Below are positions 1-48,738 of a stretch of 48,738 bases of DNA, piece by piece. The stretch covers positions 1 to 48,738 of the forward strand of contig JAPMTS010000040.1 in NCBI GenBank assembly GCA_026552955.1. Reading direction: 5' to 3'. The translations under genes and the position numbers were made by a program. This stretch comes from Candidatus Methanoperedens sp. (lineage in GTDB: Archaea; Halobacteriota; Methanosarcinia; Methanosarcinales; Methanoperedenaceae). The notes under the pieces were generated by a model, which saw only the letters and a list, made by a program, of their open reading frames with translations, was not told the DNA's origin and did no database searches. The first letter of the stretch is position 1; each line of letters opens with the position of its first letter.

Positions 1-1
1 A

Positions 2-79
2 AATTGGCGTCTTGCAGAAATCCCAAAGAAATCAAGAATACTTATCGAAAAACTTGAGTTAAATATGGATGGTACGTAA
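2..79 (+). CDS. 3' end of an upstream gene (partial, uncertain)
   Basis: An open frame enters from the left edge and stops at TAA 77-79, overlapping the start of the HicB-like gene by 11 bases. The readable tail (about 25 residues, with EIPKKSRILIEKLEL) has ordinary protein composition. Short overlaps of this kind are typical of the compact operon that follows. Too little is present to name it, and it could be a chance open frame. Confidence 0.3.
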   Translation, partial: NWRLAEIPKKSRILIEKLELNMDGT

Positions 80-350
80 AATATGCGGAGTTAGGGATTA
101 TATTAACAAAGCTTTGAGCAAAGCTGAATACGATAAGCTTGAAGATGGCAGCTTTTCCGGCAGGATACCAGAATGTCCGGGTGTTATAGCTTTTAGTAAG
201 ACACTTTTTGAGTGCCAGAAAGAACTTGAATCAGTCCTGGAAGGTTGGCTAATAATCAAAATGCGGCACAGCGATACGTTGCCTGTATTAGACAATCTGG
301 ATATCAATGCAAATATCCCGCATGGCGATGAGGCTGTGGCTAATGCCTAA
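69..350 (+). CDS. hicB: HicB-family antitoxin
   Basis: 93-residue protein matching the partial RNase H-like fold of HicB antitoxins: a short beta region with the pattern DGSFSGRIPECPGVIAFSKTL, followed by a helix in which ECQKELESVLEGW is typical of the family. HicB neutralises HicA and usually represses the operon. The C-terminus is short and lacks an obvious ribbon-helix-helix or HTH DNA-binding domain, so autoregulation may depend on another protein. The next gene starts inside its last codons (8-base overlap at 343-350), the usual translational coupling of hicBA. Antitoxin-first gene order is common in archaea. Family assignment is confident; activity is inferred. Confidence 0.82.
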   Translation: MVRKICGVRDYINKALSKAEYDKLEDGSFSGRIPECPGVIAFSKTLFECQKELESVLEGWLIIKMRHSDTLPVLDNLDINANIPHGDEAVANA

Positions 351-573
351 ATGGAAGCCATGTAAACGAAGGTTTTTCATCAAAAAACTGGTAAAATTGG
401 GTTTCAATGCGCCTGAATCCGGGGAACGACATTTCTACATGCGATTTGGCGCCAAAGTTTTAACAATTCCAGGCAATGATGAATATCCAGTTCTGCAGCT
501 TAAAATGATGATCAAAGAATTGGAGACACTGATTGGGAGAAAAATTACCCTGGAAGAATGGGAAGAACTTTAA
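343..573 (+). CDS. hicA: HicA-family toxin (mRNA interferase)
   Basis: I start this gene at ATG 343, giving 76 residues beginning MPKWKPCKRRFF. An upstream in-frame ATG at 307 would add 12 residues unlike the family. HicA toxins have a dsRBD-like fold and cleave mRNA. The family layout is visible: a basic N-terminus with KRRFFIKKLVKLGF, then a glycine/histidine segment ESGERHFYMRFG that carries the catalytic histidine, then the TIPGNDEYPVLQLKMMIKEL strand-helix. The gene overlaps hicB by 8 bases. All core elements appear intact, so an active toxin is plausible. Confidence 0.8.
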   Translation: MPKWKPCKRRFFIKKLVKLGFNAPESGERHFYMRFGAKVLTIPGNDEYPVLQLKMMIKELETLIGRKITLEEWEEL

Positions 574-879
574 TTCATATCCTTCAAACCTCGTCCACAC
601 CTCATGTCAAGGATGAATTGTCATATGGAATTATATCCACAGATTGCGCAGATTTTCCCAGATTCGGAGATTTTCTATTATTTTCTGATTTGAAAACCAC
701 AGAGAGCACAGAGGACACAGAGAAAAATGACAACGCTCTGCGCTCTCTGAGTACTCTGTGGTTGATTCTTCCAGAAGAAATCAAAAAGTTTCTTATTTGT
801 GCTAATTGACACTTGACAGAACACTAGCCACCTGGGAGTTCTCGATTAAACTGAAGGTATTTCGAGATTGTCTGTTCGT
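574..879. other. 306-base gap with short repeats, no gene supported
   Basis: This gap separates hicA from the convergent end of the MntA/HepT/HsdR operon. It contains an acagattgcgcagatttt-type segment (about 640-680) and the CACAGAG palindrome annotated separately. An open frame from 558 to 809 runs through the repeats and has no protein-like features, so I do not call it. Confidence 0.6.
695..763. repeat. Imperfect CACAGAG palindrome
   Basis: AACCACAGAGAGCACAGAG at the left is mirrored by CTGAGTACTCTGTGGTT at the right, giving a long imperfect hairpin of CACAGAG units. Intergenic repeats built from CACAGAG units are, to my knowledge, common in many bacterial and archaeal genomes. It lies between convergent genes and may act as a transcription end point. 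Confidence 0.7.
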
Positions 880-1188
880 TCATATATATTTCACTTCTTC
901 AAGGATATGCTTGCCTATTCTCGGTTTCAAAGCATTTTTTGGAACAAGATCAACCTTTTTGCCAAGGATTTCACTTAACTCTAATTCCATCCCCACAAAA
1001 TCAAGAAGACCGATTGGTTTTTCAAACTCAACCAGAATATCAACATCGCTTTTTTTCTTCTGCTCTCCCCTGATGTACGAACCAAATACTCCAAGGGTTT
1101 TAACCCTATATTTTTCTTCGAAGAAGGGCAGATTTTTCTTAAGTTTTATCATGATCTGCTCAACTTCTTCCAATTGGTCATTCTTCAT
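880..1188 (-). CDS. mntA: MntA-type nucleotidyltransferase (second copy)
   Basis: 102-residue minimal nucleotidyltransferase. The family signature GS-x10-DxD is intact, with GS at residues 36-37 and DVD at 48-50. In HepT/MntA systems MntA transfers AMP to a tyrosine of HepT and so neutralises the toxin. This is the last gene of a four-gene minus-strand operon and overlaps hepT by 4 bases (ATGA). It is shorter at the N-terminus than the other MntA (1510-1872) and differs clearly in sequence, so it is not a recent tandem copy. Which of the two pairs with HepT cannot be told from sequence. Confidence 0.85.
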   Translation of the reverse strand: MKNDQLEEVEQIMIKLKKNLPFFEEKYRVKTLGVFGSYIRGEQKKKSDVDILVEFEKPIGLLDFVGMELELSEILGKKVDLVPKNALKPRIGKHILEEVKYI

Positions 1189-1520
1189 GTTTCGCTCAGA
1201 ATTTTTTTGACCTTTTTTTTCAAAGCTGGCAGGTCTTTTTCAACAGTATCCCAAACAACTTCTAAATCAACACCAAAATAGTGATGTATCAGTTTATCCC
1301 TCATACCTGCTATGTCTTCCCATGGAATTTTCGGATATTTTTCCCTTAACTCAGGTGAGAGATGTTTTGTTGCTTCGCCAATAATCTCAAGTTGTCGGAC
1401 AACTCCATCCTGAACAAGCTTGCACCCGATAAAATCCTCGAATCCCATACCATCAATATACTCCTCGATCTGATTAATCGAATCAAGGATATGTTTCAAG
1501 AAAACAGCATCATCCTTCAT
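1185..1520 (-). CDS. hepT: HepT-type HEPN toxin (DUF86)
   Basis: 111-residue all-helical HEPN protein. The catalytic and target motif R-x4-H-x-Y is complete: R74, H79 and Y81 in RDKLIHHY. HEPN RNases use R and H for RNA cleavage, and the tyrosine is the residue AMPylated by MntA in characterised pairs. It overlaps the upstream mntA by 11 bases and the downstream mntA by 4, so all three should be translated together. Presence between two nucleotidyltransferases, behind an HsdR-like gene, points to a defence or abortive-infection role (inference). Confidence 0.87.
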   Translation of the reverse strand: MKDDAVFLKHILDSINQIEEYIDGMGFEDFIGCKLVQDGVVRQLEIIGEATKHLSPELREKYPKIPWEDIAGMRDKLIHHYFGVDLEVVWDTVEKDLPALKKKVKKILSET

Positions 1521-1872
1521 GATAGATAGGCTTCACCTCGGATTTTATACGTTCTATCAAATAAGGGCTTATAGATTTCTCAGTTACAAGATCAACCTTA
1601 ATGCCAAGTATCTCTGACAGGTCCCTTTCAATTCTAACAAGATCTAACAGGCTCTTTCTCATGGAAAAACTCGCCAAAAAATCTACATCGCTCTCTTCTT
1701 TCTGCTCTCCTCTGGCATAAGAGCCGAACAGACCAAGAAAAGAAATGTCATTCTTTTTGCAAACTCTTATGATTGATTCTTCTTTAGTTTCATCTATCAG
1801 CAGATAATCTGCCAATTTTTGAGAAATTTTACTGGAACTTTCTCTTTCAACATTAGTATTCTTCTTTCTCAT
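1510..1872 (-). CDS. mntA: MntA-type nucleotidyltransferase (first copy)
   Basis: 120-residue nucleotidyltransferase with intact GS-x10-DxD (GS 50-51, DVD 62-64). It carries a charged N-terminal extension of about 30 residues that the downstream copy lacks. It overlaps the end of the HsdR-like gene by 4 bases and runs 11 bases into hepT. In known systems the MNT protein is the antitoxin of HepT. The extension may give it different partner specificity, but that is inference. Confidence 0.85.
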   Translation of the reverse strand: MRKKNTNVERESSSKISQKLADYLLIDETKEESIIRVCKKNDISFLGLFGSYARGEQKEESDVDFLASFSMRKSLLDLVRIERDLSEILGIKVDLVTEKSISPYLIERIKSEVKPIYHEG

Positions 1873-4646
1873 ACTGCAAGCACCTCATTTAACTCTTCTA
1901 AGATATTATTCAATCCATTACCGAAGAGCTGGTATGCCTTCACGATCCCTCCCTTTTCATAGAACGGCGAAAGTTCAAAATCCTCATTATCAATGCTCAA
2001 AGATGTTGCTATATGATCTTTTATCATTACAAGCCACTCGGTCTGAATTTGTGTGAACCTCCCTCCCGCTTTCTCCTGCTGGGCGCGCCACTTTTCAAAG
2101 CGCTGGTTCACTGTTTCAGGGAAAGGCTCAAGCACTTCACTCTTTCCGGAGGCAAAGCGTATCAATGAAATGATGTTCGTCAGAAGCTTTTGCACACCTG
2201 CGCCTTTTACCTTTGACTTATCCAGTTGTTCATAAGCCTGCCAGAGTAGTTCCGGCGTGAGTTGATATGGCGGTTTTCTTATTGCTTCGGCAACCTCTCT
2301 TATCTCCCCGTATGTCAGGTGGCGCTTGCTATAGGGCTTGCTGTAAATTATCTGCAGGGCGGTAATTTCATCTTTATTCTCTTCAATGAATTTCTTGAAA
2401 GTATCCACAACAGTGCGGGCTTTTTCCTTTGCCTGTTCATCATACCCTGCGAAAATGACCGTGTCTTTACTTGTTATATCGATATCCTGTTCATTCCTGT
2501 TCTTGATCTCAATGAGAAGGTTCCTGAGCTTGGGATTATCAAAAGGAATGCAGGCGCTTTTCGCCAGTTCCTTCCCAGCGTTTTTGATTTGATCATCTGT
2601 TGGCGTTTCTGTTTTGAAAATATCCCGTGCCTTCTCAAATTTCTTATCAGGGTCAACAGCATCCAGAAGGCCGTTGGCAAGCACTTTTAAAGACTTGCCT
2701 TCTGAGGCCTTTTCAATATCCGACCTGTCTTTTTCATCGATTTCCCTATCCATCTTCGAAAGTCTTCCTGCAAGAGACGTAAGATTATCTTCATCCCTGA
2801 TCCCGGCCGCGATCGACGTGATGAGCTTATCAAATGAAACACTCTTTTTTCGCTCAAGGGGGCGCGAATCAGTTTTATCATTCTCACACACTCCCACTGC
2901 ATCCACTATCATAAAATGGGTTTTGGCAAGAGCATCCTTAGTGATAGCCTGGAAATCCGTATGAGATATTGTCCGGGTGCCCCGTCCTTTCATCTGCTCA
3001 AAAAGAACCCTTGATTTGACATCCCTCATGAACAACAGGCACTCAAGCGGCCTGATATCTGTCCCGGTTGAAATCATGTCCACGGTAACAGCTATCCGGG
3101 GATTATAGGAATTACGAAAACTGGCAATGAGGTCTTCAGTTTTGTCTCCAACAGTTCGATAGGTTATTTTTTTGCAGAAGTCATTGCCTTTACCGAATTC
3201 CTCCCTGATAATATGGACAATATCCTCCGCATGCGAATCGTCTTTGGCAAATACAAGGGTCTTCGGGATTTCCGTCCGACCTGGAAAAATCTCCGCAGGC
3301 AGCTTCTCTTTAAAGGTCTTGATAATTGTCCGGATCTGGTCTTTTGCAACCACGCTCCTGTCCAGTTGATTCGAGGCATATTCTAAAGGTTCATCAATTT
3401 GTTCCCACCTGACCTTTCTTGTAAGTTTATCTCTTTTATCAATATAATCTCCTGCTTCAACACGGCTGCCTTTTTCAGTGATATTGGTTTTGATGCGGTA
3501 AACCTCATATCCCACATTCACCCCGTCTGCAACTGCTCTTTCATGGCTATATTCCATGACAAGATTCTGGTTAAAAAATCCCAGTGATTGTTTTGATGGT
3601 GTGGCAGTCAGTCCTATTATGAACGCATCAAAATATTCGAGAACCTGCCTCCATAGACCATAGATTGAACGATGGCATTCATCCGTGACAATGAAATCAA
3701 ATGTCTCAATAGGAATTTGAGGATTGTACGAAACATCCTTTACCCTGCCATCCGGTGAAATCTCAAAAAGTGACTGCTCTTCGTTCTCAGGCTGAAATTC
3801 CGTTTCTCCGCTTAACATTGAATAAAGCCTCTGGATAGTAGTGATACAAACCTTGCTCACGGGATCAATTGTATTTGATGTCAGGTGCTGGACATTGTAT
3901 AGCTCTGTAAATTTCCTGCCATCATCAGGGGTAATATATTGCGCAAATTCCTTTTTTGTCTGGCGTCCAAGGTTGCTCCTGTCCACCAGGAAAAGAATCC
4001 TTTTGGCACCTGCGAATTTTATCAGGCGGTAAATGAAACTCACGGCAGTATAGGTCTTTCCGCTTCCTGTTGCCATCTGCATAAGCGCTCTTGGTCTTAT
4101 TTGCGCAAAGGATTGTTCAAGGTTCTGTATAGCTTCAAACTGGCAATCCCTGAGCCCTTCTCTTATCAATGGATGATTGGAGGCCATTGTTTTCAATCTT
4201 GACCTGAGGGTGTCCGGTTGAGAACTCCATTCCATTAAAGTCTCAGGTTTGTGAAATGCAAAAACCATTCGAGACCTCGTATCCGTGTCTCTTATATCCC
4301 GGAAGTAGGTTTCTGTACCGGTGCTCTCATAAGAAAAAGGAGGTGAATCCTCAACTTTTGGAAGCCTGTTCGGAACACCCGTTAAATATTTTTCTGTCTG
4401 CTCTGATACTCCGCTTAACGTTGTTCCTTCCGGTTTAGCTTCAAGGACCCCTCCGGCGCTTCTATCTAAGAATAATAAATAATCGGTAAAACCTGAATCC
4501 AGTGGAAATTCACGCACAGCTACGCCCAGAGATGCACCCAGATTAAAGTCCGGATAATCTTGAATTGTCCATCCTGCACTTTCAAGCAGTTTGTCGATAT
4601 GTTGTCTGGCTTTCTCTTCAGGTTTCTGGTTGACCATAATCTCCAT
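1869..4646 (-). CDS. Type I restriction R-subunit-like nuclease/helicase (HsdR, EcoEI type), without M or S genes nearby
   Basis: 925-residue nuclease-helicase. The N-terminal PD-(D/E)xK nuclease is visible as D55 in FTDYLLFLD and E69-A-K71. The superfamily 2 helicase core follows: Walker A MATGSGKT 191-198, DECH 322-325, LTATP 346-350, and the motif VI region QMKGRGTRT at about 555-565. The C-terminal 250 residues match the EcoEI_R_C type. HsdR normally acts in a complex with HsdM and HsdS, but upstream lies an unrelated DUF72 gene and downstream lie MntA/HepT/MntA, so no methylase or specificity gene is linked in the window. A TATA-like stretch (4664-4676) sits about 20-25 bases before ATG 4646; a second in-frame ATG is at 4637. 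It may act alone, with distant hsdMS, or as the effector of this operon. Confidence 0.85.
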   Translation of the reverse strand: MEIMVNQKPEEKARQHIDKLLESAGWTIQDYPDFNLGASLGVAVREFPLDSGFTDYLLFLDRSAGGVLEAKPEGTTLSGVSEQTEKYLTGVPNRLPKVEDSPPFSYESTGTETYFRDIRDTDTRSRMVFAFHKPETLMEWSSQPDTLRSRLKTMASNHPLIREGLRDCQFEAIQNLEQSFAQIRPRALMQMATGSGKTYTAVSFIYRLIKFAGAKRILFLVDRSNLGRQTKKEFAQYITPDDGRKFTELYNVQHLTSNTIDPVSKVCITTIQRLYSMLSGETEFQPENEEQSLFEISPDGRVKDVSYNPQIPIETFDFIVTDECHRSIYGLWRQVLEYFDAFIIGLTATPSKQSLGFFNQNLVMEYSHERAVADGVNVGYEVYRIKTNITEKGSRVEAGDYIDKRDKLTRKVRWEQIDEPLEYASNQLDRSVVAKDQIRTIIKTFKEKLPAEIFPGRTEIPKTLVFAKDDSHAEDIVHIIREEFGKGNDFCKKITYRTVGDKTEDLIASFRNSYNPRIAVTVDMISTGTDIRPLECLLFMRDVKSRVLFEQMKGRGTRTISHTDFQAITKDALAKTHFMIVDAVGVCENDKTDSRPLERKKSVSFDKLITSIAAGIRDEDNLTSLAGRLSKMDREIDEKDRSDIEKASEGKSLKVLANGLLDAVDPDKKFEKARDIFKTETPTDDQIKNAGKELAKSACIPFDNPKLRNLLIEIKNRNEQDIDITSKDTVIFAGYDEQAKEKARTVVDTFKKFIEENKDEITALQIIYSKPYSKRHLTYGEIREVAEAIRKPPYQLTPELLWQAYEQLDKSKVKGAGVQKLLTNIISLIRFASGKSEVLEPFPETVNQRFEKWRAQQEKAGGRFTQIQTEWLVMIKDHIATSLSIDNEDFELSPFYEKGGIVKAYQLFGNGLNNILEELNEVLAV

Positions 4647-4770
4647 AAAAGCAACAAATCTTTATAGTTATACTTAGATAAAATCTTATTGATGATGCCA
4701 AATTGGATCGGTCAAAAGCTGGAAAATAGTCTTTCGCCAGGCATTGTGGTTTCTCGATGCTTTCCCTTCT

Positions 4771-5937
4771 TCATACCACTTTTCTCCCCGTATACTGGCT
4801 GAATTCCCACTTCTCCCTTTTGATCCCAAGAAGTACACTTCTTGCCATATCCTCCGGCAGTGCAAGCATAAGCGCGCCAATATGCTTACAAAATCTTTTA
4901 TCTCTCTGTGTTTGTCTCCAATCCCCACAATCATGAAGTATAAACCGCCTTTTAAGATCTACGTAAATCGAATAACCGCGAACATCAGCAATGATCTTTT
5001 CGTTGCTCAATTCGATTATCTCAATGTCCTTTATCTCCTTTGCCCTATCAAGTCTTAAAGCATCAATATGCTCTGAAAGCAAAGTCATTACATCCTCTTT
5101 TTCCAGTTCAAGAAAATCCTCCAGCGTCATAGCAACAATTTTTTCTTTTATTTTGCTTTTCCGGTAATCTGAAATATGCTGCCTCTTTTCTTTCTGTTCC
5201 TCCGTGGCAATTCCCAGCATTTCCAGTACATCTATGCAGTTCTCAGGTGCATATCCATGGTAATGGTTGTTGAAGTAGCCATAAACCTGTGCGTTCCGGG
5301 ACATCTCCTGAATTCCGGGTATCCATTCTTCAAGTTCATCTCTTGAATAGCGGTAGTTATACCACATCTTTTTGCCTCTGCCATGCCAGCGCACATAGGC
5401 TATATCCGAAGTTAACCTGATCTCAGGCCCGAGCAGCGGCTCATCTACGGCCACAGTGGCAATATTATATTTTGAAAGCAGGTCATACACTTCATCATTG
5501 AGCCAGGTCTTGTTCCTGTATTCAAGCGCAAATCGCATATCTCCTGGCAGTATTTCCAGGAATGCTTCTATCTTTTCCTTTTTGAATTTCATTCCGGGTG
5601 GAAGCTGGATCAGGATACAGGCAAGCTTTTCCCGGAGCGGTTTTATCAGATCGCAGAATCTTTTCAGGTCATCGTGGGCACCTTTTGAGAGATCCAGCAT
5701 TTTTTCATGGGTTATCAGGCGGTTGAGCTTTACTGCGAATCTAAAATCAGGAGGTGTATACTTTTCCCAGCCAAAAACGATACCCTGTGACGGATAGCTG
5801 TAGAATGTAGAATTGATCTCTGCGGTGTTAAAAATATGCGAATATGCCCTGAGTTTTGACTCATCTGTCTTTTTATAGAATACATCTGCCCAGTCGCGAT
5901 AATCCCAGCCTGAGCATCCGAGGTGAATTGAGCCCAT
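4771..5937 (-). CDS. DUF72 protein with C-terminal SWIM-like extension
   Basis: 388 residues. The first roughly 245 residues form the TIM-barrel DUF72 domain, recognised by the GCSGWDYRDW start, the AEINSTFY segment, and YGYFNNHYHGYAPENC near its end. DUF72 has no established function; nucleic-acid or phosphate-related roles have been suggested from the fold. The remaining roughly 140 residues form a separate domain with HDCGDWRQTQRDKRFCKH, which resembles a SWIM zinc finger (C-x-C-xn-C-x-H) that has lost one of its first two cysteines. The neighbouring divergent gene encodes a DUF72 protein without this extension. An orthologue with a complete SWIM motif would settle the assignment. Confidence 0.75.
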   Translation of the reverse strand: MGSIHLGCSGWDYRDWADVFYKKTDESKLRAYSHIFNTAEINSTFYSYPSQGIVFGWEKYTPPDFRFAVKLNRLITHEKMLDLSKGAHDDLKRFCDLIKPLREKLACILIQLPPGMKFKKEKIEAFLEILPGDMRFALEYRNKTWLNDEVYDLLSKYNIATVAVDEPLLGPEIRLTSDIAYVRWHGRGKKMWYNYRYSRDELEEWIPGIQEMSRNAQVYGYFNNHYHGYAPENCIDVLEMLGIATEEQKEKRQHISDYRKSKIKEKIVAMTLEDFLELEKEDVMTLLSEHIDALRLDRAKEIKDIEIIELSNEKIIADVRGYSIYVDLKRRFILHDCGDWRQTQRDKRFCKHIGALMLALPEDMARSVLLGIKREKWEFSQYTGRKVV

Positions 5938-5970
5938 ACCAATTAATTATATCCTTTCGAATTAATACTT
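5938..5970. promoter_or_regulatory. Bidirectional promoter between two DUF72 genes
   Basis: Only 33 bases separate the two divergent starts. The spacer is AT-rich and partly palindromic (AATTAATTAT ... CGAATTAAT), with TATA-like sequence readable on both strands. Two core promoters must overlap here, so expression of the two genes is probably linked or mutually exclusive. Confidence 0.5.
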
Positions 5971-6891
5971 ATGTTTATGATGTACATCGGTGCAGGAGGA
6001 TGGGCATATTTCAAAGTATCTGGATTTGATTCCCTCGCAGCTTACTCAAAAGCGTATGACTTTGTGGAAGTGAATTCAACTTTCTATACCACTCCCCCCA
6101 TAGAAATGGTCAGGTCATGGAGGCAAAGAGTCCCTGACGATTTCATGTTTTCAGTAAGGTGTCACAAAGACCTGACGCATAAATACATGCTTTTCCCCGG
6201 GAAGGAAAGCTATGAAATAATCAATCGGTCGCTTCGCATTTGCAGTGAATTAAAGGCGACGATCCTGCATATCCAGACACCTCCAGCTTTTAATCCCGAT
6301 AAAAACCTGGAGAATATTCATGATTTCTTTTCATCAGTTGATCCTGGCAATGTGAGGCTTGCATGGGAAATACGCGGGAAGGTTTCTGATAGAATGGTGA
6401 ACTTTTTGCATGATATGGGAATAATCCACTGTACTGATATCTCAAGGGAAATGCCTGTTGTGGATTCCGATATATTATACACCCGCCTGTTCGGCCATGG
6501 TGAGCATAATTTGTACCAGTTCGATGATGTGGAATTATTGAAGATCGAAACGATCGCAAAAGAAAAAAGGCGGGAAGATGTTTATCTCACATTCCACGGG
6601 GAAAAGATGTATTCTGATGCTGCACGCCTTAAGGTGTATGAAAAAAGCGGGACATTCCCGAAGGTCACAAAGGCTACGGGGCTGGCATCCTTGAAGATTG
6701 TCCTTGAGGAGGATGCAAAATTCCCTATAACAAAGAGCGAATTGATAGAAAAACAGGGCTGGAAAGTGTTTGACCTGACCGGGAATGAGCATGTTCATAC
6801 TAATGTGCTGCTGGCAAGATTGCCAGATCGGAAATATTCAAGTGTGAACGACGTTATAGGGGCATTGGGAACTTTAATAGACTTGCGCTAA
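5971..6891 (+). CDS. DUF72 protein
   Basis: 306-residue DUF72 protein. It shows the same landmarks as its divergent neighbour: a GAGGWAYFKV start, VEVNSTFYTTPP, then LHIQTPPAF in the barrel. From about residue 230 the C-terminal part (a KSELIEKQGWKVFDLTG region) differs from the neighbour and has no cysteine motif. In-frame ATGs at residues 1, 3 and 4 make the exact start uncertain; the last (5980) also fits the family. Function unknown. The head-to-head pairing of two diverged paralogues suggests related but non-identical roles. Confidence 0.78.
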   Translation: MFMMYIGAGGWAYFKVSGFDSLAAYSKAYDFVEVNSTFYTTPPIEMVRSWRQRVPDDFMFSVRCHKDLTHKYMLFPGKESYEIINRSLRICSELKATILHIQTPPAFNPDKNLENIHDFFSSVDPGNVRLAWEIRGKVSDRMVNFLHDMGIIHCTDISREMPVVDSDILYTRLFGHGEHNLYQFDDVELLKIETIAKEKRREDVYLTFHGEKMYSDAARLKVYEKSGTFPKVTKATGLASLKIVLEEDAKFPITKSELIEKQGWKVFDLTGNEHVHTNVLLARLPDRKYSSVNDVIGALGTLIDLR

Positions 6892-7307
6892 TCATAAAAA
6901 ATTACAAGCAGAAGCACAATGTAAGATCCTTGGCTGCATAAAATCAATAGCTACAATGAGTTCATTGTTTTCATCTTCCTTTTGCCAAGACAACCGAAAT
7001 CCATGCTAAAAAGTAAAATAAATGATATAGTATCTACTATCCGTTTGTTTGGTCAGTTTCCCTTTCAATGGACTCAAATTAATTCATTTGCGGTTGATAT
7101 TCCCTCTTATTCTTCAAAACCGAGTAAACTATCCTCAATAATTTAGTATTTGACACCTTGACAAGACACCCAGATTATTGGCCTGGAAGATAATATTCAT
7201 CCAGATGAAAGGAAAGCGGATGACACTGATTACGCGGATACGCACTGATTTGATGTTAATATTTCTCTTCTTTCATTCGAGAAGAGTGCTCTTTTGAATA
7301 GTAATTC
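6892..7307. other. 416-base gap with transposase remnant and repeat
   Basis: No intact gene is supported. The gap contains a short decayed transposase-like tail (annotated separately) and, at about 7210-7255, a GCGGATGACACTGATTACGCGG-like segment that resembles common intergenic repeats. The rest looks non-coding. Confidence 0.55.
7079..7165 (-). pseudogene. Possible C-terminal remnant of an IS110-type transposase
   Basis: Read on the minus strand, about 28 codons end at TAA (7079-7081) and give NTKLLRIVYSVLKNKREYQ near the stop. A K-LL-x-I-x-Y-x-(M/V)-L-K pattern just before the stop is typical of the C-terminus of IS110-family transposases. Nothing upstream continues the frame and no inverted repeats are visible, so this would be an insertion-sequence fossil. 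The short length makes the call tentative. Confidence 0.3.
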
Positions 7308-7610
7308 TCAACCAAACAACTCCTTTAGCGCTTGTGCTGCCGTATACACGCAGCCCACACCGCTCAAATGTTGTGCAACTCTTAAAGCTTCGGTAATCTC
7401 TTCTTTTGTGGCGCCCGCTTCTATGGCCTGTTGAGCCAGTGATATCACGCCATTGACTGCGCCGTACGATGCATCAAAAGCCATAGCTATGAGTAACTTA
7501 TATTTTCGCGGCAGGGCGCCTTCGTCAAAAGCAAAGTCACGAGATTTTTCAACGTGTTGAAGAAGTTCAGGGTCTAATTTTTCGTATATTTTCAGGGGAT
7601 GTTCTGTCAT
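7308..7610 (-). CDS. Carboxymuconolactone decarboxylase-fold protein without active-site Cys/His
   Basis: 100-residue all-helical protein of the CMD/AhpD fold. In peroxidase-type members the core helix reads C-x2-C-x3-H followed by a GAT turn. Aligning on the conserved AGATKEEI turn places A51, G54 and L58 at those three positions, so no thiol redox centre can form there. A lone cysteine lies in GVGCVY near the C-terminus. The protein may be structural or ligand-binding rather than an alkylhydroperoxidase. It lies as a single gene. Confidence 0.8.
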   Translation of the reverse strand: MTEHPLKIYEKLDPELLQHVEKSRDFAFDEGALPRKYKLLIAMAFDASYGAVNGVISLAQQAIEAGATKEEITEALRVAQHLSGVGCVYTAAQALKELFG

Positions 7611-7745
7611 TTTATCTCTCCACTATTAGTCGGATTCATATTATATCAGCGATGCCCTCTAAGGAAGATCATGTTCTATTCCTTTATATTTTCCATTCAG
7701 TCGAATGTTCTTTTTTCTTGGCAGGCTTACTTGCAGGGTGGTAGT

Positions 7746-8399
7746 TCACCAATTTGAATATTGTGTTACCATCATCAGTGACAATTTGATCTGTTCATTT
7801 GCATTACTCGTTACAATATCTCCATGACCCGGGTACATGATATTGACGTCAAGGAGTGTTAGCTTTTTTATTGACGCTATTAATTGGGAAGAATTCCCAC
7901 CATAAAGATCAGTGCGCCCGAAACTTCCATCCTGGAACACAGTGTCGCCGGAAAAAAGGGATTTTGATCTGGGATCATACAGGCATATCCCCCCGGGAGT
8001 ATGGCCGGGTGTATGGATTATTTCAAGTTCCCCGAATTTCTCACCGCCCGCAAGAAGAATATCCGGCACAATAATGGGGGCATTCTTACCGAATAAGCGT
8101 GAAGCACTGGCATTCGGATTTAAAAGAAGCGGGGCATCATTTTTATGAATAGCTATTTTTGCGCCTGTTGCTGCAACAACACCTCCGGCACCGCCTGAAT
8201 GATCATAGTGGCAGTGGGTAAGTATGATCAGTTCCAGGTCACTCAGGTCTATATGTTTTTCAAGTTCCATGATAATATCACTGCTGTCCATTCCAACATC
8301 TATGAGTATTGTTCCATTTACGAGGTATGCATTGGCATCATCGGGAGAGGTATTTATTTTATTAACTTGCATGGTAGAGCACATATATTGTGAATTCAT
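7746..8399 (-). CDS. MBL-fold metallo-hydrolase (glyoxalase II-like)
   Basis: 217-residue metallo-beta-lactamase-fold hydrolase. The metal-binding motif THCHYDHSGG gives H62, H64, D66 and H67. Further ligands are in IIHTPGHTPGG, the SGDTVF aspartate and the YPGHGD histidine, so the dinuclear metal site is complete. The layout is that of glyoxalase II-like thioester hydrolases; the substrate cannot be read. Met10 (ATG 8372, MQVNKINTSP) is a better family-like start than the first ATG, which would add a nine-residue tail. It is transcribed separately, about 135 bases from the CMD-fold gene. Confidence 0.85.
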   Translation of the reverse strand: MNSQYMCSTMQVNKINTSPDDANAYLVNGTILIDVGMDSSDIIMELEKHIDLSDLELIILTHCHYDHSGGAGGVVAATGAKIAIHKNDAPLLLNPNASASRLFGKNAPIIVPDILLAGGEKFGELEIIHTPGHTPGGICLYDPRSKSLFSGDTVFQDGSFGRTDLYGGNSSQLIASIKKLTLLDVNIMYPGHGDIVTSNANEQIKLSLMMVTQYSNW

Positions 8400-8739
8400 T
8401 TATAACTTTGCAGATGCGATAATATTTTCTTGTTATTGAAATGTAAATCCTTGATTTACCGGAAAGAAACAGGACAATTGTATTTGATTATTAACACATT
8501 CGGTCAAATTATCATAACAGCGCTGGGGTTGCGACCCCAACGGATGCGCCGCAGCTGGCGTGATGTAACATAAAATCACTGGTTGCATATAATTACAACA
8601 GTCCTTATTCTCTTCAAATACGATGCATTGTATTTATGTTAATTTATATTGTGGTGTACATTCGCAACAAAATTAATAGCAGACAATTTTTCAAACACAT
8701 TTAAATATTCAAAAGGCATGCTATTCAAAGAACATAATT
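8400..8739. other. 340-base gap with dispersed repeat and promoter
   Basis: No gene is supported. The gap holds the GGGGTTGCGACCCC palindrome and the dispersed repeat at 8534-8569. A TATA-like CATTTAAATATTC at about 8698-8710 lies about 30 bases before the oxidoreductase start at 8740, consistent with a nearly leaderless transcript. Confidence 0.5.
8534..8569 (+). repeat. Dispersed repeat copy 1 (ACCCCAAC-GATGCGCCGC type)
   Basis: About 29 of 35 bases match, in reverse orientation, the segment at 31880-31919. The shared core is ACCCCAAC-N-GATGCGCCGC followed by TGGCG-N-GAT-N-TAA. Both copies are intergenic. This copy is preceded by a palindrome GGGGTTGCGACCCC that reuses its first bases. Confidence 0.65.
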
Positions 8740-9297
8740 ATGCCCCGTCTTCCACCAAACCAGCGCCTTACAACGGATTTTCCTGTTCTGCATTTTGGAA
8801 AAGTACCGGAATTCGACAGCAATACCTGGGATTTCCAGGCTGGAGGACTTGTTGAAAATCCCCTCCGGCTAACATACGATGAATTTCTCGCGCTTGAAAA
8901 AACGGTGGATATAAGCGACTTTCACTGCGTGACTGGCTGGAGCAGGTTTGAAAATAAGTGGGAAGGCGTCAGGTTCAGCGACCTGGCAAAACGGGTAAGA
9001 CCCAAAAGCAATGCCCGATTCGCAACCATTGAGGCAGACGGAGGATACACTACCAGCATGCCGCTTTCTGAACTCATGGAGCCTGATGTCATTCTTGCCT
9101 ATGCTTTTGAGGGAAAGCCTCTTGCACCCATACACGGCGGACCCCTGCGGCTTGTGGTCCCGAAAAAATATGCCTACAAATCTGCAAAATGGGTGAGGAG
9201 AGTGGTATTTACGGAAGAACAGGAGCTGGGCTTCTGGGAGCAGAGGGGATACAGCGACAGCGCAGACCCATGGAAAGAGGAGAGGTATTCGTATTGA
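8740..9297 (+). CDS. Sulfite oxidase-like molybdopterin oxidoreductase
   Basis: 185-residue protein of the sulfite oxidase/YedY molybdopterin fold. The segment DFHCVTGWSRFENKWEGV contains the molybdenum-coordinating cysteine (C63) and the usual GW signature. Later segments IHGGPLRLVVPKKYAYKSAKW and VVFTEEQELGFWEQRGYS are also typical of this short, single-domain subfamily. No Tat or Sec signal and no heme domain are present, so a cytoplasmic enzyme with unknown substrate and electron partner is likely. Residue numbers assume the start at 8740, which suits the upstream TATA spacing. Confidence 0.88.
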   Translation: MPRLPPNQRLTTDFPVLHFGKVPEFDSNTWDFQAGGLVENPLRLTYDEFLALEKTVDISDFHCVTGWSRFENKWEGVRFSDLAKRVRPKSNARFATIEADGGYTTSMPLSELMEPDVILAYAFEGKPLAPIHGGPLRLVVPKKYAYKSAKWVRRVVFTEEQELGFWEQRGYSDSADPWKEERYSY

Positions 9298-9347
9298 GTG
9301 CTTGATCGTGTTTGCCCCAATCTTGATATAAGCTTCCCAGCTCATTT

Positions 9348-9612
9348 TATATGTAGGATATACCTTTCTTGACATCATTTTTACCTTCCTTAAAATCCTT
9401 GCGAGTTCGCTTATGGATTCCGGGGTTTTTTCCCGGATAATCTGAAGCAGACGCTCGCGAGTCAATATTTTTCCAATATCCTCATCTGTGCGCGAAACTA
9501 TCTTATGGGGTACATGAATCTCGCCGCGCCTGACGCTTTCAAATAGCTGGTTCAGATGCTCCCCATCTTCTTTATCTCCCATAACTACAATTTCAACATC
9601 TTTTAATTTCAT
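9348..9612 (-). pseudogene. Truncated HVO_A0114-like winged-helix DNA-binding protein
   Basis: The first roughly 78 residues (MKLKDVEIVVMG, then LTRERLLQIIREKTPESISELARIL) match archaeal winged-helix regulators of the HVO_A0114 type. After ARILRKV the sequence stops resembling the family. The same frame continues, without plausible protein, to 8869 across the oxidoreductase gene on the other strand. A shift into another frame gives KNDVKKGISYI and a stop at 9348, closer to the expected start of the recognition helix. I read this as a gene damaged by a frameshift and 3' loss. A real, unusually long antisense-overlapping protein is possible but less likely. Confidence 0.5.
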
Positions 9613-9836
9613 CGATATTCCTCTGATTATTATTTATCAATTTTATTAACTCATATATCAATTATTTTTGGCTGTTAACGTCTATTTCTTGCACATTATT
9701 TTCAAACATGTGTTTGTGATCTCTTTTGCGGTGTACTGACGGTCAATAGGTTGGAAAATCCTGGGAAGTGCATATCCTGAAAAGTCGCGCACACAAAATC
9801 GTTATAAGGTAAAAGAGTCACAATCAAGGAAAGAAT

Positions 9837-10583
9837 ATGACCCCAGAAATTTCAGTGATTGTTCCGGTACTTAACGAAGCTAAATATCTTGAAACCACAC
9901 TTCAAATGATAGTAAACCAGAATACAAATATAGATTATGAATTGATAGTTTCGGATAACGGCAGCACGGATGGAAGTATGGATATTGCTAAAAAATACGC
10001 GGACTGTGTGCTCCAGTGTGAAGAAATAGGTATTGGCGCAGCCAGGCATTTCGGCGCAATGCAAGGAGACAAGTCCAGCAAATATTTATTGTTTATCGAT
10101 GCGGATACTCATATACCGGGTTATTATCTTGCTTATTCATACGAAACATTCAAAGCAGACCCCGACCTCATTGCATTTTCTACAGGTTTTAAATTTTCCG
10201 AACGGACGGAACATGTAAAATTCGCAGAAAATGTTGCCAACAAATATTTCATATTACGCGATAAATTGCGTTCGGCAACACTTCCGGGTTTTAATACTGC
10301 AGTGAGGCGGGAAGCTTACTTCAAATGTGGAGGCTACCATAATGTACTGCTTGAAGATGTTGATTTCAGCCGGCGGATAGATCAGCTCGGAACTGTGAAA
10401 TATTTTCCCCATATAAAAGTTATAAACTCATCGCGGCGCCTGGAAGCTATGGGACTTCTGGGAACGCTCTATTATTATACGCAGCTTGATCTGGGATGGG
10501 AACTGAATGCCACATGGATAGATAAGCTTTCAAAGAAATTGGGGATCGCCGACCTGCGGGAATACATCGGGATTAGAAAATAA
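9837..10583 (+). CDS. Family 2 glycosyltransferase
   Basis: 248-residue GT-A fold transferase. The nucleotide-sugar segment is ISVIVPVLNE, then VSDNGSTDG at about 39-46. The metal-binding DxD is D88-A-D90 in FIDADTH, and EDVDFSRR further on supplies the catalytic-base region. No membrane helices follow, so it probably acts on the cytoplasmic face, on a lipid or protein-glycan precursor. A TATA-like GTTATAAGG (about 9800-9808) and a purine-rich AAGGAAAG before ATG 9837 support this start. The acceptor is unknown. Confidence 0.87.
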   Translation: MTPEISVIVPVLNEAKYLETTLQMIVNQNTNIDYELIVSDNGSTDGSMDIAKKYADCVLQCEEIGIGAARHFGAMQGDKSSKYLLFIDADTHIPGYYLAYSYETFKADPDLIAFSTGFKFSERTEHVKFAENVANKYFILRDKLRSATLPGFNTAVRREAYFKCGGYHNVLLEDVDFSRRIDQLGTVKYFPHIKVINSSRRLEAMGLLGTLYYYTQLDLGWELNATWIDKLSKKLGIADLREYIGIRK

Positions 10584-10596
10584 TTAATGGAGGATC

Positions 10597-10797
10597 ATGT
10601 CAATAACCGAACTTGAAGAGGAAATCTTAGAAATTGAAAAAGTAAAGGAAAAATGCATTCCAGGAACTATTCAATGGAATAATATTAACACTATAATTAG
10701 TGAAAAAAAAAGAAAACTCATCATACTGAAACAGGGTGATTGTGAAGAGGATTATATGCCTGGCTGTGGGGGAGATTGTGGTAGTTGTGGGAGGTGA
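10597..10797 (+). CDS. Small protein with Cys-rich C-terminus
   Basis: 66 residues. The first 45 are charged and helical (possible short coiled coil), and the end reads CEEDYMPGCGGDCGSCGR with four closely spaced cysteines that could bind a metal or Fe-S cluster. A strong ribosome site GGAGGAT (10589-10595) lies just before ATG 10597, which supports a real gene co-transcribed with the glycosyltransferase 13 bases upstream. I do not recognise the family. Confidence 0.65.
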   Translation: MSITELEEEILEIEKVKEKCIPGTIQWNNINTIISEKKRKLIILKQGDCEEDYMPGCGGDCGSCGR

Positions 10798-10817
10798 CCA
10801 CAACCATGCGCCGTATT

Positions 10818-10973
10818 TTAATTTATTAACTTTTTGATATCAAAAAGTGGAATGTGATATTCTTCTGAAACATCAATTTCTGCTTTTATCAGGGCCTTAT
10901 TTTCATTAATACCGCATTTTATGAATGTTTTTTTTCTCTTTGATATTGCCGTTAATACATCGAATCTGTCCAT
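10818..10973 (-). CDS. Small hypothetical protein (51 residues)
   Basis: Minus-strand frame of 51 codons: MDRFDVLTAISKRKK, then INENKALIKAEIDVSEEYHIPLF. Amino-acid use is protein-like, and GAGATGAGATAA precedes the ATG as a weak ribosome site. It converges on the Cys-rich gene, leaving 20 bases. Family not recognised; it could also be a fragment of a larger lost gene. Confidence 0.42.
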   Translation of the reverse strand: MDRFDVLTAISKRKKTFIKCGINENKALIKAEIDVSEEYHIPLFDIKKLIN

Positions 10974-11118
10974 TTATCTCATCTCGTTATCATCTAATGA
11001 ATTTTCAACAATATAAAACTATTTTAAAGCTAATAATAATGAAAATTTTTAATAATGATAGAATAAGGATTTCCTCATAATAATAAAGGGAAGTTTTTCT
11101 TTTATTTTCCCTGGTGGC

Positions 11119-11403
11119 TCAGATAAATTGCAAGAGAATGAACATAATTGCGGCCACTATTCCAAATCCAGGAATTGTATTAGGAGTTGTTACCGTATTT
11201 GCGGATTCATTAATTGTCTCTTCAGGAGATGCAACAGCAGTGTATTCAGGTACAGTGGTATCTACAGGCACAACAACTTCTTTATCAGTTTCAATTGTCA
11301 TATCTGTGTTATAGTTGGCCAGGGTTATGGCCCCTAATACTACTCCTGTAACGAATAATGCTGTCAGGCAAAGTGCAAATGTTAAGCGATATTGTTCTTT
11401 CAT
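11119..11403 (-). CDS. Small surface-type protein with C-terminal PGF segment
   Basis: 94 residues: an N-terminal hydrophobic helix (about 7-30), a Thr/Val/Glu-rich linker of about 45 residues, then TPNTIPGFGIVAAIMFILLQFI to the end. PGF followed by a hydrophobic helix is the signature of archaeal PGF-CTERM proteins, which are cut and lipid-anchored by archaeosortase. The usual basic residues after the helix are missing here, so the tail is atypical. It could be a minimal surface protein or simply a two-helix membrane protein. Its leader contains the hairpin at 11443-11503. Confidence 0.6.
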   Translation of the reverse strand: MKEQYRLTFALCLTALFVTGVVLGAITLANYNTDMTIETDKEVVVPVDTTVPEYTAVASPEETINESANTVTTPNTIPGFGIVAAIMFILLQFI

Positions 11404-11745
11404 AGTTAATCTTCCATATGGTTGATCGGTAATATGGTGGTAGAGGAAGCCAAAAAAAATAGTTTTTTTGTTGATAGGTTAGGGGGTGAAAAACGGCTTC
11501 CTCATACTACTTAGATGGCGACGTTCGATATAAATAATTCGATAATTATTTTGAGTTTATTTGCGTTTTTAAGTAAATTGGGATGTATATTTTAGTTTAT
11601 AAAAGTTTTTGCATGTACATGATGAGGGAATAACTGCTGATTGACCTCTGATCGCAAAGAATTATACCAACATGTAATGTAACGGTCACGGAAAACCGAC
11701 AAAACTTTAAGCTTAATTGTTGTGTAGATGCGTTAAAGTGATAAA
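11404..11745. other. 342-base gap with divergent promoters
   Basis: No gene is supported. The left part is the leader of the minus-strand small surface protein and contains a hairpin. The right part holds a TATA-like ACTTTAAGC (11704-11712) about 35 bases upstream of thrS. The middle is AT-rich and featureless. Confidence 0.5.
11443..11503 (-). promoter_or_regulatory. Hairpin in the leader of the 94-residue surface protein gene
   Basis: GAGGAAGCC (11443-11451) and GGCTTCCTC (11495-11503) are perfect 9-base inverted repeats around an A/T-rich 43-base loop. The structure ends 40 bases before the ATG at 11403. It may be an RNA control element or a protein-binding palindrome. No known riboswitch class was recognised. 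Confidence 0.4.
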
Positions 11746-13644
11746 ATGCAGATACTACTTATTCATTCGGATTTTATAGAATATGAAACTAAAAAGAGCA
11801 CTCCAGTTGCTGAAAAGATTGATGATTCACTTAAGAAGGGGAGGATGGAAGAGGCACTTACTGTTTTTATAGCTGTTGAAAAAAATGACGAAGAGAACCT
11901 CGAATATGCCGCTGTGCAGACTGTTGTTGAAATAAAAAAGGTCACTGAACAGGTAAAGACAAATCGTGTCATGTTATACCCGTATGCACACCTGAGTTCA
12001 AGCCTGTCATCACCGAAAATTGCAATAGAGACCCTGAAGAAAATAGAGGATCTTCTAAAAGAAGCGCAATTTGAGGTCAAACGCGCGCCTTTTGGCTGGT
12101 ACAAATCTTTCACCATTAAATGCAAAGGCCATCCCCTCTCCGAACTCTCAAGAACGATAAGGATAGGCGAGGAAAAATGCATTACAGTAATAAAAGAAAA
12201 AGAAGAAGTAGTTTCAGAAGCCCTGAAATCCGAGGCAAAAGCGACCTCATACTGGCATATGTTAACCCCGGATGGCGAATTGCTAAAACCAGAGGAATTT
12301 GATTTCACAGGGCATGGCAATCTCAAGAAATTCGTTAATTATGAGATACACAAGAGCCGGGCAGTAGATAAGATCCCCCCTCATGTTGAACTCATGAGAA
12401 GGCTTGAGCTTGCGGATTATGAACCGGGTTCAGACTCAGGGAATATGCGCTTCTACCCCAAGGGGAGGCTTATGAAGAGCCTTATTGAAAATTATGTACT
12501 TGAAGAAACCGCCAAAATGGGTGCAATGGAAGTAGAGACTCCTTTGATGTATGACATGAACCATCCAACCTTGAAGAAATACCTTGATCGCTTCCCTGCG
12601 CGGCAATATTCCATAGAAGCTGATAAAAAGCAGTTATTCCTGCGATTTGCGGCATGTTTTGGCCAGTTCCTCATGAACCATGACATGACAATATCCTACC
12701 GGAACCTTCCGCTTCGGATGGTAGAACTTACGCGTTACAGCTTCAGGAAAGAGCAAAGCGGGGAACTTGTAGGCCTGAGGCGCCTTCGGGCATTCACGAT
12801 GCCTGACATGCACTCTTTATGCAAGGATATGAATGAGGCGGTAGAGCAGTTCAATGACCAGTACAACATGTGCATAAATGTCCTCTCAAAGATCGGTATT
12901 GGCCTTGACGATTATGAAGTAGCCATCCGCTTTACAAAGGATTTTTATGAAGAGAACAGGGATTTTATTGTCGGGCTTGTCAGGACGGTCAATAAACCCG
13001 TGCTGATAGAGCTGTGGGACCAGAGGTTCTTTTATTTCGTCCTTAAGTTTGAGTTCAATTACATAGATGCTATGGATAAGGCTAGCGCATTATCCACTGT
13101 GCAGATAGACGTTGAGAATGCCGAACGTTATGGAATAAAATACATCGATTCAACAGGGGCGGAGAAAAGACCTTTTATCCTGCACTGCTCACCAAGCGGC
13201 GCGATCGAAAGATGCATCTATGCGCTGCTTGAAAAAGCCAATATGAATTCGGAAAAAGGAATTGTGCCGATGTTCCCGGTATGGCTTTCACCTACCCAGG
13301 CAAGAGTGATCCCTGTTGCGGAAAAGCACATGGAGTATGCGGAAAAAGTAGCGGGAGAATTAAACTGCAGGGTGGATATTGATGATCGCGAGGAAACGGT
13401 TGGAAAGAAGATCCGTGATGCAGGAAAAGATTGGATACCGTATGTAGCAGTAGTTGGTGATGAGGAATTAAACAGCGGAAATGTTACCGTTACGGTCAGA
13501 AGCGAATCAAGGCCCAACAAACCTTTGAATGTAAAGATGAGTATTGCCGAACTCAAGGAAAGGATATCAAAAGAAATATCCGGTTTCCCATTCAAGAGAC
13601 ATCCGCTTGCCGTAAAATTGACGGCAAGACCGAAATTCGTGTAA
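11746..13644 (+). CDS. thrS: Threonyl-tRNA synthetase (archaeal type)
   Basis: 632-residue class II synthetase that charges tRNA-Thr. Residues 1-145 are the archaeal editing domain ([14 protein letters not shown] start), homologous to D-aminoacyl-tRNA deacylase, not the bacterial N1/N2 domains. The catalytic domain shows motif 2 around [24 protein letters not shown] and motif 3 in [17 protein letters not shown]; the cysteine in FAACFGQF fits the zinc site. The anticodon-binding domain starts near [13 protein letters not shown]. Length fits the archaeal family. nop5 follows after 3 bases, so the two are probably one transcript. Confidence 0.97.
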
Positions 13645-13647
13645 GAT

Positions 13648-14559
13648 ATGCAAATTCCAGCATGGTTCGGGATTTTCACCGTTGATAATGATACGATTAT
13701 CACTGCAGAAATATTTCCGAAAGACCTTCCTTCCATTATTCAACGACTCCTTAAGGAACGATTGATGTTAAGAGGCAGTATTGCAGGCCGGGATCTTCGT
13801 GACCTGGCAGTAGAGTATGGTTTTGCAGGTTCGAATGACGAATATGACATTCTTCTTCATGAACTCAATATCGGGCTTGTCAAAGAACAGGTTGCAAAAA
13901 CCCTGACACTGGACATGAAAATAATTGCAGCAGTAGAGGCAATAGATGACCTCAATGAAACAGTCAATGTTCTTTCAGAAAGGCTCAAAGAATGGTATAT
14001 TCTGAATTTTGAGAATACACGCTTATCAGGAGAAAATCTTGCCCGCAAGATTATTGGGATGGAAGAAAAAGGAGAACATTCACAGTTGAAAATAATGCAA
14101 AGTTTTTCCTCAAGTCTTCTAGCATCATATGAAACGCGAGATATTATAGAAAAATATCTCAAGGACAACATGCCGATAATAGCGCCAAATATAACCAATA
14201 TCGCAGGACACATTCTTGGGGCGCGCCTCATGAGTATGGCCGGAAGTCTTGAAAAACTTGCTTTCATGCCCTCAAGCACCATACAGGTCATCGGGGCCAA
14301 CAATGCGCTTTTCAAGCACTTGAAAGGAAAAGCCCCCTCGCCAAAACATGGCCTCATTTTCAGGCATCCACTCATTAATACTTCACCAGGATGGCAGCGC
14401 GGAAAAATTGCAAAAATACTTTCATCGAAGATTTCACTTGCCTCACGGTATGACTTTTATTCGGGTGAATTAAAAGAAGAGCTGGCAGGGGAACTAACAT
14501 TGAAAATTGATGCTATCAGGAAGCGTAAGCAGAAGAAAAAGAGAAATAATCTATACTGA
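13648..14559 (+). CDS. nop5: Nop5 (Nop56/58-like) C/D box RNP protein
   Basis: 303 residues. Nop5 bridges L7Ae-bound C/D guide RNA and fibrillarin in the box C/D RNP that 2'-O-methylates rRNA and tRNA. The N-terminal fibrillarin-binding region, a central helical coiled coil (about 90-160) and the Nop domain are visible; the Nop domain signature reads NITNIAGHILGARLMSMAGSLEKLA and GANNALFKHLKGKAPSPKHGLIF. The end is lysine/arginine-rich (RKRKQKKKRNN), as usual. In many archaea fibrillarin (flpA) is the adjacent gene, but here none follows. Coupling to thrS is unusual but need not be functional. Confidence 0.95.
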   Translation: MQIPAWFGIFTVDNDTIITAEIFPKDLPSIIQRLLKERLMLRGSIAGRDLRDLAVEYGFAGSNDEYDILLHELNIGLVKEQVAKTLTLDMKIIAAVEAIDDLNETVNVLSERLKEWYILNFENTRLSGENLARKIIGMEEKGEHSQLKIMQSFSSSLLASYETRDIIEKYLKDNMPIIAPNITNIAGHILGARLMSMAGSLEKLAFMPSSTIQVIGANNALFKHLKGKAPSPKHGLIFRHPLINTSPGWQRGKIAKILSSKISLASRYDFYSGELKEELAGELTLKIDAIRKRKQKKKRNNLY

Positions 14560-14617
14560 TATTGGTGTGGATCTAACTGTTGAGAGCAGAAAGGTGCGGA
14601 CTTCCACATCCAATATC
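14558..14617 (+). terminator. Hairpin overlapping the nop5 stop codon
   Basis: GATATTGGTGTGGA (14558-14571) pairs with TCCACATCCAATATC (14603-14617), about 14 base pairs with one bulge. The 31-base loop contains a smaller CTG...CAG stem. The 5' arm begins inside the nop5 stop codon. Clear C and D boxes were not found, so I call it a likely 3'-end structure or terminator, with a structured RNA as the alternative. Confidence 0.5.
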
Positions 14618-14630
14618 TTATTCACACCTT

Positions 14631-14660
14631 TTTCACACCATAGTACATGATTGTGTGAAA
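14631..14660 (+). promoter_or_regulatory. Short hairpin before the two-CW gene
   Basis: TTTCACAC (14631-14638) and GTGTGAAA (14653-14660) are a perfect 8-base inverted repeat ending 15 bases before ATG 14676. It could be an operator or a leader hairpin controlling the small gene. Confidence 0.35.
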
Positions 14661-14675
14661 TAACAATAAACCTCT

Positions 14676-14891
14676 ATGGCAACAAAAAATTGTTGGGAAT
14701 TCAAAAAATGCGGAAGAGAACTTGGCGGAATTAAGGTTAAGGAACTGGGCGTATGTCCAGCAAATCCCAATCATGGACGCGACTGCTGGAAGATCGCGGG
14801 AACATTCTGTGGCGGCAAGGTCCAGGGGACTGATGCCCAAAAACATGCAACATGCATGGTATGCGAATGGTATAAAGAAGTTAAACACTGA
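14676..14891 (+). CDS. Two-CW domain protein
   Basis: 71 residues with cysteines in the two-CW pattern: NCWEFKKCGRE, GVCPAN, RDCWKIAGTFCGG, then ATCMVCEWYKEV. The paired Cys-Trp motifs and spacing match the small two-CW proteins of bacteria and archaea. The cysteines probably bind metal; a role in sensing or redox is often assumed but not shown. It is a single gene between nop5 and the membrane/zinc-ribbon cassette. Family assignment is by motif recognition. Confidence 0.75.
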   Translation: MATKNCWEFKKCGRELGGIKVKELGVCPANPNHGRDCWKIAGTFCGGKVQGTDAQKHATCMVCEWYKEVKH

Positions 14892-15089
14892 TCTTTCTAT
14901 TGTAAATAAAACCTGAAAACATTATCTCTTTTTTTGGTAAATTTTTATTTTTTTATATTTAGTTGTATTAATTTATATTACCATATTTTTTTGAAACATC
15001 ACACGATTTTCACAAATTGGTTTATAACTTGATTAATCCAAAATAGGAATTAGTTTCAAAATGAATATGTTGAGGTTATCAAAAATATC

Positions 15090-15560
15090 ATGGAAAATTC
15101 TCTAATGTTCTTCGGATTTTTCCCTATGTCGGTGATGGCTGATGCAAATCTTGGAGAAACTATTAATGGAGTAGATATGAGCGGCACAATTGTCCGTCTG
15201 ATATCATTCCTCCTGGGAATATGCGGTGCGACTTATCTTGCAGCCGGATTCTGGTCAAGATCCGAGAAAGGTTCAGTGAGCTGGAAATACCTTTCAATCT
15301 CAATGATACTATTCGTTTTCTGGAATATCATAGGAGCATTCAGTATTTTGCTGGATGTGATACAAATCCAGAACGCCACCAATGATGTTGCTATATCCCA
15401 GAGGTCTATGGATTTATATTTTTTCACCGTAAAAATTCTTGACCCTGTTATAGAAGTCATTGTTTTTGTCATATTATTATTCGGCCTTCGAAAGATCATC
15501 GATGCCATGCGGACAAAGCCTTGGAATGTCTTTAGCAAGGATGAGGAGGATATGGAATAA
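15090..15560 (+). CDS. Membrane protein, first gene of a three-gene cassette
   Basis: 156 residues with three clear transmembrane segments (about 31-54, 67-92 and 115-138) and possibly a fourth at the N-terminus. The C-terminus (KPWNVFSKDEEDME) is acidic and probably cytoplasmic. A GAGGTTA (about 15071-15077) lies 13 bases before ATG 15090. The stop overlaps the next start by one base (TAATG), so translation is coupled. Family not recognised. With the next two genes it forms an apparent membrane complex with a soluble zinc-ribbon partner. Confidence 0.7.
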   Translation: MENSLMFFGFFPMSVMADANLGETINGVDMSGTIVRLISFLLGICGATYLAAGFWSRSEKGSVSWKYLSISMILFVFWNIIGAFSILLDVIQIQNATNDVAISQRSMDLYFFTVKILDPVIEVIVFVILLFGLRKIIDAMRTKPWNVFSKDEEDME

Positions 15561-15880
15561 TGGATGATGATTTCTTTGTGATCCTCAATACGGTTGCATC
15601 AATGATAGTAATAATCTGCAGTGTATTATCATTTCAGTTGCTTGTGAGCATTTCAAGAGAATTGAAGGGTTTAAAAACGATGGATGTCATGTGGAAAAAT
15701 TTTCTAATAATGACAAATATTTTTATATTATTGGGTATCACACGAGCGGTAGGTTCTATAGGAACCGTTATTTTTGAAGGCTTTCATCCGGTATTCGAGG
15801 CCCTGTTATCCGTAACTCTTATATTGTTCTTTGTATTTGCCATCCAGCTTTCCATGTCCATAGAGGAGGTAACTGAATAA
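15560..15880 (+). CDS. Membrane protein, second gene of the cassette
   Basis: 106 residues almost entirely in three transmembrane helices (about 5-30, 46-70 and 77-100). Its size and lack of enzyme motifs fit a small subunit that packs with the upstream membrane protein. It starts on the stop codon of the first gene and ends one base before the third. Family not recognised. Confidence 0.7.
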   Translation: MDDDFFVILNTVASMIVIICSVLSFQLLVSISRELKGLKTMDVMWKNFLIMTNIFILLGITRAVGSIGTVIFEGFHPVFEALLSVTLILFFVFAIQLSMSIEEVTE

Positions 15881-15881
15881 T

Positions 15882-16454
15882 ATGGGCAAGATATTATCAG
15901 AAGAAGAAAGAAGGCATATGCTTGAAAAACTTGAGAGCAAAATAGTTGCCACTCGTTTCATGACTTTAAAATATATTTCATCTTCAATAAGCCAGGATAA
16001 AGTGGATTTTGCTAAAATGGATATGGAATTACCGGAATTTAGCAAGAGCCTTGTAAGAATAATAGAACAGCTCAGTGAGAAAGACACAGAGGAAATGGTC
16101 AAACGTGAAGCTGGTGTCTGCATCGAGAACCTGAAGAAAAAACTCAATCCGGCATTAATGCAGGATGTGCCTATATGTACCTCATGCGGTGAACGCGTGG
16201 TCGTATCATATCGGTTCTGCACAAAATGCGGTGTCGAACTTAAGAAACAAAAATGGGTAGCTACTTACAAAATATGTGATAAATGCCAGAATTTTTTTGA
16301 CCCGAAATGGAATAATTGTTCCTATTGCGGTAACCAGTTGATCAAGAAGGTTGAAGTTGCAAAAACCTGTGGGTTCTGCAAGAAGAATATCGAGCCAAGC
16401 TGGTTGATGTGCCCATATTGCGGTTCTAAATTGAAACTTGTTGCCGGTCAGTGA
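15882..16454 (+). CDS. Triple zinc-ribbon protein, third gene of the cassette
   Basis: 190 soluble residues. The first roughly 90 are helical and charged. Then come three zinc ribbons of the form C-x2-C ... C-x2-C: CTSCGERVVVSYRFCTKCG, CDKCQNFFDPKWNNCSYCG and CGFCKKNIEPSWLMCPYCG. Repeated ribbons of this sort usually mediate protein-protein or nucleic-acid contacts. Tight linkage to two membrane proteins suggests it is their cytoplasmic adaptor or regulator (inference). The helical N-terminus may bind the membrane partner. Confidence 0.78.
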   Translation: MGKILSEEERRHMLEKLESKIVATRFMTLKYISSSISQDKVDFAKMDMELPEFSKSLVRIIEQLSEKDTEEMVKREAGVCIENLKKKLNPALMQDVPICTSCGERVVVSYRFCTKCGVELKKQKWVATYKICDKCQNFFDPKWNNCSYCGNQLIKKVEVAKTCGFCKKNIEPSWLMCPYCGSKLKLVAGQ

Positions 16455-16499
16455 ACTACCCAACCCTAAACAGTTTGTCTCGATATTAATCCTGTAGAT

Positions 16500-17222
16500 T
16501 TACAATTTTGTAGCTATAACTGAAACCAGATTGAAATATTTCCCACCCTCAGCTTCCATCATTCCAATATCTCCACGAGCATAGTCGTTATCACACGAAA
16601 GCCAATCCTCCCAGGATTCTTTTAAGCAATTTAGTTCTTTGCATTCCTTAATACTTACCAAATCAGAGTTTTTCCATAAATTATACCACCAATCACATGA
16701 GTGTAGAGTTAAATTCATATCATCAAACCAGTATGGTACTAATTCTGCTGGAACTCCATTTGTAAATTCCTGCTTCAAGCCCGGAACTGCAACTGCTATT
16801 TGCCCCCTTTTTTTTACAAGTGGAGCAAAATACTTTGTCAAATAATCTGCTTCGATCCCAAAATAATGATAGGCATCTACACTTATAGCAAGATCAAAAA
16901 ACTCATGTGCAAATGGTAAATTATGTGCTTCTGCATGTATTGGTATTATTTTATCTTCCAACCCCATTGACTTGATCCTTTCATAATTTTCTGTTGCACT
17001 AATCCAGAGGTCAGTAGCAAAAACCGTAACCTCGTATTCTTTTGCTAAGAATATCGAAGTGAGCCCTTTCCCACAACCGAGATCAAGCACTCGCATGCCC
17101 TTCTCAAGCCTTAATGATTCAGATAATTCCTCAATTATTTTCAATGCATTAGGACCCATCATATTTTCTTTAACAAAAGCAGTATCATATTTATTAGATT
17201 TTATAAACGTCATCTTGATCAT
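16500..17222 (-). CDS. Class I SAM-dependent methyltransferase
   Basis: 240 residues with the Rossmann-like methyltransferase fold. Motif I is VLDLGCGKGLTS; the acidic end of strand 2 is FATDLW; later motifs include IPIHAEAHNLPFAHEFFDLAIS with VDAYHYFG. The layout is that of small-molecule methyltransferases near the UbiE/cyclopropane-synthase group. No substrate can be named. It is convergent with the zinc-ribbon cassette and stands alone. Confidence 0.88.
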   Translation of the reverse strand: MIKMTFIKSNKYDTAFVKENMMGPNALKIIEELSESLRLEKGMRVLDLGCGKGLTSIFLAKEYEVTVFATDLWISATENYERIKSMGLEDKIIPIHAEAHNLPFAHEFFDLAISVDAYHYFGIEADYLTKYFAPLVKKRGQIAVAVPGLKQEFTNGVPAELVPYWFDDMNLTLHSCDWWYNLWKNSDLVSIKECKELNCLKESWEDWLSCDNDYARGDIGMMEAEGGKYFNLVSVIATKL

Positions 17223-17628
17223 CTTTCATTTAGTGTTCCATGCCATAAAATTTTTGTCTTACTATTCACCAATCAGGACGGCGCCCACTCATCCAAAAAA
17301 ATTCCGACGAATGGGAGGGTACAATGTGGCCTGACGGTTTTGATCCATTTGCTGCCGGGGCAATATGTGTTAATGAATAAACTTTTCCAAGGCCGGTCAG
17401 GATCACAGCGGATATCAGGCAAGCTTGGAGAGTTTCCCTGCCATCTATGAAGCTCTGGAAGGCAGGTCAGGAAAAATTGATTTATGACAGGTGCGTATTT
17501 AGAAAATCCTCCTTGAAAATGTTTGTTAAAACCCATAAATATAAAAAACAAAAAATCAATATAGTTACAATAATCAGACGAAATCCAATAAGAAGTTAAG
17601 GTTTAAATATCATATAATCGTTATTCGC
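17223..17628. other. 406-base gap, possible decayed sequence
   Basis: A 92-codon minus-strand frame (17273-17551) is open, but its sequence has no recognisable domain and no ribosome site, and the other frames contain several stops. I take the block as either decayed coding DNA or plain spacer. The right end holds the pheT promoter. Confidence 0.45.
17602..17610 (+). promoter_or_regulatory. TATA box of pheT
   Basis: TTTAAATAT lies about 23-27 bases upstream of ATG 17629. Archaeal transcription starts about 25 bases past TATA, so the transcript should be leaderless or nearly so. No Shine-Dalgarno sequence is seen, consistent with that. Confidence 0.6.
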
Positions 17629-19236
17629 ATGATTAAAATGCCTGTTATTACATTATATTATGATGACCTGGAAGAACTATCCGGGCTTGATAAAGATACG
17701 GTTATTAAACGTATTCCCATGATGGGATGCGATATCGAAAGAATCGAGGAAGACCATGTGGATATTGAGTTTTTCCCGAACAGGCCTGACCTTTATAGCA
17801 CAGAAGGAGTAGCCAGGGCAATTAAGGGGTTCCTTGGAATTGAGACCGGCCTTGGGGACTTCAAAGGAAGCCCTTCAGGGATAAAAATCTCAAGAGACAG
17901 CGAGATAAAGAATATCCGTCCGTATCTTGCCTGTGCCGTTGTGCGCGAAATGCAATTCAATTCACGAAGCATAGAATCCCTGATGGCGCTCCAGGAGTCT
18001 TTGCACTGGGCTGTGGGAAGGAACAGGAAAAAAGTCTCAATAGGTGTGCACGATTTAGGAAAGATCAAACCTCCTTTCAGGTATATTGCACAGGACCCCG
18101 ATTTTAAATTCATACCCCTGGACTTTACAGAGCCCCTATCGATGCGTGAAATTCTTGAAAAACATCCTAAGGGTATTAAGTTTGCCAATATTCTCCGGGA
18201 ATTTGAAAAATACCCCCTTATTCTTGATGCTGACCAAAATGTCATCTCATTCCCTCCTATCATAAACGGAGAGCTTACTAAAGTCACTCAGGAAACGACC
18301 GATCTGTTCATTGAGGTCACAGGTCTTGACCCGGCCGTATCCATAGCATTAAATATCGTTCTTGCCTCGCTTTCTGAACGCTCAGGTATGATCGAAACGG
18401 TCATTATCGACGGGGAAATTGAAACTCCTGATTTATCACCAAAAATAATGGAGCTCACAGGCAATGAAGTTGAGGAACTTCTTGGTTTCAATCTTCAAGA
18501 TAAGGAAATAATCTCATGTCTGGAAAAGATGAGATACGGAGTGAAATCTTCCGGGGGCAGGATCATAGTGTCTGTTCCAGCCTACCGTTCGGATATCCTT
18601 CACAACTGTGATCTTATAGAGGATATCGCAATAGCATATGGTTTTGATATGATAAAACCTGTTCTTCCTTTGACCTCATCATCCGGCAGGTCACATCCGA
18701 TATCAAGGTCAAGAGATTTGACAAATCAAATAATGACAGGTCTTGGCTACCAGGAAGTAATGCCCTTCACACTCACCAACGAAAAAATGCAATTTGGCAT
18801 GATGCGAAGGGAAAAAGAACAGGGCATAACCCAGATCCTTTATCCTATAAGCGAAGACCATACGATAGTTCGTCCAACAATATTGCCGAACCTTCTTGAG
18901 ATACTTTCGATCAATAAGCATCGCGAACTCCCCCAGCGCATTTTTGAGGCAGGCGAAGTGGTTCTTGATTGCCAGACATTGCAGCGCCTTGGCTGTGTTG
19001 CCATCCACCCGCAGGCGAATTTTACGGAAATCCAGGCAATTGTGGATGCGGTCTTAAGGGAAAGAAAGATAGAATACTCGGTCAGAGAGTCAAAAGACCC
19101 TGCATTTATTGAGGGACGACGCGCTGATGTAATAATTGAAGGCGAAAAAGCAGGAGTTTTCGGGGAGCTACACCCGGAAGTCATTTCCAATTTCGGTCTT
19201 GAGCATCCTATAATCGGATTTGAGTTGAATATTTGA
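17629..19236 (+). CDS. pheT: Phenylalanyl-tRNA synthetase beta subunit
   Basis: 535 residues, the usual archaeal/eukaryotic length, lacking the bacterial N-terminal tRNA-binding extension. The B3/B4 editing region occupies about 90-260 ([23 protein letters not shown]). The B5 domain follows at about 270-345 ([14 protein letters not shown] through [19 protein letters not shown]). The C-terminal catalytic-like module contains [19 protein letters not shown]. Either ATG 17629 or ATG 17638 ([10 protein letters not shown], the more family-like) could be used. pheS is not adjacent in the window. The gene converges on the TIM-barrel gene with 24 bases between. Confidence 0.96.
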
Positions 19237-19260
19237 ATTGGAAATTATAAAAAATATATT

Positions 19261-20046
19261 TTATTTTATTATATTTTTCAGGTATTTCAAACTTGCCTTT
19301 CCTTCTTCAACAGTCCTGGCCTCAGTAACGAACCGTCCTTTATAATTCTTGAATTTGGGCATGACATCTTTCCATGTTATTGTCCCTTTTCCGAGTTCAA
19401 GATGCTCATCGCTTCTTCCTTTATTATCATGGAGATGAACATGTATCACTTTTCCCAGATCAGCCATGAAATCAAGAACAAGGTCGTTGGTATTGGCATG
19501 CCCCATATCGAGTGTCAATCCCGCGTTATCACGATCAAGTGATTCTATCATACCCAGGATCTCACCGGGTTGTTTCCCGAAAATATGCTGCATATTGGGC
19601 ATATTCTCGACTCCGATATTGATTCCTAAATCGTCTGCAAAATCACAAACCGCCCTTAGTCCTTCGATATTCTGCTGCCAGGCCATGTCCGGAAGCTGCA
19701 TCCCAAGAGGAGAAAGATGCCCTGGATGGACCACGGCAAGCTCAACAAAATCCGATGCCCTTTCAAGACATTTTGTCATCTGTCTTATGGTCTCATTCCA
19801 GATGGGGTGATTGAGGCTTCCAAGATTAAGGTCTGAGAATGGAAGGTGGAGCGTAAGAACAAGATCCGTTGTTTCGATAATATTTCTTATTTCAAAGAGC
19901 GTACTGTCGTTTAGTTGCTGTTTTCCTTCACTGACAACTTCCCACCCTGTAAATCCCAGTTCTTCGAGGCCATAAGCCCAGTCAAACGGGTTATTAACAA
20001 GAGCAAGAGATGAGAAACTTATTTGCATGGAGGGACTTATTTGCAT
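19261..20046 (-). CDS. Sugar phosphate isomerase/epimerase-like TIM-barrel protein (AP endonuclease 2 family)
   Basis: 261 residues of the xylose-isomerase-like TIM barrel. Metal-site segments are visible: LHLPFSDLN, VVHPGHLSP, INIGVENMPN, LTLDMGHANT, VIHVHLHDNKG and FVTEAR, carrying the usual His/Glu/Asp ligands. Members act on sugars, sugar phosphates or abasic DNA; the active site here is complete but specificity is unreadable. The first ATG (20046) and an in-frame ATG at 20028 both sit in an ATGCAAATAAGT direct repeat, so the start was locally duplicated. The inner ATG gives the family-like MQISFSSLALV start. Confidence 0.85.
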   Translation of the reverse strand: MQISPSMQISFSSLALVNNPFDWAYGLEELGFTGWEVVSEGKQQLNDSTLFEIRNIIETTDLVLTLHLPFSDLNLGSLNHPIWNETIRQMTKCLERASDFVELAVVHPGHLSPLGMQLPDMAWQQNIEGLRAVCDFADDLGINIGVENMPNMQHIFGKQPGEILGMIESLDRDNAGLTLDMGHANTNDLVLDFMADLGKVIHVHLHDNKGRSDEHLELGKGTITWKDVMPKFKNYKGRFVTEARTVEEGKASLKYLKNIIK

Positions 20047-20150
20047 TCATGATATAAGGAAGTTGCTTATATAATGCTTGAGACTTTTTATCTTCTGGTC
20101 TGGAAACCACAAATTCTTACTTTTTTGATTTCCGATGAGTCTTTAGTAAG

Positions 20151-20159
20151 CTTTAATAG
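20151..20159 (+). promoter_or_regulatory. TATA box of lysC
   Basis: CTTTAATAG lies about 31 bases upstream of ATG 20186, in the expected archaeal spacing for a very short leader. Confidence 0.5.
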
Positions 20160-20185
20160 AACCTCTGACGATTGAAAAAGCCTAT

Positions 20186-21586
20186 ATGAGATTAGTGATG
20201 AAATTCGGAGGCACATCTGTGGGCGACGGCATCCGCATTAGACATGTCGCAGAACTGGCAAAAAAATACCATCAAGAAGGGAACGAGATAGTTCTCGTGA
20301 CATCAGCGCTTAGCGGAGTCACGGATGCCCTCCTGAAAAACGCAAAGGACGCCTCTGAGACCGGAAAAACATCAGCTGTAAAAGAATTCATCGCTGATCT
20401 CACAAAACAGCATCATAAGGCTGTTAAGGATGCTATCGGCCAGTCCAGGATCGAAGAAAAAGTAACCCAGGAATTCGACAGGCGCATCGAGGAACTTGAG
20501 AAAGCCCTTATTGGCATATGCTATCTTGGAGAGCTGACCCCAAGGTCGATAGATTACATCTCATCATATGGAGAGAGGCTGGCTGCGCCCATCATTGCAG
20601 GATCATTGAATTCACTGGATATCAATTCATGTTCGTTCACCGGAGGCGAAGCAGGTATAAAAACAACGGATGAATACACAAATGCCAAACCCCTTGAGGA
20701 AACATATTCACTGATAAGAGAACGGATAGAACCGCTCCTTGCCGACAGTATCCCGGTAATATGCGGTTTTATTGCCGAGAACGAGGCAGGTATTATTACA
20801 ACACTGGGCCGCGGAGGTTCTGATTTCACAGCATCGATCGTGGGAGCAGCGATAAAAGCTGGTGAGATATGGCTCTGGAAAGAAGTGGACGGGATAATGA
20901 CAACTGACCCTAATATCGTTCCCGAAGCACGGCCTATCCCTGTTATTTCTTATATCGAAGCAATGGAGTTATCCTATTTCGGGGCAAAAGTCCTGCATCC
21001 AAGGGCGATTGAACCGGCGATCAGGCACGGGATACCTGTGCGTGTTAAAAATACATTCCATCCCGAGGTTCCAGGCACAATTGTTGTAAAAGACCAGAAA
21101 CAGAGCAAGGATGTAGTAAAAGCCGTGACGGTCATTAAAAATGTGGCCCTGATCAATATATCGGGAGCAGGAATGGTAGGAACCATCGGTGTCGCAGCGC
21201 GTGTTTTCACTACACTTGCAAATGCGGGCGTAAATATCGTAATGATAAGCCAGGGCTCCTCAGAAGCGAACATTTCACTGGTTGTCGATGAATCCCATCT
21301 TGACAAGGCTGTAAAGGCGATAAAGGCTGAATTCAAGAATGGGATCATTAAAGAGATCACACCGGACAGGGACATCTCTGTAGTAGCCGTAGTAGGCGCA
21401 GGTATGGCGAACACGCCCGGTGTTGCCGGCAGGGTTTTCGGGGCGCTGGGCAAAGCCAGGGTAAATGTGATAATGATAAGCCAGGGTTCATCCCAGCATA
21501 ATATCTCATTTGCAGTAAGTGAAGAAGGTGCAAAGAAGGCTGTTTCTATCCTCCACAAAGAATTTGGGCTTGACCTGGCAAAATAA
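20186..21586 (+). CDS. lysC: Aspartate kinase
   Basis: 466-residue aspartokinase, first step of lysine/threonine/methionine synthesis from aspartate. The kinase domain (1-300) shows KFGGTSVGDG at 6-15, TSALSGVTD, and TTLGRGGSDFTAS, with LSYFGAKVLHPRAI. Two ACT domains follow (about 320-390 and 400-466), each with an INIVMISQGSS- or VNVIMISQGSS-like core, so feedback control by amino acids is likely. The gene precedes a small membrane protein and the ITPase gene closely enough for a common transcript. Confidence 0.96.
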   Translation: MRLVMKFGGTSVGDGIRIRHVAELAKKYHQEGNEIVLVTSALSGVTDALLKNAKDASETGKTSAVKEFIADLTKQHHKAVKDAIGQSRIEEKVTQEFDRRIEELEKALIGICYLGELTPRSIDYISSYGERLAAPIIAGSLNSLDINSCSFTGGEAGIKTTDEYTNAKPLEETYSLIRERIEPLLADSIPVICGFIAENEAGIITTLGRGGSDFTASIVGAAIKAGEIWLWKEVDGIMTTDPNIVPEARPIPVISYIEAMELSYFGAKVLHPRAIEPAIRHGIPVRVKNTFHPEVPGTIVVKDQKQSKDVVKAVTVIKNVALINISGAGMVGTIGVAARVFTTLANAGVNIVMISQGSSEANISLVVDESHLDKAVKAIKAEFKNGIIKEITPDRDISVVAVVGAGMANTPGVAGRVFGALGKARVNVIMISQGSSQHNISFAVSEEGAKKAVSILHKEFGLDLAK

Positions 21587-21591
21587 TAGTC

Positions 21592-21783
21592 ATGATGGAT
21601 TTAAACAGTCTTCCCCTGTTATCAAAAATCATCCTTGTTATCGGATTCACGTTAGGTATCTTTTCAGTAATTATTTTTCTTCGTTATCCGATAATGCTGA
21701 TTTTGATGAAATACAGTCCGAAGTACCGTGAATTCATAAAAAAGAACCTTGCCAAAAAAAAATCAAAAAAAATAGTTCCATGA
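21592..21783 (+). CDS. Small single-helix membrane protein
   Basis: 63 residues: one long hydrophobic helix (about 10-40) and a strongly basic cytoplasmic tail (KKNLAKKKSKKIVP). It begins 5 bases after lysC and overlaps the ITPase gene by 4 bases (ATGA), which supports a real coupled gene. Family not recognised. Confidence 0.6.
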   Translation: MMDLNSLPLLSKIILVIGFTLGIFSVIIFLRYPIMLILMKYSPKYREFIKKNLAKKKSKKIVP

Positions 21784-22352
21784 GAGAAATAATCTTTGTT
21801 ACAGGCAATCCCCATAAGGTAAAAGAAGCCACCGATATTATGTCCCCCCTGGGCATAAAAATTGAGCAAAACGATTGTGGATATCCGGAATTACAGGAAG
21901 ATACTCTTGAAGCTATCGCAGGTTTTGGGGCAAGATGGGCCTCCAATAAATTAAATTGCGAGGTAATGGTGGATGATTCAGGTATATTCATCGATTCCCT
22001 TTCCGGATTCCCGGGGCCTTATTCAGCGTATGTTGCCAGGACTATTGGAAATGAGAGAATATTGAAACTTCTTGAAGGAGAAACCAACCGGAGCGCTTCG
22101 CTAAAATGCGCGATCGGATACTGCCACCCCGGCGAGGAACCTGTGGTCTTTTCGGGGAAAGTGGAAGGAAAGATAGCAGAGTATATAAGGGGAAAACTGG
22201 GCTTCGGGTACGATCCCATATTCGAGGTTGGTGGATCGACATTCGGTGAAATGGCTGATGAAGAAAAGAACAGGCTCTCCCACAGGTACAGGGCACTGGC
22301 TGAGTTTGCACGATGGTTGAAAGAGCCTATTAAAAAAATAGAAAATGAATAA
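21780..22352 (+). CDS. rdgB: XTP/dITP diphosphatase (RdgB/HAM1 family)
   Basis: 190 residues. Family landmarks are present in order: FVTGNPHKVKEA at the start, a mid-region VDDSGIFIDSLSGFPGPYSAYV, then GFGYDPIFEVGG and a C-terminal LSHRYRALAEFARWL. The enzyme hydrolyses ITP, dITP and XTP to monophosphates, removing deaminated purines from the nucleotide pool. Length is normal. It is translationally coupled to the small membrane protein upstream. Confidence 0.95.
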   Translation: MREIIFVTGNPHKVKEATDIMSPLGIKIEQNDCGYPELQEDTLEAIAGFGARWASNKLNCEVMVDDSGIFIDSLSGFPGPYSAYVARTIGNERILKLLEGETNRSASLKCAIGYCHPGEEPVVFSGKVEGKIAEYIRGKLGFGYDPIFEVGGSTFGEMADEEKNRLSHRYRALAEFARWLKEPIKKIENE

Positions 22353-22422
22353 AAAACCAACAACTTTAATAACCATCTGACGTATTTTACCTCCGTTTTA
22401 AGAATTAAATAAAGGGATTCCG

Positions 22423-23679
22423 ATGAAAGATTATATATTAAAAGACATAAACCTCGCGGACGAAGGTAAACAGAGAATCGAATGGGCACGAAGGCATATG
22501 CCGGTTCTCCAGAAAATAAAAGAACAATTCAAGAAAGAAAAGCCCCTTGAAGGCATTAATGTCGTGGCATGCCTGCATGTAACGGTTGAGACTGCCAATC
22601 TTATTTATACTATGAAGGCAGGCGGCGCAAATATCGCACTGACCGCTTCAAATCCTCTCAGTACACAGGATGATGTCGCAGCGGCGCTCGCCTCGGAAGG
22701 AATAAAAACGTTTGCTATTAAAGGCATGGATGAGAAGCAGTACTACGAATGCCTTGAAGAAGCGCTAAAAATAAAACCCCATGTTACCCTTGATGACGGC
22801 GCGGATACTATCGCACTTGTGCATTCCAAACACAAGAACCTTATAAAGAATATAAAAGGGGGCTGCGAAGAGACCACAACAGGAGTAATCAGACTGCGTG
22901 CAATGGCAGCTGATGGCGCTCTCAAATATCCTGTTATCGCAGTAAATGATGCGGAGACAAAGATGATGTTCGACAACCGTTATGGTACAGGTCAAAGCAC
23001 ATTACACGGCATAATGAACGCCACGAACATATTGTTCGCAGGAAAAACGATCGTTGTCGCAGGATACGGCTGGTGCGGACGCGGTGTTGCATCAAGAGCA
23101 CGCGGTCTTGGCGGCAATGTAGTTGTAGTTGAAGTTGAGCCCAGGAAGGCCCTGGAAGCGGTCATGGACGGCTATAGGGTCATGCCCATGAAAGAAGCAG
23201 CCATTATCGGGGATCTGTTCATAACGGTGACCGGAGACATCTCAGTACTGCGAAAAGAGCATTTCCAGGTCATGAAAGACCAGGCGATCGTATGCAATTC
23301 AGGTCATTTCAATGTTGAAATCGATATCCCGGACCTGGCCAAACTTGCAAAGAAAGTCAGCCAGATAAAGAATGATGTCCAGGAATATGCAATGAAAGAT
23401 GGAAGACGCATCTATATTCTTGCGGAAGGAAGACTTGTTAATCTTGCAAGTGCATTCGGACATCCCCCTGAGGTCATGGACATGAGTTTTGCCAACCAGG
23501 CCCTTGCTGTAAAATTGATATCGGAAAAAGGAGACACGTTTGAAAACCAGGTTTATAAGGTTCCTCCTGAAGTCGACAGTATGGTGGCAAAATTAAAACT
23601 TGAGTCAATGGGAATAGAGATAGAGACCCTCACCAAAGAGCAGGATAAATATCTCCATTCCTGGACCATGGGAACGTGA
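22423..23679 (+). CDS. ahcY: Adenosylhomocysteinase
   Basis: 418 residues. It converts S-adenosylhomocysteine to adenosine and homocysteine, recycling the product of SAM methyltransferases. The NAD-binding glycine motif is VVAGYGWCGRGVASRA. Other family segments are CLHVTVETANL, TASNPLSTQDDVAAAL, LDDGADTIAL and the C-terminal HSWTMGT, which is close to the archaeal consensus. The C-terminal NAD-contacting KYLHSW is present. First gene of a six-gene operon; its stop overlaps the next ATG. Confidence 0.97.
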   Translation: MKDYILKDINLADEGKQRIEWARRHMPVLQKIKEQFKKEKPLEGINVVACLHVTVETANLIYTMKAGGANIALTASNPLSTQDDVAAALASEGIKTFAIKGMDEKQYYECLEEALKIKPHVTLDDGADTIALVHSKHKNLIKNIKGGCEETTTGVIRLRAMAADGALKYPVIAVNDAETKMMFDNRYGTGQSTLHGIMNATNILFAGKTIVVAGYGWCGRGVASRARGLGGNVVVVEVEPRKALEAVMDGYRVMPMKEAAIIGDLFITVTGDISVLRKEHFQVMKDQAIVCNSGHFNVEIDIPDLAKLAKKVSQIKNDVQEYAMKDGRRIYILAEGRLVNLASAFGHPPEVMDMSFANQALAVKLISEKGDTFENQVYKVPPEVDSMVAKLKLESMGIEIETLTKEQDKYLHSWTMGT

Positions 23680-24764
23680 TGCAGTTGCAGGTTAAAGCCG
23701 TTGAGAATTATTTAAGGGAACTCTACGGGGACTCAAAAGTTACAAAAATCGGAGAGCTTGGCGCAATTCCGGTCGATATTGAGGAAGGAATAAAAGGTTT
23801 CGGTTACGGCAAGCCATATCTCATTGAATTTGAAGCCGGTGGAAAAGCTCATTCAGTAGTACTTTCTTCAATGCGGATCCAGAAGGGATTCGGACATGAC
23901 CATTTTTCCGACAGGGCGCAAATCCTGATATGGCAAAATTCTGTTTTTAACAATCTCCCAAAACACGTAAGATCGCTTGATGCAGGATATTTCACGAAAG
24001 AGGGCGAACTTTTTTCGGCAGGGAAAGCGGAAGAATATTTCATCTTGATGGAAAAGATCGAGGGAAAAGAGTATTTCCTTGACCTTGAAAAGATCAAAAA
24101 GGAAGGAACACTCACATCTCTTGACAGGGACAGGACACTGGCATTATCCTCGTACCTTGCTGATATCCATGCAAATAAACATGATGATAGGGAATTATAT
24201 ATACGCAAAATCAGGGATCTTGTGGGACATGGTGAATGTATCATGGGATTGATGGACAGCTATCCTGACAACCTTGATTTCGTGAGCCATGATGATCTCT
24301 GTAATATTGAAAAGAAATGTGTGGAATGGCGGTATAAGATAAAGGGCAAGACAAATCGCCTCTGCATGACGCATGGTGACTTCCATCCATGGAACATCAT
24401 GTTCCGTGAGGGTGTGGATTTCACCGTGCTTGACAGGAGCCGGGGTGAATGGGGTGAAGCAGCGGATGATGTTTCCTCAATAACAATGAATTACCTGTTC
24501 TATTCTCTCCAGAAATACGGTGAATTAAAAGGGCCTTTTAAAGAAATGTATGAACTCTTCTTTAATAATTATCTTGAAAAAACAGGTGATATGGAGCTAT
24601 TGAAGGTTATCCAGCCTTTTTATGTTTTCAGGTCAGTTGTGGTGGCAAGCCCGGTATGGTATCCCAATCTTGACCCAACTGTAAGGACAAAGCTTTTCAA
24701 TGTTATAAATAATATCCTGAAGAGCGAAAAGTTTGATTATAAGAACGTGAATTCTTATTTATAG
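23679..24764 (+). CDS. Phosphotransferase of the APH/choline kinase fold
   Basis: 361 residues from ATG 23679 (a GTG at 23676 is also in frame). The catalytic loop reads CMTHGDFHPWNIMF, with the Brenner-type aspartate and downstream asparagine, and the metal-binding aspartate is in FTVLDRSRGEWGEAADD. The N-terminal lobe has glycine- and lysine-containing strands. Such kinases phosphorylate small hydroxylated molecules, often sugars, choline or antibiotics; the substrate here is unknown. Its place after ahcY and before two more phosphate-transfer enzymes suggests a dedicated metabolite pathway (inference). Confidence 0.82.
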   Translation: MQLQVKAVENYLRELYGDSKVTKIGELGAIPVDIEEGIKGFGYGKPYLIEFEAGGKAHSVVLSSMRIQKGFGHDHFSDRAQILIWQNSVFNNLPKHVRSLDAGYFTKEGELFSAGKAEEYFILMEKIEGKEYFLDLEKIKKEGTLTSLDRDRTLALSSYLADIHANKHDDRELYIRKIRDLVGHGECIMGLMDSYPDNLDFVSHDDLCNIEKKCVEWRYKIKGKTNRLCMTHGDFHPWNIMFREGVDFTVLDRSRGEWGEAADDVSSITMNYLFYSLQKYGELKGPFKEMYELFFNNYLEKTGDMELLKVIQPFYVFRSVVVASPVWYPNLDPTVRTKLFNVINNILKSEKFDYKNVNSYL

Positions 24765-24772
24765 GAATTTCT

Positions 24773-25327
24773 ATGGCTTTTGCAGTATGGTTCACGGGAC
24801 TTCCCGGAAGTGGAAAAACAGTGATCGCATCCCGAGCCGCTGCCATTCTCAGGAATGAGGGAATTGAAGTAAGGGTCCTCCAGCTTGACGAGGTGCGAAA
24901 AGTCCTGACCCCTGACCCGAAATATACTGATGATGAGCGAAATATCGTTTATGCATCCCTTGCTTATATGGCAAAACTCCTGACTGAAGCCGGTGTGAAT
25001 GTTTTTATCGATGCTACTGCCAACAAGAGGAAGTACCGCGATATTGCGCGAAACCTTATCCCGCAATTCGGTGAAGTGTATATCCATTGTCCCCTCAAGG
25101 TTTGCATGGATCGGGAAGCGCACAGGAGGGCTGCTTTCTCACCGAAAGGGATATACGATAAATCAAAACGGGCAGGTGCAAATGTCCCCGGTGTCAATGT
25201 TGCTTACGAGGCACCAATCAATCCCATTGTCATTATCGACAGCGACAGAATGAAGCCGGATATGAGCGCAGTGATCGCATCTGATGCTATTATTTCTTTT
25301 TTTGGGGATAAAATGCATGAAAATTGA
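24773..25327 (+). CDS. Adenylyl-sulfate kinase-like P-loop kinase
   Basis: 184 residues. Walker A is GLPGSGKT near the N-terminus. The overall layout and C-terminal AYEAPINPIVIID are those of APS kinase (CysC). However, the CysC segment LDGDNVR is replaced by LQLDEVRK, and the FISPYR loop by FIDATANKRKYRD, and the lid region carries extra sequence. The protein may therefore phosphorylate something other than adenylyl sulfate. It overlaps the phosphatase gene by 11 bases, so the two products may act on linked substrates, as in a PAPS/PAP pair (inference only). No ATP sulfurylase is seen in the window. Confidence 0.72.
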   Translation: MAFAVWFTGLPGSGKTVIASRAAAILRNEGIEVRVLQLDEVRKVLTPDPKYTDDERNIVYASLAYMAKLLTEAGVNVFIDATANKRKYRDIARNLIPQFGEVYIHCPLKVCMDREAHRRAAFSPKGIYDKSKRAGANVPGVNVAYEAPINPIVIIDSDRMKPDMSAVIASDAIISFFGDKMHEN

Positions 25328-26117
25328 GACACTGGTTGAGATCGGTGTTGAGATCCGGGAGGTCATAAGTTCATTCATCGGGAAAAACGAGGATTATGGC
25401 GAAATGATAGTCCAGCGCCCAAAGGACATAACGCGCAAAATGGATATGGCCGCTGAAACTGCGCTTGATACTGCCCTTTTAAAAAGGGGTCTTTCGGCAA
25501 GGATAATTTCTGAGGAGCTTGGAGATCGCACCATAGGCAAGGAACCTGATTTCATGCTTGTGGTTGACCCTATTGACGGTTCCACAAACGCCACCTGCGG
25601 AATACCATTTTTCTGCACATCCCTGGCTTATACCGATAAAACCGAGATTGCCACCTTTGAGGATATCAGCATGGCAGTTATATGTGATATACAGGGGAAT
25701 ACATATTATGCGCAGAAAGGAAAAGGCGCATATTTGAACGGAAAAGAGATATCGGGGAAAAAACGCGGCACCCGGCCTAAACCGGTAGTATCTGTTTATT
25801 CTTATGGTGTTCCTCATGTACCTGCGGGTTTGATAGAACTTGAAAGATCAATCATAGTCAGGGCGCTTGGAAGTATCGCGCTTGATATGTGTTTTGTCGC
25901 TGACGGAACACTTGATGGGATTATTGATACCAGGGGACTTGTGAGCGGTTATGATATCATGGCATCGGCTTTGATCCTGAAGGAATCAGGAGGAACCCTT
26001 ACAGACCTTGAAGGTAATAATCTGACAGATAATGTCCAGGTTACAGGTTTATCCATTGCCGGGACAAGAAAAAGCGAACTTCATGATAAGATCATAAGAA
26101 TGCTGAAGGTCAAATGA
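25317..26117 (+). CDS. Inositol monophosphatase-family phosphatase (FBPase/IMPase/PAP phosphatase fold)
   Basis: 266 residues from ATG 25317, which overlaps the kinase gene by 11 bases; an upstream frame extension to 25284 is unlikely to be used. The metal site is complete: ISEELGDR, VVDPIDGSTNATCGIPFF, and the late GYDIMASALILKESGG. Archaeal members often hydrolyse both fructose-1,6-bisphosphate and inositol phosphate, while close relatives hydrolyse PAP. The specific substrate is not readable. A 4-base overlap couples it to the next gene. Confidence 0.85.
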   Translation: MKIETLVEIGVEIREVISSFIGKNEDYGEMIVQRPKDITRKMDMAAETALDTALLKRGLSARIISEELGDRTIGKEPDFMLVVDPIDGSTNATCGIPFFCTSLAYTDKTEIATFEDISMAVICDIQGNTYYAQKGKGAYLNGKEISGKKRGTRPKPVVSVYSYGVPHVPAGLIELERSIIVRALGSIALDMCFVADGTLDGIIDTRGLVSGYDIMASALILKESGGTLTDLEGNNLTDNVQVTGLSIAGTRKSELHDKIIRMLKVK

Positions 26118-26515
26118 TAAAGCTCAAAGCGCATATTGTTTCACGGGGGAAAGCGCAAGGTTATGCACTTGTCAGCTCTTCGCCCATCTCATTCCTTGGA
26201 AGCATAGATGTAAAGACCGGAATGGTGGTTGAAAAGGGTCATGAGCTTGAAGGCATCAGCATCAAAGGAAAAGTGCTTGTATTTCCCGGAGGGAAAGGCT
26301 CAACCGTAGGTTCTTATGCAATTTATCAGCTCAAAAAGAATGGCGCTGCCCCCTCGGCTATGATAAATATACATACAGAACCGATCGTGGCCGTGGGTGC
26401 TATAATCTCGGATATCCCGCTTGTTGACAATGTTGAACTAAATCCTGTTGATGTAATAAAAAATGGCGATAAGGTTTTAGTAGATGCGATATTAGGAAGT
26501 GTTGAAATTTTATGA
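26114..26515 (+). CDS. Phosphomevalonate dehydratase small subunit (AcnX/DUF126)
   Basis: 133 residues of the DUF126 swivelling domain. VFPGGKGSTVGSYAIYQLKKNG, with GGKGS-x6-Y, is the core signature. With the DUF521/AcnX large subunit it forms the aconitase-like mevalonate 5-phosphate dehydratase of the archaeal mevalonate pathway, which supplies isoprenoid precursors for membrane lipids. The large subunit is not in this window, so the subunits are encoded apart or the partner lies outside it. The gene overlaps its neighbours by 4 bases on each side. Confidence 0.88.
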   Translation: MIKLKAHIVSRGKAQGYALVSSSPISFLGSIDVKTGMVVEKGHELEGISIKGKVLVFPGGKGSTVGSYAIYQLKKNGAAPSAMINIHTEPIVAVGAIISDIPLVDNVELNPVDVIKNGDKVLVDAILGSVEIL

Positions 26516-26733
26516 CTGAAGAAGATAAAGGTTATTCTGAAATAAAGATGAGTGCAGGCTGGTTCATGACTATCTCGATGCAGAAAAGCGACAAGTTCGA
26601 GGAAGAAAAAGAATATGTGGAGATAGCCAAGGAAAGAAGCGGCCAGAAGCGCGGAAGGTTCAATATCAATCCCAAATATGTGCGCGCACTGGGCGAGGCG
26701 CTTGTAAAGTTTGCGGATGAGAACAAACTTTGA
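26512..26733 (+). CDS. Small conserved-looking protein at the operon end
   Basis: 73 residues: a charged N-terminal half and a C-terminal stretch QKRGRFNINPKYVRALGEALVKFADENKL that looks like a compact helical or RNA-binding region. Overlap of 4 bases with the DUF126 gene argues for a real co-translated gene. The family is not recognised. A T-rich terminator follows immediately. Confidence 0.65.
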   Translation: MTEEDKGYSEIKMSAGWFMTISMQKSDKFEEEKEYVEIAKERSGQKRGRFNINPKYVRALGEALVKFADENKL

Positions 26734-26740
26734 GAAATAA

Positions 26741-26763
26741 TTTTTTTGTCATTATTTTTTTTT
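26741..26763 (+). terminator. T-rich transcription end after the ahcY operon
   Basis: Two long T runs (TTTTTTTGTC then ATTATTTTTT) follow the last stop codon by a few bases. Oligo-T tracts on the coding strand are the standard archaeal termination signal. Confidence 0.5.
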
Positions 26764-26823
26764 GACAGGATCGACAGGATTTCCCGCACAAAATGTATCC
26801 TGTCGATCCTGTAAATCCTGTCA
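26763..26823. repeat. Palindromic repeat with GACAGGATCGACAGGAT units
   Basis: TGACAGGATCGACAGGAT at the left is mirrored by ATCCTGTCGATCCTGTAAATCCTGTCA at the right. A related copy lies at 31811-31862. It is a dispersed intergenic repeat and could form a strong hairpin after the operon. Confidence 0.7.
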
Positions 26824-27015
26824 AAGGTCATGATTTGTTGTACACCACCAGTCAAGTTTGCTTTTATTCACCAACACTAATAGTAACGGTCACGAGCAAG
26901 GCAGAACGATTCTATTTCTTCTATTATCTCTTCCCGTAGATAAAGAAATATTGACAATTGAGATCTTTTTGAAAAACGTACATTTTTATAACTGTACAAA
27001 GTATTAGGTTAAAAC

Positions 27016-28242
27016 GTGATAGAAAAAACCATTGCAGGATTGAAAGTTGGGGACGATCAGCCTGTAAGGATAATGGGAGTAATAAATCTCAGCAAAGAAT
27101 CTTTTTACAAAAATTCGGTGGTTTCACCGGAAAATGTGCGCGATACTGCCATCAAGATGATAAATGAAGGCGCTGATCTTATCGACATCGGCGCTCGTTC
27201 AACCTGGCCCCTTGCGGGTAAAATATCAAAAGATGAAGAACGCTCCCGCCTGATCCCTGCCATAAGAGCGCTTGCGGGCATTCCTGTTCCCATATCCGTG
27301 GATACGATGTTTTCTGACATAGCAGGTGAAGCGCTTACAGCTGGCGCTCATATCATAAATGATGTGAGCGGATTTACCGCTGATGAAAAAATGATTGATA
27401 TGGCGGCAAAATACGCCTGTCCTGTAATATTGATGGCCAGCAATAATAGTCCTGGTGACCCTGTGGGAATGGATGCCGTAATGGAATCCCTGGGAAGAAT
27501 AATTGAACGCGCCCAGGATAATGGGATTTCACCGGATTCCATTATAATTGATCCTGCTATTGGAAAATGGACTCCGGAGAAACTTCCCATTTATGATTAT
27601 GAGACTATTGATACTATCGCAAGACTTCGTATCTTCAAGAAACCCATACTTGCAGCAATATCCCGAAAATCCTTCATTGGCAATACTTTGAACAAACCCC
27701 CAACTGAAAGGCTTTATGGAAGCATTGCCGCAACAGCTATCGCAGTAAGAAATGGGGCACATATAATAAGGACTCATGATGTTGCCTCAACCCTGGATGC
27801 CGTAAGGGTGGCCGAAGCAGCAAGAGCAAGGAGTCCTGCGGTCAGGTCAGGAACAATTGAAGCTGAATTACTTGATATTAAAAATATTGAGGATTGCCGC
27901 AAAGCAATGCACCTGATCGGGGTTACATCAAAGGGAAGCCAGATAATGAAGAAAAAGACCCTGGTATTTAACATCCTGATCAATAATATAAGCACCACCG
28001 AAGCATTGATAATCAAACAGGAGATGCTGGCAAGAGGAGGAGACGCAGCCCTTCCGCGTGATGCGGTATCACATGAATCCCAGAAAGTGAGTCTCATTAT
28101 TTCCGGAACACAGCTCCAGGTTGAACGCCTCATAAATAAAATACGCCAGCAGGTAAGAGAGCTTCCTGCAATTGCAGATATGCTGACCGAATTGATGAAT
28201 AAGAATAACGATACTGTTTTTAGATATTCAAGATCAAAATGA
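27016..28242 (+). CDS. folP: Dihydropteroate synthase (archaeal, with C-terminal extension)
   Basis: 408 residues from a GTG start. The TIM-barrel DHPS domain (1-275) shows IMGVINLSKESFY, INEGADLIDIGARST with the usual DIG-x-ST motif, HIINDVSGF, and SRKSFIG. It joins a pterin to an aminobenzoate-type ring on the way to folate or methanopterin. About 130 extra residues follow (KKKTLVFNILINNISTTEALIIKQEMLARGGDAALPRD); they resemble the accessory domain of long DHPS forms. It is the first gene of a five-gene operon and overlaps metV by 4 bases. Confidence 0.9.
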   Translation: MIEKTIAGLKVGDDQPVRIMGVINLSKESFYKNSVVSPENVRDTAIKMINEGADLIDIGARSTWPLAGKISKDEERSRLIPAIRALAGIPVPISVDTMFSDIAGEALTAGAHIINDVSGFTADEKMIDMAAKYACPVILMASNNSPGDPVGMDAVMESLGRIIERAQDNGISPDSIIIDPAIGKWTPEKLPIYDYETIDTIARLRIFKKPILAAISRKSFIGNTLNKPPTERLYGSIAATAIAVRNGAHIIRTHDVASTLDAVRVAEAARARSPAVRSGTIEAELLDIKNIEDCRKAMHLIGVTSKGSQIMKKKTLVFNILINNISTTEALIIKQEMLARGGDAALPRDAVSHESQKVSLIISGTQLQVERLINKIRQQVRELPAIADMLTELMNKNNDTVFRYSRSK

Positions 28243-28862
28243 TAATTTCAAGACAAAAAGAATTTCATGATATACTGCAGTTGCTTGCTGAAAAAAATAT
28301 TTTCATAATCGGCTGCGGCAAATGCGCCAAAAAACAGCATGTTGGGGGAGAACCTGAAGTAAAGGATATGAAAAAACGACTGGAAGCGGCAGGAAGAAAT
28401 ATTACAGGATGGACTGTCTTGAATTCTGCATGCAGCATTAGCTCATGGAAGGAAGTATTGTCTGTGAACCCGGAAATTGAAAGATCGGATGCAATTCTGG
28501 TAATGTCATGCGGGGGAGGCGTTTCTGTGATTTCAGGGTTTGCAGGTATACAGGTTTATCCAGCTCTTGATACTGAATCTCTGGGAGGGGTAGTCTGCAA
28601 CGAAGTGGTGACAGAACAATGCGGTATGTGCGGGGATTGCACAATATGGTTATATGGGGGTATATGCCCCGTTATACAGTGTGCAAAGGGCTTATTGAAT
28701 GGGCCATGCGGAGGCGCATTAGAAGGAAAATGTGAGGTCGATGAACGCTTATGCGCCTGGGATAAGATAGTTGAACGGTTAAAGGAGCTCAAGAAACTTG
28801 AAAATCTTGACAAGATCAATGAGCCAAAAGACCACATGAAAAAAGGAAGGGTGAAAACTTGA
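28239..28862 (+). CDS. metV: MetV-like methylenetetrahydrofolate reductase C-terminal domain protein
   Basis: 207 residues with many cysteines. Family segments: IIGCGKCAKK near residue 25; VMSCGGGVSVI; then EQCGMCGDC followed by GGICPVIQCAKGLLNGPCGGALEGKCEV and the CAWDKIVERL tail. MetV partners MetF in several bacteria and supplies zinc/Fe-S centres for electron transfer to the flavin. Overlaps of 4 bases join it to folP and metF. Presence of both subunits supports a MetVF-type methylene-H4folate reductase. MetF alone would be expected for the simple NADH enzyme. Confidence 0.9.
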   Translation: MIISRQKEFHDILQLLAEKNIFIIGCGKCAKKQHVGGEPEVKDMKKRLEAAGRNITGWTVLNSACSISSWKEVLSVNPEIERSDAILVMSCGGGVSVISGFAGIQVYPALDTESLGGVVCNEVVTEQCGMCGDCTIWLYGGICPVIQCAKGLLNGPCGGALEGKCEVDERLCAWDKIVERLKELKKLENLDKINEPKDHMKKGRVKT

Positions 28863-29728
28863 ATTTCATTTCAAAATTACGCTCCGGAAAATTCATGATC
28901 ACAGCAGAGATCAGCCCTCCAAAAGGTACTGATACATCGCTCATGTTAAGGGACTGCGCCTTATTGGAAGACATCGTCGATGCTATAAATGTAACTGATA
29001 ACCAGAGGGCTGTTATGAGACTGAGTCCTCTTGCAGCATGCAGTATTTTGCAGGCAAAAGGCCTGGAAACAATTATGCATATCACATGCAGGGACAAAAA
29101 CAGGCTTGCTCTCCAGTCTGACCTTATCGGAGCATACTCCCTGGGAATAAGGAATGTCCTTGTAATGACAGGAGACCACACTTCCAAAGGCGATCATGAA
29201 GGAGCAAAGCCGGTTTATGATCTTGATTCCGTCCAGCTTCTCGGAATGATACGGAAACTTGATCAGGGATTTGACCTTTGCGGAAATGAATTAAAGGGAA
29301 GGACAGAATTTTGTTCGGGTGCTGTGACTAACACAATATTAAATGAGGCGGGGCTTATTAAGTTCAGGAAAAAAATAAAGATGGGAGCTATTTTTTTTCA
29401 GACGCAGGCAGTATTTGATGTAAGAGATTTTGCAGAATTTATGGAAAAAACGAGTGAAATAAGATCAAGAAAAGTAAAGATAATTGCCGGGATAATACCT
29501 TTGAGATCACAGAGCAGCGCGCATTTTCTTAACAGTGTGCCCGGTATAAGGGTTCCGGATGATATGATAAGAAAGATGACAGATGCAAAAGACCCGAAAG
29601 CCCAAGGCATGAAAATTGCCGCCGGCATAATAAGGGAGTTGCGGACAATGTGTGATGGCGTCCATATCATGCCAATCGGAAATCACGAAAATACCAGAGC
29701 ATTGCTGGAAATGGCAGGCCTTTTATGA
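28859..29728 (+). CDS. metF: Methylenetetrahydrofolate reductase
   Basis: 289 residues of the MTHFR TIM barrel: an ITAEISPPKGTD start, then AINVTDNQRAVMRLSPL, HITCRDKNRLALQSDLIGAYSLG, VLVMTGDHTSKGDH and GAVTNTI, with FFQTQAVFDV later. It reduces methylene-tetrahydrofolate to methyl-H4folate. Methanosarcinales may have this besides the F420-dependent Mer of the methanopterin route. Overlap of 4 bases on either side places it in a complex or coordinated pathway with MetV. Confidence 0.92.
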   Translation: MNFISKLRSGKFMITAEISPPKGTDTSLMLRDCALLEDIVDAINVTDNQRAVMRLSPLAACSILQAKGLETIMHITCRDKNRLALQSDLIGAYSLGIRNVLVMTGDHTSKGDHEGAKPVYDLDSVQLLGMIRKLDQGFDLCGNELKGRTEFCSGAVTNTILNEAGLIKFRKKIKMGAIFFQTQAVFDVRDFAEFMEKTSEIRSRKVKIIAGIIPLRSQSSAHFLNSVPGIRVPDDMIRKMTDAKDPKAQGMKIAAGIIRELRTMCDGVHIMPIGNHENTRALLEMAGLL

Positions 29729-30984
29729 AAACGCAAATTGAGCATGCAAGAGAGGGAACCATAACAAAACAGATGCAAGCTGTTGCAAAGGTTGAAAAAA
29801 TCGATACCGAGGCCCTTCTTTCCCGGATCGCAAATGGCAGCATTGTAATAATGAACCGGAAAGATGTATCTGTTGGGATAGGAAAAGGTCTCTCAACAAA
29901 AGTCAATGTCAATTTAGGCACATCCTCCCTGAAGATCGATCCCGGTGAGGAGGTAAAAAAAGCCCGTATTGCCCAGATGTATGGCGCAGACACGATAACT
30001 GATCTTTCCATGGGCGGGGACATTTCCGAAATCCGCAGGATTATCATGGAAAACACGACACTTCCCCTGACCACTGTCCCTATTTACCAATCGGCTGCCG
30101 AAAAAGGCCTTGAGAACATTGATTATGATGATATTGTCACTAACTTAAAACAGCAGGCCAAAGAGGGCATGAGTTCTTTTGTGCTTCATTGCATCGATAA
30201 AAAAACACTTGACATCCTGAAGAAGCACCAACGCGTAATGGGTGTCGTATCAAAAGGCGGGTCCATAACAAGCAGCTATATGATGCTTAATAATTGTGAA
30301 AATCCTTTCATCTCGAATTTCGAGGAGATCTTAAGTATTCTTAAAAAATATGATATCGTGCTCTCACTGGGTAATACCATGAGAAGCGGATGTATTCATG
30401 ATGAACGGGATAAAGTGCAGATAGCAGAGATAAAACAAAATGTGAGACTTGCAAAAATAGCAAATGAGGCCGGGGTACAGGCGATCATAGAAGGAATGGG
30501 GGGACATATCCGTGCGGACAGTATAACCGGGTATGTAAGGTATCATAAAAAACGATCGGAACATCCTCTTTTTGTTGCAGGGCCGCTTCCTACTGATGTT
30601 GCGGTTGGGTATGACCATATTGCAGGAAGTGTGGGCGCAAGCATAGCAAGCGGAGCAGGCGCCGATTACCTGTGTTATATCACCCCGGCCGAGCACCTTG
30701 GACTTCCGGGCCCTGAACAGGTAAGAGAGGGGCTTATTGCTTTTAAGATAGCGGCGCATATTGGTGATTCTATTAAATACGGGCCTGATGAAAGAGACAT
30801 GTTGCTTGCAAGAAAAAGGGCGAATCTTGACTGGGAAGGACAGATGGAATATGCTATTGACAGCACAAGAGCAAGGGAATTATCGCCAAAGGAAGGACCG
30901 TGCACCATGTGCGGGGACTTTTGCGCAATAAAGATAATGAAGGAATATTACCCGAACAAGAAAAACAAAACAAAAGGAAATTAA
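29725..30984 (+). CDS. ThiC-family radical SAM enzyme
   Basis: 419 residues. Family landmarks are visible through the barrel: ANGSIVIMNRKD, VNVNLGTSS, TDLSMGGDI, LPLTTVPIYQ, VSKGGSIT, ILKKYDIVLSLGNTMRSG, and CYITPAEHLGLPG. The cluster motif is C-x2-C-x4-C (CTMCGDFCAIK) near the C-terminus. ThiC rearranges aminoimidazole ribotide to the HMP pyrimidine of thiamine; the close paralogue BzaF makes 5-hydroxybenzimidazole. The location inside a folate/F420-type operon, with no other thi gene present, leaves room for a non-thiamine product. I cannot separate these by eye. Confidence 0.88.
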   Translation: MKTQIEHAREGTITKQMQAVAKVEKIDTEALLSRIANGSIVIMNRKDVSVGIGKGLSTKVNVNLGTSSLKIDPGEEVKKARIAQMYGADTITDLSMGGDISEIRRIIMENTTLPLTTVPIYQSAAEKGLENIDYDDIVTNLKQQAKEGMSSFVLHCIDKKTLDILKKHQRVMGVVSKGGSITSSYMMLNNCENPFISNFEEILSILKKYDIVLSLGNTMRSGCIHDERDKVQIAEIKQNVRLAKIANEAGVQAIIEGMGGHIRADSITGYVRYHKKRSEHPLFVAGPLPTDVAVGYDHIAGSVGASIASGAGADYLCYITPAEHLGLPGPEQVREGLIAFKIAAHIGDSIKYGPDERDMLLARKRANLDWEGQMEYAIDSTRARELSPKEGPCTMCGDFCAIKIMKEYYPNKKNKTKGN

Positions 30985-30988
30985 GAAC

Positions 30989-31747
30989 ATGCAGTTGATC
31001 GGAATAAAAACACCTCTTATAGTTCCTGGCGATGATTTAGCAATGGTGCTGTGCACCGCGATGAAAAAAGCAGGCATAAAACCGCAGGAAAATGATATTA
31101 TCGTTCTTGCAGAATCAGCAGTTGCAACAGCACAGGGCCGCATCGTTAAGTTAGAGGATGTTAAACCATCAGATAAAGCTATTGAACTCTCAACGATATA
31201 CGAGAACGACCCCAGGAAAATGGAGCTTATTTTAAGGGAATCTGAAGAGATTCTTGGGGGAATACCGGGAGTTGTCGTGACTATTACAAAGGGTGTGCTC
31301 TGTCCAAGCGCTGGAATTGATAATTCCAATGCTCCTGATGGTTATGTGGTGCTGCTTCCCGCTTCCCCGAAGGAGAGCGCAACTGAAATACGCAGCAAGC
31401 TGATGAAAGAATACAATTGCGGTATTGCTGTTATTGTTGGTGACAGCAGGACCCAGCCGCTGCGCCTTGGATGTGTGGGAATAGCCCTTGGTTGCGCCGG
31501 TATTGAACCTGTGGAGGATATAAGAGGACGCAAAGACCTCTTCGGAAAACCGCTTGTAATGACAAGGCGCGCCACTGCAGACAACCTTGTTTCTGCGGCG
31601 CAGATAATCATGGGTGAAGCTGATGAAAGTACCCCTGCGGTGCTTATCAGGGGTGCTCCGGCCGTATTCATAGAGGGGAGCATGGACATCCCACAAATTC
31701 CGAGGGAAGAATGTCTTTATTTTGCGTGTTTTGATATTAAAAATTAA
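30989..31747 (+). CDS. cofE: Coenzyme F420-0:L-glutamate ligase-like protein
   Basis: 252 residues of the CofE family. Landmarks: an IGIKTPLIVPGDDL start, IIVLAESAVATAQGR, VTITKGVLCPSAGIDNSNAPDGYVV, and VIVGDSRTQPLRLGCVGIALGCAGI. CofE adds gamma-linked glutamates to the F420 precursor. It begins 4 bases after the ThiC-family gene, so it is the last gene of the folP-metVF operon. Given that company, glutamylation of a pterin or folate rather than F420 should be considered (inference). Metal and nucleotide residues look intact. Confidence 0.88.
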   Translation: MQLIGIKTPLIVPGDDLAMVLCTAMKKAGIKPQENDIIVLAESAVATAQGRIVKLEDVKPSDKAIELSTIYENDPRKMELILRESEEILGGIPGVVVTITKGVLCPSAGIDNSNAPDGYVVLLPASPKESATEIRSKLMKEYNCGIAVIVGDSRTQPLRLGCVGIALGCAGIEPVEDIRGRKDLFGKPLVMTRRATADNLVSAAQIIMGEADESTPAVLIRGAPAVFIEGSMDIPQIPREECLYFACFDIKN

Positions 31748-31810
31748 CAAAGAATTGGTACGAACTGATATGAACTCCACACAAATTAATTTATGGAATT
31801 TCTTAATTTT

Positions 31811-31862
31811 AGACAGGATTTACAGGATGAACAGGATTGAATCAAAATTTTATCCTGTAAAA
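31811..31862. repeat. Repeat with GACAGGATTTACAGGAT units
   Basis: AGACAGGATTTACAGGATGAACAGGATT is followed by ATCCTGTAAAA, a partial palindrome. It is related to the copy at 26763-26823. This copy ends the folP operon's downstream gap. Confidence 0.65.
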
Positions 31863-31879
31863 CAACCAAGGATATAAAG

Positions 31880-31919
31880 TTAAATCCCGCCACAGGCGGC
31901 GCATCGGTTGGGGTATGAC
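31880..31919 (-). repeat. Dispersed repeat copy 2 (ACCCCAAC-GATGCGCCGC type)
   Basis: Reverse-strand relative of 8534-8569, about 29 of 35 bases identical. It abuts the convergent end of the membrane wHTH gene. Confidence 0.65.
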
Positions 31920-31923
31920 AAGC

Positions 31924-32445
31924 TCATTTTAGAAATACCCTGTTTCCCATCCCATCTCTCTGGCGAATTATCAATCCCTTTCGTTGCGCCTTATCAAGAA
32001 GCCTGCTTACCTTTGGCTCTGAAAAACCTGTCTTTGTAATGAGTTCTCTCTGTAAGATCCCATCGTTATCCAATACATTCTGGAATAATACTTTCTCATC
32101 TCCTTCTAGAAGAGCAGCTGCCAATGCGCTTTTACTTTCCTGGAATACAGGGATTTCTCTTTTCGATTCTGGTATTTCTTCATCTTTTAATTCAGGTATT
32201 TCCTTTGAGTTCAGGATTATATAAAGGAAAGACATACCGCCAAGCCAGGCTGTTATTATGAAAAATAGAACTTCATTTATCGAAAATAAAGAAGCGCTCT
32301 CTATCGGCACGGCTTTACCGTCCGCTAAAATAAGCTGGACGGGACCTGTGGCCAGCAGCCTATCGATTATTAGAAGTACGGAAATAATTAATATAATAGC
32401 CGATATTAAAATACTATTCTTGCCGATAGTAAATTTTGGTGTCAT
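31924..32445 (-). CDS. Membrane-tethered winged-helix regulator
   Basis: 173 residues. Two transmembrane helices (about 10-32 and 55-80) flank a short outside loop rich in uncharged residues. A charged linker with repeated (I)PE segments follows, then a winged-helix domain (about 108-173) with GILQRELITKTGFSEPKVSRLLDKAQRKGLI. The DNA-binding domain would face the cytoplasm, so the protein may link a membrane or outside signal to transcription. The divergent gene 208 bases away encodes a FAD oxidoreductase, a possible target. Close relatives in haloarchaea and methanogens are mostly uncharacterised. Confidence 0.8.
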   Translation of the reverse strand: MTPKFTIGKNSILISAIILIISVLLIIDRLLATGPVQLILADGKAVPIESASLFSINEVLFFIITAWLGGMSFLYIILNSKEIPELKDEEIPESKREIPVFQESKSALAAALLEGDEKVLFQNVLDNDGILQRELITKTGFSEPKVSRLLDKAQRKGLIIRQRDGMGNRVFLK

Positions 32446-32622
32446 TGCAGGAATATCGTTGATTGCCTCTTATGGCGAAATATACTCGCTATTAAATATA
32501 TGAGTATGCTAGTGTATTGTTCGATTCAATATATTAATTTATCTGGAATAAGGTGCGGGAGAAACATAAATAACAAAGATGAAAAATTATTTCTTTGATA
32601 ATCAAGATTCAATAAAGGAAAC

Positions 32623-32631
32623 CTTATAAAG
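32623..32631 (+). promoter_or_regulatory. TATA box of the FAD oxidoreductase gene
   Basis: CTTATAAAG is centred 27 bases before GTG 32654, which places the transcript start at or near that codon and favours leaderless initiation at 32654 or the ATG at 32663. Confidence 0.6.
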
Positions 32632-32653
32632 ATTAGCAGCTTTTTCATAATCA

Positions 32654-34186
32654 GTGAGTATAATGGTCGGGATTTTTGACGATAGCGGGGAAAGCGCTGA
32701 CGTCATTGTTATCGGGGCAGGAATTGGAGGTCTGTCAGCCGCAGCCTACCTTGCAAGAGCGGGACGTAACGTTATCGTGTTCGAACAGGATCACCACCTG
32801 GGAGGTACCGCACATGTCTTCAGGCGCAAAGGTTTTACCTTCCCTGCAGGTCCGATGTCATTCACTTCGCCAGGGTATATATCAGCCGCCCTTATCGATC
32901 TGGGCGTAAAGGGAATACCGGGCTTTATCCGGGATCACTTCCAGGTCCGCCGGGGAATCCTGGACCAGGTGATCTCATTACCCCTGAGCCTGCTTGCTCA
33001 GGAACTATCAAACAATTTCCCCTGGGAAAAACGGGGGATCCTTGCAGTCATTAGCGTTCTGGAAGAAGTGATAGCAGCACTTGACCGGATGCGTCCTGAG
33101 GAGTTCATGGCAGAAGAAAGTTCATCGCCTGCCCGCCAGGTAATTGAACGATGGGGGAATATCCCTGCCAGGGACCTCGTTGACCGACACCTGAAAGATC
33201 CGTTCCTCAGGGATCTCCTGGGAAGCCAGGGAACAAGCGAACCTGAAATGTCCGTTGTACTTCTGGCCCGTATGTGGAACTTCATGTCAGGAGAAGGGAT
33301 CTGGTATACCGAGGGCGGTATAAATAAATTTCCTGAGCTTCTTGCCGAACGGGTGTGTGCATTCGGCGGGGAGATCCGCCTGGGAGAAAGGGTAGAACGC
33401 ATCCTGGTGCAGGAAGGCAGGGCTGTCGGGGTAGAACGTTGCGCAGGGGGAAGGATAAGAGCTCCTCTTATTATTTCCGATGCCGATTATCAAGAAACGA
33501 TCCTGAGACTCCTCCCAGGAGTCCCTGCCCATGAAAAAAAGAATGTGCTCCTGATGCCATTGACATCTTCCGCTTTTTCCGTCTTCATAGGTGTAAAAAA
33601 AGGATCTGTGGACCTTTCTGCTTTCCGTGGAGACCACCTTCTGGTGAAACTGGAAGAAGGAGAACCGGTGCCCTGGAAAGATAAGAAGCCCCGCCCTGAG
33701 GATTTCATGCAGGATGAGATCTGGCTTTCCTGGTGGTCGAGGCACGACCCGTTGCTTGCTCCGCCTGGATGCGAAGCGCTAATAATTAAGGTGGATGCGC
33801 CATTTGATGTGTTCGCCCCTTTTGACGCAGGCGGGCGCCGCAAGGGGCGTTATTACTCCATGAAAGAGGAAATGGCAGACGCCCTTGTAGAGGCTTCTTC
33901 TAAGGTTTTGCCCGGACTTTCCCGGGCTGTGGTCGTCAGGGAAGTAGCGACCCCTCTTACGTATAAAGATCAGGGGCACCGAAGCAACGGGTCGGTGGCA
34001 GGCTGGTCATGGCGATCCGGTGACCATCCTGAATCATGGACACGAAGTCTCACGGTCACAAGCGTAGAGGGATTGCTCATGGTAGGGTTGCAGTCCTTTA
34101 CCCGTCTCTTCTACGGCGGGATGGGAACAGCGATGTACAGCGGAAAATATGCGGCTGATGTCGCGCTTGGAATACCCTGTCTATGA
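32654..34186 (+). CDS. NAD(P)/FAD-dependent oxidoreductase, CrtI/phytoene-desaturase-like
   Basis: 510 residues. The dinucleotide-binding motif DVIVIGAGIGGLSAAAYLARAG and the following FEQDHHLGGTAHVFRRKGFTFPAGP are those of carotenoid desaturase/isomerase-type enzymes; the C-terminal FAD segment is GLLMVGLQSFTRLFYGGMGTAMYSG. Such enzymes oxidise, saturate or isomerise isoprenoid chains. No phytoene synthase or other carotenoid gene is present, so a role on archaeal isoprenoids or quinones is equally open. Codon use and GC content are visibly higher than in the flanking genes, suggesting recent transfer. GTG 32654 and ATG 32663 are both possible starts. Confidence 0.82.
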   Translation: MSIMVGIFDDSGESADVIVIGAGIGGLSAAAYLARAGRNVIVFEQDHHLGGTAHVFRRKGFTFPAGPMSFTSPGYISAALIDLGVKGIPGFIRDHFQVRRGILDQVISLPLSLLAQELSNNFPWEKRGILAVISVLEEVIAALDRMRPEEFMAEESSSPARQVIERWGNIPARDLVDRHLKDPFLRDLLGSQGTSEPEMSVVLLARMWNFMSGEGIWYTEGGINKFPELLAERVCAFGGEIRLGERVERILVQEGRAVGVERCAGGRIRAPLIISDADYQETILRLLPGVPAHEKKNVLLMPLTSSAFSVFIGVKKGSVDLSAFRGDHLLVKLEEGEPVPWKDKKPRPEDFMQDEIWLSWWSRHDPLLAPPGCEALIIKVDAPFDVFAPFDAGGRRKGRYYSMKEEMADALVEASSKVLPGLSRAVVVREVATPLTYKDQGHRSNGSVAGWSWRSGDHPESWTRSLTVTSVEGLLMVGLQSFTRLFYGGMGTAMYSGKYAADVALGIPCL

Positions 34187-34288
34187 ACTTTTGGTTCATA
34201 AATGAATATGAAAGAAAGTTGTTGTTTTTTCATCATAATCATTACAATAATGAGTTAGTTTTATTATGCCTAAGAATAAAGTTATAGT

Positions 34289-34762
34289 GTGAACATAGGA
34301 TCAACAAAGGGTACGAAGGGCACAGGAATTGAATACAATGCAGAGGTGCCAGGATACCTTAAGAGTTCTTTACTTCAAGGTGGTATTACAGCTCATGGTT
34401 TTTCCGGAACCTCTGCATCAATTCTCCTTAGTTTCGCAAATCCTGTTTTTCCAATTGATAGAGCTCCCATTGATCCAGCAGCTCAACTATATGGGCCGGA
34501 TACCACCCGGATTCAAACAGGAATTAAAAATAACATTGGTTTATTCGGTAAACTTAAATTTGTCAGGATTATTGGCCTCATGGCCTTGATCAGCTATATG
34601 GTAGTGATCCTGTTTACATGGATATTTGCTAACCTGCAGGGGTATATGTATTTTTCCGCAGGAGAACCCGTATTGGCTATAAAATATCCTGAGTGGATAC
34701 TGGGATTCATCGGGATTTTTGTTGCATTTGATTATCTGCACAGGGAATTGAATGCAAATTGA
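34289..34762 (+). CDS. Hypothetical protein with two C-terminal membrane helices
   Basis: 157 residues from a GTG start. The first roughly 90 residues are polar and low in charge, with no recognised motif. They are followed by two hydrophobic helices (about 92-118 and 133-152). The ribosome site is weak. The second helix is followed by a short charged end (DYLHRELNAN). Family not recognised. The uneven composition of the first half means a shorter real start is possible. Confidence 0.5.
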   Translation: MNIGSTKGTKGTGIEYNAEVPGYLKSSLLQGGITAHGFSGTSASILLSFANPVFPIDRAPIDPAAQLYGPDTTRIQTGIKNNIGLFGKLKFVRIIGLMALISYMVVILFTWIFANLQGYMYFSAGEPVLAIKYPEWILGFIGIFVAFDYLHRELNAN

Positions 34763-34868
34763 TATGGTAATTATTAAATACAGCAGGATATTTTGATGGA
34801 AAACTTTAACCCTGATAAAGTATTGTTGCGGTGGATTTATCATCACAGAGGACGTGAATTCTAAATAA

Positions 34869-36755
34869 ATGTGGACAATTGAGGATGCTATAGAACTTTA
34901 TGGAATAGAGCGCTGGGGTAGCGGTTATTTTTCATTTAACAGAATGGGGAATTTGATCATCAGGCCAACGAAAAATGATACCCAGGTCATTGACCTCAAA
35001 AATGTGGTTGATAATCTCGTGTCCAAAAAGATTAATTTTCCGATCCTATTTCGGTTCCCCCAAATTCTTGAGTCACAGATCAAGACCTTAAATGGCGCTT
35101 TTTCACATTCAATATCAGAATTCAAATATAATAGTTCATATCAGGGGATTTTTCCCATGAAAGTGAACCAGAGAAAAGAAGTTATCGAAGAAATTGTCAA
35201 ATCCGGGAAAAAATACAATATGGGCCTGGAAGTGGGAACAAAAGCAGAACTTTTGGCTGCAATGTCATTCGATCTAAGCAATAATGCCCTCCTGATTTGC
35301 AACGGATTCAAAGATGATGAATACATTCATCTTGCATTGAATGCGATCAAACTGAATAATAAAGTTGTTATAGTAATTGATGAGTTCAGCGAAACAAAAC
35401 GACTGCTTGAGATAGCTAAACAATTATCTGTGAAACCCATAATCGGCATAAGGGCAAAACTCTACTCAAAGGGAAGCGGCAAATGGGCTGAATCTGGCGG
35501 AGAATCTGCAAAATTTGGCCTTTCGACCACGGAGATCCTCGAATGCATAAAGATCATACGCGAATATAATATGCTTGACCAGCTCCAGATGCTTCATTTC
35601 CACATAGGCTCCCAGATAACTGAAATAAGGAGAATCCAGAAAGCTGTCAAAGAGGCGGCAAGAGTTTATGCTAAAATAAAACTAAAGCATATCAATATCA
35701 AATATTTCAATATTGGTGGAGGTCTTGGAATTGATTATGACGGCAGCAAGACTTCATCAGATGCCAGTGCCAATTATACGATCCAGGAATATTCAAATAA
35801 TGTGGTGTATTCACTCAAAGAAGTATGCGATGAGGAAAATGTCTCTCACCCCATAATATTATCCGAAAGTGGCAGGGCGATCTCTTCATATCATTCCGTT
35901 CTTGTTATCAATATCAAGGGAAATAAGAATGGAGGTTTGAACAAACCTGTTGAACTTCAAGGAAATGAACCTCACATCATTACGGAATTATACGACGCTC
36001 ATAAAGAAATGAATATTAAGAACTATGTAGAATTTTATCATGATGCTCTGCTTCATCGCGAAGAACTTCTTTCTCTTTTTAATCTCGGTGAGATCGAATT
36101 GGAGGACAAATCAATGGGAGAGATCCTCTTCTGGCAGATATGTGGAAAGGCTGTGGGATTTGCTAAGGAAACCCAGAACAAATCCGATGATTTTGATGAT
36201 CTTAATAAGCTTCTATCCAAGAAATATATCGGGAATTTTTCGGTCTTCCAGTCAGTTCCCGATTTCTGGGCAATAAAACAATTATTCCCTGTCGTTCCTG
36301 TGAGCAGGAATAATGAAAAACCCACGGAGTATGGCACTATAGTTGATATAACGTGTGATTCTGATGGTGAGATCGACAAATTCGTGGATTTGAAGGACGT
36401 AAAAGAAATTCTTGAACTTCATGAGCTGAATAACGGATCGTATTACCTTGCTTTCCTTCTCATTGGCGCATACCAGGATACCATTGGCGATTATCATAAT
36501 TTGTTCGGCTCGGCGAACGAAGCGCATATCATTGTTGATGAAAGCGGCAGGTGGCATATCAAACAAATCGTGAATGGGGATAGGAACTGCGATGTCCTTG
36601 GATATGCAAAATATAATAATAGTTATCTTCTGGCGGGATTTGAATCCGAAGTGGATCAGGCCGTAATTGAGAGCGGATTATCTAAAGAAGAAGCAGAAGA
36701 AATTATGAATAATTATAAGAATGTTATGAAAAGGTATACGTATCTTAACTTATAA
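34869..36755 (+). CDS. speA: Biosynthetic arginine decarboxylase (PLP type, SpeA)
   Basis: 628 residues, the normal length of bacterial SpeA. The PLP lysine is K98 in YQGIFPMKVNQR. Alanine-racemase-fold landmarks follow: LEVGTKAELLAAM, IIGIRAKLYSKGSGKW, MLHFHIGSQITEIR, FNIGGGLGIDYDGSKT and ILSESGRAISSYHSVLV. It makes agmatine from arginine for polyamines. Archaea mostly use a small pyruvoyl-dependent enzyme instead, so this bacterial-type gene is probably acquired. No agmatinase or other polyamine gene is adjacent. Confidence 0.93.
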   Translation: MWTIEDAIELYGIERWGSGYFSFNRMGNLIIRPTKNDTQVIDLKNVVDNLVSKKINFPILFRFPQILESQIKTLNGAFSHSISEFKYNSSYQGIFPMKVNQRKEVIEEIVKSGKKYNMGLEVGTKAELLAAMSFDLSNNALLICNGFKDDEYIHLALNAIKLNNKVVIVIDEFSETKRLLEIAKQLSVKPIIGIRAKLYSKGSGKWAESGGESAKFGLSTTEILECIKIIREYNMLDQLQMLHFHIGSQITEIRRIQKAVKEAARVYAKIKLKHINIKYFNIGGGLGIDYDGSKTSSDASANYTIQEYSNNVVYSLKEVCDEENVSHPIILSESGRAISSYHSVLVINIKGNKNGGLNKPVELQGNEPHIITELYDAHKEMNIKNYVEFYHDALLHREELLSLFNLGEIELEDKSMGEILFWQICGKAVGFAKETQNKSDDFDDLNKLLSKKYIGNFSVFQSVPDFWAIKQLFPVVPVSRNNEKPTEYGTIVDITCDSDGEIDKFVDLKDVKEILELHELNNGSYYLAFLLIGAYQDTIGDYHNLFGSANEAHIIVDESGRWHIKQIVNGDRNCDVLGYAKYNNSYLLAGFESEVDQAVIESGLSKEEAEEIMNNYKNVMKRYTYLNL

Positions 36756-36804
36756 TTGATCCCACATCATCAATTTTATCATATTCCGTGACATTATTAT
36801 TGGT

Positions 36805-37347
36805 ATGCTAACGCTTGGAATTGTGAATACTTATGATAAAATAAAGATCCACGAAGCTCATTACCGAAGCATTGCAAGGGCAGCGCCCATCGCTTATGCG
36901 TTTGGCTTCAATCTTGCGCTTTTTGACTATCCTTTCAAGATGGACGCCTTTGAACTTGTGGATTTCGTAAAAGACAAAACAACTATTGGCGGATCAGGAA
37001 AATATCTTGCAGAGCTTTTTGGCACAGGGAGGTTCACTGTATTCGACCTGCCTGAAAAAGGATTCCAGCCGCAGTTGGGCTCTCCTGTTGTAACAACGTC
37101 GCATCCTGATAAGAAAAAAGAGATTCTGCTCCCTGCCCTTTCTGAATTTATTATGAGAAAAAAATCCTTTCTTTTCCTGATAGGATTAGGTCATAAAGGA
37201 CTATCGTCGGATCTATTTGAAATGGCCAGATATCATCTGGATATAACCTCAAAAGGAGTTTCACTTGAAACATGTACGGCAATAGGCGCTGTTCCTGCAG
37301 TTATTTCAGGGTACGTTGAATCAAAAAAATCCACAGCTTTAAGTTAG
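36805..37347 (+). CDS. DUF531 protein
   Basis: 180 residues matching the archaeal DUF531 family: LGIVNTYDKIKIHEAHYRSIARAAPIAYAFG at the start, KTTIGGSGKYLAELF in the middle and FLFLIGLGHKGLSSDLF near the end. Its function is not established. It is found mainly in euryarchaea. It follows the arginine decarboxylase by 49 bases; the linkage may be chance. Confidence 0.75.
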   Translation: MLTLGIVNTYDKIKIHEAHYRSIARAAPIAYAFGFNLALFDYPFKMDAFELVDFVKDKTTIGGSGKYLAELFGTGRFTVFDLPEKGFQPQLGSPVVTTSHPDKKKEILLPALSEFIMRKKSFLFLIGLGHKGLSSDLFEMARYHLDITSKGVSLETCTAIGAVPAVISGYVESKKSTALS

Positions 37348-37532
37348 TTTTGGGACTTTTTAAATATATTACAATGATATTACTTTCATCCGTGTTACCT
37401 TGATTTGATGAATCCTCTTTCTTCAACCCAGACAGATCATGACGCTATGGAAAAAAATGCGGATGAGTCCATCACCAAAATATTTATGATTGGAAACTCC
37501 AACTTTAGCAGGTCATTGAGGTTTAAAATATA

Positions 37533-38471
37533 ATGAATAAAAGAATAATAGTAACAGGAGGAGCAGGTTTCATCGGAAGCCATGTAGTCGATAAATTGCT
37601 TTCCTGCGGGAATCAGGTCACAGTTATTGATAATCTCAGTTCCGGAAAAATGAGATTTATTGAACATCATATCCCGGATAAGAATTTCAACTTTGTAGAA
37701 CTCGATATGCTCGAACTTGAAAAATTGACAACAGCGATCAAAGGCGCAGATTTCATATATCATCTTGCTGCAAATCCTGATGTTCGCCTGGGTGCTGATA
37801 ACACAAAAGTTCATCTTGAGCAGAATATCATCGTTACTTATAACCTGCTTGAAGCGATGCGCATGAACAGGCTGCAAAATATTGTTTTTACATCCACTTC
37901 CACTGTATATGGCGAAGCAACTATAATTCCCACACCGGAAAATTATGGTCCGCTTATTCCGATATCATTATATGGCGCTTCAAAACTTGCATGTGAAGCG
38001 CTCATAACTTCATATTGCCATACATTTGATATGAGATCATGGATTTTCCGTTTCGCGAATATCGTGGGCGAGAGGGGAACCCACGGGATAATCGTAGATT
38101 TTATTAATAAGCTGAAAAAAAACCCGAAAACTCTTGAGATACTGGGCGACGGGCAGCAGAGAAAATCTTATATCCATGTTTCTGATTGTGTAGATGCTAT
38201 CCTCTTTACCGTAGAGAAGAGCAATGAAATGGTAAACATTTTCAATATCGGTTCAAATGATACCATAAATTCCACACAGATCGGTGAGTTGATCGTTAAG
38301 GAAATGGGATTAAAAGATGTTAAATTCACCTATACCGGAGGAAAGCGGGGCTGGAAAGGGGATGTGCCTAAAATGCTTCTTTCCATTGAGAAATTACAAC
38401 AGCTGGGCTGGGAACCCTCCCAGAATTCAAAAAGCAGTGTAAATGCTGCCACCAGAAGTACATTAGGATAA
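37533..38471 (+). CDS. NAD-dependent nucleotide-sugar epimerase/dehydratase (GalE-like)
   Basis: 312-residue extended SDR. The NAD motif is VTGGAGFIGSHVVDKL at the N-terminus. Catalytic residues are the serine/threonine in FTSTSTVYGEA and Y-x3-K in LYGASK. Segments ANPDVRLGADNT and RKSYIHVSDCVDAI are typical of UDP-glucose 4-epimerase-like enzymes. It probably makes a UDP-sugar for surface glycans. nmd3 follows after 5 bases. A GAGG lies about 12-15 bases before the ATG. Confidence 0.9.
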   Translation: MNKRIIVTGGAGFIGSHVVDKLLSCGNQVTVIDNLSSGKMRFIEHHIPDKNFNFVELDMLELEKLTTAIKGADFIYHLAANPDVRLGADNTKVHLEQNIIVTYNLLEAMRMNRLQNIVFTSTSTVYGEATIIPTPENYGPLIPISLYGASKLACEALITSYCHTFDMRSWIFRFANIVGERGTHGIIVDFINKLKKNPKTLEILGDGQQRKSYIHVSDCVDAILFTVEKSNEMVNIFNIGSNDTINSTQIGELIVKEMGLKDVKFTYTGGKRGWKGDVPKMLLSIEKLQQLGWEPSQNSKSSVNAATRSTLG

Positions 38472-38476
38472 CTATA

Positions 38477-39517
38477 ATGGCAACGTTATTCTGTCCAAAA
38501 TGCGGTAAGGATACCGATGTTTTTTTTGAAAATCTATGCAAGGAGTGTTTCATGGAAAACAGGACATTGATCCGGTGTCCTGAGGTTCTTTATTCGCGAA
38601 TATGTCCCACCTGCGGTTCCCTGTACAAGAGAGGAAGGTGGTCATCAAGGGAAGATGAGGAAGAAACGATCAGGGAATGCGTGAGTGACTCAATTGTGCA
38701 GAATAAGGAAGCAAAGGATCTGAAATTGACATTAACGCCAAAAAGGCTTGATTACTCAAGATACCGTGTGCATATCGATGCTTCTGCCACGATCAAGGGG
38801 GCTCCGATCGAAGCCGCTCTTGATACCGAAATGAGGATCAGCTGGGAGACCTGCGATACATGCAGCAGGGTCTCAGGCGGTTATTATGAGGGCATTGTCC
38901 AGATACGTGCAGATAAAAGGCTCCCCACAAAAGAGGAACTCGAAAAATGCACACAGATCGCCCAGGATGTTGCAAAGCGTTCGCGGGATAAAGGGGAGAG
39001 GCTTGCATTTATTGCGCAGACCCTTGATCTTTATGAGGGTATTGATCTTTATGTTGGAGTGATCAAGCTTGGAAAACAGATATGCAGGGCTATCATTGAT
39101 GTTTTTGGAGGAAAATTCCTGGAATTTCCAAAGCTTGTAGGACAGAAGAATGGCGTGGACCTGTACAGGATCACATTTGCTCTTCGCCTTCCGGAATTTG
39201 TCCGGGGGGATATAATAAGTGTAGGTGACAAAGTCGTTGAGGTCCAGAACTGCGGCAAGCATGTCAGCGGTATCGACATTGAGACCGGAAAAAGGTTCAT
39301 GGAGAATTTCAATGACCTGATAGATGTAAAGAAATTGAGCCGAAGACTAAATGCAGTTCCGGCGGTGCTGGTGGCCGATGAAGGAAGAACGATACAGGTA
39401 ATGGATCCTGATACTTATGAATCCGTTTCCATCAAAAGGCCGGAATTCCTGAGTGCAGAGGCGGGAAGTGAGATTATGATCGTGAAAACGGAAAAAGGGA
39501 TTTTCATGGTGCCGTGA
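38477..39517 (+). CDS. NMD3-family protein
   Basis: 346 residues. Archaeal NMD3 corresponds to the eukaryotic 60S export adaptor; its role in archaea is thought to be in ribosome assembly. Zinc-binding pairs at the start read FCPKCGKDTDVFFENLCKECF and RICPTCGSLY, with CDTCSRVSGGYYEGIVQIRAD next. The C-terminal OB/SH3-like regions (RLPEFVRGDIISVGDKVVEVQNCG and following) match the family. It shares a probable transcript with the epimerase. Confidence 0.93.
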   Translation: MATLFCPKCGKDTDVFFENLCKECFMENRTLIRCPEVLYSRICPTCGSLYKRGRWSSREDEEETIRECVSDSIVQNKEAKDLKLTLTPKRLDYSRYRVHIDASATIKGAPIEAALDTEMRISWETCDTCSRVSGGYYEGIVQIRADKRLPTKEELEKCTQIAQDVAKRSRDKGERLAFIAQTLDLYEGIDLYVGVIKLGKQICRAIIDVFGGKFLEFPKLVGQKNGVDLYRITFALRLPEFVRGDIISVGDKVVEVQNCGKHVSGIDIETGKRFMENFNDLIDVKKLSRRLNAVPAVLVADEGRTIQVMDPDTYESVSIKRPEFLSAEAGSEIMIVKTEKGIFMVP

Positions 39518-39530
39518 ATGTAGTGAAGAT

Positions 39531-39600
39531 GTTTTTTGACACCTGATAAATATTGACCCTTCCTGTTATTGTTCCTGTAAAACCATTTGAAATTCAGGTA
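39531..39600 (-). pseudogene. Decayed 3' tail of a surface-protein gene
   Basis: Read on the minus strand, this segment encodes GFTGTITGRVN, close to the GTITGRVN-type ends of the proteins at 41385 and 48032. The DNA at 39551-39578 matches 24 of 28 bases at 48050-48077. Stops lie just upstream in the same frame and the frame runs past the normal stop. It is best read as a remnant of a lost or shuffled member of the family. Confidence 0.45.
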
Positions 39601-39654
39601 CAAGAATGTATATGATAATAATAATCATTATATTATTAATCTAAATATCGAAAC

Positions 39655-39798
39655 TTATTTATACATGTTTCATCTTAAAGCCATTTTGGATTTAATCGTT
39701 TTATTATTAAGGCGGCTTCCATCAGGTGGTAAAAAATGAAATTGTTTATGGAAAGAAAGATCCCCTTGGATGAAAATTATTTTAAATGGAGATAAGAT
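39655..39798 (+). promoter_or_regulatory. Promoter and long leader of the triheme lipoprotein
   Basis: A TATA-like CTTATTTATACAT (39655-39667) predicts transcription from about 39690, leaving a leader of about 110 bases before ATG 39799. The leader includes GGCGGCTTCCATCAGGTGGT, and a GGAGATAAG ribosome site precedes the ATG. Its length suggests post-transcriptional control (inference). Confidence 0.45.
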
Positions 39799-40692
39799 AT
39801 GAATTATAAATATATTATTTTACTTATAATATTAATATCTGCTGTTTTGATGAGTGGATGTGTTAATAATAATAAAGAGCAGAGTACTGATACAGGATTA
39901 GAAAACGCTACGGGTATCGATGAATTGCCGATACAGGTAGATATTGAAGATAGGTTCATACCAGGCTCTTTTGATAAATATTATAAAACTCAGCCATCTG
40001 AATATCTTCTTAGGATGTATGAGTTGTCAAGTTCAATGGAAAATGTTGTAATTGACCTCCAGGATGGAAATATAAGCAGTGCCAATCAATCTTTTAATAT
40101 ATTTTCTAAAAACTATAAAAATAGTTCAAAGATGGTAGATGATTGGAAAAGATACTATGATACTGGAGAAATAGATGATCTTGGAAAGGCCATACATTCC
40201 GGAAATATTTCAGAAGCATTTGAAATGATGGATAAGGTGAGGGATGCATGTACTGATTGTCACAGGGAAATCAGATATGTTGTCTGGGCAATATATGACT
40301 GGAAAAATTTCCAGGATGTCAAGATGAATACTACTGATACAAAAAAATCACAGGTATCATGGACAACTGCAAAAACTAAATATCTAATGCCTGGATTTGA
40401 AGGTATTGGAATAGGTATAAGAGAAGGCCAGAAAGAGCAGACTGCAAAGAGTTTTAAATTATTTAAAAATATGTTTATAAGTATGAAAGATGCCTGTGGT
40501 TCATGTCATAACACGCAACGAAAATATTATGTCAATGACGATGTAATGTCTAAGATCGATGTCATGGAAAAGGAGATTTCTACAGGAAATATGGATAAAG
40601 CAGAGAAAATAAGGTTAGAAATTGGCATTGAATGCCATAAATGTCATATTATTCATGAACCATTACAAAGAATTAGAGAATTAGAAGAATAA
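39799..40692 (+). CDS. Triheme c-type cytochrome lipoprotein
   Basis: 297 residues. Signal peptide with lipobox LMSGC (acylated C21). Three heme c sites: CTDCH 151-155, CGSCH 233-237 and CHKCH 279-283. Each of the two halves looks like a helical, cytochrome-c'-like unit, with NISSANQSFNIF in the first and a related NMDKAEKIRLEIG in the second. Lipid anchoring puts it on the outer face of the cytoplasmic membrane. In methane-oxidising archaea such cytochromes pass electrons from the menaquinone pool outward; this protein's partner is not visible. A GGAGATAAG ribosome site supports the start. Confidence 0.88.
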   Translation: MNYKYIILLIILISAVLMSGCVNNNKEQSTDTGLENATGIDELPIQVDIEDRFIPGSFDKYYKTQPSEYLLRMYELSSSMENVVIDLQDGNISSANQSFNIFSKNYKNSSKMVDDWKRYYDTGEIDDLGKAIHSGNISEAFEMMDKVRDACTDCHREIRYVVWAIYDWKNFQDVKMNTTDTKKSQVSWTTAKTKYLMPGFEGIGIGIREGQKEQTAKSFKLFKNMFISMKDACGSCHNTQRKYYVNDDVMSKIDVMEKEISTGNMDKAEKIRLEIGIECHKCHIIHEPLQRIRELEE

Positions 40693-40820
40693 TGAATAAA
40701 TAAGGTGTGTGTGAATGTTAAGGATATTCTCCAAGACAATCAGGAGGTGGTAATGTAAAGTAGATAAAACGAAAAGATTCAAGTATCTTATAATAATTAT
40801 AAAAAAAAGGAGGATAATAA

Positions 40821-41300
40821 ATGAATATTAAGAAAATAAGAACATTGATAATTGCTCTTATAGTATTATTGTTTATGGTATCAGTTGTTTCTGCTGACGA
40901 TAAAGCAAAATTCTATGCAAGTAAGAGCTATTATCACCATGACCAGGATGTAAAACTTACCTTGAAGAATACGGAGAAGAAATCCATATTTGTGCCATGT
41001 AATGGTGAAATAAAGATTAAGAATAAAAAGGGGTCCACTGTTGCAAAACTTGACTGGGATCTAAAAGGTGATGGTTGTGACGGAAACGCCGATGAAGGAT
41101 TCTTAAGTGTCAGCGGTGCTCCTACCGGCAATTATGTTAATCTTTATGAGCTTAAACACGATCATAAAATCACTAAAAATTGGGACGATGATGATCGCCA
41201 TAATGTGAAATATGGGAAATATAAGGCTTATACAAAGTATTTTAACCATTATTTGAATCCAAAAGAAGTACATACCGATACATTTGCGCTAAAAAAGTAG
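40821..41300 (+). CDS. Small secreted protein with a beta-rich domain
   Basis: 159 residues. Signal peptide (about 1-26, cleavage near VSA-DD), then a beta-rich domain of roughly 130 residues (ASKSYYHHDQDVKLTLKNTEKKSIFVPCNG). It shows a paired cysteine pattern (PCNG ... DGCDG) that could form a disulfide. The layout of an Ig-like or BsuPI-type domain is possible but not certain. GGAGG (40809-40813) is an ideal ribosome site. It follows the cytochrome gene by about 130 bases and may be co-expressed. Confidence 0.68.
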   Translation: MNIKKIRTLIIALIVLLFMVSVVSADDKAKFYASKSYYHHDQDVKLTLKNTEKKSIFVPCNGEIKIKNKKGSTVAKLDWDLKGDGCDGNADEGFLSVSGAPTGNYVNLYELKHDHKITKNWDDDDRHNVKYGKYKAYTKYFNHYLNPKEVHTDTFALKK

Positions 41301-41325
41301 ACCAACCAGAGAATAAGTAGTAAAA

Positions 41326-41348
41326 TTTTTTATTTTTTATTTTTTTTA
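41326..41348 (+). terminator. T-rich terminator between convergent genes
   Basis: Nearly uninterrupted T runs (TTTTTTATTTTTTATTTTTTTT) follow the small secreted protein gene by about 25 bases and precede the convergent phosphoesterase gene. Confidence 0.5.
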
Positions 41349-41384
41349 ATCAAACAGAAGACTTTCTGTAACAATTACCAAACC

Positions 41385-42941
41385 CTAAGAATAATTAACC
41401 CTTCCCATTATAGTTCCATTGAGCTTCTTTAAAAGTTCAATATCCTGCTCCATAAAAGCTCCAGTTGTTATCGATAAAGTTGTACTATTCGAATAATACG
41501 CCGGCTCAAATGTCGCAATAATAGTATATGTACCCTGAGTAACTTCAAACGAATAGAACCCGTTTGAATTAGTCTTAGTTGAGAGGCCGGTGTCAGTTAA
41601 TACCTCCACTCCTGCAAGACCCGATTTACTAACACTGTCCATTATTGTACCATTAATGAAACTTCCGGATATGAGTGGATCTGATACATTCCATATCCAG
41701 GTCTGCACGACACTGCCATTAGAATTATTTGCGACTGCACTCAGCTCCCATGTGCCTGATTTTGCACTTGTGTTTGTATAATTCGCAGCAATGACCCTTG
41801 AATTTGAACTCACCTGAATCCCGTTGATATACCATACCAGGTCCACAGTCTGGTTAAACTCAACGTTGAATGTTTGGGTTGCTCCCTCATTATCAATGAT
41901 GGGGGAAATAGGAGAATAGCTCGTGATATTTAAAGGAGGATTTGTTGATGATATGGTTTTGGATATTGTATATGATCTGGTAATCGGTGTATCCCATGTT
42001 GGATTTTCATGTTTCCAGGTCAATATCAGGTCATTTGCTGCATCGATATGCGTATAAATGATGGATGTATAGGGGTCTTCCCCATCCACGGTTTTTTGAC
42101 CTGATACTCCTGCATCCACATGATACACACCACCTACTGTATTTACAGTGGCGAAGTGGGTATGTGCACCCACGAAAACTGCAACATTCTGGGATACAAA
42201 AAGATCCTGTAGTTTATTTCTATTTGCAGGATCTTTATCTAATGAATCACCTACATGCCGCGACCTGGGATACAAAGGTTCATGGCCAACAACTATCTTC
42301 CAGGGGTTTGATGCCCTTGATAGATCATTGCTTATCCAATTATAAAGAGCATCGGGTATGTAACCACCCTCACCATTTCCATATTTGAACCATGCATCAT
42401 TATTTGCCCCATTCCAGTATTCATTTATATTGACAATATGAATTTCACCCACATCAAATGAATATGTTGTCTTATCTGTTCCTGCAGGGCCTGGTGTTAA
42501 AGGTATTATTGAATTTGCGTACATTGCGCGAATTGCATCTACATCCCCACTTGTTCCAACTTCATGATTTCCCACTACATAAAATATCGGTATATCTGTT
42601 ACATTTGATGCCGCATATGCTGTTTTTGTTTGTGAAATCTTATCCATATCGCCGATCATAATTATGGCATCAACCCTACCGGTTGGCGATTGAGGAATAA
42701 CTTGATTTAAGTCCCTGGTCAATTCTGTTATTCCCACAGTTCCAAATTTTGATGGTCTTGCATCGCCAAGATATGCTAGAGTTGCTCCGACTGAGTTTGA
42801 ACTTTCAATACCCGGATTTGAAGAAAGGTTTGTATCTGAATATGCTATTGCCAGAACCGGATAAATGAGCAGCAGAAAAAAAAACATAAGTGCAATTTTT
42901 TCTATATTCATCGTATTTGATTTTCTTGCAATTGAACTCAT
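41385..42941 (-). CDS. Secreted calcineurin-like metallophosphoesterase with surface modules
   Basis: 518 residues. Signal peptide (about 14-34), then a calcineurin-like domain (about 52-340): GD in AYLGDARP (59-60), GD in IMIGDMD, GNHE 124-127, a VVGHEPLYP histidine, and GAHTH. The DxH of motif I reads D-A-R and the second motif lacks the usual second aspartate, so the metal site is reduced. Next come a PKD-like segment (about 345-425) and a carboxypeptidase-regulatory-like module ending ELLKKLNGTIMGRVNYS. A GTGAT just before ATG 42941 suits this start. Probably a surface phosphatase or phosphodiesterase. Confidence 0.8.
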   Translation of the reverse strand: MSSIARKSNTMNIEKIALMFFFLLLIYPVLAIAYSDTNLSSNPGIESSNSVGATLAYLGDARPSKFGTVGITELTRDLNQVIPQSPTGRVDAIIMIGDMDKISQTKTAYAASNVTDIPIFYVVGNHEVGTSGDVDAIRAMYANSIIPLTPGPAGTDKTTYSFDVGEIHIVNINEYWNGANNDAWFKYGNGEGGYIPDALYNWISNDLSRASNPWKIVVGHEPLYPRSRHVGDSLDKDPANRNKLQDLFVSQNVAVFVGAHTHFATVNTVGGVYHVDAGVSGQKTVDGEDPYTSIIYTHIDAANDLILTWKHENPTWDTPITRSYTISKTISSTNPPLNITSYSPISPIIDNEGATQTFNVEFNQTVDLVWYINGIQVSSNSRVIAANYTNTSAKSGTWELSAVANNSNGSVVQTWIWNVSDPLISGSFINGTIMDSVSKSGLAGVEVLTDTGLSTKTNSNGFYSFEVTQGTYTIIATFEPAYYSNSTTLSITTGAFMEQDIELLKKLNGTIMGRVNYS

Positions 42942-43200
42942 TTTCCATCACTATCCTGCAATTCAAATAACAATTTTATAATTAAAATATATTGATCGTT
43001 TTTAAAGTTTTTTGAGTTTTAGACGATGAAAAATGGTTTAATTTTGATTTTTGAGTTATAATAAATTGTTTTTTTGTTTTTAATACAAAATTATAGCTTT
43101 ATTTAACATATAAGAAGCTTCAATGAGATATTAACCTATACAATTTTTTTTTATGTGATAAAATTCGAGTCAATGATTTGAATTATCGTTTGCAGATCCT

Positions 43201-45207
43201 TTATGCAATAATTCCGGTTATATTTCCTGTGGGCTTCTTCAAAAGTTCAATATTTCTTACCTCAACTGCACTCAGAAGTGAAACAGTTGTACTATTCTGA
43301 TAATAAAATGGCTCTAAAGTCGCAGTAATATTATATGTACCTGAATTAATGGAAAACGAATAGAATCCGGTTGTATCAGTAATCGTTGAGAGGCCGGTGT
43401 CCGTTAATATCTTTACTCCAGAAACACCCGATTTACTATCGTCCATTACTGTACCATTAATGAACCTCACCCATTCAACTGAAACCGGAGTATTATCCGG
43501 AGAAGAAGTTCTTCCCGCACTATCAGTAGCGGTCAAATTGACATTATAATATCCATTGTTTGAGTATGAATGTGCGGGATTCGTAAGGTTGCTTGTCCCG
43601 CCATCTCCAAATGACCAATTATATGAATATGGGGCAGTACCTCCTGAAGCAGAACCTGTAAAATTAATCAAAACATTAGGAGTTCCAGTGTACGGTCCTG
43701 CAGCATTGGCAATGAGATCTGATACTATCCATATCCATGTCTTTACTATGGTACCATTGGAATTATTGGCAACTGCGCTCACGTTCCATGTGCCTGATTT
43801 TGCACTTGTATTAGTATAATTCGCGGCAGTAACGCTTGAATTTGAACTTACCTGAGTACCGTTGATATACCATGTCACGTCCACAGTTTCGTTAACCGTG
43901 ATGTTGAATGCTCGGATTGCTCCCTCATTATCAACGATGGGAGATAACGGAGCATAGTTTATGATATTTATGGGCGAGGGAAGTGATGGGGCCTGGATAT
44001 TTTGACTTACTGAAAGTGCGGACATATTTCCCAAACCTGAATTATTCCATGCCCATACCGTGATATCACTCCAATTGGATGCACCCGCAGAATCATTGTA
44101 GTATTGGTCTGTTCCATTGCACCATACTCCATTTACACTGATATTATATGCGTCAGTTACTACACCAGTTCCTGCTTGCCATGTATGGTTTACCCAGTAA
44201 TTACCGATATCGCTTTGCAAACCTATAGGTTGTGGGGGTATTGTTGATGGTGATATCGCTTTGCTAATTATATATGATGTAGAAACAGGTGTGTCCCAAG
44301 TTAGATTCTCATGTTTCCAGGTCAATAACAAACTACCGGTATCATTGGTATATGTGTATAATATAGATGCAAAATTATCTTCCGGACCAAGAGAATCATA
44401 ACCAGCAGGATTAGGTCCGCTACCTGATGTACCTGAATTTGCATGAAATACCCCGCTTATGTTTTGAAGACCTGCGTTATGAGTATGTCCACCAATGAAA
44501 AGGTCAACATTTTTGGATACAAATAATTCCTGGAGGTTATCTCGATTGGTTATGTTTGCATCTAATGAATCATTTACATGTCTGCCTACTGGATAAAGGG
44601 GATCATGCCCAACAACGATCTTATAATTGGTAGTTTCAGACAGATCATTACTTATCCAATTGTATAAAGCATCCTGAATATAGCCATTACCATATGAATC
44701 ATCAGTTGCTCCATCCCAATATTCATTCATGTTTATAACATGCATCTTACCAACATTCATTGAATATGTGGTTTTATCCGTACCTGTTGGTCCAGATATC
44801 AATTGTATTGGTGATTCTGAATACCTTCCTTGAATTAAGGCTGTTTCACTATTCGAACTACCTTCATAATTTCCTATTACAAAATATATTGGTACGCTTT
44901 TTACAGTTGAAGCATTAATAGATTGTAATGTGTTTGATATTGTTTTCATATCTCCCATTAAAAACAATGCGTCTACTTTACCCGTTGGTGAAAGTGGCAA
45001 AATTTGATCAAGGTCTTTGGTTAATTCCTGGATATCAGAAGAGCTCTTAGGTTCCGCATCACCAATATAAGCTATTGTTGCCCCTGTTGACACCATATCG
45101 ATTGAACCTACAGAGAATACTACAAATGCCAAAATGAGTATATTATTAATTATTTCATTATTAATCTGTATTGATTTTTTTCCATTCACCCTAAACTTTT
45201 TTACCAT
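43201..45207 (-). CDS. Secreted metallophosphoesterase-like protein with fibronectin-like, PKD and tail modules
   Basis: 668 residues, paralogue of the protein at 41385. N-terminal signal segment (about 20-38). The phosphoesterase domain (about 42-330) has AYIGDAEP (D50), MGDMKT, then GNYE at 112-115 where the usual GNH histidine is tyrosine; GHDPLYP and GGHTH remain. Three surface modules follow: an Ig/fibronectin-like one (about 335-440), a PKD-type one with GTAPYSYNWSFGDGGTS (about 510-580), and the shared tail module ending PTGNITGIIA. Catalysis looks less likely than in the sister protein. TATA-like sequence at about 45228-45236 supports a leaderless start. Confidence 0.78.
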   Translation of the reverse strand: MVKKFRVNGKKSIQINNEIINNILILAFVVFSVGSIDMVSTGATIAYIGDAEPKSSSDIQELTKDLDQILPLSPTGKVDALFLMGDMKTISNTLQSINASTVKSVPIYFVIGNYEGSSNSETALIQGRYSESPIQLISGPTGTDKTTYSMNVGKMHVINMNEYWDGATDDSYGNGYIQDALYNWISNDLSETTNYKIVVGHDPLYPVGRHVNDSLDANITNRDNLQELFVSKNVDLFIGGHTHNAGLQNISGVFHANSGTSGSGPNPAGYDSLGPEDNFASILYTYTNDTGSLLLTWKHENLTWDTPVSTSYIISKAISPSTIPPQPIGLQSDIGNYWVNHTWQAGTGVVTDAYNISVNGVWCNGTDQYYNDSAGASNWSDITVWAWNNSGLGNMSALSVSQNIQAPSLPSPINIINYAPLSPIVDNEGAIRAFNITVNETVDVTWYINGTQVSSNSSVTAANYTNTSAKSGTWNVSAVANNSNGTIVKTWIWIVSDLIANAAGPYTGTPNVLINFTGSASGGTAPYSYNWSFGDGGTSNLTNPAHSYSNNGYYNVNLTATDSAGRTSSPDNTPVSVEWVRFINGTVMDDSKSGVSGVKILTDTGLSTITDTTGFYSFSINSGTYNITATLEPFYYQNSTTVSLLSAVEVRNIELLKKPTGNITGIIA

Positions 45208-45448
45208 TACCCATGAAACCGCATATTATTATATATACATTTCTATTCATACATGTATATAATTACAATCATAATTATACAAATGTATATGAATATTTCC
45301 ACAGGTTTAAGAAGAACAGTCATCCCTGAATTTATCACTATTCACATTGAACTAATGGCATTACTCTCATTCAGACGATAACACATTTACAAAGTTAAGT
45401 ATGAATATATTTTACTCAAAAAAAAGAAAAAAGATTGACTCATTTGAA

Positions 45449-47836
45449 TCACTTTTTTTTCTTGTTTGTGAAATTATTATTATCTGATTTCATACCATTC
45501 TTCAATTTAATTTTCATGGATTTAGAACTTGTATGCTTCCAGCCCTTTTTGTTTTCTTCGCTTATTGTATATTTACCTGCAGGAAGATTATCAAATATGT
45601 AATATCCAAGAGCATCAGTGCGTATTTCTCTCTTGATTTTTTTGACATTTTTACTTTTACCAACCAGTTTGATCTTCCAGCCCGGTAGAGCGCTCTCACC
45701 AGCATCCCATCTACCGTTCCCATTCATATCATTAATGTTGAATCCTGAGATACTACCGACCTGGTTTGAAATGATAGATGTAACTAAAACAGAAGCAGTA
45801 TCTGGAGAAGACGTTATTCCTGCATTATCTTTCACAGTTAAAGTAGCAGTATAAGATCCCGGATTTGTATAGGAATGATCAGGGTTCGCAAGACTGCTTG
45901 TCCCGCCATCCCCAAAGTTCCAGGAATACGAATATGGCGCACTGCCCCCTGAAGCAGAACCCTTGAAATTTATCAAAACACCGGGAGTTCCGGTATAGGG
46001 ACCATTAGCCTCAGCAATTGGATTGGACGGATTAGATCCTTTTGGACCTATATTTGCCCTGATACTTTGAATTACCGGGGTCTTTGAAGAGTCAGTTGTA
46101 CTGAGTGAACATCTTGAATATTTATAATCGTTCCCCAAATTAATCGGATAATTAACATTCGGAGCTGCGTTTGGTTTTATCGTAACCCAATTATTATTAT
46201 CGGCGCTTGCCATGACATCCACTTTCGTTATTGAGCTATCCCATGTTCCGAAGCATCCTAACTCTTTTATTTCTTCCCCTGTTTTGATCACGGAAACAAG
46301 GCTGCGAGTGACTGTGCCTGCTGTAGTATGTGCATTATTCCGTATGGATGCAAGTTCCGAATCTGATAGTTTACGATTGAATATTCTTACCTCATCTATG
46401 GTCCCCTTAGTGAAATCCAATCCTGTGGTTTGAATATAGGTATCCTTCCCCCCTATGCTCAATAAAGCAGTGTTTACGGCATTTGTGGGACAGTTGCTTG
46501 TTGTTTTTACAGTTGTGCCATCTACTATCAAACTGCATGTGGTTCCTGACCTGGTATATGCGACAAAATGCCACAATCCGTCCCTGTGTTCCTGTGTATC
46601 GTATGACTCAACTGCTTTAGCACCATCTTTTGTTATGGAGCCATGCAATAAATTATCTGTAAGTTCAACTTTATACCATGATTTCGTGCTCGCAGTGGCA
46701 GTACTGCCTTTTCTTAATATGTCCGAATCATCATTGCTCACTCCTTGTTCCTGTTTCAGATAATATGATATCGTAAAATCACCTGCTAATCGGAAGGCTG
46801 GGTCATCTTTGAATAAAACCTTATTATCAATACCATTAAAATAAATTGCTTTTCCATATTTCCCATCGGTATAGGTACCTGTTCCGACAGCGCCTAAAAG
46901 ATCACCCAGGGGCCTGTTTAAGATATTTTCATTATGGATTATTTTTCCGCTTTCTTCATCGAACCTTGTATATAATGAGTAATCCGTAACTGTTTGTTTG
47001 AGCTCCACATTACCGGTAGCTTTAACGTCAGTAGTTTGGGATAATGTAACATTTTCGCCCCATTTATTAGCGCCAATTATGTCCCATGTCCTGATCTCAA
47101 CAATGACATTTCCCGTCAATTTATCGAGTGCGTTATTATTAAAAACCAATCGTATTTGACCGTTCTCTATCTTGAATTCATAATCCGGTTGGAAAAGATA
47201 TGTTACGTCCTGGAATACTTTTCCATCCTCCCAATAATCCCGGGGTGTGTCGTCATGTACGACGATATCTTCCATCCCTGCCCTGAAATGAAATCGGCCG
47301 TATTTAATATTATGTTTATCTTCATATTTAGTCCTGGGTTTCTTGGATTTCAATTTATATGGAAGATCAATAGATCCTCTATTTGAATTTTGAGAGATTC
47401 CTTTCCCCTGCAATTCCGATTTTGAATATTTTAGTTCATAACTGATTGAATTTGGCTTCAGTTCAAATACTGTATTTGCTTTTGGTATGCTCAGAGTAGT
47501 ATCATCTACTCTGAAATCAGTTGTTGTTGCATTTGCAGAGATTAAATAAGTCCAACTTCCATTAGTAATATTCAATTCATCGTTTGGTCTCCATTCTCCA
47601 TCATATCGAAGAAAATTCAAAGCCCCATTTATAATATCCTTTGACCCATCGTCGTGATATATTATATTATATCCATCATGATATTCTACCGTTTGTGCGA
47701 GCGCAGGGAGACTGAGAAATTGAATAAGTAAGAGACTTATTCCACATATGAAAAATAGTCTTGAAATACCTGGCAACGATACTTTATTAATATTATTAAG
47801 TATATTTTTTTTTTCTTGCATAATCAAACACACCAT
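45449..47836 (-). CDS. Secreted LamG/PKD/SdrD-B-like surface protein
   Basis: 795 residues. A long signal segment ends near SLPALA-QTVEYHDG. A concanavalin/LamG domain lies at about 330-490 (GKAIYFNGIDNKVLFKDDP, then GTIDEVRIFNRKLSDSELASI), followed by an F5/8-type or jelly-roll segment (about 500-590) and a PKD domain (about 605-690). The end is an SdrD-B/prealbumin-like repeat (NDMNGNGRWDAGESALPGWKIKL, then YYIFDNLPAGKYTISE) and a basic tail. It is probably a structural or sugar-binding surface protein. In-frame ATG 47821 (MQEKKN) is an alternative start. Confidence 0.82.
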   Translation of the reverse strand: MVCLIMQEKKNILNNINKVSLPGISRLFFICGISLLLIQFLSLPALAQTVEYHDGYNIIYHDDGSKDIINGALNFLRYDGEWRPNDELNITNGSWTYLISANATTTDFRVDDTTLSIPKANTVFELKPNSISYELKYSKSELQGKGISQNSNRGSIDLPYKLKSKKPRTKYEDKHNIKYGRFHFRAGMEDIVVHDDTPRDYWEDGKVFQDVTYLFQPDYEFKIENGQIRLVFNNNALDKLTGNVIVEIRTWDIIGANKWGENVTLSQTTDVKATGNVELKQTVTDYSLYTRFDEESGKIIHNENILNRPLGDLLGAVGTGTYTDGKYGKAIYFNGIDNKVLFKDDPAFRLAGDFTISYYLKQEQGVSNDDSDILRKGSTATASTKSWYKVELTDNLLHGSITKDGAKAVESYDTQEHRDGLWHFVAYTRSGTTCSLIVDGTTVKTTSNCPTNAVNTALLSIGGKDTYIQTTGLDFTKGTIDEVRIFNRKLSDSELASIRNNAHTTAGTVTRSLVSVIKTGEEIKELGCFGTWDSSITKVDVMASADNNNWVTIKPNAAPNVNYPINLGNDYKYSRCSLSTTDSSKTPVIQSIRANIGPKGSNPSNPIAEANGPYTGTPGVLINFKGSASGGSAPYSYSWNFGDGGTSSLANPDHSYTNPGSYTATLTVKDNAGITSSPDTASVLVTSIISNQVGSISGFNINDMNGNGRWDAGESALPGWKIKLVGKSKNVKKIKREIRTDALGYYIFDNLPAGKYTISEENKKGWKHTSSKSMKIKLKNGMKSDNNNFTNKKKK

Positions 47837-48031
47837 TTATCTTGATCTTAACTAACATTTTGTTAATAAGAATATATCGATAATTTTTATAGTTTTTTGA
47901 GTTGAAAAGGACTCAATTATAGTTCAATTTTGTTTTCTGGTTAATAGCAGATTTTTTTTTATAATAATATAGAATGCTAGCATTTATTTAACTATGAAAA
48001 GCCTAGCCAGAGCAACTGAAGTTAATTATTA

Positions 48032-48736
48032 TTAAGCATTATTGACCCTTCCTGTTATGGTCCCAGTCAGCTTCTTTACAAGTGAAAAATCCCTCACAAT
48101 AGTTCCCGATATTGCCGTGACCGATGCACTTGTTGGAGAATATGTCGGATCTAGCTTCGCCGTAATAAGATATGGTGTACCTGCTGTAGTGGCAAACGAA
48201 TAGAACCCTGCGGCATTGGTGACCGTTGACATGCCTGTGTTCGTGGATACCCTCACACCAGAAAGAGCCATATAAGGGGAGAGGCTGTCCCTTACCGTAC
48301 CGTTAATGAAACTTGTAGATTTTGGATCTATTCTTGCCCCCATACTTTGAATTACCGGGGTCTGTGATTTTAGCGGATCATTTGTATTTAGTTCACATCT
48401 GAAATATTTATAAGTGTTCGGCGTGGGAACAGTATAATTAGTTGAATATGCATTGGATTGAATTGTGACCCAGTTGACATTATTGGTACTTGCAGAAACC
48501 GTCACTTGAGTTGTTGATCTATCCCATGTTCCATAGCACCCTAACTCTTTAATTTCCAAATTTCCGATAATAAAAGAAGAAAGGTCACGAGTGATTGTAC
48601 CTGTTGCATAATGTTCATTATTTTTTATGGATGTGAGTTCCGAATCTGTTAATATCCGGTTATATATTCTCACTTCATCTATGAGTCCCTCGATGTAATC
48701 ATCCGGGAAGGAGGAATCCTTCGCTCCTATACTCAA
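48032..48736 (-). CDS. LamG-type surface protein, 5' end beyond the window
   Basis: The last 234 residues of a gene whose start lies to the right of the window. The end of a LamG domain (LIDEVRIYNRILTDSELTSI) and a jelly-roll segment (about 50-130) closely resemble the protein at 45449. The C-terminus is instead the shared tail module (FINGTVRDSLSP through VRDFSLVKKLTGTITGRVNNA). It therefore mixes features of the LamG and phosphoesterase neighbours. Confidence 0.85.
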   Translation of the reverse strand: MSIGAKDSSFPDDYIEGLIDEVRIYNRILTDSELTSIKNNEHYATGTITRDLSSFIIGNLEIKELGCYGTWDRSTTQVTVSASTNNVNWVTIQSNAYSTNYTVPTPNTYKYFRCELNTNDPLKSQTPVIQSMGARIDPKSTSFINGTVRDSLSPYMALSGVRVSTNTGMSTVTNAAGFYSFATTAGTPYLITAKLDPTYSPTSASVTAISGTIVRDFSLVKKLTGTITGRVNNA

Positions 48737-48738
48737 TT

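Follow-up and report, generated by a model that had tools for sequence, protein, structure and literature searches.

Candidatus Methanoperedens genomes encode secreted proteins of unrelated kinds that end alike, and the question raised by the locus described here is what such a common end is for and what reads it. It bears on a wider matter, since the mode by which large cytochromes are held on the cells of anaerobic methane oxidisers is not settled. The DNA analysed, referred to below as the window, is a stretch of 48,738 nucleotides from Candidatus Methanoperedens sp. (assembly GCA_026552955.1, contig JAPMTS010000040.1) and makes up the entire contig C2 of genome G000, an archaeal genome of 2.48 Mb.

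Three window proteins with one C-terminal module

A preliminary description of the window proposed that three proteins share one C-terminal module, and both their alignment and a profile search of the genome bear this out (Table 1); all three are encoded on the minus strand. From FINGT to the stop the copies are 87-92 aa long, two of them being 57% and 52% identical to copy 1, and the residues invariant in the alignment include FINGT, GFYSF and KK..G.I.G. The 795-aa LamG protein of the same gene row does end otherwise, as had been noted, with an SdrD_B-like domain. The motif of the first strand of the module (FINGTV) recurs in its last part, G-x-I-x-G-x-V.

Two further strong copies were found by a profile search of G000. 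All five have E-values of 1e-31 or better against the genome, and are therefore more than chance matches. Against CarboxypepD_reg (PF13620; cut-off 32.3) the three copies of the window reach 30.9, 29.8 and 22.7 bits; the copies on contigs C9 (33.4 bits) and C12 (35.3 bits) pass this cut-off, and an NCBIfam scan gave no module-specific match. The C12 protein (L013, G000:C12:20987-22180) is secreted and keeps the K-x-x-G-x-I-x-G strand behind its internal module and ahead of a Kre9/KNH-like domain.

Table 1. Module-bearing and contrasting features in the window and elsewhere in G000
Feature	Position	Strand	Basis
518-aa secreted calcineurin-like phosphoesterase, module at end	41385..42941	-	ORF; Metallophos 3.6e-12; CarboxypepD_reg 30.9 bits
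Terminal module copy 1, regulatory sandwich plus tail	41388..41669	-	Profile match E 3.4e-49; alignment
Tail of copy 1, KLNGTIMGRVNYS, proposed donor strand	41388..41426	-	Tail conservation; copy 2 model
668-aa secreted phosphoesterase with PKD domain, module at end	43201..45207	-	ORF, Pfam
Terminal module copy 2	43204..43473	-	Profile match; structure predicted, mean pLDDT 91.8
Tail of copy 2, KPTGNITGIIA, proposed donor strand	43204..43236	-	Free in predicted structure
795-aa LamG/PKD protein, same gene row, without tail (contrast)	45449..47836	-	SdrD_B 43.1 bits
LamG-type protein cut by contig end, module at end	48032..48738	-	ORF; Laminin_G_3 fragment 23.3 bits
Terminal module copy 3	48035..48319	-	Profile match E 6.9e-46
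Tail of copy 3, KLTGTITGRVNNA, proposed donor strand	48035..48073	-	Sequence
Module copy, C-terminal behind beta-propeller head	G000 C9:40926-41192		Profile match
Module copy, internal, followed by Kre9/KNH-like domain	G000 C12:21287-21562		Profile match

Elsewhere in the window there are a type I restriction R-subunit-like gene (1869-4646; EcoEI_R_C, ResIII) and a gene for a secreted protein of 159 residues without clear family (40821-41300; best Pfam match FlgD_ig, E 0.087), and neither Rfam families nor tRNA genes were detected in the window. A DUF531-family-like gene (36805-37347) lies about 4 kb from the tail genes, and relatives of it adjoin tail proteins at G004:C6:23848-25530 and G024:C33:2739-4427.

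Position of the module in relatives

The search covered 34 genomes of the family, 185 of the order and 392 sampled from the phylum, 30 of the 33 other family genomes in the collection being of the same genus as G000. Order matches of at least 60 bits were fetched and their positions determined with a 41-row model. Those of at least 65 bits end no more than 7 residues from the stop in 85 of 92 cases, and none of the 50 below 65 bits is terminal; the latter are ordinary regulatory repeats, eleven of them on reading frames truncated at a contig end. A model restricted to the sandwich, lacking the tail, gave 89 matches of at least 65 bits, of which 82 end no more than 25 residues before the stop. 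The seven internal strong matches comprise four in G028, the C12 copy of G000 and two in proteins with a second, terminal copy; the strand is retained in three internal copies (C12, G004 and G013).

Terminal copies occur in 15 of the 185 order genomes, 13 of the genus and two of another family, and the module is also present in Candidatus Methanoperedens records and in relatives, for example BLZ2. A truncated gene or an assembly artefact is ruled out by the 85 terminal copies in these 15 genomes. Among the 54 tail proteins counted as complete, 47 have an N-terminal hydrophobic segment; the remaining seven, all kept in the count, include seemingly broken frames or masked bases.

The preliminary description had named one finding that would speak against it, namely the module lying equally often inside proteins. 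This objection fails because the strong matches are overwhelmingly C-terminal, though seven are internal, and the idea of an attachment or sorting domain gains support from that position; attachment itself is what we infer from it.

Heads carrying the tail

The picture of a constant tail on variable heads is likewise upheld, as the Pfam families of the heads differ widely. Multi-haem cytochromes account for 36 of the 85 terminal-tail proteins, with 5 to 54 CxxCH motifs each, and a Pfam scan of 52 tail proteins gave Cytochrome_C7 in 23, subtilase in 11, NosD in seven and beta-helix in seven. The S-layer domain (PF07752) is on none of the tail proteins among the matches listed, by eye and with shared contigs checked, so that a protein seems to carry either the tail or a fused S-layer domain. 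Cohesin heads, which had been read by eye on the C12 protein and three small tail proteins, were dropped: the Pfam scan of the C12 protein contains no cohesin, and neither cohesin nor dockerin is among the 25 of 33 families listed for the 52 tail proteins.

Several side observations concern these proteins and their surroundings. A multi-haem protein of 1614 residues (L014, G000:C1:36761-41605) carries two ordinary internal regulatory repeats, in contrast to the terminal module. Judged by eye, signal peptidase I-like genes lie near tail genes in G005, G022 and G026, and genes for cytochrome-c assembly membrane protein-like products in G005, G006, G007 and G025; regions with genes common to several genomes are found near tail genes at G005:C1, G006:C7, G022:C17 and G026:C82.

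Fold of the module and the free tail

An AlphaFold model of copy 2, built from 13 rows, has a mean pLDDT of 91.8 with values of 91-97 for the body by blocks of ten, and its best Foldseek match is 2nsm (E 3.9e-6), with 1qmu and 5aq0 also found; the best solved structures are carboxypeptidases N and D. The confident model and these matches identify the module as a transthyretin-like sandwich. The last ten residues have a pLDDT of about 70, with no strand past residue 77, and the tail thus lies outside its own domain's fold in the model, as would be expected of a donor strand. The terminal G-x-I-x-G had at first been assigned to the module itself; the evidence favours instead a separate, free strand, probably destined for a partner.

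This tail of about 12 residues follows the pattern K-(P)-(T)-G-x-I-(T/S)-G-x-V-x-x. Over 71 tails (75 terminal rows less four short rows) the lysine is found in 69, each of the two glycines in 71, the isoleucine in 69 and the valine in 63, and the mean pairwise identity is 0.71 for the tail against 0.43 for the body. The motif is present in 83 of the 85 tails, with lysine at its first position in 79 and arginine in four; neither residue stands there in any of 21 ordinary repeats. Five residues follow GxIxG in 50 of 74 tails and four in 12, and a hydrophobic stretch overlaps the module in only one of 54 proteins. Judged by its sequence, the tail is the strand A that would open a following domain in a tandem array, the rest of that domain being absent.

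A proposed partner protein without strand A

When the genes flanking tail genes were clustered, one family of proteins about 560 residues long emerged, with members next to tail genes in six genomes. These proteins start with a signal peptide, followed directly by a regulatory domain whose sequence sets in after the I-x-G of strand A. In ten partners, 10-14 residues (mean 12.0) separate the predicted cleavage site, read by eye, from the GA of strand B, and in complete domains the glycine of IxG precedes GA by 11.2 +/- 1.1 residues (n=98). Alignments to PF13620 start at 13, 6, 4, 5 and 6, 6, 4 in the partners, one scanned partner having no match, and at 1-2 in complete domains. With cleavage so placed by eye, the first domain of the partner, the proposed acceptor, lacks the strand that corresponds to the tail, and in two examples from elsewhere (L182 and L261) signal-proximal regulatory domains retain strand A. 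A single-sequence fold of the BLZ2 partner reached a pLDDT of 51.

One copy of the partner, signal peptide included, is present in each of G004, G005, G006, G007, G008, G013, G023, G024, G030 and G048, that is, in 10 of 15 tail-bearing genomes and none of the 170 others of the order (Fisher p 3e-13; 3.5e-5 within the genus; kinship ignored in both), and in the sample of 392 phylum genomes it was found in G007 and G048 only. N-terminal and whole-protein models detected only generic regulatory domains in the tail-bearing genomes G000, G022, G025, G026 and G051, for which completeness is 95%, 95%, 63%, 74% and 80%, respectively; incompleteness alone would predict about one partner-less genome, against the five seen. 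Since a tail gene lies less than 300 bp from the contig end in both G025_C66 and G022_C101, the partner could, at a guess, lie just beyond. Searches of viral contigs gave one weak match for the tail and none for the partner.

Gene order, fusion and SLH domains

In eight of the ten partner genomes a tail gene stands directly upstream of the partner on the same strand, at a distance of 80-250 bp in six; in G013 the end of the upstream gene is visible at the contig start, and in G048 the gene was placed by an exact 127-base overlap of two contigs. The partner's neighbourhood contains a broken tail gene in G008 and none in G030. G028 has no terminal tails and instead encodes four fused proteins, three with cytochrome heads and one with a subtilase; each is a single chain that runs from the module through strand A and the remainder of the partner domain into partner-like repeats, an order that matches that of the gene pairs elsewhere. 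An NMD3 tree, which represents one gene from 30 of the 34 genomes, places G028 as sister to G007, which has the split form, and distributes the tail-bearing genomes over several branches among tail-less ones. In a further G028 protein (L206, G028:C9:13806-17186) a multi-haem part is joined to a partner-like domain and repeats with no module between.

Three SLH domains (E 3.2e-45) form the end of the G048 partner, which is the only SLH protein found in the 28 genomes searched, none having been found in the other nine partner-bearing genomes. No known surface-binding domain is present in these nine partners, the bodies of which consist of weak DUF5719-like repeats or of repeats without family.

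A docking model and its rivals

We propose, with a probability of about 0.6, that module and terminal strand form a docking tag by which many clients are fixed to one surface anchor through donor-strand complementation. The sandwich would fold alone and present its last 12 or so residues as an unattached strand that matches strand A; a secreted partner, usually encoded just downstream, would begin, once its signal peptide had been removed, with a regulatory domain wanting strand A; and the tail would insert into that domain and complete its fold, non-covalently by default. Because the tail would complete the partner's fold, clients as different as multi-haem cytochromes, subtilases, beta-helix proteins and phosphoesterases could all be held on a single cell-surface anchor. 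The basis in sequence and model is the C-terminal position, the free tail, the truncated partner domain, the gene order, the co-occurrence, the fusion and the SLH domains of one partner, from which we infer the cleavage site, the binding, the surface location and the strength of docking. Against the proposal stand the five partner-less genomes, the three internal copies that keep the strand, the nine of ten partners without a surface domain and an overlap of about 4-5 residues between tail and partner, both of which contain the x-V-x-x stretch, so that one must yield.

Among the other explanations, the tail or module might be read by something else in the envelope, such as a glycan, an S-layer protein or a secretion factor, with the downstream protein being just one more surface protein of these islands. 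The genomes in which no partner was found, the occurrence of S-layer proteins in 16 of 16 genomes tested and the resemblance of the module fold to many surface domains all accord with this, yet it leaves unexplained why the downstream protein should miss exactly the strand that the tail supplies, and why the two are fused in G028; we consider it improbable. Rather less still speaks for an evolutionary relic, in which an ancestral chain of head, module and anchor was split by a stop, the heads multiplied and the leftover strand A lay idle. The fused form in G028 and the order of head gene before anchor gene fit a split or a fusion, and the sister position of G028 to G007 is in keeping with it; an idle end should drift, however, whereas the tail is the best conserved part, with a K or R at a place where ordinary repeats have neither.

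Two further readings have very little in their favour. A processed sorting signal, with K-P-T-G in the role of L-P-x-T-G and a sortase-like enzyme cutting the protein and linking it to the envelope, would explain a strong short motif so close to the C-terminus. Sortase and archaeosortase signals include a hydrophobic segment and a basic end, and these are missing here, because 62 of 74 tails end 4-5 residues after GxIxG and a hydrophobic overlap with the module is confined to one protein; we have rejected a signal of this type. Slighter yet is the chance that the module is an ordinary carboxypeptidase-regulatory repeat that happens to come last. It has the same fold and matches the same Pfam family, in the window copies below the cut-off, but the matches fall into two score classes by position and the tail pattern is constant, and an ordinary internal repeat is contradicted by the terminal position of the strong matches.

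The docking model remains our preferred reading. It narrows the question to a tail of about 12 residues and a small domain, both of which can be tested in vitro.

Comparison with known systems

The module sandwich has the fold of the CarboxypepD_reg or transthyretin-like domains (PF13620, PF13715), and the first domain of the partner matches PF13620; the difference is that one domain would appear to be divided between proteins, strand A on the clients and the remainder on the partner. Donor-strand complementation, in which a strand completes another protein's sandwich, is known from chaperone-usher pili, TasA fibres and the archaeal thread filament. The likeness is that a strand of one protein would complete the incomplete sandwich of another, whereas here many unlike clients would each offer a C-terminal strand to one anchor, and a filament of like subunits is not implied. 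A constant C-terminal part on variable heads is also a property of type IX C-terminal sorting domains and of sortase and archaeosortase signals; the tail proteins share it but have no C-terminal hydrophobic segment, and their reader would be the partner protein. No equivalent tail or tail-partner pair was found in the literature searched, which covered few subscription papers and preprints.

In the organisation of many clients on one anchor the docking model resembles cohesin-dockerin systems, and PMC9012536 describes such systems with SLH anchors, to which the SLH end of the G048 partner may be compared. Neither cohesin nor dockerin was found in seven partners scanned at E 0.01, the L206 row (G028 fusion) not being counted. 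The large multi-haem cytochromes of ANME include MHC-A, -B and -C, of which MHC-C is without S-layer domain and C-terminal membrane helix, according to PMC9012536. The tail proteins also include large secreted multi-haem cytochromes, and the tail, which does not figure in the sections consulted, would anchor cytochromes that lack the anchors named there. If the model is correct, one anchor and a docking strand common to many clients would explain how the 36 multi-haem cytochromes among the 85 tail proteins are held, and a large part of all extracellular cytochromes in Methanoperedens would be fixed to the cell by that anchor.

SpyTag-SpyCatcher and KTag were engineered from a CnaB domain, and CnaB2 and FbaB structures are among the fold matches of the module. 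In both cases tag strand and catcher would derive from one sandwich of related fold; the present system would be natural, with the first strand placed at the C-terminus, and a covalent bond is not indicated. The tail presumably lacks a lysine at the position of the CnaB bond, although the near-invariant tail lysine, which by our reading of the sequence lies outside the strand, leaves room for such a bond. Whether archaea sort proteins by a natural tag and catcher, with strand A on client C-termini and the domain remainder at the mature N-terminus of a single-copy anchor, we regard as an evenly balanced matter; removal of the anchor's signal peptide would then leave the socket open, and the pair would be a natural counterpart to the engineered tag-catcher pairs.
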